64,000 bases of DNA from Thermococcus siculi (GTDB taxonomy: Archaea > Methanobacteriota_B > Thermococci > Thermococcales > Thermococcaceae): positions 1,364,001-1,428,000 of the forward strand of contig NZ_CP015103.1 of assembly GCF_002214505.1 (NCBI RefSeq), given 5' to 3'. Of the stretch, positions 1 through 64,000 are shown piece after piece. A program made the translations under genes and the position numbers. Under the pieces are notes generated by a model that searched no databases, was not told where the DNA came from, and saw only the letters and a list, made by a program, of their open reading frames with translations. Position 1 is the stretch's first letter. Every line of letters starts with the position of its first letter.

Positions 1-995
1 AGGTTCTTGACGAAGCTTATTCCTGCCGGGCAGAAGTAGGTGCACCTTCCGCAGCCGACGCAGTAGCTTACCCCGAGCTTCTCGTTGTAGGAGTTCTTGC
101 AGAGGTAGCGGTTCATGAAGCGGCTCTTCTTGGTGGGCCTGAAGTTGTGGTTTCCTGCAACCAGTCCGTGGCTCCTGAGCTGGCAGGAGTCCCAGCGCCT
201 CTCGCGGTAGCCGGTTTCCCCGTCGAGGTTGACGATGTCCTGAACCTCGTAGCATCTGCATGTCGGGCAGGTGGTGTTGCAGTTGCCGCAGGCGAGGCAG
301 ATGTCTGCCTGCTCGTCCCACATGGGGTGCTCCATCTCCAGCTCCAGCAGGTAGCGCAGGTTGCTCCAGTCCTCGTGGTACTTGAAGGCCTTCGAGCGTT
401 TGTTCTCGAACTCACGGAAGTTGCAGATGTCCTCTGTGGTAACCTCCTCGAAGAGCTTGATGTTCTTGTCCACTATCCTGTGGCCGGTCGGAGTTCCGAC
501 CCTGACCAGCCACCCGTCTGGAAGCTCGTGAAGGAAGAGATCGAAGCCGTCGTCGGCGAAATCCGTCTCGCGGAGGTTGCAGAAGCAGTATTCATCGGGC
601 ATGCAGCTGATGCCGATGATTATGCCCTTCTCGCGCCTCACCTTGTAGTACTTGTCAGGGAGTTCGTCGAGGTAGACCGTGTCGAGTATCTTGAGGCCAA
701 AGATGTCGCAGGCGTGGAGACCGAAGATCACGAAGGGTTCCACGTCCTCGATGACCTCCTTATATTCGGCGTTCCTGATGTTGAACTCGAAGAGCTTCTC
801 CCTGGGCTGGAAGAAGAACTTCTTCGGCGGCATTATCGTCCTGTTGTAGTTGAACTCGACCTTTTTAACGTCGTCAACTTCCCTGAAGTCGTAGAACTTC
901 TCCGAAATCTTAACCGGGGCGTAGAGCTTGCCCCACTCCTTCAGCCTTTCGAGGAAGGCATAGGTGTTCTCCTTCGGGAGCTTAACGTATCTCAA
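1..995 (-). CDS. hydB: Sulfhydrogenase I beta subunit HydB (4Fe-4S protein), 3' end cut by window edge
   Basis: Cytosolic NAD(P)-linked sulfhydrogenase beta subunit, an electron-transfer iron-sulfur protein of the HydBGDA complex. The minus strand is open from a TTG start to the window edge (331 codons visible; I estimate a few dozen C-terminal residues are missing). It carries two ferredoxin-type clusters, [14 protein letters not shown] and [13 protein letters not shown], and closely matches my memory of Pyrococcus furiosus HydB (PF0891), including the start MRYVKLPKE. The TTG is chosen because GGAGGTGG lies 5 nt upstream; an in-frame GTG overlaps that Shine-Dalgarno. The other hyd subunits should follow beyond position 1. 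Upstream AT-rich boxes at 1016-1025, 1068-1076 and 1078-1086 are candidate TATA elements and I cannot choose between them. The open frames on the plus strand here are antisense shadows. Confidence 0.93.
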
Positions 996-1257
996 CCGGA
1001 CCACCTCCAGTGAACATAAATATACACGTGCTCATATCTATCCCCTCGATTAAGGCTCCGGCGGGGGATAAAAAAGCGTTTTTAAACCCGAAAATTCTAA
1101 ACCAAAGGTTGAGAAGCGTTCGCCCGGCCTAATTATTCTGGAAATATCCCCATGATAGATTAGAAAACCGTTCGGACTTGATCATCAAAGCCCACTTATG
1201 GAGGGTTGAACCACTAACCATTTAAATCTGCTCGTGTACTCCCTGAGGTGCGTGTAA

Positions 1258-2418
1258 ATGAGGTACGGAAAGTTCCTCCTAATCATCCTCCCAGTGCTGC
1301 TCCTCTACTCCTCCCTCGCATCGGCCGAACCCACGTGGAACTGGCACTACCACGACGACTGCATCGTCTTTTCAGTAACCTTTAACAACAACGGCGATCT
1401 GGGGCTGGGCTTTGGCTACTACGCGATAATCCTGAGTAAAAGTGGCGAGAGGCTTTTACGCGCCCCGGTCAGAGGCTTCGCGTACTCCTCGGCCCTAAGC
1501 GACAATGATACGCTCGTCGTGGGGACGGACGGAAACTGGATTCAGTTCTTCGAGCCAGGAAAGGGCTTGACGAGCGAGTACAAGACGGGCGACGTTGTAT
1601 GGACGGTGGACATTTCACCCGATGGTAGGTATGCAGTGGCCGGAAGCGGCGACGGGAGCGTCTACTTCTTCGAGAACCAGAAGCTGAAGTGGAAGTACGA
1701 CACCGGGGCCTTCGTCTGGACTGTGGACCTCTTCGGGGATAAGGTCGTAGCCGGCAACGACAACGGTGACCTCATCGTGCTCTCCCTCGACGGCAAAGGA
1801 CTGCTCTCAAGGCACTTCGACGGCCAGATCAGGAAAGTTTACGGTTCTGATGGGATGATAGTCGCCCTCGTTCTGGCCGAAGATGAATCCTGGAGCGATG
1901 TGGTTGCCCTCGACTGGGATGGAAACGAGCTGTGGAGGAAGCACTTCGACGGTAAGGTGATGAAGATAGGCTTCGACGGAGAAAACACCGCAGTTGCAGG
2001 GGCTCTGGACAGGGTGGTACTTCTAGATGAGGATGGAAACGAGGTTTACTCGGTGCCGTTCTTCCTTGAGGCCTTTGACGTTGACACGGCTCAGGGCTAC
2101 ACCCTCGTCGCCGGCGGGGACGACGCTCTCTTCATAGGTCCCGATGGAAGCGTCCTCTGGGACTACTATCCAAACGAGACGGTTGAGAGGGTCGCCATTT
2201 CAAAGGACGCCCGCTATCTGGCGGTTACCCACAGGGTTCACGGAAAGGACATCTGCGAGGGAACCGTTGACTTCGCCGTTCTCAAAGGCTCAGCCCCCGT
2301 TGAAACGACTACTGAAGAAGCCAGAAAAACGTCCCTCGGCAACCCCCTCATAGCAGGAGGTATACTGCTTGCCGCCGTCCTGCTGGCCCTCTTCGCCTGG
2401 AGGGAGATGAGAGAGTGA
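1258..2418 (+). CDS. Secreted, membrane-anchored beta-propeller protein
   Basis: 386 aa. An N-terminal signal peptide (about residues 1-23, ending ASA) is followed by repeated propeller-type blades of the PQQ/WD40 class: recurring W..D, DG and 'VVWTVDISPDGRYAVAGSGDG'-like strands across residues 40-340. A single C-terminal membrane helix (about 362-380) with a basic end completes it, so the propeller should face outside the cell. TATA-like TTTAAA is at 1221-1226 and GAGGTG at 1245-1250, 7 nt before the ATG. The stop overlaps the GTG start of the downstream ABC ATPase by 4 nt, so it is probably translated with the exporter. It may present or sense the exported substrate; the substrate is unknown. 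Confidence 0.8.
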   Translation: MRYGKFLLIILPVLLLYSSLASAEPTWNWHYHDDCIVFSVTFNNNGDLGLGFGYYAIILSKSGERLLRAPVRGFAYSSALSDNDTLVVGTDGNWIQFFEPGKGLTSEYKTGDVVWTVDISPDGRYAVAGSGDGSVYFFENQKLKWKYDTGAFVWTVDLFGDKVVAGNDNGDLIVLSLDGKGLLSRHFDGQIRKVYGSDGMIVALVLAEDESWSDVVALDWDGNELWRKHFDGKVMKIGFDGENTAVAGALDRVVLLDEDGNEVYSVPFFLEAFDVDTAQGYTLVAGGDDALFIGPDGSVLWDYYPNETVERVAISKDARYLAVTHRVHGKDICEGTVDFAVLKGSAPVETTTEEARKTSLGNPLIAGGILLAAVLLALFAWREMRE

Positions 2419-3356
2419 AGCCGGTAATAGAGGCCAAAAACCTCACGAAGCGCTACGGCGATTTCACCGCGGTAGAGGGCATCAGCTTCGAGGTTAAGAA
2501 GGGGGAGATATTCGGCTTCCTGGGGCCGAACGGGGCAGGGAAGACCACCACCGTCAGGATGCTCTCCACACTGACCTCGATAACGGAGGGAGAGGCCTAC
2601 GTCAACGGCTACGACGTGAGAAGGGAGAAGAAGGCGGTCAAGAAAACCATAGGGGTAGTCCAGGATGTTTCTAACCTCTACGACGAGTTAACCGTGGAGG
2701 AGAACCTCCGGTTTCTGGCCAAGCTCTACGACGCCCCCGTGGAGAACGTTTCAAAGCTCATAAAGGACTTCAACCTGCCGGCGAAGAAAAAGTTCGGGAA
2801 GCTCAGCTCCGGCTACAAGAGGAGAACCGCTATCGTTGCAGCCTTAATCCACGAGCCTCCTCTGCTCTTCCTCGACGAACCCACCGTGGCTCTGGACGTC
2901 CAGTCGGCGAAGCTCGTCAGGAGCATGATACAGCTCCTCAACAAGGAGGGCAAGACGATATTCCTAACCACCCACAACATGGCCGAAGCTGAGACGCTCC
3001 CCCACAGGATAGCCATCATAAACCGTGGGAAGATAGTGGCGATCGGGAAGAGGAACGAGCTGAGGAAGCTCGTTGGAAAGGGCGTCAAGGTGAGGTTTAG
3101 GGTGGAGCCTCTGAGCAACAGGCTCCTGCGCTTCCTTGAGCCGTACTCACCGAAGCCGGACGGGGATACCCTTGTGGTTGTGGTGGAAGATCCAGATGCT
3201 TTCCTCGACGAGTTCTGGAGGCTGAAGGGGGAGCTGGGCTTTAAAGTCCTGCACCTCTCGACGGAGCTTCCCAGCATAGAGGAGGTCTTCCTCCAGCTGA
3301 CGGAGAGCAACGAGGACAGAGAGAGGCCCTGCGCCTGCGGGGGGTGCCCGCTGTGA
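2415..3356 (+). CDS. ABC transporter ATP-binding protein (ABC-2 exporter)
   Basis: 313 aa ATPase. Walker A GPNGAGKTTT is at about 37-46, the signature LSSGY at about 135, Walker B LLFLDEP follows, and the H-loop is in FLTTHN. A C-terminal extension of about 90 residues resembles the CcmA/DrrA-type regulatory domain of drug or polysaccharide exporters. The GTG start overlaps the previous stop (GTGA), and the 3' end overlaps the permease start the same way. The last residues, RPCACGGCPL, form an unusual cysteine-rich tail, possibly metal binding. Substrate unknown. Confidence 0.92.
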   Translation: MKPVIEAKNLTKRYGDFTAVEGISFEVKKGEIFGFLGPNGAGKTTTVRMLSTLTSITEGEAYVNGYDVRREKKAVKKTIGVVQDVSNLYDELTVEENLRFLAKLYDAPVENVSKLIKDFNLPAKKKFGKLSSGYKRRTAIVAALIHEPPLLFLDEPTVALDVQSAKLVRSMIQLLNKEGKTIFLTTHNMAEAETLPHRIAIINRGKIVAIGKRNELRKLVGKGVKVRFRVEPLSNRLLRFLEPYSPKPDGDTLVVVVEDPDAFLDEFWRLKGELGFKVLHLSTELPSIEEVFLQLTESNEDRERPCACGGCPL

Positions 3357-4063
3357 AGGTCGTCCCGATAGTCATTAAGGAGCTAAAGGAGTACATGCTC
3401 AAACCGGGTTCAATAAGCTGGGGTCTGGTCTTCCCCCTGGTGTTCAGTCTGGCATTCATAGTCCGCTTTGGTGACATAGACCACCTGGCACCCGGTCTCG
3501 TCAGCATATCGGCGCTGTTCGCTACGACTTCATTCGTTGCCTCCTCCCTCATCTTCGAGAGAAGATTGAAAACCTTCGAGCGCCTCCTTCTGGCTCCAAT
3601 AAGCTACGGCGAGATAATCCTTGCCAAGGTTCTCGTCGGAACGCTGTTCGGCCTAATGGTGAGCGCCATAACCCTGGCCCTCGTCAAGTACTTCATGGTC
3701 TATCCCGTCTGGAGCTGGGGAATTACCTTCCTCGGAATCCTGCTGGCCAACTTCACCTTCTCGGCGATGGGCGTCTACATCTCGCTGGCAGTTAAAAATC
3801 CGATAAACGTCATGACGTGGCTCAACGTGATAAGACTCCCCATGATGTTCACGAGCGGCGCCATAGCATCGCTGACGCTCTTTCCTACCTGGTTCATCGC
3901 GATAGGCGTGATAACCCCGATGACGTACTCCGTTGAAGCCCTCCGCTACTCGCTCCTCGGCTACTACGACATAGTTCCGCCGCTCTACTCGCTTCCCCTG
4001 CTCGTCATCATGGCGCTCGTCTTCATGCTCCTCTCAGTGAGGAGCCTGAGGGGGATGTACTAG
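3353..4063 (+). CDS. ABC-2 type permease
   Basis: 236 aa integral membrane protein with about six hydrophobic helices, of the ABC-2 (NodJ/DrrB-like) exporter permease family, the partner of the ATPase immediately upstream. Start GTG 3353 is preferred over GTG 3344 because it forms a GTGA overlap with the ATPase stop and has GGGGGGTG about 8 nt upstream. Propeller, ATPase and permease make one transcription unit. The stop overlaps the convergent small membrane protein by 3 nt. Confidence 0.9.
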   Translation: MKVVPIVIKELKEYMLKPGSISWGLVFPLVFSLAFIVRFGDIDHLAPGLVSISALFATTSFVASSLIFERRLKTFERLLLAPISYGEIILAKVLVGTLFGLMVSAITLALVKYFMVYPVWSWGITFLGILLANFTFSAMGVYISLAVKNPINVMTWLNVIRLPMMFTSGAIASLTLFPTWFIAIGVITPMTYSVEALRYSLLGYYDIVPPLYSLPLLVIMALVFMLLSVRSLRGMY

Positions 4064-4233
4064 TCTCCCTTCGACATTTTATCGAGCTTCAGGTAGAAGA
4101 ACAGGATTATCATGAAGATCGTGATGTAGTAGCTCCACTGGAACGGTATGACGCCCATTATCCCGAGGGTGTAGACGACCGTGAGGACCAGCACTATCGC
4201 CAGGAGGATTCTGTAGAACGTCTTCTTCTCCAT
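4060..4233 (-). CDS. Small two-helix membrane protein
   Basis: 57 aa, beginning MEKKTFYRILL, with two hydrophobic helices (about 7-25 and 33-49) and a charged C-terminus. The ATG at 4233 has GGTGGT just upstream; a TTAAAAACC box at about 4263-4270 fits a promoter 30 nt upstream. A longer in-frame extension to 4296 would run through that promoter and is not favoured. Function not recognised. Confidence 0.65.
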   Translation of the reverse strand: MEKKTFYRILLAIVLVLTVVYTLGIMGVIPFQWSYYITIFMIILFFYLKLDKMSKGD

Positions 4234-4282
4234 GACACCACCGGTGTAAGTTGTGCCAGGGGTTTTTAATGATGTCCCATAA

Positions 4283-5335
4283 TCAGTATATGTCATCCTC
4301 GAGGATCATGAACGCCGAACTCACCGAGAAGGGGATTCCTTTCGCCCTCCCCTCACCTTCCAGCGATTTTATGAGACTCGCCAGCTCCTTTGCGATGTCG
4401 TTTTCGCTCCTGCTTCTCGATCTCCTTGCTGCACCGATGGCCAGCCTGAGACCATTGCCGTCGGGTATCACCCTGACCCATCTGACCTCTATTTCCTTAA
4501 GGGAGGAAACCCTCTCCAGAACCATGCCCTCTATCGCCCTCTCGTTCGTTCCGGTTGGGTTGCCCTCCTTCAACTTCAGGGCCAGCTCCGAGACACCCGA
4601 TTCCCTTAGCAGCTTCTCCACTTCGGCCTCGATCCGCTCCTTTCTTATTCTCCTGCCGAAGAAGCGCCCCTTTGAACCGACTGGTATCTCCACCACCCTT
4701 CCGCCCCTGATGGAGGGACCGGATGCTTCCACCCTGAGGATCGGTTTTGAAGGCACCCTTATGAACTCCATCTCAGTCAGGATAACCCTCACCTCAAATC
4801 CGGTTTCCTGTGAAATAACCCTGGAAAGCATGCCGGCCAGCTCATTTTTTCCGATTTCCTCGGTTCCGTAGGCCTTAAGGCTGCCCCTGAGTATGAGTAT
4901 GTCCCTCCCGGTGACCCCGTACGTTAGGGATGCCTTAACCTTGGCAGTCTCAACGGCGACTCCGAACCTCTTGTATACGTTGAGAACCGCCTTTTTGAGG
5001 GCCTCTTCAATCCTGAGGTATAGGTCGTTGGGGGCCTCGAGAACCGGGGCGAACTCGACCCTTTTGGGGCGAGGGCGCTGTCTATCCGTTTCCCCGGCAA
5101 CCCTTGGGGATTCCATCTCCAGATAGTCGAGAAACTCGAACTTGTCAAGCTCGAATACCTCAACGTCTTTCAGAACTTCCCCCGGATCAATGTATTCCCT
5201 GACGATTTTCCCGTTTGCCGCCAGGAACGCCTCTCTTCCCGAGACTCTGCAGAGAAGAAGCCTGTTTCCCATGGAGCCAACGAACCTGAGAACCTCATCC
5301 CTCGAAACAACGTCAAAGGATTTTACGGCCCTCAT
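4283..5335 (-). CDS. Uncharacterised protein, DUF2226-like architecture
   Basis: 350 aa soluble protein of unknown function. It has an N-terminal alpha/beta module (1-75), a charged linker (about 80-92, PRVAGETDRQRPRPKR) and two further alpha/beta modules. Its order and spacing resemble the larger protein at 10534-12276: compare KERIEAEVEKLLRESGVSEL here with KELLEKEVEQLLKQAGIDEL there. I infer the two are divergent paralogues of an archaeal family (DUF2226, from memory). ATG 5335 has GGTGAT 3 nt upstream and a TTTTTTATA box at about 5368-5378. A poly-Arg/Ser stretch (RRSRSRSEND, about 305-314) is notable. No catalytic motif seen. Confidence 0.65.
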   Translation of the reverse strand: MRAVKSFDVVSRDEVLRFVGSMGNRLLLCRVSGREAFLAANGKIVREYIDPGEVLKDVEVFELDKFEFLDYLEMESPRVAGETDRQRPRPKRVEFAPVLEAPNDLYLRIEEALKKAVLNVYKRFGVAVETAKVKASLTYGVTGRDILILRGSLKAYGTEEIGKNELAGMLSRVISQETGFEVRVILTEMEFIRVPSKPILRVEASGPSIRGGRVVEIPVGSKGRFFGRRIRKERIEAEVEKLLRESGVSELALKLKEGNPTGTNERAIEGMVLERVSSLKEIEVRWVRVIPDGNGLRLAIGAARRSRSRSENDIAKELASLIKSLEGEGRAKGIPFSVSSAFMILEDDIY

Positions 5336-5421
5336 TGTATCACCGCCGATGATACTTTACTGTCATCGTATAAAAAATTTACCTTCACCGCAGTGCGATT
5401 AAAGTTTGGAAAGAAAAAGAG

Positions 5422-7290
5422 TCAGCCGCTAGCGGAGGAAGTCGCGTTGCAGACCAGTGGCACTGGCTGGAGGTTGAATGCATCGGGGTGGAGGTACTCC
5501 GCTATCTCCTCCAACCCGTGGGCGATCCTCGGGCCAGGCCTGACGACGAGGTTCTCGTCGCTGAGGACGTAAACCCTGCCGTTCTTGACGGCGTCGACTT
5601 CTGCCAGCGGGCCGGAGCAGAGGTCCTCGGGTTTGATGCCCGCGTTCGGAGAGATTATGATGACCTCAGGGTTTCTCTCGATTATCTGTTCGGCGCTTGC
5701 CGCTCCCCAGCCGTTCACATCGCCGAAAATGTTCTCCCCACCGGCGAGGTTTATGAGGTCGTTGACGAAGGTGCCGTTTCCGGCAGTCCAGTAGCCGTTG
5801 TAGTAGCTCAGGAGGAAGAATGTCCGCACCCTCGGCTTTCCGGCCACCATGGCGGTGACGTAGCTTATTCTAGCCCTCATGTCCGCCACGACGCTCCTGG
5901 CGCCTTCCTCGCGGTTAGTGACCTCTCCGAGAAGCTCGATCTGGTGGTAGATTCCCTCTATGTTGTTAGGAGACACCACGATGACCGGGGCTATCTTCTC
6001 AAGGCTGTCGAGTATGCCCACGGAGAAGTCGTCCGCGATTATGAGGTCCGGATTCAGTGAGGCGATAACTTCCAAGTTGGCGTACTTACCGTAGCCGCCT
6101 ACCCTTGTGATGTTCTCAACCACGGGCGGGAAGTCATCGTAGTCGGTTACTCCAACGACCTTGTCGCCGGCCCCGATGTAGAACAGTGTCTCGGTGACGC
6201 TTGGAGCCAGGCTGACTATGCGCTGAGGCTCTTTCTCAACCGTTACCTCTCTGCCCTCGAAGTCAGTAACCGTCAGCGGGTAGCTGACCCTGAACGCCTC
6301 CGGGTGGAGAAGCTTTGCGACCGTCTCCAGACCCCTCACCACGCGCGGGCTGGGGTGTATGAGGTCGTTCTCGTTCTCGATGACGTAGACCCTTCCATCC
6401 TTCGCCGCCTTAGTGTCTGCAAGAGGGCTGTTATAGACGTCCTGAACACTCATTCCGCAGTGTGGGGTTAGTATTATGACATCGGGGTTCCTCTCGATAA
6501 CCTGCTCCGGGCTGACGGTCGGCCAGCCTGTGGTGTCGTTGAAGATGTTTCTTCCGCCAGCTAGCTCTATAACGTCGCCTATGAACGTTTCACCGCCGGC
6601 GGTCATGAGGGGGTCGTTCCAGACGACGTAGAACACTTTGAGCTTTGACTCACCTTTGACGGCGGAGCTGATTGTCTCAACGCCGGAGTTGAACTCCGCT
6701 ATGGCCTTCTGGGCCTCGTTTTCGGCGTTGAAGACCTCACCGAGCAGCTGAAGCGCCCCCGGTATGTCGTCCATGCTGTGAGGGTCAACGACGACGACCG
6801 GTGCTATTTTCTCCAACTCATTGAGAACCGTCATGGAGTAGCTGTCAACGAGTATAAGGTCCGGGTTGAGCGAGGCTATTATCTCGAGGTTGGCGTACTG
6901 CCCGTAGCCGCCGACCCGAGTAACGTTGCTGACCCCGGGCGGAAAGTCATCGTAGTCGGTGACGCCGACAACCCTGTCGAAGAGGTCGAGGTAGTAGAGG
7001 TCCTCCGTTATGCTAGGGGCGAGGGTAACGACCCTGAGGGGTTCTTTCTCAATCGTGACGGTCCTGTTGGCGAAGTCAGTAATGGTTATCGGGTAGTACT
7101 GCTCTTCCGTCTCCGTCTGGGTGGGGGATGGACTGGAAGTCGTGGAGGTTTCCGTGGGGGTTTGGGACTGGGAGGAGGATGTTGTTGAAGCCGCGGAGCT
7201 GGTTGGGCTAGGCGTGTTCTCACCTATACAGCCGGAAGCGACGACGGCTCCGAGTAGCAGTACCATGAGCAGGAGAGCGGTCTTTCTCAT
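5422..7290 (-). CDS. Tandem-duplicated iron/cobalamin-type ABC substrate-binding lipoprotein
   Basis: 622 aa. The signal peptide ends in a lipobox (VVASGC, Cys21), followed by a Ser/Thr/Pro-rich linker (about 25-60). Then come two complete BtuF/FhuD-type (PF01497) binding domains: about 65-320, starting YYPITITDFANRTVTIEKEP, and about 325-600, starting YPLTVTDFEGREVTVEKEP. Both share GVTDYDDFPP, TRVGGYG.YANLE.IASLNPDLI and EQ.IERNP.VII, proving an internal duplication. Start ATG 7290 follows GGTGAT; TATA (GTTTATATACC) is at about 7333-7343, so an upstream in-frame extension to 7362 would precede transcription. No permease or ATPase lies nearby, so the partner transporter is elsewhere. Ligand (heme, cobamide or siderophore) not determinable. 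Confidence 0.9.
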   Translation of the reverse strand: MRKTALLLMVLLLGAVVASGCIGENTPSPTSSAASTTSSSQSQTPTETSTTSSPSPTQTETEEQYYPITITDFANRTVTIEKEPLRVVTLAPSITEDLYYLDLFDRVVGVTDYDDFPPGVSNVTRVGGYGQYANLEIIASLNPDLILVDSYSMTVLNELEKIAPVVVVDPHSMDDIPGALQLLGEVFNAENEAQKAIAEFNSGVETISSAVKGESKLKVFYVVWNDPLMTAGGETFIGDVIELAGGRNIFNDTTGWPTVSPEQVIERNPDVIILTPHCGMSVQDVYNSPLADTKAAKDGRVYVIENENDLIHPSPRVVRGLETVAKLLHPEAFRVSYPLTVTDFEGREVTVEKEPQRIVSLAPSVTETLFYIGAGDKVVGVTDYDDFPPVVENITRVGGYGKYANLEVIASLNPDLIIADDFSVGILDSLEKIAPVIVVSPNNIEGIYHQIELLGEVTNREEGARSVVADMRARISYVTAMVAGKPRVRTFFLLSYYNGYWTAGNGTFVNDLINLAGGENIFGDVNGWGAASAEQIIERNPEVIIISPNAGIKPEDLCSGPLAEVDAVKNGRVYVLSDENLVVRPGPRIAHGLEEIAEYLHPDAFNLQPVPLVCNATSSASG

Positions 7291-7377
7291 TCCAATCACC
7301 TGGATTATTTGTCCATTGGTGGTTGGCCGGGGGTATATAAACTTGTTGGATATTTTTGCCATAAAAAAGGGGAAGAA

Positions 7378-8592
7378 TCACCTGCGCCTCAGAACGAGAA
7401 ACGCCATGACCGCGGCGCTCAGAACGAGGACGAATGCCACGAAGTAAATCCAGCTGATTCCGCCGGTTTTCGCCTCTGTTGTGGTCTCTTCCTCTGGTAT
7501 CTGGGAAGGCGTAGAGGCCGTGGAGCGGATCGACGATGCGGTGGGCGTTATCGTGGTGGTGCTTCTCGACGTTGTCTTTTCGGTGCTCGTCGTGACGGTC
7601 GTCGAAGTGCTCGTCTCAGCCTTTTTGAGGCCATACGACTGCTTTACGGCCCACTTCAGAAGGTTCGAGACGAACCGCTGGCCGTCGAACAGATACGGGC
7701 CGTAGCGGTTGATCCATATCGGGACCTGTCCGCCGTAGGGACTTTCACCGCTGACTATGAGCAGTCCCTCCGCACCGTTGGGAAGTTCCACGAACTCGAC
7801 GGCGAGGAGCGTCAGCAGCCCCTTCTCCCAGACCTGGTACGCGCGGGGTTCGGGGGCGTAGTTGTCCTCCACCATGCCGTTTGAACTCGTCGTGACTATC
7901 CTGTAAACTCCATCGGGGATTTCACCAACGATGAGCGGGTGCCACTTGCCGTCCTTGTCGACCCACGCCAGAAGACCGGGTTCATGGAAAAGAACTTTCC
8001 CGGTCTCCGAGAGGTATCCCTCGTTCAGCATGGAGGCATCGGGTGTGTGGAGGTCCGGCCTCACAAAGCCGCTGACGTAGGCGCTCTTTCCCGCGTTGCT
8101 GAAGGTGTCAGTGGCCGTGGCATAATCTATTCTGAGTTTCGCTCCTGGTATAGCCGCGAGAAGCCTGTTGGCGTTGTCCTGCGCATAGGCGCCCCCACTA
8201 ATGTCCGAATCTCCCGATATCCAGAGAACCCTGCCTCCCTCGGAGAACCACCTGACGATGGCCTCAACTTCGTCGTCCGAGAGGGGCTTCCGGAGGTGTC
8301 CGATTATCAGTACGTCCACGTCCTTCAGGGAGCTGTAAGTTATCCTGCCCCCGAGCCTGAGGGCACCCGCGTCTTCAAGCTCGGAATCGTATCCGAAGTA
8401 GGCCCATCTGTACCAGGAGAGCGTTGGAATGATGCCCTTTGCGACCACTTCTCCGCTCGTTGGATCCACTATGGGGCTTACCAGCGCCGTCGTCCCTTCT
8501 CCGTGGGATATATCGACCGCTATTGTGGTGGCCCCAGCGTAGGGCATCAAAAGACCGACGAGCATAACTATAAGTACCAGACGTCCCCTCAT
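7378..8592 (-). CDS. Membrane-anchored surface protein with a GATase-like/DUF4350-type domain
   Basis: 404 aa. It has a signal peptide (about 1-21) and an extracytoplasmic alpha/beta domain (about 22-310). Segments such as KDVDVLIIGHLRKPLSDDEVE followed by IVRWFSEGGRVLWISGDSD recall the DUF4350 or class-I-glutamine-amidotransferase-like fold. A Ser/Thr-rich, probably glycosylated stalk (about 320-372) and a C-terminal membrane helix ending RRR follow. SD GGGGGAT precedes ATG 8592. It lies 43 nt after the XRE-CBS regulator gene and 87 nt before the tandem binding protein, all on the same strand, suggesting one regulated locus. No catalytic residues identified; a binding or scaffold role is inferred. 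Confidence 0.65.
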   Translation of the reverse strand: MRGRLVLIVMLVGLLMPYAGATTIAVDISHGEGTTALVSPIVDPTSGEVVAKGIIPTLSWYRWAYFGYDSELEDAGALRLGGRITYSSLKDVDVLIIGHLRKPLSDDEVEAIVRWFSEGGRVLWISGDSDISGGAYAQDNANRLLAAIPGAKLRIDYATATDTFSNAGKSAYVSGFVRPDLHTPDASMLNEGYLSETGKVLFHEPGLLAWVDKDGKWHPLIVGEIPDGVYRIVTTSSNGMVEDNYAPEPRAYQVWEKGLLTLLAVEFVELPNGAEGLLIVSGESPYGGQVPIWINRYGPYLFDGQRFVSNLLKWAVKQSYGLKKAETSTSTTVTTSTEKTTSRSTTTITPTASSIRSTASTPSQIPEEETTTEAKTGGISWIYFVAFVLVLSAAVMAFLVLRRR

Positions 8593-8635
8593 AGGGCATC
8601 CCCCGCTGGTGATTACATCAACTGGAGAGTTTGAG

Positions 8636-9214
8636 TCATACCTTTCCCCGCTTCTTCCCTATCCGGAATATGTCAACGCGGGTGATTATGCCGGTTATCC
8701 TCCCCTCCCTGTCCTGAACGAGAACCGCCGGGTGTTCCTCCAGAAGGTACCTGACGACCTCCAGATCCTCGTCCTCGTTGACTATCGGGAACGGCTCCTC
8801 CATGACCTCCATGACCTTGTGGTCGTAGATGTCCTCGTATTCAAGGCTCTGCCTGACGAGGGTTTTCTCCGTTATCGAGCCGACGACCTTGTTTCCCGCT
8901 ATCACGGGGATCTGGGAGATGTTGTGCTTGTTCATCATCCTGATGACCGTCTCGACGCTTTCGTAAGGCTTTACCGAGAGAACGGGCGATGACATGACGT
9001 CTTTGGCCCTGAGCTGGGCCTTTTTGCACTCGAGGAGGGCCTGCAGAATCCTGTTGAACGTCGAGAGCCTCGGATCAACCTTTCCAGTCTCGAGCTTGGC
9101 TATGTAAGCCTGCGTCACCCCCGCCTTTTCAGCGAGTTCCTCCTGCGTTATTCCCAGCTCCTTCCGGATTCGGCGTATGTCCCTGGGGTCTATCGGCCGG
9201 GGTATGGTCACCAT
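8636..9214 (-). CDS. XRE-family DNA-binding regulator with paired CBS domains
   Basis: 192 aa. An N-terminal Cro/CI-type helix-turn-helix (about 10-62: ELGITQEELAEKAGVTQAYI) is followed by two CBS domains (about 68-185: DVMSSPVLSVKPYESVETVI, then KVMEVMEEPFPIVNEDEDLE). CBS pairs commonly bind adenine nucleotides, so it may couple transcription to energy state. ATG 9214 is chosen because TATA (GTTTATAA) lies at 9250-9257; a longer reading would run into the upstream RNA gene. A perfect inverted repeat at 9216-9232 overlaps the expected transcription start, suggesting autoregulation. Downstream genes are in the same orientation. Confidence 0.88.
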   Translation of the reverse strand: MVTIPRPIDPRDIRRIRKELGITQEELAEKAGVTQAYIAKLETGKVDPRLSTFNRILQALLECKKAQLRAKDVMSSPVLSVKPYESVETVIRMMNKHNISQIPVIAGNKVVGSITEKTLVRQSLEYEDIYDHKVMEVMEEPFPIVNEDEDLEVVRYLLEEHPAVLVQDREGRITGIITRVDIFRIGKKRGKV

Positions 9215-9215
9215 A

Positions 9216-9232
9216 AATAACCACCGGTTATT
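9216..9232. promoter_or_regulatory. Candidate operator of the XRE-CBS regulator
   Basis: Perfect inverted repeat AATAACC-ACC-GGTTATT, 7-bp arms and 3-bp spacer, between the TATA box (9250-9257) and the start codon (9214), at the predicted transcription start. A Cro/CI-like dimer bound here would block initiation of its own gene. Confidence 0.5.
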
Positions 9233-9277
9233 AAATGCAGTCCCCGGGGTTATAAACTTTGCCCAGAATTGGGTAGC

Positions 9278-9436
9278 TGTGGGCCGGGTACAGAGGCCCG
9301 CGGTCATTCGTCGCGCGGGTGGATGCTCCCGGCCCTGTAGGCTCGGCGTGAGCACACTCCGCTCACGGAACCCGATACCTCGCGGAGGCGGGTTGACCGA
9401 GCCCATGCGAGGAGACTGATTGTCCCCTCGCTGTCG
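9278..9436 (-). ncRNA. H/ACA-like guide RNA with three stem-loops
   Basis: GC-rich island without a real ORF. Read on the minus strand from about 9436, after a TTTTTAAAT box at 9458-9466, it holds three hairpins. The first has arms 9431-9424 and 9414-9407, with a G-U pair on this strand but an A-C mismatch on the other. The second has stem 9403-9397 with 9346-9340 and ends TACA (ACA at 9338-9336). The third has an 8-bp stem 9335-9328 with 9288-9281, an 8+8 nt internal pocket, an upper stem CCCGCG/CGCGGG, an apical CGACGAATGAC carrying the GA/UGA kink-loop signature, and ACA at 9280-9278. The last hairpin is textbook archaeal H/ACA (rRNA pseudouridylation guide with Cbf5/L7Ae); the middle hairpin is less canonical. 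Target not derived. Confidence 0.6.
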
Positions 9437-9474
9437 GCAGTTGAGAATACGCGACCGGATTTAAAAACCTGCCC

Positions 9475-10344
9475 CTAAGCCGTCGAGATTAGAATGACCC
9501 CTATGACCGCGAGGATGAGGCCCTCGAGGATTCTCCTGTTGGGTGGCTCCTTAAGGAGGAGTATGGCCAGTGCCGAGGCTATGATGGGGTTTATCGCGGA
9601 CACTGGCGCGGCTATCTGGGAACCGACGGCGTTGACCGAATAGACGAAGAGGTACTGCCCGATGAGAAGCCCGCTGACGGCCGCCCCGGTGAGTATCCCA
9701 AGTTCCCTTCTGGTTACCCGCTTCAGCTCCAGAAGGTACCTCGGCAGGAGGACTGAGATGCCGAGCGCAGCAGACATCATCCTCAGCCCGGCGAGGGCGA
9801 GCACGTCCATGTATCCGGTGAGCCAGTCCATCATGAGTATCGCCAGGCTCCATGATATCGGCGCCAGTATGGCGAATACGAAGCCCTTTGGATTGACGTG
9901 CTCCTTTTCCTCGGCCTTCCTGACCACCACTATCGCCGTGACGACCAGAACCGCCCCAATGATTACCTGGGGGCTTATCCTCCTCCCGAGGAAGAGGAAG
10001 GCCCACAGTATGGCCCAGAGTGGGTATGTGGAGGTTATCGGAACCGTCCGGGAGACACCCATCATGTTGAGGGCATGGAAGTAGAAGTAATCCCCTATCA
10101 CGAATCCGAACAGGGAGGAGACGAAGGCGACGAGGAGGAGTTTGGATGGAAGGGTAGCAACCTGGGAGAACGTGCCGTTGAGAAGGAATATAACGGCGAA
10201 GATTATCGAAACGATGTAGAGGCGGATTATGTTAACGGCAACCGGGCTCTTGTCCCTCATGCCGACCTTTATGAATATCGTCGAGGCCGCCCATGAGACC
10301 GCAGAGGTTAAAGCGGCCAGCACACCGAGGATCAGTTCGTTCAT
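9475..10344 (-). CDS. EamA/DMT-family transporter
   Basis: 289 aa integral membrane protein with ten predicted helices arranged as two EamA repeats (1-135 and 150-289), the drug/metabolite transporter superfamily. The second repeat shows the typical PVSAINPIIASALAILLLKE end. Likely a cytoplasmic-membrane exporter of metabolites; substrate unknown. ATG 10344 lies about 26 nt from a TATA box (GTTTTTAAGC on this strand, 10366-10375) that is itself inside an inverted repeat. Confidence 0.9.
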   Translation of the reverse strand: MNELILGVLAALTSAVSWAASTIFIKVGMRDKSPVAVNIIRLYIVSIIFAVIFLLNGTFSQVATLPSKLLLVAFVSSLFGFVIGDYFYFHALNMMGVSRTVPITSTYPLWAILWAFLFLGRRISPQVIIGAVLVVTAIVVVRKAEEKEHVNPKGFVFAILAPISWSLAILMMDWLTGYMDVLALAGLRMMSAALGISVLLPRYLLELKRVTRRELGILTGAAVSGLLIGQYLFVYSVNAVGSQIAAPVSAINPIIASALAILLLKEPPNRRILEGLILAVIGVILISTA

Positions 10345-10360
10345 GGATTCGGTGGGAAAT

Positions 10361-10380
10361 GTTAAGCTTAAAAACTTAAC
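10361..10380. promoter_or_regulatory. Inverted repeat enclosing the EamA gene TATA box
   Basis: GTTAAG-N8-CTTAAC; the 8-nt spacer and flanks contain the TATA-like GTTTTTAAGC of the minus-strand transporter. A protein bound here would exclude TBP. It could also be coincidence in AT-rich promoter DNA. Confidence 0.35.
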
Positions 10381-10435
10381 GTTTAGATGTTCAACGAAAT
10401 GTCGCCAAGGTTATTAAACCCTCCGGAGAATTTGG

Positions 10436-10495
10436 AGCGATGATGACCTCGGCAGTGCTGACGAAAGGATGATGACGATCTTGAGTGCTGATAAA
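10436..10495 (+). ncRNA. C/D box sRNA (2'-O-methylation guide)
   Basis: All four boxes are canonical and ordered: C (ATGATGA, 10440-10446), D' (CTGA, 10458-10461), C' (ATGATGA, 10469-10475), D (CTGA, 10488-10491). Guides are 11 nt (10447-10457) and 12 nt (10476-10487), the compact size typical of hyperthermophile sRNAs. A TATA-like TTATTAAACC at 10411-10420 sits about 25 nt before the expected 5' end. Acts with L7Ae, Nop5 and fibrillarin. By the N+5 rule the D guide would methylate a C in a CACTCAAGATCG target; I could not assign it to an rRNA or tRNA position. Confidence 0.85.
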
Positions 10496-10533
10496 CCGGG
10501 ATAAAAGAGGAACGGGATAAAGAGGAGGCCGGT

Positions 10534-12276
10534 TCAGCGGAGTATGACGTTGAGCCTCCTGAGGTTCATGCTGATGCCGTACTCCCTAGAGACCTCCTTG
10601 ATGACCCTCTGGACCGTGGCCGCGATGTCCTGCTTTATCTTTTCGTCGGAGACTCCTGAGAATGAACCGAAGAGTCCCCCAACGCTCTCCCTGAGGAAGC
10701 TGGCCTCGATGTCAACGTAGACCGTTGAGCCCTTCACCTCGTGGTTGAGCTTGAGCCACTTGAAGGTCACCCTCGGAACGAGCTTTAGCTCGGCGTGAAC
10801 ACGGTTCTTGAGGGTCTCGACCGCCGGCTCTATGCGGCTCCTCAGCATCGTCTCTTCGCTTTCCTTTTTCTTCTCCTCCGTGAGGACGGAGAGTTCGTCT
10901 ATGCCGGCCTGCTTTAGGAGCTGCTCGACCTCCTTTTCCAGGAGTTCCTTCTTGGCGAGTATCTCCGCTGCCTTTCCGCTGGTTTCGACTCCTACTGGAG
11001 CAGTCTGTGCTGTTGACGGCGCGGCTTTTCTGACGAGTTCGACGTTTATATTGTGAACGGTTATGTAGCGCTTGAGTGTTCTTCCAAGCTCCCTCGCGTG
11101 TCTTCCAACGACGTCTTTGGCTATGCGCTGAATGGCATCTTCCGTCAGGTTGGTGGCCTCGGCAACCATGTCGAGGTTTATCTCGAACTCCTTCCTTCCC
11201 TTAACGTCGAAGTGGGCCTTGTCAACCTTTATCCCTGCGCTCTCTATCTCCGTGATGACCGTCCTGGCGAAGGCGCTGAAGTAGGGCCACACGTCCTCTA
11301 GGACGGAGAGCACTATCTTTCCGTCCTTGGTGACGTTGGCGGTCTTCTTCTTGTCCTTGTCAACTATCTCCTGCGGCTTTATCTCCTGTCCGTCGATTAT
11401 AACGCTGACGTCCTTGATTATTGGCTTTATCTCGGCCTCCCTGAGCAGAATCGGGGCGTACTTGCTGACAGCGTGGAGCATCCTCTTCTCCGCGACTTCG
11501 ATGTCCCTTGAGCTGCCGGTGGAGTTGCCGTAGACATGGACGTTGAGGTAAACGACGCCCTCGCCGACGTTGGCGTCGAATTCTACCTTATTTATTGTGA
11601 GACCCTTTATCCTCTTGGCCTCCTTGAGCAGTGCCTCGGCGTAGGCCTGGAACGCCCTCTCGGGAATACTGCCGCCGGTCAGGTTGACGACAACCTCCGG
11701 CTTTCCGGCGGGGGCGGGCTTTGGCTTCTCAACGACCACCGCCTGAGGCTCGGGGGTTTGCACCGCCTGCTGGGTGGCCACCGTGGCCCCTGCCGTCGCC
11801 GCGACCGTTGTGGCCTCTTTCGCAGGGGGCTTTTCTTCCACCGGTTTCTCTTCAGCGGGCTTTGCGGGAGGCTTCGCCGGTGGCCCTTCCTCCCGGGCCC
11901 CGAAGAGCTCCTCCAGTGGGGTCTTGGGGGTCTGTGCGTACGCATCAACGTTATCCGCGACTGACAGCTTCAGTTCGAGTTCATCGAGGTCATAAACGTC
12001 AACGACCAGTGGCTTACCGATGAATGACTTCAGCACCCTGATTGCTTCCTCCCCTGAGAGGTTCTTCTTCGTATCAACGACGAGGCATTCGGCGGCGAGC
12101 ACCTTTGACCTGTCGAGGAGGACGGTTATGTAGTATTTCCCCCCGCCGTCCTTGGCGAATATCTTCAGGAAGGCCCCACTGCCCTGGGATAGAGCCTTCT
12201 GGAGGAGCTCCTTCAGCTCTCCCGCTGAGACCACTACCACGTTCTCCATGAGTGGGCTCTTGTCCGGCAACTGCAT
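10534..12276 (-). CDS. DUF2226-family archaeal protein
   Basis: 580 aa soluble protein of unknown function. An N-terminal alpha/beta domain (about 1-125; MENVVVVSAGELKELLQ, KGGKYY-type strands) precedes a long Pro/Ala/Lys/Glu-rich low-complexity linker (about 130-195, repeating PAKPAEEKP). Several related alpha/beta modules follow (200-320, 320-425, 430-580). I recall this as DUF2226, from archaea only. The start is uncertain: ATG 12276 has GGTGAT 4 nt upstream, but TATATATAG at 12291-12299 would place transcription start below it and favour ATG 12249. TTTAAATA near 12359-12366 is an alternative promoter. Probable paralogue of the gene at 4283-5335. Stand-alone, divergent from the DHH gene. 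Confidence 0.72.
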   Translation of the reverse strand: MQLPDKSPLMENVVVVSAGELKELLQKALSQGSGAFLKIFAKDGGGKYYITVLLDRSKVLAAECLVVDTKKNLSGEEAIRVLKSFIGKPLVVDVYDLDELELKLSVADNVDAYAQTPKTPLEELFGAREEGPPAKPPAKPAEEKPVEEKPPAKEATTVAATAGATVATQQAVQTPEPQAVVVEKPKPAPAGKPEVVVNLTGGSIPERAFQAYAEALLKEAKRIKGLTINKVEFDANVGEGVVYLNVHVYGNSTGSSRDIEVAEKRMLHAVSKYAPILLREAEIKPIIKDVSVIIDGQEIKPQEIVDKDKKKTANVTKDGKIVLSVLEDVWPYFSAFARTVITEIESAGIKVDKAHFDVKGRKEFEINLDMVAEATNLTEDAIQRIAKDVVGRHARELGRTLKRYITVHNINVELVRKAAPSTAQTAPVGVETSGKAAEILAKKELLEKEVEQLLKQAGIDELSVLTEEKKKESEETMLRSRIEPAVETLKNRVHAELKLVPRVTFKWLKLNHEVKGSTVYVDIEASFLRESVGGLFGSFSGVSDEKIKQDIAATVQRVIKEVSREYGISMNLRRLNVILR

Positions 12277-12391
12277 GCCCATCACCATTAGCTATATATA
12301 TCCCTCAATGCAAAGAAATCCAAGAGGAGTTTCACCGTCTTAGTATATCGGCGCTTGTATTTAAACATTATTGTGCAGAAGGGTGAGAATC

Positions 12392-13855
12392 ATGCGGGTG
12401 CTGGTACTCGGCGGAGGCGCCATCGGAAGGGCGATATCTGAGTCGCTGAAGGGGGAGTTCGAGGTAACGATAATCGAGAAGGATGAGATTCGTGCAAAGG
12501 CCCTTGAGGAGAGCGGATTCACCGTCATCCGGGGCGATTTCTCATACACGGCGACCCTGCTGAAGGCAGGCATTGAGCGGGCCGAACTGGTCATAATTAC
12601 CACGATGGACACGGAGACGATAAGGAAGACCGTCTACGTCATCAGGACCAACAACAAGGAGGTTCCAATCCTCACGATCCTTCCGGACGATATTAATCTG
12701 GACGACCTCGTCTCCCAGATAAACGATGAGTACGAGGCGGAGGTAAAGGTCGACTACGCCGTCTCCCCGAGGAGCGCCCTTAAGGACGCCATAGTCAGGA
12801 CGGTCGAGATGATAGGGGAGAGGAAAAACGCCAACCTCCTCATCAAGAAGCTCAAGGAACTCAAGGCCCAGACCGACTCACTCCTCATCCTGATGCACGA
12901 CAACCCCGACCCGGACGCTATAGCCAGCGCAACAGCGCTCAGCGTCATAGCCCAGACCCTTGGATTCAGAACCCAGATAGTCTACGGGGGGGAGATCGCC
13001 CACCACGAGAACCGCGCCTTCGTGAACCTCCTTGGGATCGACCTGAGGAAGGTCTCCCGCGGCTCGTACGAGCTGAAGCGCTATCCCTTCATAGCCCTCG
13101 TGGACTGCCAGCCGAACGGCAACCTCACCACCCTGGACCAGGGCGACTACGAGAAGATAAAGATTATCATCGACCACCACCAGATACTCCAGCACCTCCA
13201 GGAACTCATTCCCGAGGATGCTTTTCTCGATATAAGGCCTGAGGTTCACTCCTCATCCTCGATCCTTGCCGAGTATCTCAGAATGCTCAACATATCCCTT
13301 TCTCCGCTTCTCGCCACGGCCCTATTCTACGGCATCTACATCGACACCAAGAAGTTCTCCAAGCTCAGCCACGTGGATCTGAAGGCCATAGAGTTCCTGG
13401 CCGGAAAGGTCGACTACGAGCTCCTCGACAAGATAGAGCACCCGGACATAAGCACCGAGACCGCGGAGATACTGGCCAAGGCCATCCTCAACAGGCGCAT
13501 CTACAAGAACGTCGTCATAAGCAACGTGGGCTTCATAACGAACCGCGATGCCATAGCGGAATCCGCGGACTTCCTGCTCCGGCTTGAGGGCATAACCACG
13601 GTGCTCGTATTCGGTATCATTGACGACAGGATAGAGATGTCAGCCAGAACCCGTGACGTGAGGGTCAACATCGGCGCGGTTTTGAGGGAGGCCTTCGGCG
13701 ACATAGGCAGCGGTGGGGGGCACTCGCAGTCGGGAGGCGCGAGGATATCCCTTGGAATCTTCAAGCTGGCCAAGGACAAAGGCTCGCTCCTGAGGCTGGT
13801 GGAAGAAGCCATAACAGAAAAGTTCCTGGAGGCCTTAAAAGTTAAAGAAGGCTGA
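12392..13855 (+). CDS. DHH/DHHA1 phosphoesterase with N-terminal TrkA-N domain
   Basis: 487 aa. Residues about 1-125 form a Rossmann-type TrkA-N/RCK domain (VLVLGGGAIGRAISESLKGE, NAD-binding glycine motif). Then comes a DHH phosphoesterase domain (HDNPDPDAIASATALSV, ALVDCQ, IIDHHQ metal ligands) and a DHHA1 domain with GSGGGHSQSGGAR near the C-terminus. The family (NrnA/GdpP-like) hydrolyses nanoRNA, pAp or cyclic dinucleotides; the nucleotide-sensing N-domain suggests regulated hydrolysis. ATG 12392 follows GGTGAG by 5 nt. Convergent with the PRC-barrel gene whose stop abuts this stop. Confidence 0.9.
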   Translation: MRVLVLGGGAIGRAISESLKGEFEVTIIEKDEIRAKALEESGFTVIRGDFSYTATLLKAGIERAELVIITTMDTETIRKTVYVIRTNNKEVPILTILPDDINLDDLVSQINDEYEAEVKVDYAVSPRSALKDAIVRTVEMIGERKNANLLIKKLKELKAQTDSLLILMHDNPDPDAIASATALSVIAQTLGFRTQIVYGGEIAHHENRAFVNLLGIDLRKVSRGSYELKRYPFIALVDCQPNGNLTTLDQGDYEKIKIIIDHHQILQHLQELIPEDAFLDIRPEVHSSSSILAEYLRMLNISLSPLLATALFYGIYIDTKKFSKLSHVDLKAIEFLAGKVDYELLDKIEHPDISTETAEILAKAILNRRIYKNVVISNVGFITNRDAIAESADFLLRLEGITTVLVFGIIDDRIEMSARTRDVRVNIGAVLREAFGDIGSGGGHSQSGGARISLGIFKLAKDKGSLLRLVEEAITEKFLEALKVKEG

Positions 13856-14065
13856 TCACTCTTCTTTTGCCTTTACCAGTATTATGTCACCTATCGCGGT
13901 AACCCTGTCGTAGGGAACCCCAACCTTTTCTCCGGGCAGTCCGAGGGCAACCACCTTACCCCTGCCCCTGTCGATTTCAATCAGTACCTCGTCGACGTAT
14001 CCCACGTAGTAGCCCCTGGTGTTGTAAATCTGCTTCCCGTAGAGCTTTGAGAGGCGCATCACCAT
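13856..14065 (-). CDS. PRC-barrel domain protein
   Basis: 69 aa, a single PRC-barrel (RLSKLYGKQIYNTRGYYVGY, VDEVLIEID, GVPYDRVTAIGDIILVK). Such minimal proteins are widespread in archaea; relatives (RimM C-domain, photoreaction centre H subunit) bind protein or RNA partners. Start ATG 14065 is preferred (GGTGAT 4 nt upstream) over an ATG at 14059 or GTG at 14074. TATA TTTAAATACG is at about 14098-14107. Confidence 0.85.
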   Translation of the reverse strand: MVMRLSKLYGKQIYNTRGYYVGYVDEVLIEIDRGRGKVVALGLPGEKVGVPYDRVTAIGDIILVKAKEE

Positions 14066-14106
14066 TTTAATCACCGGATTAGGTTATCGGTGAACGTATT
14101 TAAACG

Positions 14107-14634
14107 TTACCTCCGGGGGATGTTTTTGGCCATCTCAAAGGCCCATCTCGCGAAAGTGGCGAAGAAAGCCAGCACGGCTCCCATGACACCGACCATGAAG
14201 AGGCTCATGACGGCACCTTCCGTGCCCTGGATGGGTTCGTATCCTTTGAAGGTGAGCATCGCCACCGCAAAGCCCCCGAAGTAGCTCAGGGGCACGAGGA
14301 ACATGTCGAGATAACTCCCCGGTCCGATGATGATCATGGCCACCATTACGGCCGCGATGAAGCCGTAAACACCCGCGGTGCTGACGTCCCTGACCATCCA
14401 CAGGCCGGCCAGGAGAGAGGTTGCCAGAAAACCCAGGGGAAACGCGTAGGCGGATGCCCTCGTGCTGAGCCGATACCGGGTACTCAGGAGTACCCCAGCA
14501 ATGAGACCGGCGTATATCATGTACACCGCCCTGTCGTCTCCGCCCCCGGGGGAATAAAGCGAGACCGCGATGACGAATCCGAGGAAGGAACCCACACCCG
14601 CCCAGGCGAGCAGTGACCTCCAGTCCATCCTCAC
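14107..14634 (-). CDS. Uncharacterised membrane protein
   Basis: 175 aa with about five hydrophobic helices (roughly 8-25, 36-52, 62-80, 88-125, 140-165). No family recognised. The GTG start at 14634 overlaps the RibK stop in a GTGA; ATG at 14628 is an alternative. Last gene of the translin-EndoV-RibK transcription unit, so translation is likely coupled to RibK. A role linked to riboflavin metabolism is possible but unsupported by motifs. Confidence 0.7.
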
Positions 14635-15269
14635 GGTCTCACGACCTTTATGGTTATCTTCGACCCGTCTTCGAGGCCCAGTGCCTCCCTGAGGCAGACG
14701 GGGGCTACAATCTCCGCTATCTTCGGCGGGTGGACTGTCCTCGATGGTATCACTATCGCCCCCTCCACGCCCCCGATTTTAATGCGGTATGCCTTGACGT
14801 CGCCAAAGGTTCTCCCTTCCTTGACAAAACCAGGCAGGATAACGGGTCTGACGCTGCAGAGGGCGTCAAAGACAGTCTTGGGGAAGAGCACCCTCACGTT
14901 GAGGGTTCCCGGATAGGGGTCAAAGCCCAGATACTCCCTTATCAGGTGGGCGTACTGCTTCACGTAATAGGCACCCTCCCCTATTCCGGATATCACCTCG
15001 CCGATTATAACACCGTTGTAGAGAACATTGGATATGGCCTCACAGAGGTCTTCCATGAACGTCAGGCCTTTGGGGCTTATCCTCACGTAGGTCTTTCTGC
15101 CTTCCACGGACTTCTCTATGAACCCTTCCTCCTCCATCTCATCGAGGAGCCTCAAAACCGACTGGGGGGAAATTCCCAGCTCCTCTGCAACTTCCCTCAT
15201 CGTGATCTTTATCCTCTCTCCTATGGCGCCTTTTCTGGCGAGAAGGATGAGCAGCTTTATCCTCTTCAT
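14631..15269 (-). CDS. ribK: CTP-dependent riboflavin kinase RibK with winged-helix domain
   Basis: 212 aa. The N-terminal winged helix (about 1-80: [20 protein letters not shown]) is fused to the archaeal CTP-dependent riboflavin kinase domain (DUF120, about 85-212: [26 protein letters not shown]-like [11 protein letters not shown]). It phosphorylates riboflavin to FMN using CTP (EC 2.7.1.161). The fused helix-turn-helix suggests it also regulates transcription, as proposed for RbkR proteins in other archaea. ATG overlaps the EndoV stop (ATGA). Confidence 0.92.
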
Positions 15270-15853
15270 GATCCATCCCTCTTTGACAACCTGTCCGCGA
15301 GTTTGAGCGGCTTTGGATAGCCTCCCTCAAGCAGGGGTTCTATCACCCTCACCGCCGACTCCAAGTCGATTAGATGGCCGACGCTTACATAAGCTTTTCC
15401 CACCTTCCTGAAGAGCACTTGGGGAACTCCCCTGAGGGGTTTCTTCGCCACTCCAATGGTCGGCTTTCCAAGGAGGAGGCCGATGTGCGACGCCAGACCA
15501 TACCCCCGTGGGTGGGCCTTTCCGTGTCCCTCAACCAGGAGGACGTCGAATTCTTCTCCCTCAACGGCCAGGAGGATCGGCCTCGTTTCGCGCAGGAAGA
15601 AGTAGGTGGGAATGTATGGAAAACTCACTCTGGACTCGATCACCCTTGTCTTCAAAAGCCTGCAGTCGGGGAAGGAGCAGAGGACGAAGGCGGCCCTGGC
15701 TAGATCACCCCTGTAGGAGACGTCCACGGCGGCAACGGTCTTAATCCCAGCCATATCGACCGGTTTCTCGACCACCCTCTTCGCCAGCTTCCTCTGCACC
15801 GCAGCTATGACCTTGAGCTTCCGCCCCATGTCCCCACTTAATTCTTCAATCAC
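15266..15853 (-). CDS. nfi: Endonuclease V (deoxyinosine 3' endonuclease)
   Basis: 195 aa endonuclease V. The metal-binding VDVSYRGD motif is at about 42-49, [12 protein letters not shown] is the conserved substrate-recognition strand, then [21 protein letters not shown] (second catalytic Asp/Glu region) and TIGVAKKPL. It nicks DNA one nucleotide 3' of deoxyinosine, a product of adenine deamination that is frequent at high temperature. GTG 15853 follows GGTGATTAT; an internal ATG at 15829 is less likely. Overlaps RibK by ATGA. Confidence 0.94.
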
Positions 15854-15873
15854 ATAATCACCTAATTAAGCGA

Positions 15874-16518
15874 TTATTCAGTGCGCTCTTCTCCCTTTTC
15901 AAGCACTTCCACGGTGAGATCGAGCCTTCTCTCAAGCTCCCTGCTCAGCTTGGCCCTGGTCAGGTCCTCCAGGGTCCTTTCAAGAACGTGCCTCGCCTGG
16001 TCCTGCTTCTGGCGGACGTTGACCAGTCCCTTCGGATATTCGAGAGTCATTAGCTCCTCGTAGACCTCCTCCATGAAGCGGTAGGTTTCCTCCGCCCCGG
16101 CAATGTCCCCCTCGAGAAGCTGGAGCAAAAAGTGTCTCCTCAGTTCGCCTATGAAGTCTCCGATGCCGAGGGCGTAGTCCGCGTGGGGGACTCCAAGCTC
16201 CCCTGGAGTCGGAAAATCCCTTCCACTCATGTAGGCGAAGAAAAGGCTGGCCTCGACGAACTCCTGGTGGGCGCTCTGCACGTAGCCCGTGTAGTAGAGA
16301 TCCGGGTGGTTCTTGAGCTTATCTCCGAGTTCCCTGACCTTTTCACGGACGACTTTCAGCCTCTCCTCCGCTTTCTCCGTCTCGCCCCTGTGGAGGGCCT
16401 TTATCGTGTCGCCGCTCAGCCTTACGATTTCGCGCGTGAGCCTTAGCGCTTCCTCCCTAAGCGAGTCCTTCTCGTCCAGAACTTCCCTTATCTCGGCTAT
16501 TATCTCTCCCAGCTCCAT
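15874..16518 (-). CDS. Translin-family protein
   Basis: 214 aa, all-helical, with translin/TRAX-like organisation: long N-terminal helices rich in Glu/Arg, the EFVEASLFFAYMSGRDFPTP region and GIGDFIGELRRHFLLQLLEGD. Eukaryotic and archaeal translins form octameric barrels that bind and cleave RNA or DNA. ATG 16518 follows GGTGAGATC. The T-run closing the upstream H/ACA RNA (16551-16555, within TTTTTAAGG) is positioned as this gene's TATA box. First gene of a unit with EndoV, RibK and a membrane protein. Confidence 0.88.
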   Translation of the reverse strand: MELGEIIAEIREVLDEKDSLREEALRLTREIVRLSGDTIKALHRGETEKAEERLKVVREKVRELGDKLKNHPDLYYTGYVQSAHQEFVEASLFFAYMSGRDFPTPGELGVPHADYALGIGDFIGELRRHFLLQLLEGDIAGAEETYRFMEEVYEELMTLEYPKGLVNVRQKQDQARHVLERTLEDLTRAKLSRELERRLDLTVEVLEKGEERTE

Positions 16519-16550
16519 GATCTCACCGGGGAAAGTTGGTGAAGAACCTT

Positions 16551-16706
16551 AAAAATGTGGGCCCGCTCATCCCCCACCCTCATCGCTGCCCGACGGCGAC
16601 CTCAGGCAGTCCGGAGGGCGGGCCCTGTCCGCCCGGCATCGTCGCACCCGCTCATCGCTGCCCGAACGCTCCCGGGCCCGGGCCACCGGGCGTTGTCAGA
16701 TGCATA
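16551..16706 (-). ncRNA. Double-hairpin H/ACA guide RNA
   Basis: GC-rich island between two genes. On the minus strand a CCTTAAATCC TATA box (16726-16735) is followed about 25 nt later by two hairpins. The first has closing stem CGCCCGG/CCGGGCG (16692-16686 with 16636-16630) followed by GACA (ACA 16628-16626). The second has GGGCCCGC/GCGGGCCC (16625-16618 with 16566-16559) followed directly by ACA (16558-16556) and a T5 run (16555-16551). Both hairpins carry the same 15-nt element (plus-strand CTCATCGCTGCCCGA at 16579-16593 and 16651-16665), which includes GAUGA and probably contributes to the L7Ae-binding kink-turn. Box positions, twin stems and terminal T-run make an H/ACA pseudouridylation guide the best reading. 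Confidence 0.7.
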
Positions 16707-16841
16707 CGAAGGATTTTCGAAAGAGGATTTAAGGGTTTCGAATTCAATAACTGACAGGAATATTAGGCTTCCAAATTCATGCCGAAAAGTATATAAAGTG
16801 ATGAACAGACCTGCTCATACACACTTCGAGAGGTGACGATC

Positions 16842-18059
16842 ATGGCCGAGAAGGTTAGGAACATAGTCGTTGAGGAGCTCGTCAGGACTCCCGTCGAGAT
16901 GCAGCAGGTTGAGCTCGTGGAGAGGAAGGGTATAGGCCACCCGGACAGCATAGCGGACGGAATAGCCGAGGCCGTCAGCAGGGCCCTCAGCAGGGAGTAC
17001 GTTAAGAGGTACGGGATCATCCTCCACCACAACACCGACCAGGTCGAGATCGTCGGCGGAAGGGCCTACCCGCGCTTCGGCGGCGGTGAGGTCATCAAGC
17101 CGATCTACATCCTCCTCTCGGGAAGGGCCGTCGAGATGGTTGATAAGGAGTTCTTCCCGGTCCACGAGGTCGCGATAAAGGCCGCGAGGGACTACCTCAG
17201 GAAGGCCGTCAGGCACCTTGACATCGAGAACCACGTCGTTATAGACTCCCGCATCGGCCAGGGAAGCGTTGACCTCGTCGGAGTCTTCAACAAGGCCAAG
17301 GAGAACCCGATTCCGCTCGCCAACGACACCAGCTTTGGCGTCGGCTACGCCCCGCTCAGCGAGACCGAGAGAATAGTCTACGAGACCGAGAAGCTCCTCA
17401 ACAGCGAGGAGTTCAAGAAGAAGTGGCCCGCGGTTGGAGAGGACATCAAGGTCATGGGTCTCAGGAAGGGCGACGAGATAGACCTCACCATCGCGGCCGC
17501 CATAGTCGACAGCGAGGTCGACACTCCGGACGACTACATGGCCGTCAAGGAGGCCATCCACGACGCTGCCAGGGAGATAGTCGAGGCCCACACCGAGAGG
17601 CCGACCAACATCTACGTCAACACCGCCGACGACCCGAAGAAGGGCATCTACTACATCACCGTCACCGGAACCAGCGCCGAGGCCGGCGATGACGGAAGCG
17701 TCGGCAGGGGCAACAGGGTCAACGGCCTCATCACCCCGAACAGGCACATGAGCATGGAGGCGGCGGCGGGTAAGAACCCGGTCAGCCACGTCGGCAAGAT
17801 ATATAACCTCCTCTCGATGCTCATAGCCAACGACATAGCCGAGCAGGTCGAGGGCGTCGAGGAGGTCTACGTCAGGATACTCAGCCAGATAGGCAAGCCC
17901 ATCGACGAGCCGCTCGTTGCCAGCGTCCAGATAATCCCGAAGAAGGGCTACCACCTTGAGACCATCCAGAAGCCGGCCTACGAGATAGCCGACGCCTGGC
18001 TCTCCGACATAACCAGGATCCAGAAGATGATACTCGAGGACAAGCTCAACGTCTTCTGA
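16842..18059 (+). CDS. mat: Archaeal S-adenosylmethionine synthetase
   Basis: 405 aa archaeal-type methionine adenosyltransferase, the usual length for the family and distinct from bacterial MetK. Motifs include [43 protein letters not shown] and [16 protein letters not shown]. It makes SAM from ATP and methionine. ATG 16842 has GAGGTGA about 5 nt upstream (an in-frame GTG at 16833 lies inside the SD); TATATAAAG at 16790-16798 is a strong promoter. Strong codon bias (AGG, GAG, AAG, GTC) points to high expression. Long open frames on the opposite strand are artefacts of that bias. Confidence 0.97.
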
Positions 18060-18113
18060 GTCTGAGCTTATCCTCTATTCCCATTTTGCAGGCTCAAAAT
18101 TTTTGGAGGGGCG

Positions 18114-18335
18114 TTAGACCGCAGGGTAAGAACTCTGCTTTATGACCCTTATGAGCTTCGCCTCCTCAAGGGCCAGGGCGACCTTCTCCTTTTTGACCTT
18201 CGCGAGCTGGGTCGCGGCGGCCTTTTTCTGAAGCATCAACCTTACAAGCCTGGCCTCCTCAAGGGCTAGGAGTTCCTTCCTCTTCTTAACAACCTCAAGC
18301 CTCCTTTGAAGGAGGTTGGATTTCAACCTTTCCAT
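18114..18335 (-). CDS. Small coiled-coil protein with internal duplication
   Basis: 73 aa, highly charged and alpha-helical. Two copies of a similar segment are visible: LALEEARLVRLMLQKKA and LALEEAKLIRVIKQSS, mirrored at DNA level around 18150-18180 and 18250-18275. ATG 18335 follows GGTGATACC; TATA TTATAAAGG is at about 18366-18374. Function not recognised; a nucleic-acid or protein-binding coiled coil is plausible. Confidence 0.7.
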   Translation of the reverse strand: MERLKSNLLQRRLEVVKKRKELLALEEARLVRLMLQKKAAATQLAKVKKEKVALALEEAKLIRVIKQSSYPAV

Positions 18336-18462
18336 GGTATCACCGGGACTATATAGAAACTATAGCCTTTATAAGGCTTTCGCTGAATGCTAGATGTACA
18401 TTCGTCGATTGTCGGAAGACAAGCATTTAAGCCCCCTCCCTTTAGGGTTTCCGGTGGGAGTC

Positions 18463-19005
18463 ATGATAATTGCGATAACCGGGACGCCGGGGGTCGGCAA
18501 GACCACGGTCTCAAAAATCCTCGCCGGGAGACTCGGATACGAGTACGTGAGCGTTAAGGACTTCGCGGTTGAGAGGGGTATAGGCACCCCCGTCGGAGAA
18601 GAACTCGAGATAGACGTCGATGAGCTGGCTGATGCCATGATGCGGGAGTTCGCGGGAAGAGACGTCGTCATCGACGGCCACCTAAGCCACTACGTTCCTG
18701 CGGACGTTGTGATTGTACTCCGCGCCCACCCGAAACTGGTCGCCGAGAGGTTGGAGGCGAGGGGCTACCCGAGGAAGAAGCTCGCCGAGAACGTTGAGGC
18801 AGAACTCATCGACGTAATCCTCGTGGAGGCCATCGAGGAGAACGAGAACGTTATAGAGGTCGACACGACCGGAAAAACCCCCAAGGAGGTTGCGAACGAG
18901 ATAATCCGGCTCATCGAAAGGGGAGTCAAAAAACGCGTCGGCATAGTCGACTGGAGCGACGCCTACGACGAGGTTCTGCCCTACCTGAACCTCTCGGAGG
19001 GGTGA
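18463..19005 (+). CDS. Fap7/hCINAP-type adenylate kinase
   Basis: 180 aa P-loop kinase (GTPGVGKTT at residues 7-15) of the AAA_18/Fap7 family. Other motifs are [11 protein letters not shown], the LID-like [17 protein letters not shown] and [15 protein letters not shown]. Fap7 homologues have adenylate kinase or ATPase activity and act in maturation of the small ribosomal subunit; the archaeal member is annotated as a probable nucleotide monophosphate kinase. ATG 18463 follows GGTGGGAG; TATA-like CATTTAAGCC is near 18424-18433. The phosphoesterase starts 3 nt after the stop. Confidence 0.9.
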
Positions 19006-19008
19006 GGC

Positions 19009-19665
19009 ATGAGGCTCCTCGCGGTAACGGACATCCACGGGAAGCTCGGCAGAGTGGAAAAGCTCGTGGGGGCAGCGGGAAGTATTGACCCAGACCTGAT
19101 CCTGATAGCGGGGGACCTGACGCACTTCAGCGGTGCCGAAACGGCGGAGAGGGTTCTCCAGCCACTGCTTGAGCTTGGAAAGCCCACCCTGGCGGTTCAC
19201 GGCAACTGCGACGGGAGGGACGTCCCGGAGCTTCTCAACCGGCTCGGAATCGGACTCCACAACAGGAGGGCAGAGGTGAATGGCCTTGGGGTCATCGGCA
19301 TCGGTGGCTCCAACATCACCCCCTTCAACACGGTGTGGGAGCTAACCGAGGACGAGATAGCCACGATTCTGAAGAGGAACTACCGCGACGGAGACATCAT
19401 CCTCTCCCACGTTCCCCCCAGGGATACAAAGGCCGACAGGGTCCACTTCGGCCTCCACGTGGGAAGCCCTGCATTGCGGGAGTTCATCGAGGAGAGAAAG
19501 CCTCCGCTGGTGGTTACCGGCCACATCCACGAGGCGAGGAGCATCGATAGGGTAGGAGAGACCACGATAGTGAACCCCGGTCCGCTCTTCAGGGGCTACT
19601 ACGCTGTGGTGGAGTTCGACGAAAGGGAGAAAAGGGTGATAGAAGCCGAGCTGGCCAGACTCTAG
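19009..19665 (+). CDS. Calcineurin-like metallophosphoesterase
   Basis: 218 aa with the five phosphoesterase blocks in order: TDIHG, AGDLTH, HGNCDG, LSHVPPRDTK and VVTGHIHEAR, giving the dinuclear metal site. Related to YfcE/MJ0936-type phosphodiesterases. Substrate unknown. Co-directional with the upstream kinase with a 3-nt gap, so likely the same mRNA (SD GGGTGAGGC). Convergent with the aminotransferase. Confidence 0.9.
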   Translation: MRLLAVTDIHGKLGRVEKLVGAAGSIDPDLILIAGDLTHFSGAETAERVLQPLLELGKPTLAVHGNCDGRDVPELLNRLGIGLHNRRAEVNGLGVIGIGGSNITPFNTVWELTEDEIATILKRNYRDGDIILSHVPPRDTKADRVHFGLHVGSPALREFIEERKPPLVVTGHIHEARSIDRVGETTIVNPGPLFRGYYAVVEFDEREKRVIEAELARL

Positions 19666-19666
19666 C

Positions 19667-20836
19667 TCAGACCAGCTTCTTCTCCTTCAGGACTTTTTCC
19701 ATCCTGTCCATGGCTTCCTCGAGCTGCTCGTACGCGGTCGCGTAGCTTATCCTGATGTAGCCCTCGCCGGCCCTTCCGAAGGCGCTTCCGGGCACGACGG
19801 CCACTCTGGCTTCTTTCAGCATCAGCTCGCTGAACTCTTTGCTGGTCAGTCCAGTGTCCTTAACGCGCGGGAAGATGTAGAAGGCACCCTTGGGCTTAAC
19901 GGTCGGAAGGCCCATCTCGTTCAGGCGCTTCCAGACGAGGTTCCTCCTCCTGTCGTACTCCCTCCTCATCTCCTCGACGGCCTTCCAGCTCCTCTCGTCC
20001 TTGAGGGCTTTAGCGGCCGCGTACTGGGCGAAGGTCACCGGGCAGGTGGCGTTGTACATCTGGAAGCGGGTCATCTTCTCGATTATCCACTCCGGTGCCG
20101 CAACGAAGCCGAGGCGCCACCCGGTCATGGCGAAGGTCTTTGAGAAGCCGTTTATGGTTATCGTCCTCTCGAACATTCCGTCGAGCGAGGCGATGCTGTG
20201 GTTCCTAACGCCGTCATAGACGAAGTGCTCGTAGACCTCGTCGCTGAATACGATGAGGTTGTGTTCCACCGCGAAGTCCGCTATCTCCTCGACGTCCTTC
20301 TTAGTTAGAACCGCCCCCGTGGGGTTGTTCGGGCTGTTTATGATGAGCGCCTTTGTTCTCTCGCTGACGTGCTTCTCAAGGTCGTCAACGCTCAGCCTGA
20401 ACTCGTTCTCCTCGTAGGTCGGAACCTCGACGGGCCTCCCCCCGGCGAGGATAACGGCCGGGGCATAGCTCACGAACATCGGACTCGGAATGAGAACCTC
20501 CTCGCCCTCGCGGAGGAACGCGGCGAGTCCAAGTATGAACGCCTGGTTGGCACCGACGAGTATCATGATCTCCCTGGCCGGGTCGGCCTCAATTCCGTTC
20601 TGCTCCCTCAGCTTCTCGGCAACGGCCTCTCGGAGCATCATTATCCCGGCGTTCGGGCTGTAGTGGGTCATTCCCTTGTCGAGGGCCTCCTTGGCGTACT
20701 CCTTGATGTGTTCCGGCGTATCAAAGTCCGGCTCCCCTATTCCAAGCGAGATTAGACCCTCAACGCCCTGGGCGAGGTCAAAGAGCTTCCTTATCTCAGA
20801 AGGATTTACGAGTTCCAGCTTGTCGCTCAGCGCCAT
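19667..20836 (-). CDS. PLP-dependent aminotransferase class I/II (aspartate/aromatic type)
   Basis: 389 aa, fold-type I. Visible: LISLGIGEPDFDTPEHI, YSPNAGIMMLREA, NNPTGAVLTKKD, DEVYEHFVYDG and the PLP lysine in GFSKTFAMTGWRLGF. Matches the archaeal aspartate aminotransferase family in length; it may also use aromatic 2-oxoacids. Start ATG 20836 (MALSDKLELVNPS) follows GGTGAT by 4 nt; in-frame ATG and GTG lie 6 and 9 nt upstream. TATA GTTATAAAC is at about 20866-20875. Confidence 0.93.
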   Translation of the reverse strand: MALSDKLELVNPSEIRKLFDLAQGVEGLISLGIGEPDFDTPEHIKEYAKEALDKGMTHYSPNAGIMMLREAVAEKLREQNGIEADPAREIMILVGANQAFILGLAAFLREGEEVLIPSPMFVSYAPAVILAGGRPVEVPTYEENEFRLSVDDLEKHVSERTKALIINSPNNPTGAVLTKKDVEEIADFAVEHNLIVFSDEVYEHFVYDGVRNHSIASLDGMFERTITINGFSKTFAMTGWRLGFVAAPEWIIEKMTRFQMYNATCPVTFAQYAAAKALKDERSWKAVEEMRREYDRRRNLVWKRLNEMGLPTVKPKGAFYIFPRVKDTGLTSKEFSELMLKEARVAVVPGSAFGRAGEGYIRISYATAYEQLEEAMDRMEKVLKEKKLV

Positions 20837-21002
20837 GAGCATCACCGAAGGGTCTTCGGGTCGATGTTTATAACCTTACCTCAACGAAAAGATGTACATC
20901 GAAGTATCTAACTGGACTACGATGTGGCCGTTGTGGCATGGATACAAAGGGTAATATAGCATGAGGCCCAACTTGACCCGATGCATGCCAGGGGGTGATG
21001 AT

Positions 21003-21296
21003 ATGCCCGAGGACGAATCGGTGCCTCCCGTTGATGAGGAGTCCGTTGAGAAGCTGGCCCAGGCCGTGGAGGAACTGAAGGCCCTAAAGAAGCAGGTTCC
21101 CGGGATCTCCGCGTCGCAGATAGACGAGATTATAGCGACTCTGGTTGAAGTCAGGGAGGCCCTTCTCCCGAAGGTGGACATGGGAAAGGTTTTCGATGCC
21201 GTTCAGGGAACCGAGACCGAGATCTACCTCAAGTTCACCAAGCTGACGCTGGACGGGGAGATAAGTCTCAAAGTAGTGCCGCTGAGGAAGGAGTAA
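21003..21296 (+). CDS. Small uncharacterised protein
   Basis: 97 aa. An acidic N-terminus and a helical segment (EKLAQAVEELKALKKQ..., about 14-60) precede a short beta-rich end (TEIYLKFTKLTLDGEISLKVVPL). No family recognised. ATG 21003 follows GGTGATGAT; TAATATAG near 20953-20960 is a possible TATA. Thirty bases upstream of the next gene, same strand, so probably a two-gene unit. Confidence 0.6.
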   Translation: MPEDESVPPVDEESVEKLAQAVEELKALKKQVPGISASQIDEIIATLVEVREALLPKVDMGKVFDAVQGTETEIYLKFTKLTLDGEISLKVVPLRKE

Positions 21297-21325
21297 CCTT
21301 TCCCATTCCATTTTAGGTGATGGTA

Positions 21326-21742
21326 GTGGAAGTCGAGGACGTTCTGGATGCCGCGTTGAAGCTTCAGAGCTTGATAGTGAGCGGTTCCCTCGAGGTGTCA
21401 ATGGAGGGCCTCCAGATCATCGTCACTCGGGACGACGTGGTCGTGGATATCCAAGACCCGGAACGGCTGCTCAACGTGGCCTCGCCCCTGATGGAGATCG
21501 GGAAGGATTCCATGAAAGGCTCCGGCCGGATTAACGTCCTTGAAATGCTTAGGACGCTGGAAAGCACGTCAAACAAGCTTGCCGGGGAGAAGAAAACGGT
21601 CTTCCTTGAGTATCGGGGCCAGGATGTCGTTGTGATGGGATACAAGGCGAAACCCGGCATCGTTGGTCCGAAAAACATTGAAATACGGGGCAAGCTCCAG
21701 ATGGTTCGTCTTGTCCTGGCCTTTCTTAAGGCGTGGCTGTAG
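21326..21742 (+). CDS. Small uncharacterised alpha/beta protein
   Basis: 138 aa. N-terminal helix (VEDVLDAALKLQSLIVSG), beta strands (GLQIIVTRDDVVVDIQD), a helical middle (RINVLEMLRTLESTSNKLAG) and a strand-rich end (KTVFLEYRGQDVVVMGYK), with a hydrophobic C-terminal helix (MVRLVLAFLKAWL). No signal peptide. GTG 21326 has GGTGAT 4 nt upstream; ATG 21320 is inside the SD. The 3' end overlaps the convergent carbamoyltransferase by 17 nt. Function unknown; probably a partner of the 97-aa protein. Confidence 0.6.
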   Translation: MEVEDVLDAALKLQSLIVSGSLEVSMEGLQIIVTRDDVVVDIQDPERLLNVASPLMEIGKDSMKGSGRINVLEMLRTLESTSNKLAGEKKTVFLEYRGQDVVVMGYKAKPGIVGPKNIEIRGKLQMVRLVLAFLKAWL

Positions 21743-23357
21743 CCCCTGGGCCGTAAACAACGAAGCCCCCAACGATCAGTACGTCGAGTCCGGCTTTTCT
21801 GAAGGTTCTCAGGGCATCCTCCGGCGAGCATACTATCGGCTCGCCGTGCATGTTGAAGCTCGTGTTCAGCACCGCCCCCACTCCGGTCTTCCTCTCGAAG
21901 GCCTTTATGACCCCGTAGTAAGTCGGGTTTGCCTCCTCCCTGACGGCCTGCGGCCTCGTGGTTCCGTCAACGTGAACAACGGCAGGGGCCGCGGCCCTGA
22001 ATTCCTCGCTCGCGGTGTAGCTCATCGTCATGAACTCGTTCGGCCTTCCGTTCAGGTCTTCGAGGTAATCCCCAGCCTTCTCCCAGAGCATCGAGGGGGC
22101 AAAGGGCTGGAAGACGTCCCTCTTAAGGGCAACGTTGAGCCTCTCCCTAACTCCCTCATCCCCCGGATCCGCCAGAATCGAGCGGTTGCCCAAAGCCCTA
22201 GGGCCGAACTCCATCCTACCCTGGAAGAGGCCGACGAGCTTGCCCTCCACGAGGGCATCGGCGACGAAGCCTGGAACATCTCCAATCTCCTCGTATTCGA
22301 CGCCCTCCACCTTCAGGGTTTCCTCGATCTCTTCTTTCGAGTACCCAGGCCCCAGGTAGACGTGCTCCAGCCTGAAGGGCCTCCACTTCCCATCGAGCCT
22401 TTCCATCTGGGCCTTGGCGAAGATCGCCGCCCCGAGGGCGAGGCCGCCGTCGTCCATCGCCGGGAAGACCCAGAGATTGTCATCTCCGAAGACGTGCCTT
22501 AAAATTGCGTTGGCCTTGACGTTCTGGGCCACGCCACCGGCGTAGGCCACCGGGAGGCCGTACCCCTTCAGTTTGAGGCCCAGCTCATCAATGAGCCTCT
22601 CAAGGTGGGCCTGGGCGCTTGCAGCTATCTCGATTGCCTTCCTCTGGAGCGTCCCGTCGAGCTTTCCGCGCTTCATCTGGAGGGCTATCTCCCTGGCATG
22701 CCGCAGGGGATAGTCGAATAGCTCCGCCAGCTTCCTGGTGGCTTCAACGCCGATAATCCCGAGGTGGTTGTCGAAGCTCAGGCCGTTCAGCTCGATTATC
22801 GCGCTCAGGTCGTACTTCGGCCTTCCGTAGGCAGCTAAGCTCATCACCTTGCCCTCGTGCCTCATCGGCTTGAAGCCGAGTAGCTCAGTGACGGAGGCGT
22901 AGAAGTCGCCCAGGGAGTCGAGGTAGGTGCTCTGGGCTATCCTTATCATCTCACCGTCTCTCGCGATGTAGACGGACGAGCTAAGCCCGTCGCCGGCAGC
23001 ATCGATGCTCAGCGCTATGGCATCGCGCCAGCCGCTCGTGTAGTAGGCACTCGCGGAATGGGCGAGGTGGTGCTCAACGAAGAGCACCTTTCCCTTGAAT
23101 TCCGGTCCGAATATCCCCCTCAGATCCCTTTCAAGCTCCCCCAGGCGCTTTCCCTTCCTGAAAACTCCCGCAACGGCTATTATCTCGACGTCCTCGGGAT
23201 CGACATCGGCCATTTCCAGAACTTTCCTCACGCTCAGCTCGGGGAAGCCGCGATACTTCTTCACGCGGTTGAGTCTCTCCTCGTTGACCGCGAAGATTTT
23301 CCCACCGTCTATCAGCGCCGCCCCAGCGTCGTGACCGTCGTGGATTCCGAGTATCAT
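21726..23357 (-). CDS. Carbamoyltransferase (NodU/CmcH/TobZ family)
   Basis: 543 aa with both family domains. The N-terminal Kae1-like part (MILGIHDGHDAGAALIDGGK, FVEHHLAHSASAYY metal ligands, LSIDAAGDG, MRHEGKVMSLAAYG) runs to about residue 340. The C-terminal ATP/carbamoyl-phosphate domain (GLFQGRMEFGPRALGNRSIL, FAPSM, TTRPQAV, LNTSFNMHGEPIV) follows. Enzymes of this family transfer carbamoyl from carbamoyl phosphate via carbamoyl-AMP to hydroxyl groups of sugars or antibiotics. No glycosyltransferase or biosynthetic neighbours are present, so the acceptor is unknown. Confidence 0.93.
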   Translation of the reverse strand: MILGIHDGHDAGAALIDGGKIFAVNEERLNRVKKYRGFPELSVRKVLEMADVDPEDVEIIAVAGVFRKGKRLGELERDLRGIFGPEFKGKVLFVEHHLAHSASAYYTSGWRDAIALSIDAAGDGLSSSVYIARDGEMIRIAQSTYLDSLGDFYASVTELLGFKPMRHEGKVMSLAAYGRPKYDLSAIIELNGLSFDNHLGIIGVEATRKLAELFDYPLRHAREIALQMKRGKLDGTLQRKAIEIAASAQAHLERLIDELGLKLKGYGLPVAYAGGVAQNVKANAILRHVFGDDNLWVFPAMDDGGLALGAAIFAKAQMERLDGKWRPFRLEHVYLGPGYSKEEIEETLKVEGVEYEEIGDVPGFVADALVEGKLVGLFQGRMEFGPRALGNRSILADPGDEGVRERLNVALKRDVFQPFAPSMLWEKAGDYLEDLNGRPNEFMTMSYTASEEFRAAAPAVVHVDGTTRPQAVREEANPTYYGVIKAFERKTGVGAVLNTSFNMHGEPIVCSPEDALRTFRKAGLDVLIVGGFVVYGPGATATP

Positions 23358-23448
23358 GGTGGTGCGTTCGGTGTTCGTTTTTTTAAACGTTGGGGATAGA
23401 AGAATTTAAAAATGCCGACCAATGAATACATTCGCTGGAGGTGGAACC

Positions 23449-23844
23449 ATGAAGAGGTTAGGTGCTCTGTTCCTGTTCCTCATGATGGCCCTTGTTCCGT
23501 TCGCAGGGGCCGCAGGCGCTACCACCTGGAACTACAACAACTTCATCAAGCAGTCAATAGCCTGGTACTACCTCTATCTCGACAAGCAGGATAGCTTTGG
23601 GGAGCTCTACAACCTCAGCGTCCAGATGAACGTCAGCAATGAGACCCTTCAGCTGGCCCTCGAGCTTTACAACAACGCCACGGCCGAGTACGGGCAGGCC
23701 ATGACCTACGGTCTCCCGAGGGACACGAGGACCCTCAGCTGGGTCGTCTTCAGTGTCCACATAAGGAAGGCCTACATCTACGCCAGCCAGGCTATCGAGG
23801 TTCTCGAGCAGGCCCTCAAGGAACTCGAGGCCCAGAACGCATGA
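23449..23844 (+). CDS. Secreted small helical protein
   Basis: 131 aa. Signal peptide (about 1-25, ending AGA) precedes an all-helical mature part with several potential N-glycosylation sequons (NLS, NVS, NET, NAT). ATG 23449 follows GGAGGTGG, and TTTAAAAA at about 23403-23411 supplies the promoter. The helical sequence ends QAIEVLEQALKELEAQ. No family recognised; no anchor seen, so it is free or surface-associated. A T-rich stretch after the stop (23845-23870) may terminate it. Confidence 0.7.
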   Translation: MKRLGALFLFLMMALVPFAGAAGATTWNYNNFIKQSIAWYYLYLDKQDSFGELYNLSVQMNVSNETLQLALELYNNATAEYGQAMTYGLPRDTRTLSWVVFSVHIRKAYIYASQAIEVLEQALKELEAQNA

Positions 23845-23916
23845 TTCTTCTCTCTTCTTTATGCCTTTTCTGAGAAAGCTTTTGGTGGCTGAAAGTTGGG
23901 GAAATAAAAAGGAAGC

Positions 23917-25371
23917 TCAGTAAGTCCTTGCGAACCTCGCGATGAACTTCGCTTCCCTGCCGCAGACGGGGCACTTCTTGCCCTCTATTCCCTCCTTCGC
24001 CTTCTCCTCCGGATACGGGGTGCCGAGCATCTTGGCGTCCAGCTCCTCCTCCATCTTCAGGCCACACTCTTCCTCACCGCACCAGGGAATCTCGACGATT
24101 CCGCGCCTGTCCTCAAATACATCTTTGGCCTCTTCGATGGTGTCGACGCGCTTGATGTGGCTCTCGAGGAACTCGCTCGCCCTCTGGTACAGGTTCTCCA
24201 TTATCTCGTCGAAGGTTTTCCTGACGGCATCGACAAGCTCCTCCCTATCGACGACCTCCTTTGTGAGGGTGTCACGCCTCGCTATGACTGCCTTCTTCCC
24301 TTTGACGTCCCTCGGCCCAACCTCTATCCTCACCGGAACGCCCTTCATCTCCCAGTCGTAGTACTTCCTTCCCGGCCTTATGTCGCGCTCGTCGACGTGA
24401 ACCCTTATGCCAGCGTCCCTGAGCTCCTCGGCTATCTCGCGCGCGTAGGCAAAGACATCAGCCTCGGCGTCCTTCTTCGGTATCGGGACGATGACTACCT
24501 GTATCGGGGCTATCGTGGGCGGGAGAACCAGACCGTTGTCGTCGCCGTGTATCGCCATAACAGCAGCCAGAAGCCTCTCGCTCATTCCGAAGGTCGTCTG
24601 GTGAACGTACTCGTGCTCTCCCTCCTCCGTCTCATACTGGATGTTGTAGGCCTTCGCGAAGTTCTGCTTGTAGTTGTGCATCGTCCCTATCTGGAGCGTC
24701 CTGCCGTCGGGCATCATAACCTCAGCGCCGAGGGAGTAGTAAGCTCCGGGGAACTTGTCCCACTCAGGCCTCTTGGAGACTATGTATGGAATCGCGAGGA
24801 ACTTCGCGAGGTTGTCGAATATCTCAAGGTCCTCCTTTATCTGTCTCTCGGCGTCCTCGTAGCTGTCGTGGGCAGTATGGGCCTCGAAGAACCTGCTTAT
24901 CTCCCTGACCCTGATGAGGGGCCTCGTGTGCTTGGTCTCGTAGCGGTAGGTGTTGACTATCTGGTAGACCTTGAAGGGCAGGTCAGCGTGGGACCTTATC
25001 CAGAGCGAGAACATTGAGTACATAGCCGTCTCGCTCGTGGGCCTGAGGATGAGCCTGATGTCCAGCGGGTCGTGGCCGGCGTGGGTGACCCAGAAGACCT
25101 CGCCCTCGAAGCCCGCTATGTGCTCGGCCTCCTTCTGGAACTCGGTCTCGGGGATGAGCGCAGGGAAGAGAACCTCATCGTGGCCGGTCCTCTCCATCTC
25201 GGAGTGGATGAAGCGCTCGATGTTGCGCATGATCTTGAGGCCGTAGGGGAGCCAGATGTTCATCCCCTTGACCGGATAGCGCTTGTCCTGGATTCCAGCG
25301 GTCTCAATAAGCTCGTTGTACCACTCGCTGAAATTCTCGCTCCACTTTTCCCTCTTAACTTTACCCGCCAT
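23917..25371 (-). CDS. proS: Prolyl-tRNA synthetase (archaeal/eukaryal type)
   Basis: 484 aa class II synthetase. Motif 1 region precedes motif 2 ([38 protein letters not shown]) and motif 3 ([16 protein letters not shown] is the start of the anticodon-binding domain, about 280-385). The C-terminal zinc-binding domain has CGEEECG and CPVCG and ends in Tyr, as in the archaeal/eukaryal ProRS type. Charges tRNA-Pro. ATG 25371 follows GGTGGTGCAG. Confidence 0.97.
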
Positions 25372-25496
25372 CTGCACCACCTAGAGGGAGAAATCGAGAA
25401 AGTTTTTAAGTTTTCCCGGCGGCGGCTCGAACTTTTGACGAACCGTGAAGGAAAACCTTATTAGCCCCGTTTCGATAAGCATCTTAAGGTGGTAGC

Positions 25497-26498
25497 ATGA
25501 GGCCCAGGGTAGCCGTTCTTTTCAAGATGAAGAGCAGACCCGTTGAGGAGCTGAAGAAGTACGCCGACGTCGAGTTCATTCTGTATCCGAGCGTCGGGGA
25601 GCTGAAGGAGATAATAGGAGAGTTCGATGGGGTGATAGTCTCGCCGCTGAACCCCTTCCCGCGCGAGGTCATTGAGAGGGCGGAGAGGCTCAAGGTCATA
25701 AGCTGTCATTCTGCCGGCTATGATCACGTTGACGTTGATGCCGCGACCGAGAAGGGAATCTACGTCACCAAGGTTTCGGGAGTTCTGAGCGAGGCCGTTG
25801 CTGAATTCGCCGTCGGTTTAACGATAGCCCTCCTAAGGAAGATTGCCTACACCGATAAACTTATCCGCTCCGGGAAGTGGGAGAGCCACGCGATGATATG
25901 GAGCGAGTTCAAGGAAATAGAGACCGTCTACGGCAAGAGGGTCGGAATCCTCGGCATGGGGGCGATAGGGAAGGCTATAGCGAGGAGAATGAAGGCTATG
26001 GGCACGGAGATACTCTACTGGTCGCGCTCTAGGAAGGAAGATATCGAGAAGGAAGTGGGCGCGGTTTACAGACCGCTTGAGGACGTCCTGAGGGAGAGCG
26101 ACATCGTGATTCTGGCGCTTCCGTCAACTCCGGAAACCTACCACATCATCAACGAGGAGAGGGTGAAGCTCCTCGAGGGCAAATACCTCGTCAATATTGG
26201 CCGCGGAACCCTCGTCGATGAGGAGGCCATCGTTAAGGCAATCGAGGAGGGGAAGCTCAAGGGCTACGCGACGGACGTCTACGAAAAGGAACCTGTTCAG
26301 GAGCACGAGCTGTTCGAGTACGAGTGGGAGACGGTCTTAACTCCCCACCACGCCGGTCTCAGCAGGGAAGCCATGGAAGACATGGGCTTCCAGGCAGTTA
26401 AGAACCTCCTGGCGGTTCTCCGCGGGGAGATTCCGGGGGATCTCGTCAACAGGGATGTCGTGAAGATTCGCCCGCCGGAAGGGGTGAAGATGCTCTGA
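25497..26498 (+). CDS. D-isomer-specific 2-hydroxyacid dehydrogenase (glyoxylate reductase-like)
   Basis: 333 aa NAD(P)-dependent dehydrogenase. The nucleotide-binding glycine motif GILGMGAIGKAIARRMK is at about 148-164. The catalytic triad is visible: Arg in NIGRGTLVDEEA, Glu in DVYEKEPVQEHE and His in TPHHAGLS. Close to archaeal glyoxylate/hydroxypyruvate reductases; the substrate cannot be fixed from sequence. SD AAGGTGGTAGC precedes the ATG. The M42 peptidase starts 10 nt after the stop. Confidence 0.92.
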   Translation: MRPRVAVLFKMKSRPVEELKKYADVEFILYPSVGELKEIIGEFDGVIVSPLNPFPREVIERAERLKVISCHSAGYDHVDVDAATEKGIYVTKVSGVLSEAVAEFAVGLTIALLRKIAYTDKLIRSGKWESHAMIWSEFKEIETVYGKRVGILGMGAIGKAIARRMKAMGTEILYWSRSRKEDIEKEVGAVYRPLEDVLRESDIVILALPSTPETYHIINEERVKLLEGKYLVNIGRGTLVDEEAIVKAIEEGKLKGYATDVYEKEPVQEHELFEYEWETVLTPHHAGLSREAMEDMGFQAVKNLLAVLRGEIPGDLVNRDVVKIRPPEGVKML

Positions 26499-26508
26499 GG
26501 TGGTTGGA

Positions 26509-27504
26509 ATGCTGATTGAGGAACTCAGGGAGATAACCCAGATTCCCGGAATTTCCGGCTACGAGGAGAGGATCAGGGAGAAGATAGCGGAGTGGATCGA
26601 GCCGTACGCAGATTACACGGTCGATGCCATTGGAAATCTTATCGTAGAACTCGGTGAGGGTGAGCTTAAGGCCGTCTTCATGGCCCACATGGACGAGATA
26701 GGCCTTCTCATAACAGGGATAAGGCCCGATGGAAAGCTCACCTTCAGGAAGATCGGCGGCATCGATGACAGGCTCCTCTACGGCAGGCACCTCGACGTTA
26801 TAACCGAGGGCGGGAGGCTCGACGGGGTTATTGGGGCACTCCCCGTACACCTGAACCTTGAGCGGAAGTTCGATACCGTCCCCTGGAATAAGCTGGTGAT
26901 AGACATCGGCGCGGAGAGCAGGGAGGAGGCCGAAAAGCTCGGAGTCAAGGTTCTTGACTACGCCGTCTTCAAGAAGCACTTCGCGGTTCTGAACGACCGC
27001 TACGTCTCCACAAGGTCGCTCGACGACCGCTTCGGCGTCGTTGCCCTGGTGGAGGCGATAAAAGACCTCGTTGACCACGACCTCGACGGTAGGTACATCT
27101 TCGCCTTCACCGTGCAGGAGGAGATAGGCCTCAAGGGCGCGAGGTTTTTGGCTCAGAAATACTCGCCGAGGTACGCCTTTGCAATAGACTCCTTCGCCTG
27201 CTGCGGCGACCTGACTGGAGACGTCAGGCTCGGCGGCGGAGCGGTCATAAGGGCAGTCGACAACTCCGCCATCTACACGAGGAGGCTCGCCAGAAAGGTT
27301 GCCGAGATAGCCTCAAGGAACGAGATACCGCTCCAGGTGGGTGTTACCGGCGGGGGAACCGACGCTTCCGTCTTCCAGGACAGGAGCGAGGTTCTGGCCC
27401 TGAGCGTTCCGATAAAGTACCTCCACAGCGAGGTCGAGACGCTCCACCTCAACGACCTGGAGGCGCTGATAAAGCTCATAGAGGCGGTGGCGTTCGAACT
27501 GTAA
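26509..27504 (+). CDS. M42 family aminopeptidase (TET/FrvX type)
   Basis: 331 aa cobalt/zinc aminopeptidase. Ligand and catalytic motifs: MAHMDEIGLLI (first metal His/Asp), LDDRFGVVAL (bridging Asp), VQEEIGLKGARF (catalytic Glu pair), AIDSFACCGD (Asp ligand) and LHSEVETLH (last His). Members form dodecameric TET particles that finish peptide degradation after the proteasome. ATG 26509 follows GAGGTGG. Confidence 0.94.
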   Translation: MLIEELREITQIPGISGYEERIREKIAEWIEPYADYTVDAIGNLIVELGEGELKAVFMAHMDEIGLLITGIRPDGKLTFRKIGGIDDRLLYGRHLDVITEGGRLDGVIGALPVHLNLERKFDTVPWNKLVIDIGAESREEAEKLGVKVLDYAVFKKHFAVLNDRYVSTRSLDDRFGVVALVEAIKDLVDHDLDGRYIFAFTVQEEIGLKGARFLAQKYSPRYAFAIDSFACCGDLTGDVRLGGGAVIRAVDNSAIYTRRLARKVAEIASRNEIPLQVGVTGGGTDASVFQDRSEVLALSVPIKYLHSEVETLHLNDLEALIKLIEAVAFEL

Positions 27505-27545
27505 AGTTTAAATATTCCGGTGCATATGTGGGATTGGTGGGAAAA

Positions 27546-27800
27546 GTGGGACTAACTAAGGTCGACACCAAGGGCAGGGTGGTCATTCCGAGGGATATCA
27601 GAAAAAGGATGGGGATAAAGCCCGGAGAAGAGTTCCTGATAACTGAGATAGATGGGGATACGATAGTCATGAAACGCTTCGACGTCAGGAAGATGCTCGA
27701 AGGAATGATAAAGAACGCCAAAGGCATCAATCTCGACGAACTCAAGGAAGAAACCGAGAGAGAGGGGAACAGAGTTGCGAAGGAGCTCTATGACCTCTAA
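27546..27800 (+). CDS. vapB: AbrB/SpoVT-type antitoxin (VapB)
   Basis: 84 aa. The N-terminal swapped-hairpin DNA-binding domain (TKVDTKGRVVIPRDIRKRMGIKPGEEF) is followed by a helical toxin-neutralising tail (RKMLEGMIKNAKGINLDELKEE). GTG 27546 fits GGTGGG 4 nt upstream and lies just past the transcription start predicted from TTTAAATA (27508-27515). Overlaps the PIN toxin by 11 nt; expected to autorepress the pair and bind the toxin. Confidence 0.88.
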   Translation: MGLTKVDTKGRVVIPRDIRKRMGIKPGEEFLITEIDGDTIVMKRFDVRKMLEGMIKNAKGINLDELKEETEREGNRVAKELYDL

Positions 27801-28203
27801 ATTTCTCTTGGACACCAACGTCTTTATAGCTGCGGTGAAAAAGGGATGGACGGACACCACCGAGCTCTTACTCCATATTTTATCCGGTGATAAATACCAC
27901 ATTATCGGAAATGACGTCCTGCTGGCCGAGTATCGGAAATACGCGGAGAGGCTCAATGCCAGGGATTTCTACGAGTTCCTAAGACTCAGAATGGAGATAG
28001 TTAATCCCACCCGAAAAGAGGTGCTTCGTCTCCTTCCTTACTTTCCTCCTGCCCAGATCGCCGATGCGGTGCACGCGGCCACCTGTCTGAAAACGGGGGC
28101 AGTATTGATAACCAATGACAGGCATTTTAAGAAGGTGGCCGAAGAAGGCCTGATTGAAGTGTGGAGCATAAGTGAAGCAATACGAAGGGTTCTGAGGAGG
28201 TGA
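27790..28203 (+). CDS. vapC: PIN-domain ribonuclease toxin (VapC)
   Basis: 137 aa. PIN fold with its acidic residues: LLDTNVFIAAV (first Asp), LLAEYRKYAE (Glu), ADAVHAATCL (Asp) and ITNDRHF (last Asp). VapC toxins cleave tRNA or rRNA with Mg2+. ATG 27790 follows GGAG and lies inside the antitoxin's end, giving coupled translation. The TauE gene follows 4 nt later, but with its own strong SD. Confidence 0.9.
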   Translation: MTSKFLLDTNVFIAAVKKGWTDTTELLLHILSGDKYHIIGNDVLLAEYRKYAERLNARDFYEFLRLRMEIVNPTRKEVLRLLPYFPPAQIADAVHAATCLKTGAVLITNDRHFKKVAEEGLIEVWSISEAIRRVLRR

Positions 28204-28207
28204 TTCC

Positions 28208-28972
28208 TTGCTCAAATACGTTGGCTACTTTGTGGTGGGGGTATTCATCGGCATCCTTGCGGCGATGTTCGGCCTCGGTGGCGGCTTCCTGGTTGTTCCA
28301 ACCCTCAACTTCCTCGGCGTCGAGATACACCACGCGGTCGGCACTTCCAGCGCGGCGGTGGTGTTCACTTCCCTGAGTTCGGCTATAGCCTACCACAGGC
28401 AGCGCAGAATACACTACAAAGCTGGCCTCCTACTTGCTTCAACAGCCGTCATCGGCGCCTACATCGGCGCGTGGGCCACGAGCTACATAAGCGCAGCCCA
28501 GCTCAAGGTAATCTTTGGCGTGGTCCTGTTCCTCGTTGCCATCAGGATATACCGGAAGAAGAGCAGAGAACCTGAGGAGGTCAGCCTTGAGGACATCAAA
28601 CTCGACTACAAGATCGTCCCCCTCGGCGGCTTCATAGCGGGAATAGCGAGCGGACTCCTCGGAATAGGGGGTGGGGCCATCAACGTTCCGTTCCTCACCT
28701 ACATGGGTCTCCCGATACACTATGCAGTAGCGACTTCGAGCTTCGCCATAGTGTTCACGGCAACGAGTGGGGCGATAAAACACTACACTATGGGAAACGT
28801 CGAGGTCGAGTGGTTGCTCCTTCTCGTTCCTGGTCTAATAATCGGCGCCCAGCTCGGCGCGAGAATAGCCAAGAGGACGAAGGCTAAGAACCTGACCAAG
28901 GCCTTTGCCGTTGTTCTGGCCTTTCTGGCGGTAAGGATGGTGCTCAAGGGGCTGGGTTATCCGGTTCCCTGA
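28208..28972 (+). CDS. TauE/SafE-family anion transporter (first copy)
   Basis: 254 aa with eight or so hydrophobic helices and the internal repeat of the family: GMFGLGGGFLVVPTL-type MFGLGGGFLVVPTLNFLGV near residue 20, and SGLLGIGGGAINVPFLTYMG near 152. Such proteins export sulfite, sulfoacetate or other organosulfur anions. TTG start with GGAGGTGAT 4 nt upstream. The 3' end overlaps the convergent membrane protein by 29 nt. Confidence 0.9.
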   Translation: MLKYVGYFVVGVFIGILAAMFGLGGGFLVVPTLNFLGVEIHHAVGTSSAAVVFTSLSSAIAYHRQRRIHYKAGLLLASTAVIGAYIGAWATSYISAAQLKVIFGVVLFLVAIRIYRKKSREPEEVSLEDIKLDYKIVPLGGFIAGIASGLLGIGGGAINVPFLTYMGLPIHYAVATSSFAIVFTATSGAIKHYTMGNVEVEWLLLLVPGLIIGAQLGARIAKRTKAKNLTKAFAVVLAFLAVRMVLKGLGYPVP

Positions 28973-29474
28973 GCTTTTCCCTCTTCTTCTGCAGGTAAAG
29001 TGCAACAGACAGGAGAACGGCCACCCCAAGGAGGAAGTACCAAGCGAGGACGAGCGGCCCGTCGTAGGGATAGTAAAGTTCCCCGGTCAGGGCGCGGGGA
29101 AGTGCCATGGGAAGGAGGAGCAGGCTCAGAAGCAGGCCAATGAAAGCGCCCACGATGAACCCGGCAATTCCTGTGGTTCCGTAGCCCATCTCTCCCCGGA
29201 TGAATCCCTCCGTCCAATAGGCGAGCCAGAAAGTGCCGGCGATGAGGGGAACCGTTGCGATTAAGGAGGGGACTCCAAGCTCTCCCCTGCGCCACAGGTG
29301 GAGGCCGTAGATGAAAACAAGAACCAGAGCCGCCCCGGCACAGCTCAGCCATACTGAAAGATCCTTGTAAAAGCCGTAGGGGGCATCCCAGTTCGCAAAG
29401 GTTATCGCCCCCGGCTGGGTGAGGGCGAAGGACAGAGTGATGAGGAGCCAGTAGAGGACAGTTTTTGACTCCAT
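28944..29474 (-). CDS. Uncharacterised membrane protein between two TauE genes
   Basis: 176 aa with about five hydrophobic helices (5-20, 42-58, 70-85, 98-122, 142-162) and a basic C-terminus (LQKKREKLREP). No family recognised. ATG 29474 is preceded by an AT-rich region with TTAAACCACTTAAAG-like boxes. It runs against the first TauE gene and diverges from the second. Confidence 0.65.
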   Translation of the reverse strand: MESKTVLYWLLITLSFALTQPGAITFANWDAPYGFYKDLSVWLSCAGAALVLVFIYGLHLWRRGELGVPSLIATVPLIAGTFWLAYWTEGFIRGEMGYGTTGIAGFIVGAFIGLLLSLLLLPMALPRALTGELYYPYDGPLVLAWYFLLGVAVLLSVALYLQKKREKLREPDNPAP

Positions 29475-29545
29475 GTAGAAGTCACTGAGATTAAACCACT
29501 TAAAGTTTTCGGCAGGTTTTAAAGGGGAGCCTCACATTGATTTTC

Positions 29546-30280
29546 ATGCTCTCCTATCTGTTTGATTTCATAACCGGCCTGGGCATAGGCTTCATCGCGG
29601 GACTGCTGGGAGTAGGTGGGGGTTTCCTGATAGTCCCCACGCTCGTCTTCCTGGGTGAACCGATTCACCTTGCCATCGGCACCAGCCTCACGTGTATCAC
29701 CATAAGCGCGCTGGTCTCTGCTTACACCCACCTCAGAAAAGGGGCGGTTCTCTTTCGGGTGGTGCTCCTCAAGGAGGCCTTCTCGATACCCTTTGCCCTG
29801 GTCGGCGCTTACCTCTCAGTTATGATCCCAGAAAAGGTGTTGAGAATAATCTTCGCGGTGTTACTCCTCTATCTGGCCTATTCTCTCGTGAAACAAAAGG
29901 GGAAATGCAATCCAGACGGTGAGCATGAGATCAGGTACCGCAGGGTGCCCGTTGTCGGTGCCCTGGCCGGTCTAACGAGCGGCCTCCTGGGAATAAGTGG
30001 TGGCGTTCTCAACGTCCCGCTTTTCCACACCTACGTGGGGATTCCAATGAGGTACTCCATCGGAACCTCCAGTCTGGCGCTGTTCTTCACGGCGCTGGCG
30101 GCTGCGATCGCTCATTACAACCTTGGAGAGGTCGATCTCTACACAGCAGCACTACTCGCACCGGGACTCATAGTTGGGGCCAGGATCGGAGCCATAACCG
30201 CCCATCGGGTTGAGCCGTCCACCCTTAGGAAGATATTCGCCGTTCTGCTGCTCGCCATAGCCATCAAGATGCTCCTCTGA
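29546..30280 (+). CDS. TauE/SafE-family anion transporter (second copy)
   Basis: 244 aa paralogue of the transporter at 28208, with the same two repeats (GLLGVGGGFLIVPTLVFLGE and SGLLGISGGVLNVPLFHTYVG). Start is uncertain: ATG 29546 would be leaderless, about 26 nt from TTTTAAAG (29517-29524); a TTG at 29537 has GGGGAG upstream. Probably exports a sulfur oxyanion or similar anion. Confidence 0.88.
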   Translation: MLSYLFDFITGLGIGFIAGLLGVGGGFLIVPTLVFLGEPIHLAIGTSLTCITISALVSAYTHLRKGAVLFRVVLLKEAFSIPFALVGAYLSVMIPEKVLRIIFAVLLLYLAYSLVKQKGKCNPDGEHEIRYRRVPVVGALAGLTSGLLGISGGVLNVPLFHTYVGIPMRYSIGTSSLALFFTALAAAIAHYNLGEVDLYTAALLAPGLIVGARIGAITAHRVEPSTLRKIFAVLLLAIAIKMLL

Positions 30281-30329
30281 TGTGGGCAAGTTTATTAACC
30301 GGACGCCCCAAATCCCAAACGGTGAGAAA

Positions 30330-30611
30330 ATGGAGGAGCTTTTCGAAAAAGTTCGTGAGGAGTACGGGATCGAGATCAATGACGAAAGCGACATGACGAA
30401 CGCGTGGAGGCTTATAGAGGCCCTCAAAGAGAAGGGCTGGGTGGTCTACATCATCACCGCGAAGGGGAGGGAGCAGGTGGACGCATGGCACCCGAACTAT
30501 GGAAGCCTGTACGCCCAGTTCGGCGAGATTCCGCTTTTTAAAAGCATAATCGAGGGTATCTGCGTTACCGCCCTCCATGTGAAGGAGCTTGAGAAGAACG
30601 GAACGCTCTGA
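30330..30611 (+). CDS. Small uncharacterised soluble protein
   Basis: 93 aa, mixed alpha/beta (MEELFEKVREEYGIEI; LIEALKEKGWVVYIITAKGREQVDAW). No family recognised. ATG 30330 follows GGTGAGAAA; TTTATTAACC at about 30289-30298 is a good TATA. The stop is overlapped by an inverted repeat (30610-30623). Confidence 0.65.
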   Translation: MEELFEKVREEYGIEINDESDMTNAWRLIEALKEKGWVVYIITAKGREQVDAWHPNYGSLYAQFGEIPLFKSIIEGICVTALHVKELEKNGTL

Positions 30612-30623
30612 AACGTTCGTTTC
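30610..30623. promoter_or_regulatory. Short palindrome GAAACG-TT-CGTTTC
   Basis: Perfect 6-bp arms with a 2-bp spacer, 50 nt upstream of the secreted helical protein gene. Could be an operator for that gene; the arms are short and chance cannot be excluded. Confidence 0.25.
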
Positions 30624-30672
30624 ACAGGAGTCCTCAAATAGGATGTGCGCCTACCTGTCATCGGTGATGCCC

Positions 30673-31887
30673 ATGGGGTGGTTTAAAGGCCTTGCACTGG
30701 CCCTGGTGATACTACTGCTTGGAAGTGCGATACCACTTGGGCTGGCAGATACTAACGGCACGGCCAACGTTACCGGAAGCTACACGGGGGTTCTGGACAA
30801 CAGCACCAGGGAGATGGTGATAGCAAGCAACCTCATTGAGAAGCTCCAGCGCCTGAGCAAGTTTGCGGAGGAGAAGATCGAACCCATAAAGGACAGGTTG
30901 CCCGAGAACTCCAGCATACTGGAGAACTACGGCCTTGCGGAGGAGTTCAAGGACAAGGCCATCGAGGAGTACGAGGCCGGCGACTACTACAACTCGATCC
31001 TCGACAGCCTCACCGCGATGCACTACTACAGGGTCGCGCTCTCCCAGCTCAAGGAGGGTAAGGAGAAGGTTCAAGAGACCCGTGAGCACATCAGGATGGA
31101 AACCGAGAGGCTCCGCGGGTACTTCAGGTTCGTTGAGAAGACCATAGGGATGGCAGAGAACCAGGGAATAGACGTGGGCAACCTCACCCGGCTTTACAAC
31201 GAGACCAAAGAAGCCTACGAGACCGTCCTCGAAGACCTGAAGGCGGGGGACTATGAGAAGGCCAGGGCCGACCTGGAAGTTGCCAGGGAGAAGAAGGCCC
31301 TCCTCGACGAGGAGCTGAAGAGGGTTCGCGAGGAGCTAGCCTACGCCAATGCCGACAAGATAGTCAAGGAGTTCCTTGAGAGGGGAGAGAAGGGCATCGA
31401 GATTGCTCAGAAGGCCATCCAGCTCGGTGAGGAGAAGGGCTACAACACCACCGAGCTCCAGGAGAGGCTCGACGCTTTCACGGCCGTTTATGATCAGGTT
31501 AAGGTCCTGGCGGACGATGGCCAGTGGGAGGAGGCCCTGAACGTTATGAAGGAGAACAGGGAGACGATAGGTGATTTCCACAGGGCGATAGAATTTATAA
31601 TGCGGAAGGCCCACGAGAGGGAACTCCGGGAGAAGCTCGGGGACGTGAGGGCGTTCCTCAATGAGATGCAGGGAAGGATCCAGAAGGACGCGAAGGCCCT
31701 CAGGGAGCTTAGAAGCGAGGGCGTGAATACGAGCAGGGCGGAGATCCAGCTGAGGGTCGCGGCGCAGGAGCTTAGGATAGGGGTTGAGCTGCTGAAGGTC
31801 AAGAGGCCGGAACAGGCGAGGGTACAATTTGCCGTGGCTCTGGACATGCTCCACAGGGTCGACGAGTTCATACTCGCCCACTCCTGA
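30673..31887 (+). CDS. Secreted, extended helical (coiled-coil) protein
   Basis: 404 aa. Signal peptide (about 1-27, ending LGLA) is followed by a Thr/Asn-rich stretch with sequons. About 340 residues of charged helices then show heptad-like spacing and repeating KAR-ADLEVAREKKALLDEEL or EKGIEIAQKAIQLGEE units. No C-terminal anchor. ATG 30673 follows GGTGAT by 4 nt; longer in-frame reading exists upstream but lacks an SD. The next gene, 35 nt downstream, encodes a membrane-bound winged-helix regulator, so this may be a surface component of a sensing pair. No enzyme motif. Confidence 0.7.
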   Translation: MGWFKGLALALVILLLGSAIPLGLADTNGTANVTGSYTGVLDNSTREMVIASNLIEKLQRLSKFAEEKIEPIKDRLPENSSILENYGLAEEFKDKAIEEYEAGDYYNSILDSLTAMHYYRVALSQLKEGKEKVQETREHIRMETERLRGYFRFVEKTIGMAENQGIDVGNLTRLYNETKEAYETVLEDLKAGDYEKARADLEVAREKKALLDEELKRVREELAYANADKIVKEFLERGEKGIEIAQKAIQLGEEKGYNTTELQERLDAFTAVYDQVKVLADDGQWEEALNVMKENRETIGDFHRAIEFIMRKAHERELREKLGDVRAFLNEMQGRIQKDAKALRELRSEGVNTSRAEIQLRVAAQELRIGVELLKVKRPEQARVQFAVALDMLHRVDEFILAHS

Positions 31888-31921
31888 CCTTTCGTTCTTT
31901 CCTTTACGGGGGGATGCTCAA

Positions 31922-32776
31922 ATGAGGGCTAAACTCACTTCCTTCATGGCACTGGTGGCGTTCATGATCATCCTTCTCCACCCGGTTAGTGCTTATACCA
32001 CCTCTTCCCTGACCTTCACCGTCTACGGGGATGGGTATGTTGAGGTTGCCCAGGAGGTTCTTCCGGGGGAGTACGAAGACCAGATCCAGCTCCCCCTTCT
32101 GGCCGAACACGTTGAGAACGTTATCGTTGAGGACACCGATGGAAATCCGTTGAACTTTCAGCTCAATGAAGGCAAACTGCTGGTCTACACCAACGATGCC
32201 GACCTCATCAGGGCCTCGTACTACACGCCAGACCTGACCTCAAAGGAGGGCATCGTGTGGACGCTGAGCGTCTCGACCAACGACCCCTTCACCGTCGTCC
32301 TGCCCGAAGGTGCGATCGTCGTCGACCTCAGCGATATTCCCCTTGAGATAGCCGGCGACTCCATCACCATGCCGCCAGGAAACCAGAGCATCTCGTACAC
32401 CATAGAGGCCAGAACAACGACATCCACCGGAAGTACCGGCTCAACATGGCCGTACTCCTTCCTAGCACTCGGGATTCTAATAGCCGCCGGGGCAGCCTAC
32501 CTCGGGTTCAAAAAGAAATCCGGAGGCTCGAGCGGGGGAACGCCCACAAGGGAGGAGTTCGAGGCCAAGCTGGCCAACCTCGACCTGAATGACGAGGAGA
32601 AGAGGGCACTGCTCTACATCTTCGACAAGGGAGGAAAGGCCAGCCAGGCCGAGGTCAGGGAGGCAATAGGCCTGCCGAAGACGACCGCCTGGAGGATGTT
32701 CAAGCGCCTAGAGAGAAAGGGCCTCGTGAAGATACTCAAAGGGAAGAAGGAGAACTGGGTGGAGCTCAGGTTCTGA
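31922..32776 (+). CDS. Membrane-spanning winged-helix regulator with extracytoplasmic sensor domain
   Basis: 284 aa. A signal peptide or first helix (about 8-24) leads to an extracellular beta-rich domain (about 25-165: SSLTFTVYGDGYVEVAQEVL... to PPGNQSISYTIEA), a Thr/Ser-Gly linker, a membrane helix (about 178-196), a Gly/Ser linker and a cytoplasmic winged helix (about 210-284: DKGGKASQAEVREAIGLPKT, TTAWRMFKRLERKGLVKI). This is a one-component transmembrane transcription factor design seen in archaea. ATG 31922 follows GGGGGGAT. It ends 6 nt from convergent MetRS. Confidence 0.82.
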   Translation: MRAKLTSFMALVAFMIILLHPVSAYTTSSLTFTVYGDGYVEVAQEVLPGEYEDQIQLPLLAEHVENVIVEDTDGNPLNFQLNEGKLLVYTNDADLIRASYYTPDLTSKEGIVWTLSVSTNDPFTVVLPEGAIVVDLSDIPLEIAGDSITMPPGNQSISYTIEARTTTSTGSTGSTWPYSFLALGILIAAGAAYLGFKKKSGGSSGGTPTREEFEAKLANLDLNDEEKRALLYIFDKGGKASQAEVREAIGLPKTTAWRMFKRLERKGLVKILKGKKENWVELRF

Positions 32777-32782
32777 GCTCCC

Positions 32783-35023
32783 TCACCTTATCCTCGAGCC
32801 GAGCTTTATCTCCTTATCCGGCATCAGCAGAGCCACGTTCTCACCGTCGTCCGCAGCGAGAAGCATTCCCTGGCTCTCCACACCGCGGAGCTTCTTTGGC
32901 TCGAGGTTCGCTATGATGACGACGTAGCGGTTGAGCAGCTCTTCAGGCTTGTAGTACTTCTTCAGCCCTGCAACGAGCTGTCTGACCTCGTCGCCGAGGT
33001 CTACCTTGACAACGTAGAGCTTGTCCGCGTTGGGGTGGTCGTTAACCTCTATTATCTTTCCGACCCTGAGGTCGAGCTTCATAAAGTCGTCGAAGCTGAC
33101 GTACTCCATCTTATTACCCTCCTTCTTTGCTTTCTCCTTCTTCTGAGGAGCTTTAGCCTTTTCGGCCTTTCCGGCCTTTTTTCCAGTTGAAGGGGCCTCC
33201 CCGTATATGCTCCTGAGGAGCGCGAGGGCCTCTTCCTCCCTCTTCTCCCCGAAGCGCTCCAGGACGACCTTAAAGACGTCGTCCCTCTTGTAGTACTTGT
33301 CGAGGAGGATTCTTGCGCTGTCCGGGTTACCCCTGCCGATGTAGTTCACTATAAAGTGGATTATATCCTCGTCCGTGACCTTCCTGAACATCGGACTTGC
33401 CTTCCTCACGCGGTGTCCGGCAGGAAGCTCGGTGAACTCCCACCTCTTAAGCTCCTCAAGGTTGAGCAGGTGCCATATCTTCTCGCTCGCATCGGGCAGG
33501 AACGGCTCGAGGAGTATCCCGAGGGCCTTGACTATCTGGAGCGAGACGTTGACCGTCGTTGCGGTTCTCTCGCGGTCTGTCTTGGCCGTCTTCCAGGGCT
33601 TCTGGTAGTCGAAATAGCGGTTTCCGAAGATTGCCAGCTCCATAACACGCTTGAGCGCGTCCTTGAAGCGGTAGTGGACTATGAGTTCGCCGGTCTCCTC
33701 GAAGGCTTTCTGGATTTCCTCAAAGGCCTGCCTGTCGAGGTCGTCCAGCTCCCCCCTCTCCGGCACTTTCCCGTCGAAGTACCTGTTGACGAAGGTCATG
33801 GCCCTGTGCACGAAGTTGCCGAGGTTGTTCACCAGTTCCTCGTTTATCTTGCTCTTGAAGTCGGCGAAGTTGAAGTCCGAATCGCGAGTTTCGGGCATTA
33901 TGGCGGTGAGGTAATAGCGGAGGTAATCCGCTGGAAACGCATCGAGGAACTCGTGAACCCATATCGCCCAGTTCCTGCTAGTTGAGAACTTCTTGCCCTC
34001 GAGGTTGAGGTACTCGTTGGCGGGAATGTCGTAGGGCAGGTTCCACTCCGCCTCAACGTCGCCATCCCTGTACTTCCCGTAGGCCATCAGGAACGCCGGC
34101 CAGAATATGGCGTGGAAGGGTATGTTGTCCTTGCCGATGAAGTGTATTACCTTAGTTTCGCCGTCGAGGTTGAGCCAGAACTTCTTCCACTCGTTCTCTT
34201 TTCCTTCCCTCTTCAGATGCTCTATGGTGATGCTGATGTAGCCGATGGGAGCCTCAAACCAGACGTAGAGGACCTTCCCCTTGACGTCCTCGTCGTCGAG
34301 CGGAACCGGAATACCCCAGTCGAGGTCGCGCGTCATGGCCCTCTCTTCAAGACCCTCGTTTATCCAGCCGAGGACCGTGTTGCGCACGTTCGGCTTCCAG
34401 TGCTCCTGGCTCTCGACCCACTTTTTCAGCCTCTCCTGGAAGTCCCCCATGCGGATGTAGTAGTGGGCGGAATCTTTGAAGGTGATCGGGTTGCCGCAGA
34501 TGTTGCAGCGCGGATTGATGAGTATCTCGGGCGTTAACGGGTGGCCGCATACCTCACACTGGTCGCCTCTCTGGTTTTCCGCTCCGCAGTAGGGGCACGT
34601 TCCGATGACGTATCTATCGGGCAGGAACATCCTGTCGTGCTCGCAGTAGGCCTGCTTGCTCACCTTCTTGACGAGATGGCCGTTTTCAAGGGCTTTGAGG
34701 AAGAATTCCTGGCTTACCCTGTAGTGGACGGGCAGTTCGGTCCTCCCGAAGTAGTCAAAGCTTATCTTCGCCCTCTCAAAGGTCGTCTTTATGTGCTCGT
34801 GGAACTCGTCGACTATCTCCCTCGGGCTTCTGCCTTCCTTGAGCGCACGGAAGGTTATCGGAGTGCCGTGCTCATCCGTACCGCAGATGAAGAGGACCTC
34901 CTCGCCCTTCAGGCGGAGGTAGCGCACGAAGATGTCCGCTGGGAGATAAGCTCCTGCGAGGTGACCGGCGTGTATCGGGCCGTTAGCGTAAGGTAAAGCC
35001 GATGTGACCATGTACCTGACCAT
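32783..35023 (-). CDS. metG: Methionyl-tRNA synthetase
   Basis: 746 aa class I synthetase. The HIGH-type signature is PYANGPIHAGHLAGAYLP; zinc knuckles are CPYCG, CEVCG and CNICG (about 143-175); the KMSKS-type loop is KKFSTSRNW. A Lys/Ala-rich linker (about 615-638) is followed by a C-terminal EMAPII/Trbp111 tRNA-binding domain (about 642-746: FMKLDLRVGKIIEVNDHPNAD). ATG 35023 follows GGTGGT by 4 nt; promoter CCTTATAAGG is at about 35053-35062. Confidence 0.97.
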   Translation of the reverse strand: MVRYMVTSALPYANGPIHAGHLAGAYLPADIFVRYLRLKGEEVLFICGTDEHGTPITFRALKEGRSPREIVDEFHEHIKTTFERAKISFDYFGRTELPVHYRVSQEFFLKALENGHLVKKVSKQAYCEHDRMFLPDRYVIGTCPYCGAENQRGDQCEVCGHPLTPEILINPRCNICGNPITFKDSAHYYIRMGDFQERLKKWVESQEHWKPNVRNTVLGWINEGLEERAMTRDLDWGIPVPLDDEDVKGKVLYVWFEAPIGYISITIEHLKREGKENEWKKFWLNLDGETKVIHFIGKDNIPFHAIFWPAFLMAYGKYRDGDVEAEWNLPYDIPANEYLNLEGKKFSTSRNWAIWVHEFLDAFPADYLRYYLTAIMPETRDSDFNFADFKSKINEELVNNLGNFVHRAMTFVNRYFDGKVPERGELDDLDRQAFEEIQKAFEETGELIVHYRFKDALKRVMELAIFGNRYFDYQKPWKTAKTDRERTATTVNVSLQIVKALGILLEPFLPDASEKIWHLLNLEELKRWEFTELPAGHRVRKASPMFRKVTDEDIIHFIVNYIGRGNPDSARILLDKYYKRDDVFKVVLERFGEKREEEALALLRSIYGEAPSTGKKAGKAEKAKAPQKKEKAKKEGNKMEYVSFDDFMKLDLRVGKIIEVNDHPNADKLYVVKVDLGDEVRQLVAGLKKYYKPEELLNRYVVIIANLEPKKLRGVESQGMLLAADDGENVALLMPDKEIKLGSRIR

Positions 35024-35215
35024 TTTAACCACCGTCCGGCAATGGCTCTGCCCCCTTATAAGGACTTCGCGTTAAAAGAATTACGGTGGGTTATTAAGTG
35101 GAGAGAAAAATATGCAGGGTTTGATATATCGCGGAAAAGCCTATAGCACCGCTCCAAAAACGCATGGGGAAACAAAAGCTCCCATCCTACTCGCCGAGCA
35201 GGCTCTTAAGTTTTC
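35024..35215. other. Intergenic stretch between MetRS and the AT-rich orphan
   Basis: 192 bases with the MetRS promoter at one end. No ORF with an SD, no C/D or H/ACA boxes and no tRNA signature found. Short complementary segments (GGGGAAAC / GCTCCCAT region at 35164-35185) could form a weak terminator for the orphan gene on the minus strand. Confidence 0.4.
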
Positions 35216-36064
35216 TCACGGCCTTTCACCCTTTTCCATCTCCTCAATCCTCTTCTCGATGTCCTTGATGGTTTCGGTGAGCTCGTCAAGCCTCACGCTG
35301 ATCTCCCTGAGGGTCTCGCTGATTTCCCTCAGCAGTCCCTCTACAGATGGTTCGATTTTGGCAGGTGTTCCTGCACCTCCGATGTCTCCACCTTTCTCTC
35401 TTCCGTATGCCATTTCCTCCAATTCGTGCTGTTTGAGTATTGCCACCACATTTTCTCTGATTCGATCCACATCAATGCCGTATTTTTTGAGTACTGCGGC
35501 AGGATCGTTGGACATATATGCGCTGTGAAGGATGTTTGCCACTTCTTCTATACTTCTCCTTGCTGTCAGGGATGATGCTATCTCTGCTGCTGCCCGCATG
35601 GCGCCTATGATTTTTTTTGTATCCTCCTCATCCAGGGGCACCCCTCTTTTTTTTGCGAAGAGTATGAAATTTTTTGCGTGTTCCTCTGGGTTTTCCTTTA
35701 CTTCTTTGATAAATTCTTCAAAATCGGTGGGCACTATGCTTAGGAACTCTGCCAGTGCGCTGGACACTCTAGGATCTCCTTTGGCTATTTTAAGTGCTAT
35801 ATGATCGAAGAATACTGCCCATAGTTTGTATTTTGACGCAGTCTCCCATGTGACGGGACGCCTCCCTATAGCTGACCCGTAGAAGCCGATATTTTCTCTG
35901 TATTTTTCTGGGTGTTCCTCCGCGGAATGTTTTATCCCTAACGCTTGAAGAAGTTTTGCTGCTGTTTCCGACAGATCCTTTTTTTCGGCCCCCGCGTCGC
36001 TTCCACTTATCTTGCTTGAAATTTCGGCGTATTTGTCTGCATGTTTTCGGTCTATGGGGTACAT
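35216..36064 (-). CDS. AT-rich orphan protein, helical with C-terminal coiled coil
   Basis: 282 aa, function not recognised. Mostly helical: KLLQALGIKHSAEEHPEKY near the N-terminus, a central part (WAVFFDHIALKIAKGDPRVS; IIGAMRAAAEIASSL), a Gly-rich hinge (GGDIGGAGTP) and a heptad coiled coil (EGLLREISETLREISVRLDE) at the end. Base composition and codon use (many TTT/AAA/ATA codons) differ strongly from the GC-rich neighbours. Coding-strand A8 runs lie at 35618-35611 and 35654-35647 and A7 at 35985-35979. Start ATG 36064 follows GGTGG by about 5 nt; GTG 36073 is possible. Probably horizontally acquired. Confidence 0.6.
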   Translation of the reverse strand: MYPIDRKHADKYAEISSKISGSDAGAEKKDLSETAAKLLQALGIKHSAEEHPEKYRENIGFYGSAIGRRPVTWETASKYKLWAVFFDHIALKIAKGDPRVSSALAEFLSIVPTDFEEFIKEVKENPEEHAKNFILFAKKRGVPLDEEDTKKIIGAMRAAAEIASSLTARRSIEEVANILHSAYMSNDPAAVLKKYGIDVDRIRENVVAILKQHELEEMAYGREKGGDIGGAGTPAKIEPSVEGLLREISETLREISVRLDELTETIKDIEKRIEEMEKGERP

Positions 36065-36229
36065 CTCATCCACCCACCATATCCCGGCAGTTTAGCTCCG
36101 ATTTTACAGCATCTCATTTATTCCAAAAGCTGGGGGATTCCCCTCTCAGAAAAATACGCTTTAATTCCTAAAACGCTTTCGAAACGGGAATCCTGCAAAC
36201 CCCGAAAGCCTTAAAAGTATTCGCGTCAT

Positions 36230-36251
36230 AATTATTCCCATGAGAATAATT
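36230..36251. promoter_or_regulatory. Inverted repeat across the start codon of the plus-strand AAA ATPase
   Basis: AATTATTC-N6-GAATAATT, perfect 8-bp arms; the spacer CCATGA contains the ATG at 36240. TATA CCTTAAAAG is at 36208-36216, so the repeat covers the transcription start of a leaderless mRNA. Could be an operator, or a hairpin masking the start codon. Confidence 0.45.
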
Positions 36252-37496
36252 CGCAGAAGAATAGAACTCTCGAAGCTTGAGGGCGAAGGTTGGAAGATGC
36301 TCTACGGCAGGAGAAAGACGGGTAAGACCTTCTTGGTTAGAAACTTCCTTGACTACGACGAGTTCTTCTTCGTTGAGCGGGATGGGCTGGTGAGGGATCT
36401 AAAGGACGGCTCAACAATGACCCACCGGGAGTTCATGAGGCTCTTCCCGCGCCTCCTGAAGGGCGGTAAGGTGGTGGTTGACGAGTTCCACAGGTTGCCT
36501 CCTGGGTTCCTCGATGCCCTCCACGCGTACTCCGGGAGGGGAGAGCTCATCCTGATAACTTCAACCCTCTGGCTTGCGAAGAGGAAACTCCTCGGAACGG
36601 GAAGCCCGCTCATAGGGGTTGTGGAACCAGTGAGAATAGGCCTCATAGACGAGAGGGAAATCCTCGTGGAGCTTTCGAGGGAGGTAAAGGGAAGAGAGCT
36701 CATCGAGGCCGCAACGTACCTCCGCGAGCCCCTCCTGGTGCCCCTCTATCGCCCACCGCTGAGGGAGTTCCTTGCGGATTACCTGTCATCTTCCGGTCTT
36801 CTCATTGGCGAGCTTGTGGGGGAGACCTTCACCGAGGAGGAGAGGGAACTGACCGAAGTTTACAGGGCTCTCATGAAGGGCATCGCCGATGGAAAGGAGA
36901 CGAGCACGGAGCTTTCGTCCCTTCTCTACTCCCTTGGCCTTATAAGCAAGGACAACCCAGGGGTTCTGCAGAAGTACCTCACCACACTCACCGACATGGG
37001 CATCCTGAGAAAAATTCCCGTAACGGGGAAGAGGAGGAAGAAGTTCGCTTACAGGCACTCCTCCCCGCTCCTCGACCTGCACTTCTACCTTGAGGCCAAG
37101 TACGCCTACACGGAACTCGAAACCCCGCGGGAGTTTATAAGAAAGGCGATAGACGAAAAGCTCCCGAGGCACGTTGAGGGCTTCATCGAGAGGTTTCTGG
37201 CCAAGGCCTACGGTCTGAGGCCGGTGAAGATCGAACTGCCGGACCTTGAGCTGGACGTTGCCCTTCAAGGGTTCAAGAGGCTTGAGCTTGTCGGAGAGGT
37301 CAAGTGGAAGAAGGGAATAAAGGCCAGCGAAATCCGCAGGGTCGAGGAGAAGCTGAGCCGCTTCAAATGCAGGAGAGTTCTCGTCGTTCCGGACGAAGGG
37401 GCACTTGAAAGAAAGCCGAGGGGAATAGAAGTCCTAACGCCAGAGGAACTGCTGGAGATCGCTGAGGAGAGCCTTGAAACTTCATTGGCCGGATAG
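36240..37496 (+). CDS. AAA-type archaeal ATPase with C-terminal nuclease-like (DUF234) region
   Basis: 418 aa. The short N-terminal P-loop domain has Walker A YGRRKTGKTFLV (about 22-33) and Walker B GKVVVDEFHRLP (about 78-90). A winged-helix-like middle (about 205-260: LLYSLGLISKDNPGVLQKYL) and a C-terminal domain with a PD-(D/E)XK-like pattern (LDVALQG... ELVGEVKWKKG, about 335-358) follow. Same STAND/AAA class as the convergent neighbour; the family is common in archaeal accessory regions, function unclear. Leaderless start 24-32 nt from TATA. Ends overlap the neighbour by 15 nt. Confidence 0.85.
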   Translation: MRIIRRRIELSKLEGEGWKMLYGRRKTGKTFLVRNFLDYDEFFFVERDGLVRDLKDGSTMTHREFMRLFPRLLKGGKVVVDEFHRLPPGFLDALHAYSGRGELILITSTLWLAKRKLLGTGSPLIGVVEPVRIGLIDEREILVELSREVKGRELIEAATYLREPLLVPLYRPPLREFLADYLSSSGLLIGELVGETFTEEERELTEVYRALMKGIADGKETSTELSSLLYSLGLISKDNPGVLQKYLTTLTDMGILRKIPVTGKRRKKFAYRHSSPLLDLHFYLEAKYAYTELETPREFIRKAIDEKLPRHVEGFIERFLAKAYGLRPVKIELPDLELDVALQGFKRLELVGEVKWKKGIKASEIRRVEEKLSRFKCRRVLVVPDEGALERKPRGIEVLTPEELLEIAEESLETSLAG

Positions 37497-38858
37497 ACCC
37501 TTAAAATCCCCCAAGTCCCAGGCCAAAAAGCCCTCTCCTCTTAGCCTTTCCTTCCCCTTGACCTTTTTGACGACCAGCCCGTAATGCTTCTCCCAGCCGT
37601 CAAGCCCGACGAGCTCGGCCTTTCTCTCCAGGTCTCTCAAAATTCCCCGGGCTTCCCTATCTTTCAGCTCTGTCCACTTGACCTCAGCGAAGAGGGCCTT
37701 CTTCTCGCGCTCGTTCAAAGCAACGAGGTCGATCTCCTCGTTCTTATGCCACCAGCGACCGATTTTGGTGAACTTAAACTGGAGCTTTCCGCGTTTGTTC
37801 AGCTCAATCAGAAACTGCTTTGCTATCCCCTCAAAGGTTAAACCGAGGTACTCGTTGAAATCGTCCTTTATATTCTCCACGACGTCGAAGCCCATCTCTA
37901 TCTCGTCCCTCCGAGGGAAGGCGAAGCGGAACCAGAAGTTGAAGAGGGCATCGCTTATCCTGTAAACGCCCCGTCCCCTGCCGACCACGGGCTTCTCCTC
38001 GAGTATGTAGCCCATCTCCTCCAGGACGTTGAGGTACTTGCCGAGGCTCTTCGTCTCTATTCTGGCCTTATCCGCTATCTGGCCAAAGCGTGTGTAGCCG
38101 AGCGCTATCGCCCTCAGGATTGAGAAGTACCGAGAAACGTCCCTGAGTTCCTCCTTGAGAAGGTATTTTGGCTCGTCATAGTACTTCGCCCCCTTCGAGA
38201 GGAGTAGCTCTCTAATATTGTCCCAGAAGCCTCTATCTGGGTCGTAGTCAGCCCAGTACTGAGGGACGCCGCCGAAGATCGAATAGACCTTAACGGCCGT
38301 CTCAATGTCAACCGGGTGGAACTCAAGGGCATGGAAGAAGCCTATCTCGTCCACCTTCCAAGCTCCGGTTCTCCTACCATAGATTGGCGACTTTGCCGAC
38401 AGCATGCCCTCCATGAATGAAACGAGGGAACCGCAGAGGACGAGCATTATCTTCGTGCTGGAGAGATGCAAATCCCAGTACTTCTGGAGCGTGCTGAGGA
38501 AACCTTTATCAGCCCGAGTTAGGTACTGAACCTCATCAATCACCACAACGAGCCTCTTCTCGCCTTTTCCAGCCAGATATGTGAAAAACGCCCCCCAGCT
38601 CCTCATGGGATTTTCTCTCAAAAAAGGGTCTTTGAAGTAGTCGGCCAGCCTTAGGGAGAAATCCTCTAGGTTGGTCTCGTTCTCCTCTGCCAGGAGGTAT
38701 ATCCCGTCGGTCTCCTCAAGGAACTTCCGCAGGAGATATGTCTTCCCTATCCTTCTCCTGCCGTAGAGGATTATAAGCTCCGCATTCCCCGAGTTATAGC
38801 GCTCCCTTAGGAAGTTCAGCTCTGCCTCCCTATCAACAAACTTACTCGTGAGTATCAT
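37482..38858 (-). CDS. Archaeal ATPase (ATPase_2 / DUF234 family)
   Basis: 458 aa. N-terminal P-loop (ILYGRRRIGKTYLLRKF, about 30-46), Walker B RLVVVIDEVQYLTRAD (about 108-123), and sensor region KIMLVLCGSLVSFMEG. A winged-helix segment (about 255-300: TRFGQIADKARIETKSLGKYLNVLEE) and a C-terminal DUF234 domain with nuclease-like core (EIDLVALNEREKKALFAEVKW) follow. Leaderless: TATA GCTTATAAG is at about 38878-38886. A palindrome GAGTAT-C-ATACTC (38850-38862) spans the start codon. Confidence 0.9.
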   Translation of the reverse strand: MILTSKFVDREAELNFLRERYNSGNAELIILYGRRRIGKTYLLRKFLEETDGIYLLAEENETNLEDFSLRLADYFKDPFLRENPMRSWGAFFTYLAGKGEKRLVVVIDEVQYLTRADKGFLSTLQKYWDLHLSSTKIMLVLCGSLVSFMEGMLSAKSPIYGRRTGAWKVDEIGFFHALEFHPVDIETAVKVYSIFGGVPQYWADYDPDRGFWDNIRELLLSKGAKYYDEPKYLLKEELRDVSRYFSILRAIALGYTRFGQIADKARIETKSLGKYLNVLEEMGYILEEKPVVGRGRGVYRISDALFNFWFRFAFPRRDEIEMGFDVVENIKDDFNEYLGLTFEGIAKQFLIELNKRGKLQFKFTKIGRWWHKNEEIDLVALNEREKKALFAEVKWTELKDREARGILRDLERKAELVGLDGWEKHYGLVVKKVKGKERLRGEGFLAWDLGDFKGLSGQ

Positions 38859-38862
38859 ACTC
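38850..38862. promoter_or_regulatory. Palindrome across the start codon of the minus-strand ATPase
   Basis: GAGTAT-C-ATACTC, 6-bp arms with 1-bp spacer, containing the CAT (reverse ATG) at 38856-38858 and the predicted transcription start. Same placement as the repeat at 36230-36251 on the partner ATPase. Confidence 0.4.
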
Positions 38863-38998
38863 TTAAGTAGGCTTTTGGACTTATAAGCCTTTCGAAGTTC
38901 CCGATACTAATCTAATTTTGAAGCCTCATAATATGTCACAGGCTGGGATTGAATAAAAGACCTAAGCGGGGATGATGGCAGATAAATCCTTCCCAAAC

Positions 38999-39256
38999 TC
39001 ACTTCCCAAGCGACAGCTCCTTCGCCCTCACAACCACAGCAGTCTCAGGCACTTCAACCTCACCGCGCGTTATTATTAGTGCCCCTTCGTAGGTCGTCAT
39101 GGTCAGTTTGACCTTCTTGAATCCTCCCGTTTCGCCGACTATCACGAGGGGCCTCTCCTTAAGCTCAAGGAACTTCCTAAAGGTTTCAGGCTCGACGAAG
39201 ACCAGAACTCCCCCGGCTATAATGCGGTTGGCATCGACGGCCATCCCACAGCCCAT
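38999..39256 (-). CDS. Small conserved-looking protein, unknown
   Basis: 85 aa, beta-rich (GGVLVFVEPETFRKFLEL, RPLVIVGETGGFKKVKLTMTT, GALIITRGEVEVPETAVVV). No family recognised. ATG 39256 follows GGTGAT by 4 nt; a TTG at 39271 is less likely. May be a small barrel; divergent from the PIN toxin module. Confidence 0.6.
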   Translation of the reverse strand: MGCGMAVDANRIIAGGVLVFVEPETFRKFLELKERPLVIVGETGGFKKVKLTMTTYEGALIITRGEVEVPETAVVVRAKELSLGK

Positions 39257-39357
39257 CGATATCACCCTCAACCGGGATGTTCGTTACTTGGCAAAATTAG
39301 CCTTTCGGTGGGGAAAGTTTATTTATTCCCGCCTTGAATTTATCATGGGTGAAGCAG

Positions 39358-39534
39358 GTGGAGAAAACAGGATATGTGGCCCTCAACAGGGAGTGGCGGG
39401 TCAAAATGGACAAACTCAGGGCAAAGGCGAGGGCGAACCTTGATGATGTCCTTAAACGGGCTTTTGGCTCCATAAAGTTCGAGAAATCCTGGCGTGAGCT
39501 GGAGGCTGAGCTCTATGAGGAGCTTTCTAGTTGA
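39358..39534 (+). CDS. Putative antitoxin of a PIN toxin
   Basis: 58 aa, charged and helical (EWRVKMDKLRAKARANLDDVL, KSWRELEAELYEEL). No AbrB or RHH motif recognised. GTG 39358 follows GGGTGA; TATA TTTATTTA is at about 39318-39325. Overlaps the PIN gene by 20 nt, the usual toxin-antitoxin layout, so assignment rests on position. Confidence 0.6.
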   Translation: MEKTGYVALNREWRVKMDKLRAKARANLDDVLKRAFGSIKFEKSWRELEAELYEELSS

Positions 39535-39976
39535 TAGTAACGTGTTCATTGAAGCTCTCAAGGGCAACATAAGTGCAGAAGACCTTCTTTCAAGGCTGTT
39601 TCATTCAAACTGGCGTGTTTTCATAAACGACGTTGTTTTCAGCGAGGTCTTTTACCATTACCTCCGCATTAAGGTTGGCCCTTACTGGAAGGCCAAGAAG
39701 AAACCTGAACTCGTTAAATCTGCCGTGCAGGAGTTTGAGGAGGTTGTCCTGCCCCTCCTTGCAATCCCTGACTTTCTTGAGGTTAACTATGATGTGGCCA
39801 CAGTAGCTGTTAGGCTTTCTTCTGAGTACGGACTGCTACCTAACGATGCCCTTCTGCTTGCCACCGCGGAATACTATGGGGTGGAAGCTTTAGTATCCCT
39901 TGACTCAGACTTCTCGGATGCCTGTAAACGGGAGGGCGTATTGCTCATATCCTCCCCTAATGAATTGGAGGTATAA
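39515..39976 (+). CDS. PIN-domain toxin-like protein
   Basis: 153 aa PIN domain: FLVDSNVFIEAL (first Asp), FSEVFYHYLR (Glu), LLPNDALLLATAE (Asp) and LVSLDSDFSD (last Asps). Expected Mg2+-dependent RNase. ATG 39515 lies inside the end of the small upstream gene. More A/T-rich than the flanking pterin gene, which starts 3 nt later. Confidence 0.87.
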   Translation: MRSFLVDSNVFIEALKGNISAEDLLSRLFHSNWRVFINDVVFSEVFYHYLRIKVGPYWKAKKKPELVKSAVQEFEEVVLPLLAIPDFLEVNYDVATVAVRLSSEYGLLPNDALLLATAEYYGVEALVSLDSDFSDACKREGVLLISSPNELEV

Positions 39977-39978
39977 CC

Positions 39979-40326
39979 ATGAAATCCCGCATCATCGAGC
40001 GCTTCAAATTCGAGGCTGCACACGCCGTTATCATAAACGGGCAGGCGGAGGAGATACACGGCCACACCTTCCGCCTTGAGGTGGCCGTCGAGGGACCGCT
40101 GAAGGGCGGCTACGTCATGGACTTCCTTGAGCTGAGGGCGATAGTGGGGGAGATCGTTAAAAAGCTCGACCACAGGAACCTCAACGCACTCTTTGAGAAC
40201 CCGACCACGGAGAACGTTGCCCTCTGGATTGCGGATGAGATCAAAAGGAAGCTGCCGGAGGGGGTTAGGCTCCACCGCATCGTCCTGTGGGAAGGAAACG
40301 AGAACGGGGTGGAGTTCGAGTTTTAG
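39979..40326 (+). CDS. PTPS/QueD-superfamily (COG0720) pterin enzyme lacking the usual cysteine
   Basis: 115 aa T-fold protein. Zinc ligands are [19 protein letters not shown]; other conserved parts are [38 protein letters not shown] and VLWEGNENG. The catalytic Cys four residues before HGH in PTPS and QueD is Ala here, with Glu at the next two positions (AEEIHGH), as in PTPS-III/VI types. From memory, a P. furiosus COG0720 protein of this kind works as a dihydroneopterin aldolase in pterin biosynthesis; that is the likely role. Confidence 0.83.
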
Positions 40327-40793
40327 GGCTTTCCGGCGTGGACTTCCTTCACGCTCTCCGTCATGACGGCCCCGTTGTGGCTATCGAAGGATATCTTGTC
40401 CGGGAGCGATACTTTAACAGGAACCGCCTTTCCCTTCTCCTCACTTGGCGACCAGTCTATTAAATCGCCTTCCTCGACTTCGAGGGTTTTGATAAGGCCA
40501 ACCGGTCCCTCGATGATGTATTTCGCCGCATTCTTTGGCGTGTAGAGGCGCCATTTTTTCGCCGTCTTAAAGTCCACAACCCTCCTCGCGGAGTCGAGCC
40601 AGATTACGTCGATGTCGCTCAGCATGAAGAACATATGAATTGAGGCGTTGGCCTTCGTTTCCGCCGGCAGGACGAAGACGAGGGCGTAGTTGACGTTCTT
40701 TGTGAGCATTAACCCTCTGAAGCGTTTGAAGAAAGTGTCCGCCATTCTGACGGGTCCGTGCCAGACTCTGCCCTTGGTCTCGTTGGTTATCAT
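40323..40793 (-). CDS. DUF192 family protein
   Basis: 156 aa with the DUF192 core: [67 protein letters not shown]. Widespread, function unproven; no signal peptide here. Convergent with the pterin enzyme (4-nt overlap). Confidence 0.88.
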
Positions 40794-40843
40794 GGTAGAG
40801 AATTAAGGATCCGGGTTGATAAGTTTTTGGGGAGGGAGAAAAA

Positions 40844-41404
40844 TCAGAACTCCCCTCTCCTGGCCTTCTCCCCCAGCTCGAAGCCCTTCTTCAATGCCCG
40901 AAGGTTTATCTCCTCCGTGCCCTTCGGAACCGCGTCGAGGACGGCCTTCTCTATAGCTTCTCTGCTCACCACCTCGGTCCAGGCGGTGAGTATTCCAATG
41001 GTCATTATGTTCATCGTGAGGCTTAGTCCGGTGGTTTCCTCGGCTATCTCCGTGAGCGGGAGGGCTATCACATTCAGCTTCTTCTCGAATTCGAGGTCGC
41101 GATGGGGAACCAGCTCATCCTCGATGATTACCTTGGCCCCCTCCTTGACGGTGTGGAGGTACTTGGAGTAAGCTTCCTGCGAGAAGAAGACCGCGTAGTC
41201 GGGCTGGAGGGTCTTGGGGTAGTCTATGGGTTCGTCGCTGATGACAACCTCTGCCTTGCTCGCACCTCCCCTGGACTCTGGACCATAGGCCTGAGTCTGC
41301 ACCGCGTAGAGGTTCTCGTAAACCGCTGCCGCCCTTCCGAGGATGACGCTGGCCAGGATAACTCCCTGGCCTCCGAAACCGCTGAAGAGGATTTCCTTCC
41401 TCAT
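40844..41404 (-). CDS. 2-oxoacid:ferredoxin oxidoreductase gamma subunit (second complex)
   Basis: 186 aa, PF01558 gamma subunit: ILFSGFGGQGVILASVILGRAA, QTQAYGPESRGGASKAEVVISDEPIDYP, AEETTGLSLTMNIMTIGIL. Last gene of a seven-subunit cluster; ATG overlaps the beta stop (ATGA). Forms an alpha-beta-gamma complex with the two preceding genes that oxidises a 2-oxoacid to its CoA ester with ferredoxin reduction; no dedicated delta ferredoxin accompanies it. Substrate not identified. Confidence 0.9.
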   Translation of the reverse strand: MRKEILFSGFGGQGVILASVILGRAAAVYENLYAVQTQAYGPESRGGASKAEVVISDEPIDYPKTLQPDYAVFFSQEAYSKYLHTVKEGAKVIIEDELVPHRDLEFEKKLNVIALPLTEIAEETTGLSLTMNIMTIGILTAWTEVVSREAIEKAVLDAVPKGTEEINLRALKKGFELGEKARRGEF

Positions 41405-42249
41405 TCCTCCCACCCCATCATCTTCTTGGCGCGTTTCTTATAGGCCTCGTACTCCCTGACGAGTCCGGGACGGTCTCTGTCCGCGAATTCACCGATCACT
41501 ATCTTCCCTTCCAGCTCTTCCGGCTTCATCTTCTTTGCCTTTGCCAGCGGGACGGTTATCTTCTGGTACCAGCGGAGAAGCTCCGGTGCCGTCTTCATCC
41601 TGTTCCTCCTTCCGAAGCTGACCGGGCACGGCGAGAGGAACTCGACGAGGGTGAAGCCTTCCTTCTGAAGCGCCTTCTTTATGCTGTTGATGCCCTGGAG
41701 GTAGTTGAAGACGCTCCATCTGGCGACGTAGTTCGCTCCGGCAGAAACCGCGAGGTCGGCTATGTCGAAGGGGTTCTCGAACTGGCCGTAGGGGGCGGTG
41801 GTTCCCTTAAGTCCCTTGAGGGCAGTTGGGGCCACCTGTCCGCCGGTCATTCCGTAGGTGAAGTTGTTGATGAGGATAACTGTGACGTCGAGGTTCCTCC
41901 TGATGGCGTGGATGAAGTGGTTTCCGCCTATGGCCGCCGCGTCGCCATCTCCCATGAAGGCGATTATCTTGAGGTTTGGGTTGGCGAGCTTCATGCCGGT
42001 TGCGAAAGCCAAAGCCCTCCCATGGGTCGTGTGCAGGCCGTCGAAGTTGACGAAGCCCGGAACGCGGGAGGAGCAACCTATTCCGCTGACCCAGACTATC
42101 TCGTCCTGGTTGAGGCCAAGGTCGTCTATGGCGCGGAGCGTGTACTGCAAAGCGGAGCCTATTCCACAGCCCGGACAGAATATCGTGGGCAACATGTCCT
42201 TTCTGAGGTACTTCTCGCGGATATCGTAAGCGGACTTCAGGTACATCAT
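41401..42249 (-). CDS. 2-oxoacid:ferredoxin oxidoreductase beta subunit (second complex)
   Basis: 282 aa TPP-binding beta subunit. CPGCGIGSALQYTL and GIGCSS supply cluster and TPP cysteines; the TPP motif is GDGDAAAIGGNHFIHAIRRN. HTTHGRALAFATGMK and NNFTYGMTGGQVAPT are family hallmarks. Overlaps its alpha subunit (ATGA). Paralogue of the subunit at 44571-45425. Confidence 0.92.
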   Translation of the reverse strand: MMYLKSAYDIREKYLRKDMLPTIFCPGCGIGSALQYTLRAIDDLGLNQDEIVWVSGIGCSSRVPGFVNFDGLHTTHGRALAFATGMKLANPNLKIIAFMGDGDAAAIGGNHFIHAIRRNLDVTVILINNFTYGMTGGQVAPTALKGLKGTTAPYGQFENPFDIADLAVSAGANYVARWSVFNYLQGINSIKKALQKEGFTLVEFLSPCPVSFGRRNRMKTAPELLRWYQKITVPLAKAKKMKPEELEGKIVIGEFADRDRPGLVREYEAYKKRAKKMMGWEE

Positions 42250-43394
42250 CCCACCACCCTTTCAACGATCTCCATCGGAGTGTGAACCTCGCCGCCTATC
42301 TTGGCTATCAGCTCCACCTCTGCCTTTCCGTTCGCCCCTTCCCTGACGAGGTGGTAGAGCTGCCCGAGGTTCATCTCCGGAACGTATATCTTCCTCACGC
42401 GCTCCGCAAGCTCTTCTATCATGTCAAAGTCGAAAGGCCATATCGTGTTGAGCTTGAGCAGTCCGGCCTTAACGCCCCTCTCGCGGAGTATCTTGACGGC
42501 CCTTATGGCCGAGCGCGAAACTATGCCCGTGCTTATTATCGCTATCTCGGCATCGTCAAGCTCATACGAGTCGTAGGTGATTATGTCGGCCTTGTTGTTC
42601 TCGATCTTGCCGATTATCCTCCTGATGAGCCTCTCGTGGACTTCGGCATCGACGGTCTTCGGATGACCATACTCGTCGTGTGTCAGACCGGTAACGTAGG
42701 TTCTGTAGCCCCTGCCGAAGATCGGCATCGGGGGAACTCCGTCGCCGTGGGGATCCCCAAAGGGAAGCCTGGCCTCCTCCTCGTTCCTCGGAAGCTTCCT
42801 CTCGATCAGCTCTATCTCCTCTGGCCTTGGAATGTAGACGCGCTCGCGCATGTGGGCTATCTCAGCATCCGTGAGCAGGACCACTGGCGTTCTGTACTTT
42901 TCCGCCAGGTTGAAGGCCCTTATGGTGAGGTCAAAGGCCTCCTGGACGGTCGACGGGGAGAGCACTATGAGGCTGTGGTCGCCGTGGGTTCCCCAGATGG
43001 CCTGCATTATGTCGCCTTGGGCAGCGAGGGTCGGCTGTCCCGTGCTCGGACCGCCGCGCTGGACGTCAACGACCACAACCGGCGTCTCGGTCATCACAGC
43101 GTAGCCGAGGTTTTCCTGCATGAGCGAGAAACCCGGGCCGCTCGTTGCGGTCATGGCCTTTGCCCCTGCCCAGGAGGCGCCGATGATGGCCGCCATGCTC
43201 GCCAGCTCGTCCTCCATCTGAATGCTGACGCCATCCACCAGGGGCATGTAGAGCGCCATAGCCTCGAATATCTCGCTGGCGGGAGTTATCGGGTAGCCGG
43301 CATAGAAGCGGCAGCCGGCCAATATAGCGGCCCTCGCTATCGCCTCGTCACCCTGAATGAAGTCCGATCTTCCAACGGGAAACGGGTATCTCAT
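42246..43394 (-). CDS. 2-oxoacid:ferredoxin oxidoreductase alpha subunit (second complex)
   Basis: 382 aa. YPITPASEIFEAMA, QMEDELASMAAIIGASWAGAK, TATSGPGFSLMQENLGYAVM and VDVQRGGPSTGQPTLAAQGD are the conserved pyrimidine-binding region; PFGDPHGDGVPPMPIFGRGY marks the KorA/VorA-type family. ATG overlaps the upstream gamma stop (ATGA). Paralogue of the subunit at 45425-46615. Confidence 0.92.
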   Translation of the reverse strand: MRYPFPVGRSDFIQGDEAIARAAILAGCRFYAGYPITPASEIFEAMALYMPLVDGVSIQMEDELASMAAIIGASWAGAKAMTATSGPGFSLMQENLGYAVMTETPVVVVDVQRGGPSTGQPTLAAQGDIMQAIWGTHGDHSLIVLSPSTVQEAFDLTIRAFNLAEKYRTPVVLLTDAEIAHMRERVYIPRPEEIELIERKLPRNEEEARLPFGDPHGDGVPPMPIFGRGYRTYVTGLTHDEYGHPKTVDAEVHERLIRRIIGKIENNKADIITYDSYELDDAEIAIISTGIVSRSAIRAVKILRERGVKAGLLKLNTIWPFDFDMIEELAERVRKIYVPEMNLGQLYHLVREGANGKAEVELIAKIGGEVHTPMEIVERVVG

Positions 43395-43903
43395 CTTGAT
43401 CCCTCCTCATAGCCAACGTTGAAAGCCTTGATGTTTATCTCTTCCGTTCCCTTCGGAACGCGCCTTCTGATGGCCTCCTCAACGTTCTCCTTCTTCACAA
43501 CTCCTGTCTTGGCAACCAGATATCCCAAAGCCACCATGTTGACCGTCAATGCCAGTCCGGTGCTTTCCTCTGCGAGCCTAGTGAAGGGGGCGCCTATGTA
43601 ATCCCTATCTGGCTTTACCAGGTCGGTGTCGATGATGAGCAGACCGTCCTCCTTCAGCTCATCCTTAACCGTGTCGTAGCCGAGCTGGGCCAGAGCGACG
43701 AGAACGTCGGCCTTCGTGACGATGACGTCGTAAATCGGCTCCTTCGATATTATCACATCGGCTATCGAGTGGCCGCCCCTGCTGGCCGAGCTGTAGTCCT
43801 GCGTCTGAAGGACGTTGAGGCCCTCTATGGCGGCGGCCTCACCGAGTATGACCCCGGCCAGGACGACGCCCTGACCGCCTATGCCGGCGAACCTAATCTG
43901 CAT
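43391..43903 (-). CDS. korG: 2-oxoglutarate:ferredoxin oxidoreductase gamma subunit
   Basis: 170 aa gamma subunit: IRFAGIGGQGVVLAGVILGEAA, QTQDYSSASRGGHSIADVIIS, STGLALTVNMVALGYLVAKTG. By order it completes the delta-alpha-beta set upstream, but a HEPN/MNT pair now separates it from beta. ATG 43903 overlaps the HEPN gene's end; GGAGGGTAAG precedes it. Confidence 0.88.
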   Translation of the reverse strand: MQIRFAGIGGQGVVLAGVILGEAAAIEGLNVLQTQDYSSASRGGHSIADVIISKEPIYDVIVTKADVLVALAQLGYDTVKDELKEDGLLIIDTDLVKPDRDYIGAPFTRLAEESTGLALTVNMVALGYLVAKTGVVKKENVEEAIRRRVPKGTEEINIKAFNVGYEEGSR

Positions 43904-44288
43904 CGTTCTTACCCTCCAGATAGGATTTTGTGAAAGTCAAAAACTCCTCCGCATATTCCAAAATCTCTCTGGCTTCTCCTTCGGTGTACTCAACGAAAGC
44001 GTCGTAATCGGCCGTGTGGCGCATGTTGAGGGCTTTGGAGTAGCCTGTATAGAGTCTTGCAGGCATCTCACCGGTTTTCACGAACTCTTTCCCGAGCTGA
44101 GTGTGGACTCCGGCGTGGCTCTTTGGCGTTATTCCCTTGGAGAGGAGAAGCACCCTTGCGCAGTAGAACATGACATAGTAGGCGCTTGAGATGGCGAATG
44201 CATAGTGTCCGCTCTCAAAGAGTTCTTTGGAGGCAGCAAGTCTCTCTTCGGCTTTTCTGAGCAGTGCTTTCACTTCTTCCGCACTCAT
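43893..44288 (-). CDS. HEPN-domain protein (toxin of HEPN/MNT pair)
   Basis: 131 aa, COG1895-type HEPN: YAFAISSAYYVMFYCARVLLLSKGI is the helical core, and the conserved Arg is in NMRHTADYDAFVEY, the R-x-x-A-D-Y form of the HEPN RNase motif. Helix-rich C-terminus. ATG overlaps the MNT stop (ATGA) and its own stop overlaps korG by 11 nt. Likely an RNase or AMPylation target silenced by the MNT antitoxin. Confidence 0.88.
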   Translation of the reverse strand: MSAEEVKALLRKAEERLAASKELFESGHYAFAISSAYYVMFYCARVLLLSKGITPKSHAGVHTQLGKEFVKTGEMPARLYTGYSKALNMRHTADYDAFVEYTEGEAREILEYAEEFLTFTKSYLEGKNDAD

Positions 44289-44569
44289 ACCAGTACACCC
44301 TCCGTCTTCGCCGTAGTGTAGAGGCTGTCCTTTCTGGAGGTGTGGGGGACTATCATGACCGAGACACCGAGCTCGAGAGTAAGCTCCGCGCTGAGCTTCC
44401 CTATAGTATCCCAGTCCTCTGCTTTTATCCCGTCTTGAAGGATAAGGAGGACGTCAAGGTCGCTGTCCTCTCGGTGATCCCCTCTAGCCCTTGAACCGAA
44501 GATGATAACCTCCTCCACCCTGTCGCCGAAAGCCTCCCGTATTCTCCTGCCCACGAGTTCAAACTCCAT
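44285..44569 (-). CDS. Minimal nucleotidyltransferase (MNT, antitoxin-type)
   Basis: 94 aa with the pol-beta superfamily signature IIFGSRARGDHREDSDLDVLLI (GSRARGD plus DSDLD catalytic Asps). MNT proteins neutralise HEPN toxins, some by AMPylation. ATG 44569 lies 5 nt after a GGTGA embedded in the end of the KGOR beta gene and 1 nt past its stop; GTG 44578 is the alternative. Confidence 0.9.
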   Translation of the reverse strand: MEFELVGRRIREAFGDRVEEVIIFGSRARGDHREDSDLDVLLILQDGIKAEDWDTIGKLSAELTLELGVSVMIVPHTSRKDSLYTTAKTEGVLV

Positions 44570-44570
44570 C

Positions 44571-45425
44571 TCATTCACCCTTAAGCCCGAAGTGCTCCTG
44601 AACCTCGTCTATGAGCTTGTTAAGCTCGGTAACAAACTCGGGCCTCTCCCTGTTAACGAACTCACCGATGACGAACTTGCCCTCAAGTTCCTCCGGCGAC
44701 ATGTTCTTGGCCTTGCTTATCGGAACGGAGTTCTTGAGGTACCAGCGGAGCATCTCGGCCGGCTCCTTCATCCTGTTCCGTCTTCCGAACTGGACCGGAC
44801 ACTGGGAGATGACCTCAACTAGCGAGAAGCCCTTAACCTGAATGGCCTTCTTTATGCTCTCGATGAGCTGGTAAACGTGGGCGGTAGTCCATCTTGCAAC
44901 GTAGGAGGCACCCGCGGCGGCGATGGTTTCGCTTATCTGGAGCGGGTGCTCGATGTTCCTGTAGGGACTGGTGGTGGTCTTCGCTCCGAAGGGTGTTGTG
45001 GGAGCCACCTGCCCGCCGGTCATTCCGTAGATGAAGTTGTTGACCAGGATCACCGTTATGTCGATGTTCCTCCTCGCGGCGTGGAGGAGGTGGTTTCCGC
45101 CGATGCTCGCTAAATCGCCGTCTCCGCTTATGACGACGACCTTCTTGTCCGGAAGGCCGACCTTAACGCCCGTGGCGAAGGCTATGGCCCTGCCGTGGGT
45201 CGTGTGGAGAGTATCGGCGAGGAAGTAGGGCGATGCTATCCATGCGGAACAGCCGATACCGCTGACGACAACGAGGTCTTTGGGATCGATCTTCAGCTGG
45301 TCAACGGCGTTTGCAAATGCGTTGAGAACCGTTCCACCGCCGCAGCCGGGACAGAGGGCAGTTGGGAGTGCCTCCTTCCTGAGGTACTTGATGAGCGGGT
45401 ACCTCGAGTAGATTTCCTTTGCCAT
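44571..45425 (-). CDS. korB: 2-oxoglutarate:ferredoxin oxidoreductase beta subunit
   Basis: 284 aa. CPGCGGGTVLNAFANAVD, SGIGCSAW, HTTHGRAIAFATGVKVG, TPP motif SGDGDLASIGGNHLLHAARRN and NNFIYGMTGGQVAPTTPFG. Starts within the alpha stop (TGATG). Assignment to 2-oxoglutarate follows the conserved Thermococcales gene order (from memory); substrate specificity is not readable from motifs. Confidence 0.9.
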   Translation of the reverse strand: MAKEIYSRYPLIKYLRKEALPTALCPGCGGGTVLNAFANAVDQLKIDPKDLVVVSGIGCSAWIASPYFLADTLHTTHGRAIAFATGVKVGLPDKKVVVISGDGDLASIGGNHLLHAARRNIDITVILVNNFIYGMTGGQVAPTTPFGAKTTTSPYRNIEHPLQISETIAAAGASYVARWTTAHVYQLIESIKKAIQVKGFSLVEVISQCPVQFGRRNRMKEPAEMLRWYLKNSVPISKAKNMSPEELEGKFVIGEFVNRERPEFVTELNKLIDEVQEHFGLKGE

Positions 45426-46615
45426 CAGGCAACACCCCTTATCTCACGCAGGATTTCCTCAACGGTGAGCGGAACGCCGCCTATCTTGTTCACTCCCTTG
45501 AGCAGAACGTCGTCGTTGAGATAGCGCTCGACCTCGATTATCATCTGTCCGAGGTTCATCTCTGCCACCAGAACCGCTCTGACCTTCTTTCCAAGCTGTC
45601 TCATCCTCTCGGCCGGGAAGGGGTGAACCGTCTTCGGGACGAAGAGGCCGGCTTTTATGCCCCCCTCCCTCGCTTTGAGAACGGCACCAAGTGCTGGACG
45701 AGCGGTTACGCCCCAGCTGACTACCAGAATCTCGGCGTCGTCCGTAAAGTGCTCCTCGTACTTCTCGTAAACGTGCCTGTTCCCCTCGATCTTCCTGTGA
45801 ATGCGCCTCACGAGCCTGTCATGGACTTCTGGAGTGTAGACGTCGCGGAGGCCGTTCTCCTTGTGGGTCGAGCCGGTGACGTGGGTGAAGTAGCCGTGGC
45901 CGAAGAGCGGCATCGGTGGAACACCGTCGCCGTGTGGGTCTCCAAAGGGAAGCTTAGCCTCTTCATCGTTCTGTGGAAGCTTGCGGTAGGCTATCTCAAC
46001 CTCCTCTATCGGGGGAATCCTTATCTGCTCCCTTGTGTGTGCCAGAACACCGTCGAAGAGAACCACAACCGGAGTCCTGAGCTTCTCGGCGATGTTAAAT
46101 GCCCTTATAGTCTCCCAGAATGCATCTTGTCCGCTGGTTGGGGAGAGGGCCACTATCGGGTGGTCACCGTGGGTTCCCCATCTTGCCTGGAAAAAATCAC
46201 CCTGGGCGCCCTTCGTCGCCTGACCGGTGCTCGGCCCGCTCCTCTGCACATCGACGAGGACGAGCGGTGTTTCGGTCATCACAGCGTAGCCGAGGTTCTC
46301 CTGCATGAGCGAGAAACCTGGGCCAGCTGTTGCTGTCATCACCTTGAAGCCGGTCCACGAGGCCCCGACCATTGCCGCTATGCTCCCTATCTCGTCCTCC
46401 ATCTGGAGGTAGTAGCCACCTAACTTTGGAAGCTCCCTTGCCATGGTCTCGGCTATCTCGCTCGACGGGGTTATCGGGTAGCCGGCATAGAAGCGGCAGC
46501 CGGCGAATAGCGCGCCATAGGCAACTGCCTCGTTGCCCTGCATGAAGTAGTTGCCCGGCTTGTAGAGCTTCTTTATGAGCCTGATCTGCTCAGGCTCGTC
46601 TCCCCTAATTATCAT
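45425..46615 (-). CDS. korA: 2-oxoglutarate:ferredoxin oxidoreductase alpha subunit
   Basis: 396 aa. QGNEAVAYGALFAGCRFYAG, YPITPSSEIAETMA, QMEDEIGSIAAMVGASWTG, TATAGPGFSLMQENLGYAVM, PFGDPHGDGVPPMPLFGHGY. SD GGTGGTGACGC comes from the end of the delta gene 3 nt upstream. Part of the enzyme that decarboxylates 2-oxoglutarate to succinyl-CoA, used in amino acid fermentation. Confidence 0.9.
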   Translation of the reverse strand: MIIRGDEPEQIRLIKKLYKPGNYFMQGNEAVAYGALFAGCRFYAGYPITPSSEIAETMARELPKLGGYYLQMEDEIGSIAAMVGASWTGFKVMTATAGPGFSLMQENLGYAVMTETPLVLVDVQRSGPSTGQATKGAQGDFFQARWGTHGDHPIVALSPTSGQDAFWETIRAFNIAEKLRTPVVVLFDGVLAHTREQIRIPPIEEVEIAYRKLPQNDEEAKLPFGDPHGDGVPPMPLFGHGYFTHVTGSTHKENGLRDVYTPEVHDRLVRRIHRKIEGNRHVYEKYEEHFTDDAEILVVSWGVTARPALGAVLKAREGGIKAGLFVPKTVHPFPAERMRQLGKKVRAVLVAEMNLGQMIIEVERYLNDDVLLKGVNKIGGVPLTVEEILREIRGVA

Positions 46616-46618
46616 GCG

Positions 46619-46891
46619 TCACCACCTTACCGCTATGGCGAAGTCCGGGCAGAGAAGCTCGCAGAGCTTGCACTTGACGCACTTCTCCGCGTGGACCGGG
46701 ACGGGATAGTGGACACCCTTTTCGCTCAGCTCCTTGCTCCACTCGAAGACCTTTCTCGGGCACATCTCCACGCAGATTCCGCAGCCCTTGCAGAGAAAAG
46801 TGTCGACGTCGATTTCAACGACTCCTTCCGCCTTTCCAGTCACGAGGTAGTTCTCCTTCACGAGGACGGTTTTCCCTTCGACATCTGCCAT
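46619..46891 (-). CDS. korD: 2-oxoacid:ferredoxin oxidoreductase delta (8Fe-ferredoxin) subunit
   Basis: 90 aa with two 4Fe-4S motifs, CKGCGICVEMCPRKVFEW and CVKCKLCELLCPDFAI. Electron-transfer subunit of the KGOR and first gene of the cluster; perhaps shared with the second complex. ATG 46891 follows GGTGAT by 4 nt. Promoter CTTTAAATG is at about 46935-46943. Confidence 0.92.
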   Translation of the reverse strand: MADVEGKTVLVKENYLVTGKAEGVVEIDVDTFLCKGCGICVEMCPRKVFEWSKELSEKGVHYPVPVHAEKCVKCKLCELLCPDFAIAVRW

Positions 46892-46933
46892 AATCATCAC
46901 CCGCGATTTGCTAAACCCGTTTACGTTTGTCAA

Positions 46934-46944
46934 CATTTAAAGGT
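46934..46944 (-). promoter_or_regulatory. Promoter of the oxidoreductase operon
   Basis: TATA-like CCTTTAAATG on the minus strand about 45 nt before korD, the only good promoter in front of the eight overlapping or near-contiguous genes down to 40844, so the embedded HEPN/MNT pair is probably transcribed from it. Confidence 0.5.
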
Positions 46945-47041
46945 TTCGTGGGTGCCCATGAATGTGCATCAAGGAACCGCGGAGAAAGTTATAAGTGCCG
47001 CGAAAAGAAAGGATGAAAACCTTTTCAAAAACGAAATAAAT

Positions 47042-48016
47042 TCACCACGTGACCAGCTGCCAGTCGAGGAGTCCGTTCTCGACTATGTACCCCCACTTCT
47101 CGCGGCACTCCGGATTGAGGTTCTCGATGTGGCTCAGCTCCTGAGTCGCCGAGAACTTCTTTATGGCCCTCCCGATGGCTCTGTCATAGTCGGTGAGGCA
47201 GTTGTGCGGGCCTCTCTTCGAACCGGCACCAACCGGGTCGCTCAGGATTCTCTTGTGTGGGAACTTCTTCTTGGCCCAGATGAGAACATCAACCGCGCTC
47301 CAGAGCCACGGTGGGCGATACTCCTTCTTCTCCCAGAGCCTCTCGTAGAGCGTCCCCTTCTGGATGTCGGTTATGTTGATGGAGAAGGTGTCCGTGTACG
47401 GCTCTGCCTTTATTATGCTCGCCTTCGCATCCTCAATGCCGTCGCGCTCGGAAAGGAAGATCGGCTTGAGCAGGAGGTAGGTCTTGACCTTAGCGCCAGC
47501 TTTGTGGGTTATCTCGGCGGCCTTCACGAAGTCGGCGAAGGTGTTGCCCTTGTTTATTGAGACATCGGCTATGTCATCGTTTGCCGTCTCAAGGCCGATG
47601 GCAACTTCGAAGTGCTTGTCCGGAACTATTTCCGCCAGCTCCTTGACGGCGTCGTGTCTCACCAGCTCGCTCCTGCTCTCGATGACTATCTCCTTAACCT
47701 CGTCGAGTTCCGCTAGGATTTCGAAGATCTTCCTCCTCGTCTCGGGTTTAAGCTCACCGTTGTCGAGGAAGGAACCTGAGGTGAACATCCTCACCGCGAA
47801 GGGACCCTTCTTACCCTCTATCTTCTTGAGGGCCTCCCTTACGTAGTCCACTATCGCCTCTTGGCTCCACTTTACCTTCGGCGCGGCGGTTGGATAGGCG
47901 CACATGTAGCAGGCCTCGTTTATCCGGAAGCGGTAGCAGCCTATCGTGGGCAGGATTATGAAGAGGGCCGTTCCAGTCTTTCCGGCCACGTTGTCCTCGC
48001 TCGTCCAGTACGTCAT
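47042..48016 (-). CDS. raSEA: Archaeosine biosynthesis radical SAM protein RaSEA
   Basis: 324 aa COG1244 radical SAM enzyme. The cluster is formed by cysteines in IGCYRFRINEACYMCAYPT; RMFTSGSFLDNGE, IESRSELV and GLETANDD are family features. Partner of ArcS in converting preQ0-lysine at tRNA position 15 to archaeosine, important for tRNA stability in heat. A T-rich stretch follows the stop on this strand (47000-47041). Shares promoter DNA with surE. Confidence 0.92.
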   Translation of the reverse strand: MTYWTSEDNVAGKTGTALFIILPTIGCYRFRINEACYMCAYPTAAPKVKWSQEAIVDYVREALKKIEGKKGPFAVRMFTSGSFLDNGELKPETRRKIFEILAELDEVKEIVIESRSELVRHDAVKELAEIVPDKHFEVAIGLETANDDIADVSINKGNTFADFVKAAEITHKAGAKVKTYLLLKPIFLSERDGIEDAKASIIKAEPYTDTFSINITDIQKGTLYERLWEKKEYRPPWLWSAVDVLIWAKKKFPHKRILSDPVGAGSKRGPHNCLTDYDRAIGRAIKKFSATQELSHIENLNPECREKWGYIVENGLLDWQLVTW

Positions 48017-48042
48017 TTTCTCACCTGAAGCCCGCTGGGAGT

Positions 48043-48053
48043 TAGGGTTTTTA
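48043..48053. promoter_or_regulatory. Shared bidirectional TATA-like element (raSEA/surE)
   Basis: TTTTTAAAGG reads as a TATA box on both strands and sits about 25-30 nt from the start codons of both divergent genes (48016 minus, 48076 plus), the only obvious box in the 59-nt gap. Confidence 0.5.
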
Positions 48054-48075
48054 AAGGTGAGGTCGAGTTTTTATC

Positions 48076-48855
48076 ATGCCAAGAATACTCCTCACCAACG
48101 ACGACGGTATATACTCCAACGGGATTAGAGCAGCTGTTAAAGCACTCAGCGAGCTAGGCGAAGTCTACGTGGTTGCTCCCCTCTTCCAGCGAAGCGCGAG
48201 CGGAAGGGCCATGACGCTCCACAGACCGATAAGGGCGAAGCTCGTTGACGTGCCGGGTGCAAAGGTCGCCTACGGGATAGATGGAACGCCCACAGACTGC
48301 GTCATCTTCGCCATCGCCCGCTTCGGGAAGTTTGACATGACCGTGAGCGGCATAAACCTCGGAGAGAACCTCAGCACCGAGATAACGGTCTCTGGAACCG
48401 CTTCCGCCGCTATAGAGGCGGCGACCCATGGGATTCCGGGTATAGCCATAAGCCTTGAAGTGGACTGGAAGAAGACCCTCGGGGAGGGGGAGGGCATCGA
48501 TTTTTCGGTGGCAACTCTTTTCCTCCGCAGAATTGCCGAGGCGGTCCTCAGGAAGGGCCTCCCAGGGGGAGTGGATATGCTCAACGTGAACGTGCCGAGC
48601 GATGCAACGCCAGAAACGCCTATCGCCATGACGAGACTTGCCAGAAAGCGCTACTGTCCAACTGTGGAGGAGCGTGTTGATCCCCGGGGACACCCTTACT
48701 ACTGGATAGTGGGGAGGAGAACCACCGAGTTCGAGCCGGGAACGGATGCATATGCACTCAAGGTGGAGAGGAAGGTCAGCGTTACGCCGATAAACATCGA
48801 CATGACGGCGGGGGTTGATTTTGGGGAAGTAAGAATGGTGTTGACGGGGGGCTAA
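48076..48855 (+). CDS. surE: 5'/3'-nucleotidase SurE
   Basis: 259 aa. Metal site [14 protein letters not shown] at the N-terminus, then [57 protein letters not shown]. SurE dephosphorylates nucleoside 5'/3'-monophosphates. Convergent with ftsY (4-nt overlap). Confidence 0.96.
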
Positions 48856-49757
48856 GCCTCCCCGAAAATCCTGTCCACGAACCACTTCTCGTCGAAGGGC
48901 TTCAGATCGTCGTAGCCCTGACCGACGCCGACGAAGAGTATCGGCGCTCCAATCGCATGGCTTATGCTCAAGGCTGCCCCTCCCCTTGCGTCCGCATCGA
49001 GCTTGGTGAGGATTACCCCATCTATTCTCACTGCCTCGTTGAACTGCTTGGCCTGCTCGACGACCGAATTCCCCGCCAGGGAGTCGCCGACGAATATCAC
49101 GAGGTCCGGCTTGGTAACCCTGGCTATCTTCTTCATCTCGTCCATGAGGTTTCTGTTCAGCTCGTTCCTTCCCGCGGTGTCTATGAGGACGACGTCTACT
49201 CTTCTGGCCTTCGCGTGCTCTATCGCGTCGTATGCAACAGCGGCGGGGTCTGCCCCGTAGGAGTGCTTGATGACCTTAACACCGATTCTCTTGGCGTGCT
49301 CCTCGACCTGCTCTATGGCCCCGGCCCTGAAGGTGTCGCTCGCCGCTATAACAACGGAGAGCCCGTTCTTCTTGAGCCAGTGGGCGAGCTTCGCTATTGT
49401 GGTGGTCTTTCCTGAACCGTTGAAACCGACGAAGGCTATGACGAAGGGCTTTTCCTCCTTGGATTTAATCATTTCGAGGGGGTCTATCTTCTTCTCCGGT
49501 GTTAGAACCTCAAGAACGGCCTCCCTGACGGCCTGCTCAACTATGGCCCTCTTGTTGGTGCCTATTTTGACCTTCTGGCCGACGAGCTTTTCCTTTATCC
49601 TTCTCCTGAGTTCCTCAACGGTCTCCAGGGCAACGTCAGCCTCGAGAAGTTCTATTTCAAGGTCCCAAAGGGCATTCTCAACGTCCTTCTCGCTTATTTC
49701 AGTCTGAGAGACCTTGTCCACGAATGAGCCTAACTTCTCCTTCAGCTTCCCGAGCAT
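48852..49757 (-). CDS. ftsY: Signal recognition particle receptor FtsY
   Basis: 301 aa SRP GTPase. Helical N-domain (about 1-90) and G-domain motifs: G1 [23 protein letters not shown]3 DTAGRN, G4 [10 protein letters not shown], closing loop GVGQGYDDL. Docks SRP-ribosome complexes at the membrane. ATG 49757 follows GGTGGTGAAG and TATA GTTATAAC is at about 49788-49795, excluding the longer reading to 49853. Confidence 0.96.
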
Positions 49758-49985
49758 CTTCACCACCGTAGCTTCCTGGTAGCTCGTTGTTATAACTCTT
49801 GCCTTCTTTAACAACGTCCTTGTGATGCAGCGCCCTAAAGAGATACTCGCCAAGTCCTGTCAATATGCATGCGATATTAAGCAAATGTTTACGTGACTAT
49901 TGTAAACCTTATTGCCGCAATAATTTTGGGATATGCAAAATGTTTAATTGGATATACGTCGTATGTCTGTATGGGGTGTTGGACG

Positions 49986-52022
49986 ATGAAAGCCCTCATC
50001 GTCCTCTGGATAACCCTCTTCATTTTTGTAGGAACTGCCCCCCTTACAGGGGGTGCCGAAATTGGGCCTGCATTACAGGGTACATACTGGGTAGATGTTT
50101 ACATGAATTCCCGCGATGTTGCATCACTTTCTTTGACTGATGAGGGAAAGATTTTGGCCATTGGAGGATCGACCATCTGGATGATGGACACGGATGGAGG
50201 GATTGTATGGGCACACAGTATCGAGAACGTAACCCTAGGGGAGCTTAAACAAACGAGTTCAGGGGATTTCATCATGGCGGGGCGCTTAATCGACGGGTCC
50301 CTGTGGATCGCAAAAATCGGCGGGGATGGGGGTATAAAGTGGGGAAAGGCCTATGGACAAACCATCCGAGGCTACATATCTATATCGCTCGATTCTAAAG
50401 ATAACATTGTAGTTGCGGCTGATGTTGCACCAAGAGGTGTGTGGCTTCTTAAACTCGACAGAGATGGCTGTTTTGTATGGAGTATGACATTTCCAGGTCT
50501 GAGTTCTCCTTCCCTTGCTGTTGATACTTATGGAAACGTTCTCCTGGCAGGGGTCTCAGAAGGTTCTTTGGTGTTATTGAAACTAACTGGTGACGGGCAC
50601 TTGGCTTGGGCTAAAGAATATCTCCCTTCTCAGGGTTCTGGCCACTTCGTTAGTTTAGCGAAGAGTTCCCTCGTTGATGATAGCGGAGGTATTGTTATAG
50701 GGGGAACCTTTGTAAGCGGATTCTATTCGAATGCCTCTGTTTTGTACATCGACCATGATGGCAATGTGAAGTGGGCAAAAATATACGGAACGTCATCACT
50801 TGTTAGGATTAACGACTTAGAAACAGGCTCTCAGGGAGAAGTGATCCTGGGTGGGTTTGTAGCGAGCTTTATGCACCATCCGGACGGATGGATTATGGAA
50901 CTAACTCCCGGTGGGGAGGTGGTCTGGAGCGTTCTACTGGGCACAGAGGACAGTGCTGAGGAAATTCTCGATGTCGTGGTGGACTCTCAATCCAACGTTT
51001 TTGCTTCGGGTTACAAGGGGGTTAGGGGATTAATCGCCAAGCTACCCCCTTATGGATGTTTGGATGGATGCGATGTTATACGTGTGAGAACGCCCTCTGT
51101 GTCCTCAATAGAGCTAGAGTCCAAAAGCATAATGCCTGCCGTATCGCGGGAAGCCTATATTCCAGTTAAAGTTTATTACTCGATTTCTCTCTGGTTCCCC
51201 GAAGTGTCCAGAATCTGCGAGGTTACGCTCTCTGGAAAGCTCGAAGTATCCTCTGAACCCACCGATGCTGAAGTTGTCATTCAGGGAGAGTACTCTTCAT
51301 ACTCAGGGACAACACCTCTCTCGATTGAAGTTCCCGCGGGAAGATACAACGTGAGCGTTGTCAAAGATGAATACGAGAAATACAAAACAACGGTTTCTGT
51401 GGAAGTGGGGAAGACAGAGTCCATCTCCGTAACGTTGGTGCCAAAATTCGGTTATCTGAATGTGACGTCAGTCCCGGTGGATGGCGAGGTGTACGTGGAT
51501 AATTACTTTATTGGGACTACCCCTCTTGAAGAAATAAAGCTGTCAACGGGAACCCACGAGCTGAGAGTGAAGAAGGATGGATACGAGGAGTACGCTGAGG
51601 ACTTCGAGATACGTCCCGGTGAAACCACGAAGATACACGCTGTATTGGAGGCAAAGAGCGGGAATCTTCGCGTAAACTCGACGCTACCGGGTTTGGAGGT
51701 TTATCTGGATGGATCATACATAGGAACTACCCCTATAGAGGGTTACAAAACCTCGGCCGGGAAGCACTTCCTCAGGGTACTCAGAAGGGGCGAGGAGGTA
51801 TACAGTGGGATAATAACCATAGAACCCGGCGGCACCACGGTGGTGCACGTTGTGTTTTCTGGCTCTTCCGAGACTTCTACCGGAACTTCAACGGAGTCCG
51901 AAACGGATTCAACTACCAGCAGCACGGGTGGGACGTCCCCACCTGGAGGGGAGATATGTGGCCCCGGTTCTTTAATCTGGGTTTTGCTCCTCCTCGCACT
52001 GGTTAGACGCGGGAGGTCTTGA
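49986..52022 (+). CDS. Surface beta-propeller/PEGA protein with CGP-CTERM anchor
   Basis: 678 aa. Signal peptide (about 1-25), then a beta-propeller of SBBP-like repeats (about 40-355, recurring GDGGIKWGKAYG-type WAK.YG motifs). Three PEGA domains follow (about 415-485, 487-560, 562-625; each with GTTPLEEI-like turns and YEEY or GYEE segments). A Thr/Ser-rich stalk and a C-terminal ICGPGSLIWVLLLLALVRRGRS-type tail close it; this is the CGP-CTERM sorting signal of Thermococcales. The N-terminal two thirds is visibly more A/T-rich than its neighbours. TATA-like GTTTAATTGG is near 49937-49946. Probably attached to the cell surface; ligand unknown. Confidence 0.88.
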   Translation: MKALIVLWITLFIFVGTAPLTGGAEIGPALQGTYWVDVYMNSRDVASLSLTDEGKILAIGGSTIWMMDTDGGIVWAHSIENVTLGELKQTSSGDFIMAGRLIDGSLWIAKIGGDGGIKWGKAYGQTIRGYISISLDSKDNIVVAADVAPRGVWLLKLDRDGCFVWSMTFPGLSSPSLAVDTYGNVLLAGVSEGSLVLLKLTGDGHLAWAKEYLPSQGSGHFVSLAKSSLVDDSGGIVIGGTFVSGFYSNASVLYIDHDGNVKWAKIYGTSSLVRINDLETGSQGEVILGGFVASFMHHPDGWIMELTPGGEVVWSVLLGTEDSAEEILDVVVDSQSNVFASGYKGVRGLIAKLPPYGCLDGCDVIRVRTPSVSSIELESKSIMPAVSREAYIPVKVYYSISLWFPEVSRICEVTLSGKLEVSSEPTDAEVVIQGEYSSYSGTTPLSIEVPAGRYNVSVVKDEYEKYKTTVSVEVGKTESISVTLVPKFGYLNVTSVPVDGEVYVDNYFIGTTPLEEIKLSTGTHELRVKKDGYEEYAEDFEIRPGETTKIHAVLEAKSGNLRVNSTLPGLEVYLDGSYIGTTPIEGYKTSAGKHFLRVLRRGEEVYSGIITIEPGGTTVVHVVFSGSSETSTGTSTESETDSTTSSTGGTSPPGGEICGPGSLIWVLLLLALVRRGRS

Positions 52023-52037
52023 ATTTTTATATTTTCT

Positions 52038-52096
52038 GCCCTCGGCGATAGCTGGTGTCATCACACCTCAGACCCGAAGCCACTCGTCATCGGGCG
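52038..52096 (-). ncRNA. C/D box-like sRNA
   Basis: Read on the minus strand: box C CCGATGA (52093-52087), D' CTGA (52071-52068), C' GTGATGA (52064-52058), D CCGA (52045-52042), flanked by GCCC and GGGC that can pair. Internal boxes are canonical; in the terminal pair both U residues of the consensus are C, a matched change. The guide before D (CACCAGCTATCG, 52057-52046) is complementary to CGATAGCTGGTG, close to the highly conserved GAUAGCUGGU of large-subunit rRNA (from memory). TATA GTTTATAAAC lies at 52116-52125. Confidence 0.65.
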
Positions 52097-52148
52097 GGGT
52101 GGACTTATCGCGCCAGTTTATAAACTTCCTCGTGCCTCAGTCAGGCAC

Positions 52149-52598
52149 TTAGTACCTCCTGATGTACGTCTTGCTCCCCACAACCTTCCCGTTTTCAAGG
52201 CGCATGACATCTACCTGTTCAAAGCCCACCGTTTCCCTCTTGTACGCGATTAGATAATCAATGAATTCCCTAATTCCATAGCGCGTTATGGAGTCCTTGA
52301 CGTACTTCTGCTCGTAGAGGAGTATGAGCTTGTCCTTGTGCCCCGCCAGCCAGCGGTGGAGCTTCTCCCTCTCGGCCTTCGAGCGCGAGAGTGGGTTTAC
52401 TATCAGGTAGACGTCGAAGTCGTCGCTCTCAAAGGGAGAGCCTATGTAGACGTCACCGTTCACCTGGAAGGGTAGGTACTCCGCTAAAACCTTCCTTCCG
52501 CCCTTGCTCCAGGCATTGATGTATATTCTCGCGAGTCTCTTCCCGTCTCCGGTTATTAAAACGGCTCCCGAGTCGAGTTCGGCTATTTCCTTCAGCAT
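52149..52598 (-). CDS. Uncharacterised soluble protein
   Basis: 149 aa alpha/beta protein (DSGAVLITGDGKRLARIYINAW; FDVYLIVNPLSRSKAEREKL; DKLILLYEQKYVKDSITRYG). ATG 52598 has GTGAT 4 nt upstream; ATG 52604 is possible. TATA-like ATTTTAACC is near 52629-52637. No family recognised; the first strand-loop (ITGDGKRLA) resembles a nucleotide-binding loop but lacks a proper P-loop GK[ST]. Confidence 0.65.
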   Translation of the reverse strand: MLKEIAELDSGAVLITGDGKRLARIYINAWSKGGRKVLAEYLPFQVNGDVYIGSPFESDDFDVYLIVNPLSRSKAEREKLHRWLAGHKDKLILLYEQKYVKDSITRYGIREFIDYLIAYKRETVGFEQVDVMRLENGKVVGSKTYIRRY

Positions 52599-52721
52599 GG
52601 TCATCACAAAAAACTTTCACTGAGTGGTTAAAATTCTTTCCCAAATTTTCGGTTTTTAGGGAACCGCAAACTATATATTCCATCCCGGGTGTATCCTTTT
52701 GAAAACTCGTGGGGTGTTACC

Positions 52722-53951
52722 ATGAAGAAGTGGTTGAGTCTGTTTTTAATCGGCCTCTTGGCCATGAGCGTCGTGGCCAGCGGCTGTATATCCTCCAGCA
52801 AGGAGGAATCCAAAAAGGGCGCCATCGCCATCGTCTATGATGTCGGTGGTAGGGGTGACCTGAGCTTTAACGATATGGCTTACCTCGGCGCCAGTAAGGC
52901 CGCCAAGGATTTCAACCTTGACCTCGTTGAGATGCAGAGCAACAGCGAGGACGACTATGTCAAGAACCTCGAGACCCTTGCAAGCCAGAAGAAGTACCTG
53001 GTTATCATCGCCGTCGGCTTCATGATGACCGACGCCGTCAAGCAGGTCGCCAAGGAGTACCCAGACCAGAAGTTCGCGATCATCGACGGTTACATTCCCG
53101 ACATGCCCAACGTCATGAGCATCCTCTTTAAGGAGAACGAGGGTTCAGCCCTCGCCGGAGCTCTTGCGGGACTCATAGCTGCAAACGACGGCAAGGACAA
53201 GGTTGGTATCGTTCTTGGTATGGAGATACCCGTCCTCTACAAGTTCGAGGCCGGCTATCGCTTCGGTGTCAAGTGGGCTGAGGACTATTACTACAAGAAG
53301 GAGGGCAAGAACGTCACCATAGACGTCATCTACCAGTACACCGGAACCTTCAATGATGCCGCCAAGGGTAAGGCGGCCGCGAGGGCCCAGCTCGCCCAGG
53401 GTGCCTGGGTTATCTACCAGGTCGCCGGTGGAACCGGTCTTGGTGTCTTTGACGCTGTTGACGAGGTTCTCAAGTCCCAGAACAAGAAGATGGGTCCGCC
53501 GTTTGCAATCGGTGTCGACTCAGCCCAGGACTGGATCAAGCCAGGGGTCATAATAGCCAGCATGATGAAGCGCGTTGACGTCGGTGTCTACACCGCCGTT
53601 CAGGACGCCGTCAACGGTAACTTCAAGGGAGGCATAGTCGAGCTTGGCCTCAAGGAGGGCGGTGTCGGACTGAGCACCGTCGACGACGTTATGGCCATGT
53701 TCAACTCTCTGCCTGAGGACACCCAGAAGCAGAAGCTCAAGGACCTCGGATTCAACAGCAAGGACGAGCTCAAGCAGTACCTCGAGCAGACCAGGGGCCA
53801 GGTTCCTGACTGGGTCTGGGACGCCATCAAGGAACTCGAGGGCAAGATAAAGACCGGCATCATCAAGGTTCCAGCCCCGATGGACAAGGACGGCATAGAG
53901 GCAGTCAGGCAGGCTAAGACCTGGCAGGAAATGATGGAACTCGCCAAGTGA
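52722..53951 (+). CDS. BMP-family nucleoside-binding lipoprotein
   Basis: 409 aa. Lipobox VVASGC at about 17-22, then a BmpA/PnrA-type (PF02608) periplasmic-binding fold: AIVYDVGGRGDLSFNDMAY, NVMSILFKENEGSALAGALAG, VDSAQDWIKPGVIIASMMKRVD. Captures nucleosides outside the cell for the importer encoded downstream. TATATATT at 52672-52679 is the promoter. The T-rich gap after the stop may partly terminate transcription, giving excess binding protein. Confidence 0.94.
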   Translation: MKKWLSLFLIGLLAMSVVASGCISSSKEESKKGAIAIVYDVGGRGDLSFNDMAYLGASKAAKDFNLDLVEMQSNSEDDYVKNLETLASQKKYLVIIAVGFMMTDAVKQVAKEYPDQKFAIIDGYIPDMPNVMSILFKENEGSALAGALAGLIAANDGKDKVGIVLGMEIPVLYKFEAGYRFGVKWAEDYYYKKEGKNVTIDVIYQYTGTFNDAAKGKAAARAQLAQGAWVIYQVAGGTGLGVFDAVDEVLKSQNKKMGPPFAIGVDSAQDWIKPGVIIASMMKRVDVGVYTAVQDAVNGNFKGGIVELGLKEGGVGLSTVDDVMAMFNSLPEDTQKQKLKDLGFNSKDELKQYLEQTRGQVPDWVWDAIKELEGKIKTGIIKVPAPMDKDGIEAVRQAKTWQEMMELAK

Positions 53952-53995
53952 AGTCCCATTTCTTTCTTTTCTCTGTTTTCGAGCGCTTCAGGGGG
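53952..53995 (+). terminator. T-rich gap after the binding-protein gene
   Basis: CATTTCTTTCTTTTCTCTGTTTTC on the plus strand directly after the stop. Archaeal RNA polymerase terminates at such T-tracts; here it lies inside an apparent operon, consistent with partial termination. Confidence 0.4.
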
Positions 53996-54003
53996 GTGCG
54001 GCA

Positions 54004-55542
54004 ATGGAAGGAACTCCGATAATAGAGATGAAGGGAATAGTCAAGGTGTATCCCGATGGTACCAAAGCCCTCAAGGGCGTTGATCTGACCGTTAACAAAG
54101 GCGAGATTTTGGGCCTCCTCGGTGAGAACGGGGCCGGAAAAACCACGCTTATGAAGATCCTCTTCGGCATGCTCCACCCAACCTCCGGTAAAATCTTTAT
54201 CAACGGTGAGGAGGTTCGGTTTAAGAGTCCCTCCGATGCCATCGCCCACGGCATCGGTATGGTCCACCAGCACTTCACGCTCGTTGAGGTTTTCGATGCG
54301 CTCCACAACATAATCCTCGGAATGGAGGGCCATGGGGCGTTCTCAAAGATAGACGTAGATAGGGCCAGGGAAAAGCTCCAGGCCCTTATGGACGACCTGA
54401 ACTTCCAGGTGCCGCTTGACATCCCGGTTGAGGACCTTCCCGTCGGCGTTCAGCAGAGGATAGAGATCCTGAAGATGCTCTACCGCAACGTTGACGTCCT
54501 CATTCTTGACGAGCCGACGGCGGTTTTAACCCCTCTCGAAGTTGAGGAACTCTTTCGTGTTCTCAGACAGCTGAAGGCCGAGGGGAAGACTATAATCTTC
54601 ATCAGCCACAAGCTCAACGAGGTCATGGAACTGACCGACCGCGTCACGGTCATCAGGAAGGGCGAAGTAATAGGGACTGTCAACACGAGCGAGGCAACCC
54701 CGCAGCTCCTCGCCAGGATGATGGTCGGCAGGGACGTTGTTCTGAGGATAGAAAAGCCGCCGAAGGAAGCGGGTGAGCCGATACTGAAGGTGGAGAACCT
54801 CACCGTCATGGGCGACCGCGGTGAGACCGCCGTTAAGAACCTCTCCTTCGAGGTCAGGGCGGGAGAGATATTCGGTATAGCCGGCGTCGAGGGCAACGGT
54901 CAGACCGAGCTTATAGAGGCCATCTCGGGCCTCAGGAAGGTGGGCGGCGGAAAGATTTACCTGAACGGCAAAGACATAACTGGAAAAACCCCCAGGGAGT
55001 TATACGATCTGGGCATGGCCCACATCCCGGAGGACAGGACGCACATGGGCCTCATACTGGAGATGACCGTTACGGAGAACTCTGTTCTCGGTTTACACTG
55101 GCATCCGAAGTTCCAGCGCTTCAGGGGGATTATCAACTGGAACAAGGCCAGACAACACGCGCAGGCGCTCATAGAGCAGTTCGACATCTCCGCGCCGGGA
55201 ACTGAGGCTCCGGTCAAGTCCCTCAGCGGCGGCAACCAGCAGAAGCTCATCGTCGCGAGGGAGGTGAGCAAGGAGCCGGTCTTCATAATAGCCGCCCAGC
55301 CGACGCGCGGTGTTGACGTCGCATCGACCGAGTACATAAGGAACTACCTCGTCAAACTGAGGAACGAGGGCAAGGCCGTCCTCCTGGTTTCGGCCGACCT
55401 CGATGAAGTGATCCAGCTCAGCGACAGGATGGGAATAATCTACGAGGGCGAGTTCATGGGCGTTGTGAAACCCGAGGAAGTTACCACCGAAGAGATAGGA
55501 ATGATGATGGGAGGTATCCGCTATGAAGAGATCAGGAAGTGA
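54004..55542 (+). CDS. Nucleoside ABC transporter ATP-binding protein (double ATPase)
   Basis: 512 aa with two ABC modules. The first has a canonical Walker A (LGENGAGKTTL, about 39-49) and Walker B (VLILDEPT). The second (about 262-505) has a Walker A replaced by GVEGNGQTEL and the signature SLSGGNQQK, typical of RbsA/YufO-type ATPases. Powers the two permeases downstream; overlaps the first by 20 nt. Confidence 0.94.
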   Translation: MEGTPIIEMKGIVKVYPDGTKALKGVDLTVNKGEILGLLGENGAGKTTLMKILFGMLHPTSGKIFINGEEVRFKSPSDAIAHGIGMVHQHFTLVEVFDALHNIILGMEGHGAFSKIDVDRAREKLQALMDDLNFQVPLDIPVEDLPVGVQQRIEILKMLYRNVDVLILDEPTAVLTPLEVEELFRVLRQLKAEGKTIIFISHKLNEVMELTDRVTVIRKGEVIGTVNTSEATPQLLARMMVGRDVVLRIEKPPKEAGEPILKVENLTVMGDRGETAVKNLSFEVRAGEIFGIAGVEGNGQTELIEAISGLRKVGGGKIYLNGKDITGKTPRELYDLGMAHIPEDRTHMGLILEMTVTENSVLGLHWHPKFQRFRGIINWNKARQHAQALIEQFDISAPGTEAPVKSLSGGNQQKLIVAREVSKEPVFIIAAQPTRGVDVASTEYIRNYLVKLRNEGKAVLLVSADLDEVIQLSDRMGIIYEGEFMGVVKPEEVTTEEIGMMMGGIRYEEIRK

Positions 55543-56575
55543 CCTGCTTGGAACAATAAACGTCAAGCCCTTCATAGAGAGCCTCATAGCGATACTCGTC
55601 GGCTTCATCATAGGTGCGATAGTGCTGATAGCCTTCGGCTACAACCCCTTCGAAGCATACTACTGGCTCTTCGTCGGGGCGCTGGGTTCCACGAGGGGCA
55701 TAGCCTCGACCCTCAAGTACGCCACACCGATAATGCTGACCGCGCTGACTTTCGCCATAGGCACAAGGACGGGCATATTCAACATTGGTGCTGAAGGCTC
55801 GTTCTACTTCGGTGCCATAGCCGCGGTCATATTCACCAACGTCTGGGCCAACATGTGGTTCGGCCTCGCGATGGGCATGCTCCTCGGTGCCCTCTGGGCC
55901 CTTCCGGCGGCGACCCTGAAGGTCTACCGCGGCGTTCACGAGGTCATCTCCACCATCATGCTCAACTGGATCGGCTGGTTCTTCGTCCTCTGGCTCATTG
56001 TCGGACCCTACGCCAACCCCAGTGACCCCAACAAGACCATAAGGATTCCCGAGGCCGCTAGACTCCCCGAAATAGGTTACGGCCTCTCGATAGCGATAAT
56101 CATAGCGGTGATAGCGGCAATCCTAACCTACTTCCTGCTCTGGCACACCACCATGGGATTCGGCATGCGCGCCAGCGGCATCAACCAGAAGGCCGCCCGC
56201 TACGCCGGAATGAACCCCAAGATGGCCGTCATGTGGTCCTTCCTCATCGGTGGCCTGCTGAGCGGCCTTGGAGGAGCCATGAAGATCATGGGCGAGGGTC
56301 CGACCTACGCGATAAGCCAGGGAGGGGCGAACATTTACGGCTTCGGTTTCGATGGTATCGGCGTTGCCCTCGTCGGAAGGAACCATCCCCTCGGTATAAT
56401 CCTCTCGGCGCTGTTCTTTGGGATGCTCCGCGCCGGGACGGCCCTGATGCAGGCCGAGGCCCAGGTACCCCTTGAAATCATCAAGGTCATCCAGGGAATC
56501 ATCGTCATAACAGTCGCGATTCCGGGCCTCTACGACCTCGTTAAGAAAGCGCTCCACAGGGGGGCTGCCGCATGA
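55523..56575 (+). CDS. Nucleoside ABC transporter permease 1
   Basis: 350 aa, about ten hydrophobic helices, BPD_transp_2 family (YufP/NupP-like): LGSTRGIASTLKYATPIMLTAL, FNIGAEGSFYFGAIAAV, GMRASGINQKAARYAGMNPK. ATG lies inside the ATPase gene; its stop overlaps the second permease start (ATGA). Confidence 0.93.
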   Translation: MKRSGSDLLGTINVKPFIESLIAILVGFIIGAIVLIAFGYNPFEAYYWLFVGALGSTRGIASTLKYATPIMLTALTFAIGTRTGIFNIGAEGSFYFGAIAAVIFTNVWANMWFGLAMGMLLGALWALPAATLKVYRGVHEVISTIMLNWIGWFFVLWLIVGPYANPSDPNKTIRIPEAARLPEIGYGLSIAIIIAVIAAILTYFLLWHTTMGFGMRASGINQKAARYAGMNPKMAVMWSFLIGGLLSGLGGAMKIMGEGPTYAISQGGANIYGFGFDGIGVALVGRNHPLGIILSALFFGMLRAGTALMQAEAQVPLEIIKVIQGIIVITVAIPGLYDLVKKALHRGAAA

Positions 56576-57465
56576 ACGTGGGCGACGTGATTACCATACT
56601 CATTACCTCCGTAATGGCAATGGTGCCCATAGTCCTGACCAGCGTTGGGGCGGCATGGAGCGAGAGAGCGGGCGTGGTGAGCATAGGCTACGAAGGAGTT
56701 CTCCTCATGAGCGCCTTCTTCGGGGCGATATTCGCAGAGCTGGCTGGCAGCGCAACGGTCGGCCTAATCGGGGGAATCATAGTCGGCGTCCTCCTGGGAA
56801 TGCTCCACGGTGCGCTGACAGTCTACCTCAAGGGCGACCACGTCATACCGGGCATAGGCATCAACCTCCTTGCTATGGGCGTCGTCCCCTTCGGCATCCT
56901 CGCCTACTGGGGAACCGCTGGCCAGCACCAGCTCCCCCACGACGCAGTGCTGTGGCACTGGAAGACTCCCTACGGCGAAATAAGCCCGATGGTGATTGTT
57001 ACCATACTGGTGGCCGTGGTGACCTGGTGGGTGCTCTTCAAGACTCCGCTTGGCCTTCGCGTCCGCTCCGTCGGTGAGAACCCTGAGGCGGCCGACGCCC
57101 TCGGTATAAACGTCGAGAAGTACCGGTTCTGGTCGACGGTCTACGGCCACGCTTTAGCCGGCCTCGGCGGGGCTTACATGAGCGTCGACTGGCTCGGACT
57201 GGTGCACAAGACGATGTCCGGCGGTAGGGGCTTCATAGCACTCGCCAACATGGTCTTCAGCGGCTGGAACCCGCTGGTCTCGCTCATCGGCGGCTGGCTC
57301 TTCGGATTCTTCGAGGCCCTGGCGACGTGGCTCGCACCGAAGCACATAATTCCGGGGCAGTTCATACTGATGCTGCCCTACATAATGACCCTCATCATCG
57401 TCGCAGGAATTATCGGAAAGGCCAGGCCGCCGAAGTGGGACGGAAGACCCTACAAGAGGGAGTGA
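56572..57465 (+). CDS. Nucleoside ABC transporter permease 2
   Basis: 297 aa, about eight helices, BPD_transp_2 family (YufQ/NupQ-like): AWSERAGVVSIGYEGVLLMS, GLRVRSVGENPEAADALGIN, GGRGFIALANMVFSGWNPL. With the preceding three genes it makes a complete uptake system for purine/pyrimidine nucleosides (riboflavin is an alternative for this subfamily). Confidence 0.93.
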   Translation: MNVGDVITILITSVMAMVPIVLTSVGAAWSERAGVVSIGYEGVLLMSAFFGAIFAELAGSATVGLIGGIIVGVLLGMLHGALTVYLKGDHVIPGIGINLLAMGVVPFGILAYWGTAGQHQLPHDAVLWHWKTPYGEISPMVIVTILVAVVTWWVLFKTPLGLRVRSVGENPEAADALGINVEKYRFWSTVYGHALAGLGGAYMSVDWLGLVHKTMSGGRGFIALANMVFSGWNPLVSLIGGWLFGFFEALATWLAPKHIIPGQFILMLPYIMTLIIVAGIIGKARPPKWDGRPYKRE

Positions 57466-57527
57466 ACCCTCTTCTCCTTTTTGTGTTTGTTTGTGTTTGG
57501 AAAGTTAGAAAAGCTAAGGGAAACCGC
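57466..57527. terminator. T-rich convergent terminator region
   Basis: Between two convergent genes: CTCCTTTTTGTGTTTGTTTGTGTTTGG on the plus strand ends the nucleoside operon by repeated T-tracts. No stem-loop needed in archaea. Confidence 0.5.
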
Positions 57528-58511
57528 TCACTTCTTCAGTATCACGCCGAGGGCCGTGCCGAGGACGATCCCCGCGACGAGGGACACCAGGACATACCGG
57601 GTCACGTCAGTTCTCGCCCCAGGTTCCTCTGGAGGCGTACTCCCCTGAAGGGCCTTGACAATGGCCGCGCTGTTCTCTATGAGAGTCTCGGTGTACGGCC
57701 TTCCGCTCCAGAATACGGTTATCGCCGCGAGGGGTTTTCCGCTCTTCGAGGCAAGCTCCTTGGCGGCGTTCCTCAGCTGTTCCGGGCTGTCAATCCCGTA
57801 AACTATTAGGTCAACCTCCTCCGCCGTGGGAACCAGCTCATCAACCCCGATTGCCGGAACCTCCTCCTCGGGCTTTATTGAGGCGACCGCCTTTATGCCC
57901 AGCCATTCGATCGCGTACTGGTCCGGGGGCATCTGGATCACCGCTGTGAGGTTCTCGCTTACGAGGGCACGGTAGGCGCTCACTATCGCATTCACCCTCT
58001 CCTCAAAGCTCCGATACTCCCGGGCATAAATACTGGCCCTCGTGGGGTCGGCGTCCTCAAGGGCCCCCTCAGTTGCCTTCGCTATCGCCAGCGCGTTGGT
58101 TGGATCGAGCCAGACGCCGTGGGGGTTGTCCTTGCCGTTGTACCAGTGCTCCTTCAGATAGCGGAAGCCCTCGCGTTTGTAGTCGTCGAGGAAGAGCACC
58201 TCGCCGATTATGGTTCCCTCCTCCTTCAGCTCCCCTATCCTCTTCTCGACAGGCAAATGACCGCCGGTGGTGACTATCACGTCCGCCTTCTTCAGTAGCT
58301 CTATCTGGCTCGCGGTCAGCTGGTACTCGTGGGGGTCGGCGCCGGGGGGTATTATGTAGACCACATCGACCGAATCCCCGAAGGCGTCCCTGACTATCCC
58401 CGCGAGCGGCGCTATGGTGGTAACAACCAGCGGTTTCTCGCCCGATGCCTGGACAAGTGGAATGAGCGTTCCGATGATAATCACGGCAACGATAAGCCCC
58501 GCCCACCTCAT
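57528..58511 (-). CDS. ZnuA/TroA-type metal-binding protein with C-terminal anchor
   Basis: 327 aa. Signal peptide (about 1-22), TroA-fold binding protein (PF01297): LVVTTIAPLAGIVRDAFGD, IIPPGADPHEYQLTASQIEL (His ligand), NPHGVWLDPTNAL (second His) and acidic helix backbone. A C-terminal membrane helix (about 303-322) ends in KK, so it is anchored by a helix rather than a lipid. No ABC permease or ATPase adjoins. SD GGTGG precedes ATG 58511. Confidence 0.88.
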   Translation of the reverse strand: MRWAGLIVAVIIIGTLIPLVQASGEKPLVVTTIAPLAGIVRDAFGDSVDVVYIIPPGADPHEYQLTASQIELLKKADVIVTTGGHLPVEKRIGELKEEGTIIGEVLFLDDYKREGFRYLKEHWYNGKDNPHGVWLDPTNALAIAKATEGALEDADPTRASIYAREYRSFEERVNAIVSAYRALVSENLTAVIQMPPDQYAIEWLGIKAVASIKPEEEVPAIGVDELVPTAEEVDLIVYGIDSPEQLRNAAKELASKSGKPLAAITVFWSGRPYTETLIENSAAIVKALQGSTPPEEPGARTDVTRYVLVSLVAGIVLGTALGVILKK

Positions 58512-58602
58512 TTTCGGCCACCCGAATTCTCTCTCTTGAAGGAACTTTAAAAGCTGTCGATGTGGGGGGAAGAAAGCGGAAGAAATGAAGCTTGGTTTGA
58601 CT

Positions 58603-58938
58603 TCAATCGCCGGTCCCTTCCTGAGGGATGCCGTCCGCCTCTGTTTTCTGCCCCTCTTTCCCGTTTTCGTTGCTCTTTATGTGGGGCTTTCCGATGGCTA
58701 TCGTGAAGCCCTTGAAGCTGTCATCCTTCCTGTTGAACTCTATCGCGAGAGGAAGGCCGTAGTCCTCGCTGAACACTATCCTGACGATTCTGGCGCGCGA
58801 ATGGTCGTTTAGGTAGTCCTCTTTGAGGCCCTCGTAGTTGTCGAGAACCTCGTTGATGCTCTCGCTGTGCATCTCGTAGATTTCATTCGCGTAGACGCTG
58901 TGGTTCTTGATTTCCTCGACCTTCTTCTCCCTGTCCAA
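58603..58938 (-). CDS. Small uncharacterised protein
   Basis: 111 aa, charged, mixed helix and strand (ESINEVLDNYEGLKEDYL; ARIVRIVFSEDYGLPLAIEF; KGFTIAIGKPH) with a disordered acidic tail. TTG start with GGGAGTGG about 5 nt upstream. Lies 12 nt after the phosphoribosyltransferase on the same strand, so probably co-transcribed. No family recognised. Confidence 0.65.
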   Translation of the reverse strand: MDREKKVEEIKNHSVYANEIYEMHSESINEVLDNYEGLKEDYLNDHSRARIVRIVFSEDYGLPLAIEFNRKDDSFKGFTIAIGKPHIKSNENGKEGQKTEADGIPQEGTGD

Positions 58939-58950
58939 GGTACCACTCCC

Positions 58951-59598
58951 TCAGGCTTTGCGCCAGGCTCCTTCCCGGAACTTAAAAACCTTCCTGCGCT
59001 CGGCCATGCGGAGGGCTTCCTCCAGCTTGCCTTTGGGAACCTCCATGCCGTGTAGCTCCCTGAACAGCTCGACTATTTCATCGGTGGTTAGGGATTCCCT
59101 CTCCTCGAAGAGGTTGTTGACGAGGTTTATCATGTCCTCAACGAAGTTCCATGGGAAGACTATCCAGGCCCAGTCTATCTCCTCGCCGTAGAAGTCTGGC
59201 TTGAAGCGCGAGCCGCGGATGGTTAAAAGCGTGGCGACCCTTATCTCGGCCGGGTTCTGTCCCTCCACGTAGTTCTTGGCGAGCGTCAGGCTCTCGCCCG
59301 TGTCGCTGATGTCATCAACGATGAGAACCTTCTTGCCCTCGAGGTTGTAGTTGCTGCCGTACTTCAGCTTTGCCTTCCCGTCCGGGGTCGCTGTGACGCC
59401 CCAGTGCTCGACCTTGAGGCTGACGAGGTCCTTGACACCGAGGTAGTCGCAGTAGAGCCTTGCAGCAACCCAGCCGCCCCTCGCGAGGCCGACCACAACG
59501 TCGGGCATCCAGCCGTCCTCGAGTATCTTCCAGGCGCCTTCCTTGGCCCACTTCTCTATGTCGTCCCAAGAAGCCAGATAAGCCGGAAACTTCTTCAT
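58951..59598 (-). CDS. Phosphoribosyltransferase (xanthine/guanine type)
   Basis: 215 aa type I PRTase: PRPP motif KVLIVDDISDTGESLTLA (about 88-105), VVGLARGGWVAARLYCDYLG near the N-terminus, and the hood FVEDMINLVNNL. A C-terminal extension (about 165-215) looks like a small winged helix (TTDEIVELFRELHGMEVP). Salvages purine bases to nucleotides. Fits functionally with the nearby nucleoside importer. Confidence 0.88.
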   Translation of the reverse strand: MKKFPAYLASWDDIEKWAKEGAWKILEDGWMPDVVVGLARGGWVAARLYCDYLGVKDLVSLKVEHWGVTATPDGKAKLKYGSNYNLEGKKVLIVDDISDTGESLTLAKNYVEGQNPAEIRVATLLTIRGSRFKPDFYGEEIDWAWIVFPWNFVEDMINLVNNLFEERESLTTDEIVELFRELHGMEVPKGKLEEALRMAERRKVFKFREGAWRKA

Positions 59599-59693
59599 TG
59601 GATTTCCCTTAATTGAGCGGACGGGAGGTTATATTTAAGCGTTTTGCTTCGGATTTTGACGGGAATTTGGCAAAGGTAAAAGGAAAATTTACG

Positions 59694-61124
59694 TCAAACC
59701 CTAACCCTCTTCCACACAGTACCCTGCGGCGTGTCTTCTAGCTGGATTCCGAGGTTTCTAAGCTCGGCCCTTATCTTATCCGCCAGGTCGAACTTCCTCT
59801 CCTTCCTGAGCTGGGCGCGGATGTCGATGAGGAGCTTTATCAGAGCCTCCTCCTCTCCGGCCTTCTGCTCCCTGAAGTAGTCCTCGAAGATGCCGAAGAC
59901 CTCGCCGACAACCTTGAAGAACTCCCAGGCCTTCCTCAGGATGCTCTCCTTCGGCCTCTCGACGGCGGTGAGGTAGCGGTTAACCGCATTGGAGGCCTCA
60001 AAGACGGCCTTCATGGCTTCGGCCGTGTTGAAGTCGTCGTCCATAGCCTCATAGAACTTCTCCCTCGCGTTTCTGATGGCCTCGTAGGCCTCGAACTCCT
60101 CCTTGCCCCACTTGAAGGATATCTCCGCCCTCTCCATGGCCACACGGATGTTCTCGAGGGTGTTGTAGAGCCTCTCAAGGTTGTTCTTCGCGTGCTCTAT
60201 GCCCTCCTCCGTGTAGTCGAGCGGAGAGCGGTAGTGCCTCTGGAGGACGAAGAGCCTTATCACCTCAGGGTCGTAGCGCTCCAGCGCTTCCCTGATCGTC
60301 ACGAAGTTACCGAGGCTCTTGCTCATCTTCTCGCCGTTGACCATGAGGAAGCCCGTGTGCATCCAGTAGCGCACCCACTCGTGGCCGGTGCAGGCTTCAG
60401 TCTGGGCTATCTCATTCTCGTGGTGCGGGAATATGAGATCGTTTCCTCCGCCGTGGATGTCGAAGCTCTCGCCGAGGTACTTGGTGCTCATCGTGGAGCA
60501 CTCGATGTGCCAGCCCGGCCTTCCCTCGCCCCAGGGGCTTTCCCATTTGGGTTCACCCGGCTTGGCCTTCTTCCAGAGGGCGAAATCCTCCGGATTCTTC
60601 TTGCCCTCCCCGGGTTCAACGCGCGCTCCCTTAACGAGGTCGTCGAGCTTTATCTTGCTCAGCTTTCCGTAGTCCTTGAACTTCCTGACCTCAAAGTAGA
60701 CCCCGTCGCTACCCTCGTAGGCGTAGCCCTTCTCCTGGAGCTTCCTCACGAAGTCTATGATGTCCTCCATGTGTTCGGTAACGCGCGGGTAAATGTCGGC
60801 CGGCTTGACCTTCAGGGCGGCCATATCCTCAAGGAAGTACCTCAGGAACCTCTCGGCCAGCTCCTTCGGGTCCTCGCCGGTCTCATTAGCGCGCTTGATG
60901 ATTTTATCATCTATGTCCGTGAAGTTCATGACCATGAGAACCGTGTAGCCCTTGTGCTCGAGGTAGCGCCTTATCACGTCGAATGCGATGTAGGTTCTTG
61001 CGTGACCGATGTGGGTGTAATCGTAAACCGTCGGCCCGCAGACATACATCCTGACCTCGCCCTCTCTCAACGGCTTGAACTCCTCCTTTTGCCTCGTCAG
61101 GGTGTTGTATATCCTTATGGCCAT
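59694..61124 (-). CDS. cysS: Cysteinyl-tRNA synthetase
   Basis: 476 aa class I enzyme. [20 protein letters not shown] gives the zinc cysteine and HIGH motif; [15 protein letters not shown] and [13 protein letters not shown] the other zinc ligands; [11 protein letters not shown] the KMSKS loop. Thermococcales thus charge tRNA-Cys directly. A very long open frame antisense to this gene (plus strand from 60192) is an artefact of codon bias. Confidence 0.97.
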
Positions 61125-61301
61125 CTCCTCACCACCGGGGGAACTTCGGGGGGTTCTTTTATTAGGTTATCGCCGTCGTTTTGGCCAGATTTGTGTACGG
61201 CGGCCTTCATCCCTAATGTCCCACGTGGTCGTTTCCGCCCCCGGCAAAAGCTTAAAAAGCAACTCCCTCAATCCGGGGTAGAGCAGGAAAAGGAGGTTAC
61301 G

Positions 61302-62384
61302 ATGATGAAGGTTCAGAAGGGAGACGTCATAAGGCTTCACTACACCGGAAAGGTCAAGGAGACCGGTGAGATATTTGACACCACCCATGAGGATGTTGCC
61401 AAGGCCGCTGGAATTTACAATGAGAAGGGCATCTACGGCCCTGTTCCGATAGCCGTTGGCGCCGGCCACGTCCTCAACGGCCTCGACGAGCAGCTCGAGG
61501 GCCTCGAGGTCGGCGAGAAGTACGAGATAATCGTCCCGCCCGAGAAGGGCTTCGGAAAGCGCGATCCCAAGCTCATCAAGACTTTCACCCTGGGCCAGTT
61601 CAGGAGGCAGGGCATCTACCCGTTCCCGGGCATGCCCATCGAGATAGAGACCGAGAGCGGCAGGAAGCTCAAGGGCCGCGTTTTGACCGTCAGCGGAGGT
61701 AGGGTTAGGGTCGACTTCAACCACCCCTACGCGGGCAAGCACCTCGTTTACGAGGTTGAGGTCATTGAGAAGATAGAGGATCCGATAGAGAAGGTCAAGG
61801 CCCTCATCGAGCTTCGCATGCCGAACGTTGACAAGGAGAAGGTCATCATAGAGGTCGGCGAGAAGGACGTCACCGTTGACTTCGGCCAGCTCCTCGATGA
61901 GATCGACAAGAACACCCTCGTCCTCGGTGAGATACTCCTCGAGAGCGACCTCAAGTTCATTGGCTACGAGGAGATTACCTTCAAGCCGAGTGTTGAGGAG
62001 CTTCTCAAGCCACCCGAGGAGAAAGCCGAGGTCGTCGAGCTTGAGGAAGAGGTCAGCGAGCCTCTCGTCGAGAAGGCTGAGGAGACCCCAGAGGCCGAGA
62101 AGAAGGCAGAAGAGCCGGCCGAGGAGACCGAAGAGGCTCCCGAGGAGAAGACAGAGGAGCCAGAGGAAGTCTCCGAGGAGAAGGAAGAGACCAAGGAGAA
62201 GGCAGGAGAAGAGGCGAAGGCCGAAGAGGCCAAAGAGGAAACCGAGGAAAAGAAACCCAAGAAGAAGACCACGAGGAGGAGCACCAAGGGCAGGAAGACC
62301 AGGAGGACCACCACCAGAAAGACCACCAGCAAGAAGAAGACCAAGGCCGCCGAGGAGAAGAAGGAAGGGGCCAAGGAGGAGTGA
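61302..62384 (+). CDS. FKBP-type peptidyl-prolyl isomerase with long charged tail
   Basis: 360 aa. FKBP domain with inserted IF/flap domain (about 1-155: GDVIRLHYTGKVKETGEIFD, VPIAVGAGHVLNGLDEQLEGLEVGEKYEI, FGKRDPKLIKTF, VDFNHPYAGK). An extra alpha/beta domain (about 160-245) follows, then a Glu/Ala/Lys-rich acidic stretch (about 250-315) and a Lys/Arg/Thr tail of tandem KKTTRRST, RKTRRTTTRK-like repeats. Cytosolic chaperone and proline isomerase; the tail suggests nucleic-acid or ribosome contact. SD AGGAGGT precedes ATG 61302 (ATG 61305 possible). Confidence 0.92.
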   Translation: MMKVQKGDVIRLHYTGKVKETGEIFDTTHEDVAKAAGIYNEKGIYGPVPIAVGAGHVLNGLDEQLEGLEVGEKYEIIVPPEKGFGKRDPKLIKTFTLGQFRRQGIYPFPGMPIEIETESGRKLKGRVLTVSGGRVRVDFNHPYAGKHLVYEVEVIEKIEDPIEKVKALIELRMPNVDKEKVIIEVGEKDVTVDFGQLLDEIDKNTLVLGEILLESDLKFIGYEEITFKPSVEELLKPPEEKAEVVELEEEVSEPLVEKAEETPEAEKKAEEPAEETEEAPEEKTEEPEEVSEEKEETKEKAGEEAKAEEAKEETEEKKPKKKTTRRSTKGRKTRRTTTRKTTSKKKTKAAEEKKEGAKEE

Positions 62385-62418
62385 AAGGCTTTTATTCTTC
62401 TCCCCCTAACTTTTCCTC

Positions 62419-63021
62419 ATGAACGTCAGGCGCAACCCCTACCTCCTCTATGTCATTCTGCTCCCGCTGATCCTCGTGGTCAGGTACAGTGATGGGGGAC
62501 TCTTTCGGTGGGCCTTCTACAACCTGCTGTTCTACTTCGCCGTTCCCCTGGGCATCGCGACCCTTATGGGATTCAAAAGGAAAGAGCTGGCCGTCCAGAC
62601 CGGTAAAATCGGGGGGTATAAGTGGGCACTCATTCTGTTCATCGCCACCATTCCGCTGAGCATCTACGGTGCAACGATACCCGCCATGAAGGACTACTAC
62701 CCGATCTTTGAGTACTCCAGCTGGGGGGATTTCTTCGTCAAGGAACTCGCGGTCGGGGCCATAATGTTCGCCCACGAGGCGTTCTTCCGCGGTTTCCTGC
62801 TCTTCTCCCTCGCCAGAAGGAACGAGTGGCTAGCCATCCTGGCCCAGGATATACCCTACGCTCTGGCCCACATCGGCAAGCCGGGCATAGAGGTGCCCTA
62901 CTCCTTCGTGGCAGGGATAGTCTTCGCGAAGATTGACCTGAAGAGCGGGAGCTTCCTTCCCAGCTTCCTGCTCCACTGGCTTGGCTCGGTCCTCTTCGAT
63001 CTGCTCTGCGTTCTCCTCTGA
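62419..63021 (+). CDS. CPBP/CAAX-like intramembrane protein with variant active site
   Basis: 200 aa, about six hydrophobic helices. Residues FAHEAFFRGFLLFSLARR match the CPBP motif EExxxR, but the first Glu is His; ALAHIGKPG (second motif His) and SFLLHWLGSVLFDL (third motif) are present. The family includes CAAX prenyl endopeptidases and bacteriocin-immunity proteins. Catalysis is doubtful or altered. Start ATG 62419. Confidence 0.78.
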   Translation: MNVRRNPYLLYVILLPLILVVRYSDGGLFRWAFYNLLFYFAVPLGIATLMGFKRKELAVQTGKIGGYKWALILFIATIPLSIYGATIPAMKDYYPIFEYSSWGDFFVKELAVGAIMFAHEAFFRGFLLFSLARRNEWLAILAQDIPYALAHIGKPGIEVPYSFVAGIVFAKIDLKSGSFLPSFLLHWLGSVLFDLLCVLL

Positions 63022-63059
63022 CCGAAAGTCGTATTAACGTCCGGAACCCATTAAATGGT

Positions 63060-63812
63060 ATGTTCGGCTCCGGGGTGTATCTCAGAGGCCGCTACTGGGA
63101 GGTCGACCTCCTCCGCGGCATCGGCATAACCATGATGGTGGCATCGAACTTCGTCACTGACCTGTGGCTCTTCCTCGGCTATACTGGACATTACCTCTTC
63201 TGGCGCCTCTTCGCGATAGCGACCGCCTCGATATTCATCTTCACCTCCGGCCTCTCGCTGTGGATAAGCTACTCTCGGACGGTTAAAAGAAACCCCCGCC
63301 CCTACGGGAAGTATTTCAGGCGATTCCTCAAGCTCTTCGGCCTGGGGATGCTGATAACCGCCGTGACATACCTCCTCCCAGGCCAGATGACCATCCACTT
63401 TGGCATACTCCATTTCCTCGGCCTTGCGACACTCCTGGCGATTCCCTTCCACCGCTTTGGAAAATGGAACTTCCTCTGGGCCATCTTTTTTCTGCTGGCC
63501 TACCTTCCGCTGAAGAACCTCCACGACGGCCTTCTGCTCCTCCCGCTGGGAATAACTCCCGAAGGTTACTTCACTCCAGACTACTTCCCGGTATTCCCGT
63601 GGTTCGGCGTTTATCTCCTGGGAATGACCGCTGGTAGCGTTTTCTATCCCGACGGAAGTAGAAGACAGGATATTGACCTTCCAACGAATCCCCTGGTGAA
63701 CTTCATTGCCTTCGCGGGAAGGCACACTCTGCTGATATACCTAGTTCATCAGCCGATACTCGTAGGACTGTTGAGGCTGATTTACGGGCCGCTGCCGGGG
63801 CTTCCGGTCTAA
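63060..63812 (+). CDS. DUF1624/HGSNAT-like membrane acyltransferase family protein
   Basis: 250 aa with about seven helices. RYWEVDLLRGIGITMMVASNF at the start and FTSGLSLWISYSR are signatures of the heparan-alpha-glucosaminide N-acetyltransferase-like family (DUF1624); HTLLIYLVHQPILVGLL near the end is the acyltransferase-type last helix. Substrate unknown. ATG 63060 is near-leaderless: candidate TATA elements TATTAACG (63032-63039) and CATTAAATGG (63049-63058) disagree, so GTG 63075 is possible. Confidence 0.83.
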   Translation: MFGSGVYLRGRYWEVDLLRGIGITMMVASNFVTDLWLFLGYTGHYLFWRLFAIATASIFIFTSGLSLWISYSRTVKRNPRPYGKYFRRFLKLFGLGMLITAVTYLLPGQMTIHFGILHFLGLATLLAIPFHRFGKWNFLWAIFFLLAYLPLKNLHDGLLLLPLGITPEGYFTPDYFPVFPWFGVYLLGMTAGSVFYPDGSRRQDIDLPTNPLVNFIAFAGRHTLLIYLVHQPILVGLLRLIYGPLPGLPV

Positions 63813-63822
63813 GTACCGGCAC

Positions 63823-63856
63823 GGATCAATTAAAAAAATAGCGGGGCATAAGCCCC
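63823..63856 (-). terminator. Hairpin plus T-run terminator
   Basis: On the minus strand GGGGC-TTAT-GCCCC (63855-63842) is followed by GCTATTTTTTTAATTG, a classic stem-loop and T7 run ending the partial gene at the window edge. Confidence 0.6.
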
Positions 63857-63870
63857 TGGCTGATTTTAGC

Positions 63871-64000
63871 TCAGCCAAACGCCGCCTCAAGCTCCTCGTC
63901 GATTTCCTCAACCCCGGTCAGAAGGCTGACGCCGACCATGACGAGGGCAGAAACAACCGCCCCGCTCACGTAGATGTACTCCCAGTACGGGAAGTTCAGG
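63871..64000 (-). CDS. C-terminal end of a membrane protein (5' part outside window)
   Basis: The visible 42 residues read LNFPYWEYIYVSGAVVSALV, one hydrophobic helix and an acidic cytoplasmic tail VEEIDEELEAAFG. The pattern fits the last helix of a multi-helix transporter, but family and function cannot be decided from this piece. Confidence 0.6.
   Translation of the reverse strand, partial: LNFPYWEYIYVSGAVVSALVMVGVSLLTGVEEIDEELEAAFG

What the first reader, a model, noticed from the sequence alone, without database searches (positions are those of the whole stretch)
35216..36064. Compositionally foreign orphan with A8 homopolymer runs
This gene is far more A/T-rich than both neighbours and carries two A8 and one A7 run on the coding strand. 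Such runs are rare here and prone to transcriptional or replicative slippage. The protein is helical with a C-terminal coiled coil and no recognised domain, and it borders the ATPase pair and PIN module, marking an accessory island.
Basis: partly seen in the sequence, partly recalled or inferred. Interest (0 to 1): 0.6.

Follow-up and report, generated by a model that had tools for sequence, protein, structure and literature searches.

The report
Variable partner gene of archaeal ATPases
The odd A-rich gene is an intact, divergent member of a large, fast-changing gene family, found only in Thermococcus and close relatives, that sits beside predicted defence ATPases; many of its relatives carry short DNA repeats that put the two halves of the protein out of frame, as in the on/off genetic switches of bacteria.

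Summary
Observation confirmed. The gene (35216-36064, minus strand, 282 codons) has the lowest GC (47%) of 64 window genes and holds the window's only two 8-base A runs. The 2.03-Mb genome has just 10 such tracts; 3 lie in this gene and one paralogue. Given the gene's AAA-rich codon use the runs are expected, so slippage here is not shown. It lies in a precise 3.87-kb insertion (35129-38998) upstream of metRS, with two ATPase genes; seven relatives have the empty site. It is not an orphan. It is a divergent member of a helical protein family found in 52 of 94 Thermococcaceae genomes and in none of 21 others of the phylum. Three quarters of loci examined lie within 1.5 kb of ATPases, mostly of the type PADLOC calls PDC-S27 (ATPase plus PD-(D/E)XK nuclease). 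Related genes are mosaics. In 34 of 47 with both halves, N- and C-parts are out of frame, mostly at (TA)n or poly-A repeats whose length sets the frame, while both halves stay under purifying selection. Best reading: variable sensor or regulator of a conflict ATPase-nuclease, phase-variable in many relatives. Function and switching are inferred. The window gene lacks the junction repeat.

The parts
35129..38998 (.). 3.87-kb accessory insertion between the metRS promoter (..GATATA) and the stop codon of the 38999-39271 gene (TCACTT..); the only shared end sequence is TC
   Evidence: empty site aligned in 7 other Thermococcus genomes
35216..36064 (-). focal gene: divergent member of the Thermococcaceae ATPase-partner family (called FAM here)
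   Evidence: single-sequence hits E 3.8e-12 and 2.7e-11; profile built without it hits residues 94-200, E 9.7e-14
35429..35857 (-). well-predicted all-helical core, residues 70-212
   Evidence: AlphaFold2 pLDDT about 85-95 over most of it
35234..35350 (-). C-terminal coiled-coil helix, residues 239-277, in place of the shared C-terminal module
   Evidence: similar tails in L086, L094, L106, L111, L222
35611..35618 (-). A8 tract in the coding strand (codons of TKK); +1 or -1 truncates at residue 197 or 152
35647..35654 (-). A8 tract in the coding strand (codons of AKK); +1 or -1 truncates at residue 145 or 152
35979..35985 (-). A7 tract in the coding strand (codons of EKK); +1 or -1 truncates at residue 91 or 41
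36240..37496 (+). ATP_B: P-loop ATPase (AAA_14-like) with Walker A, Walker B and a C-terminal D..EVK motif, divergent from the focal gene
   Evidence: same divergent pair in L086
37482..38858 (-). ATPase_2 + DUF234 (PADLOC PDC-S27): Walker A, Walker B, D..EVK nuclease motif
   Evidence: Pfam DUF234 7.2e-35 and ATPase_2 1.2e-27; PADLOC 4.8e-49; motifs

Best explanation
The gene encodes an intact, divergent member of a Thermococcaceae-specific family of helical, modular, fast-evolving proteins that work with neighbouring PDC-S27-type archaeal ATPases (P-loop ATPase fused to a PD-(D/E)XK nuclease). It arrived with its two ATPases as one 3.87-kb insertion upstream of metRS. Shown: the insertion, the homology, the recurrent ATPase neighbourhood, the mosaic evolution, and repeat-length-dependent frame breaks in relatives. 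Inferred: the helical core binds a changing signal or target, the C-terminal part (here a coiled coil) docks on the ATPase, and binding licenses the ATPase-nuclease in conflict with foreign genetic elements. Also inferred: in relatives with the N/C junction repeat, slippage switches the partner on and off, because the genome has EndoMS/NucS, which does not repair indels, and no MutS above cut-off. The window copy has lost that N-part and junction and is in the intact state; its A tracts are possible but unproven extra switch sites.
For: Empty site. Family and its limits: 52/94 family genomes, 0 of 21 other genomes of the phylum. ATPase within 1.5 kb at 75 of 101 loci, usually directly upstream on the same strand. 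Neighbour is PDC-S27 with intact motifs; PMC12988326 lists PDC-S27 as an ATPase + PD-(D/E)XK defence candidate common in Archaea. Mosaic units: ATPase, core and C-module identities uncorrelated over 666 pairs; e.g. ATPase 0.93, core 0.11, C-module 0.89. Frame breaks: 47 junctions, frames 0/1/2 = 13/18/16; 28 of 34 off-frame junctions hold A7+ or (TA)4+, background 2.4%, P 7e-40; 8-nt TA tract gives frame 2 (7/7), 10-nt frame 1 (5/5), 18-nt frame 0. Both halves purifying even between two off-frame alleles (L062/L063: first 25 codons pS 0.85, pN 0.05). NucS present, MutS below cut-off; NucS does not repair indels (PMC8228993).
Against: No physical or functional link to the ATPases was tested, and a defence role rests on PADLOC's unvalidated candidate label. 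26 of 101 loci show no ATPase within 1.5 kb by the four seeds used. In the window ATP_B lies between the focal gene and the DUF234 ATPase, and the focal gene has neither the N-part nor the shared C-module. Its A runs are not in excess for its codon use. Repeat-length change within a population was not seen: one genome per species was searchable. Pure-repeat alleles are in frame in only 1 of 22 (P 0.0016 against 1/3), which fits a mostly-off gene but also recoding.
Confidence: 0.55

Rival explanations
1. Programmed recoding: the repeats are slippery sites where the ribosome or RNA polymerase regularly changes frame, so off-frame alleles still make full-length protein.
For: Both halves are conserved in off-frame alleles; A7/A8 are classic slippery sequences; archaeal -1 frameshifting at A_AAA_AAR is proposed for magnesium chelatase (PMC5009743); pure-repeat alleles are mostly off-frame.
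Against: Alleles need +1 in some cases and -1 (+2) in others, even within one subfamily; (TA)n tracts are not ribosomal slippery heptamers; in-frame alleles exist (L068, L079, L082, L091); frame follows tract length.
Confidence: 0.2
2. Plain decay: relatives are a mixture of live genes and pseudogenes whose first hit fell in the most mutable repeats; the window gene is just a live copy.
For: Some copies are clearly broken (G011 L096 and G018 L074, with several stops); most junctions are off-frame.
Against: Nearly all aligned cores have no internal stop; omega about 0.1-0.5 in both halves between off-frame pairs; coding constraint begins right at the repeat.
Confidence: 0.2
3. Two separate genes: the C-part has its own start, so frame relative to the N-part does not matter.
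For: Frames are close to uniform (chi-square p 0.67); TATATATA resembles an archaeal TATA box.
Against: Several off-frame C-parts lack ATG/GTG/TTG before conserved residues; first 25 codons after the repeat are constrained as coding (pooled pS 0.54, pN 0.18); N and C fold as one unit with the repeat coding a strand of a hairpin; some subfamilies use A runs, not TA.
Confidence: 0.1
4. The island is a selfish mobile unit: the ATPase-nucleases move the cassette and the helical protein assists or restrains them.
For: Clean insertion at a site used by other insertions (G054/G055); patchy distribution; nuclease motifs.
Against: No terminal repeats, only a shared TC; no recombinase in the island; many copies are at unrelated sites without known common borders; no phage, plasmid or viral-contig relatives.
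Confidence: 0.15

Closest known systems
PDC-S27 / archaeal ATPase_2-DUF234 ATPases (PADLOC; PMC12988326)
   Same: The island's ATPase 37482-38858 is one by PADLOC and Pfam scores, with intact Walker and D..EVK motifs.
   Different: PDC-S27 is described as a single-gene candidate; here, in Thermococcaceae, such ATPases recurrently have a variable helical partner gene next to them. The focal gene itself is not PDC-S27.
Bacterial contingency (phase-variable) loci driven by simple sequence repeats
   Same: Relatives have short repeats in the coding region whose length sets the frame, with both sides under purifying selection.
   Different: Hyperthermophilic archaea; short tracts (A5-A8, TA4-TA9); no population variation seen; a 2025 review (PMC11868660) names archaea only as a group for future surveys. 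The window gene lacks the junction repeat.
VARTIG modules of Thermococcales (PMC8416519)
   Same: Thermococcales-only, hypervariable, domain-shuffling gene module of unknown function.
   Different: VARTIG is built on Ig-domain proteins predicted to be secreted; this family is helical, with no Ig domain, and is paired with ATPase-nucleases.
Pyrococcus abyssi Walker-type ATPase 2QEN
   Same: Only solved-structure relative by sequence of the island's DUF234 ATPase (E 2.8e-9).
   Different: Not a relative of the focal protein, which has no PDB or viral fold match.

Membership tests
Thermococcaceae ATPase-partner family (defined here) | Sequence homology of the helical core | tested here: met
   E 3.8e-12 single sequence; profile without the window sequence E 9.7e-14 over residues 94-200
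Thermococcaceae ATPase-partner family (defined here) | ATPase gene within about 1.5 kb | tested here: met
   ATP_B divergent, ATP_DUF234 1.4 kb upstream on the same strand
Thermococcaceae ATPase-partner family (defined here) | N-part, junction repeat, EISGK hinge and shared C-module of the main subfamily | tested here: not met
   window gene has none of them; it is a divergent branch with a coiled-coil tail
Simple-sequence-repeat contingency locus (relatives) | Repeat in the coding region whose length sets the frame | tested here: met
Simple-sequence-repeat contingency locus (relatives) | Both sides of the repeat kept under purifying selection | tested here: met
Simple-sequence-repeat contingency locus (relatives) | Repeat-length variation within a clonal population | not testable with these tools
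   one genome per species, no reads
Simple-sequence-repeat contingency locus (window gene) | Repeats in excess of what protein and codon use predict | tested here: not met
   A7+ 3 observed, 1.67 expected, p 0.17
PDC-S27 / ATPase_2-DUF234 (neighbouring gene 37482-38858) | P-loop ATPase fused to DUF234 PD-(D/E)XK domain | tested here: met
PDC-S27 / ATPase_2-DUF234 (neighbouring gene 37482-38858) | Antiviral activity | not testable with these tools
   unvalidated in the literature too (PMC12988326)
VARTIG | Immunoglobulin domains | tested here: not met
   no Pfam Ig domain, all-helical model
Archaeal virus or plasmid gene | Relatives in viral or plasmid collections | tested here: not met
   no match in plasmids or viral contigs, nor in phages (there searched with relative L079 only); no viral fold

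The most novel reading that the evidence does not exclude
Thermococcaceae run a repeat-driven, domain-shuffling conflict system: PDC-S27 ATPase-nucleases with hypervariable partner proteins that are switched on and off by (TA)n and poly-A tracts and re-assorted at a 20-bp DNA hinge, a first archaeal family of simple-sequence contingency loci.
Probability: 0.4. Interest if true: 0.85.

Novelty: new variant of a known kind. Interest (0 to 1): 0.68.

Why it matters
PDC-S27 ATPases are among the commonest candidate defence genes in Archaea and are treated as single-gene systems without a known trigger. A recurrent, fast-changing partner gene would give them a likely sensor or regulator and a direct experiment. 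Repeat-length frame switching in coding genes is well known in bacteria but hardly described in archaea; a hyperthermophile that has NucS, which does not repair indels, and no recognised MutS would be a natural place for it, and genetically tractable laboratory Thermococcus strains would make it testable.

Tried and rejected
Pfam, PHROGs, NCBIfam and PDB sequence searches of the focal protein gave only coiled-coil or chance hits. Foldseek against PDB and viral models: nothing below E 0.2. Plasmids, phages and viral contigs: none. Enrichment of A runs in the gene beyond codon use: rejected. Internal breaks inside C-parts at A runs: not seen. Co-evolution of C-module with ATPase as a docking signal: no correlation over 666 pairs, so docking by the C-module is only an inference. 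Rfam in the island: nothing. Alternative that ATP_B orthologues always travel with the family: rejected, most lack it.

Full report
OBSERVATION. The ORF 36064..35216 (-) codes for 282 residues. It has two A8 and one A7 tract on the coding strand, the only 8-base runs in the window. Its GC (0.471) and GC3 (0.48) are the lowest of 64 called genes (means 0.563 and 0.73), and Lys is AAA in 78% of cases against 18% elsewhere. The complete 2.03-Mb genome has just 10 A8+ tracts; two are in this gene and one in a paralogue at 1,809,856. The other seven are intergenic, in a CRISPR-like array, or at a frame edge. By position alone, at least 3 of 10 in family genes has P 1.6e-6. Yet a synonymous shuffle of this gene's own codons expects 1.67 A7+ runs against 3 seen (p 0.17). 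The rare thing is the codon use; the runs follow from it.

THE ISLAND. In seven other Thermococcus genomes the metRS promoter region (..GATATA) runs straight into the stop codon of the small gene at 38999-39271 (TCACTT..). In the window 3.87 kb (35129-38998) sits between them, with only a shared TC at the ends. The insert holds the focal gene, an AAA_14-like ATPase (36240-37496, +) and an ATPase_2/DUF234 ATPase (37482-38858, -). The PIN gene at 39494, its small upstream gene, PTPS and DUF192 lie outside and are conserved; PIN is 92% identical at the same place in G029. The same site holds a different insertion of about 0.9 kb in G054 and G055; its end reads like a PIN C-terminus (read by eye).

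NOT AN ORPHAN. A single-sequence search found homologues at E 3.8e-12 and 2.7e-11 in other Thermococcus genomes and weaker ones in its own. A profile built without the window protein hits residues 94-200 at E 9.7e-14. Profile searches found matches in 52 of 94 Thermococcaceae genomes, 5 of 6 genera, and in none of the 21 other genomes of the phylum. No match was found in plasmids, phages or viral contigs, nor a fold match in PDB or viral models. The AlphaFold2 model is all-helical: a confident core (residues 70-212) and a 39-residue coiled-coil helix.

NEIGHBOURS. Of 101 loci, 75 have an archaeal ATPase within 1.5 kb, mostly an ATPase_2/DUF234 gene directly upstream on the same strand. With up to about 10 such ATPases per 2-Mb genome, chance proximity is a few per cent (my estimate). 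The window's DUF234 ATPase scores E 4.8e-49 to PADLOC PDC-S27 and keeps Walker A, Walker B and D..EVK motifs. A 2026 survey describes PDC-S27 as an ATPase fused to a PD-(D/E)XK nuclease, common in Archaea and unvalidated (PMC12988326). The focal gene pairs head-to-head with ATP_B in the window and, at 23% protein identity, in one other genome (L086).

MOSAIC EVOLUTION. In 37 ATPase-partner units the identities of ATPase, core and C-module are essentially uncorrelated (Spearman -0.10 to 0.01 over 666 pairs): one pair has ATPase 0.93, core 0.11, C-module 0.89; another 0.72, 0.86, 0.23. Between core and C-module lies the peptide FRQFLAEISGK, whose DNA is conserved even at third positions (about 0.76-1.0 against 0.3-0.5 in flanks). 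The 20-mer GGCGGAGATCAGCGGGAAGA (1 mismatch) occurs 41 times in 27 genomes; compared by coordinates, the matches fall at family loci; the reversed control gives 2. A recombination hinge is one reading. The window gene lacks it.

FRAME BREAKS IN RELATIVES. In 47 loci both an N-part and the C-part can be aligned; their relative frames are 13/18/16, not different from uniform. In 28 of 34 off-frame cases the junction holds A7+ or (TA)4+, against 2.4% of same-length windows in the C-parts (P 7e-40). Pure 8-nt TA tracts give frame 2 (7/7), 10-nt frame 1 (5/5), 18-nt frame 0; in-frame 12-nt versions are interrupted (L068, L079, L091). TACA(n)TA runs behave alike: A7 frame 1 (4 of 4 simple cases), A8 frame 2. 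Both halves are under purifying selection even between two off-frame alleles, from the first codons after the repeat (L062/L063 pS 0.85, pN 0.05). In the model of the in-frame member L079 the repeat codes for a strand of a hairpin joining N- and C-part. The genome has NucS and no MutS match over cut-off; NucS does not correct indels (PMC8228993). This is what simple-sequence phase variation looks like, but only 1 of 22 pure-repeat alleles is in frame (P 0.0016), so recoding, or a gene that is mostly off, must be kept in view. Draft-assembly errors could explain single cases, not the pattern; several cases are in single-contig genomes, the window's own included (L059, L061).

MECHANISM. Most likely the protein is the variable sensor or regulator of an ATPase-nuclease acting against foreign elements: the core meets a changing target, the tail docks. 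The insertion, homology, neighbourhood, shuffling and frame logic are shown; binding, defence and switching are inferred. Confidence about 0.95 for family and island, 0.8 for a functional link with the ATPases, 0.5 for a conflict role, 0.4 for phase variation in relatives, 0.15 for phase variation of the window gene itself.

NOVELTY. The library search found no description of this family; a 2025 review of phase variation mentions archaea only as a future survey group (PMC11868660). That search covers open papers only.

Noticed in passing
L177 and L178, about 3900-4660: The window's insertion site upstream of metRS holds a different insertion of about 0.9 kb in G054 and G055 whose end reads like a PIN (VapC) C-terminus: an insertion hot spot.
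   Followed up: partly
L059, L061, L079 and other members, at the FRQFLAEISGKK codons: A 20-bp stretch (GGCGGAGATCAGCGGGAAGA) conserved at DNA level across four genera, found at family loci by coordinates, between shuffling modules.
   Followed up: partly
L110:3899-5827 (G005): Family core fused to a large C-terminal region in one 643-codon open frame.
   Followed up: no
L240 (G000:C1:1732133-1736140): CRISPR-like repeat array in the same genome; one of the genome's ten A8 tracts lies in it.
   Followed up: no
window 49893-52019: Another AT-rich gene (GC 0.49), with PEGA domains, at a compositional dip.
   Followed up: partly
window 27775-28200: AT-rich PIN-domain gene (GC 0.49), a second possible accessory toxin-type gene in the window.
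   Followed up: partly
L063 (G020), L116 (G024), L089 (G007), L111 (G053), L082 (G035): Members of the family or their ATPases sit next to metRS in several other genomes too, on either side.
   Followed up: partly
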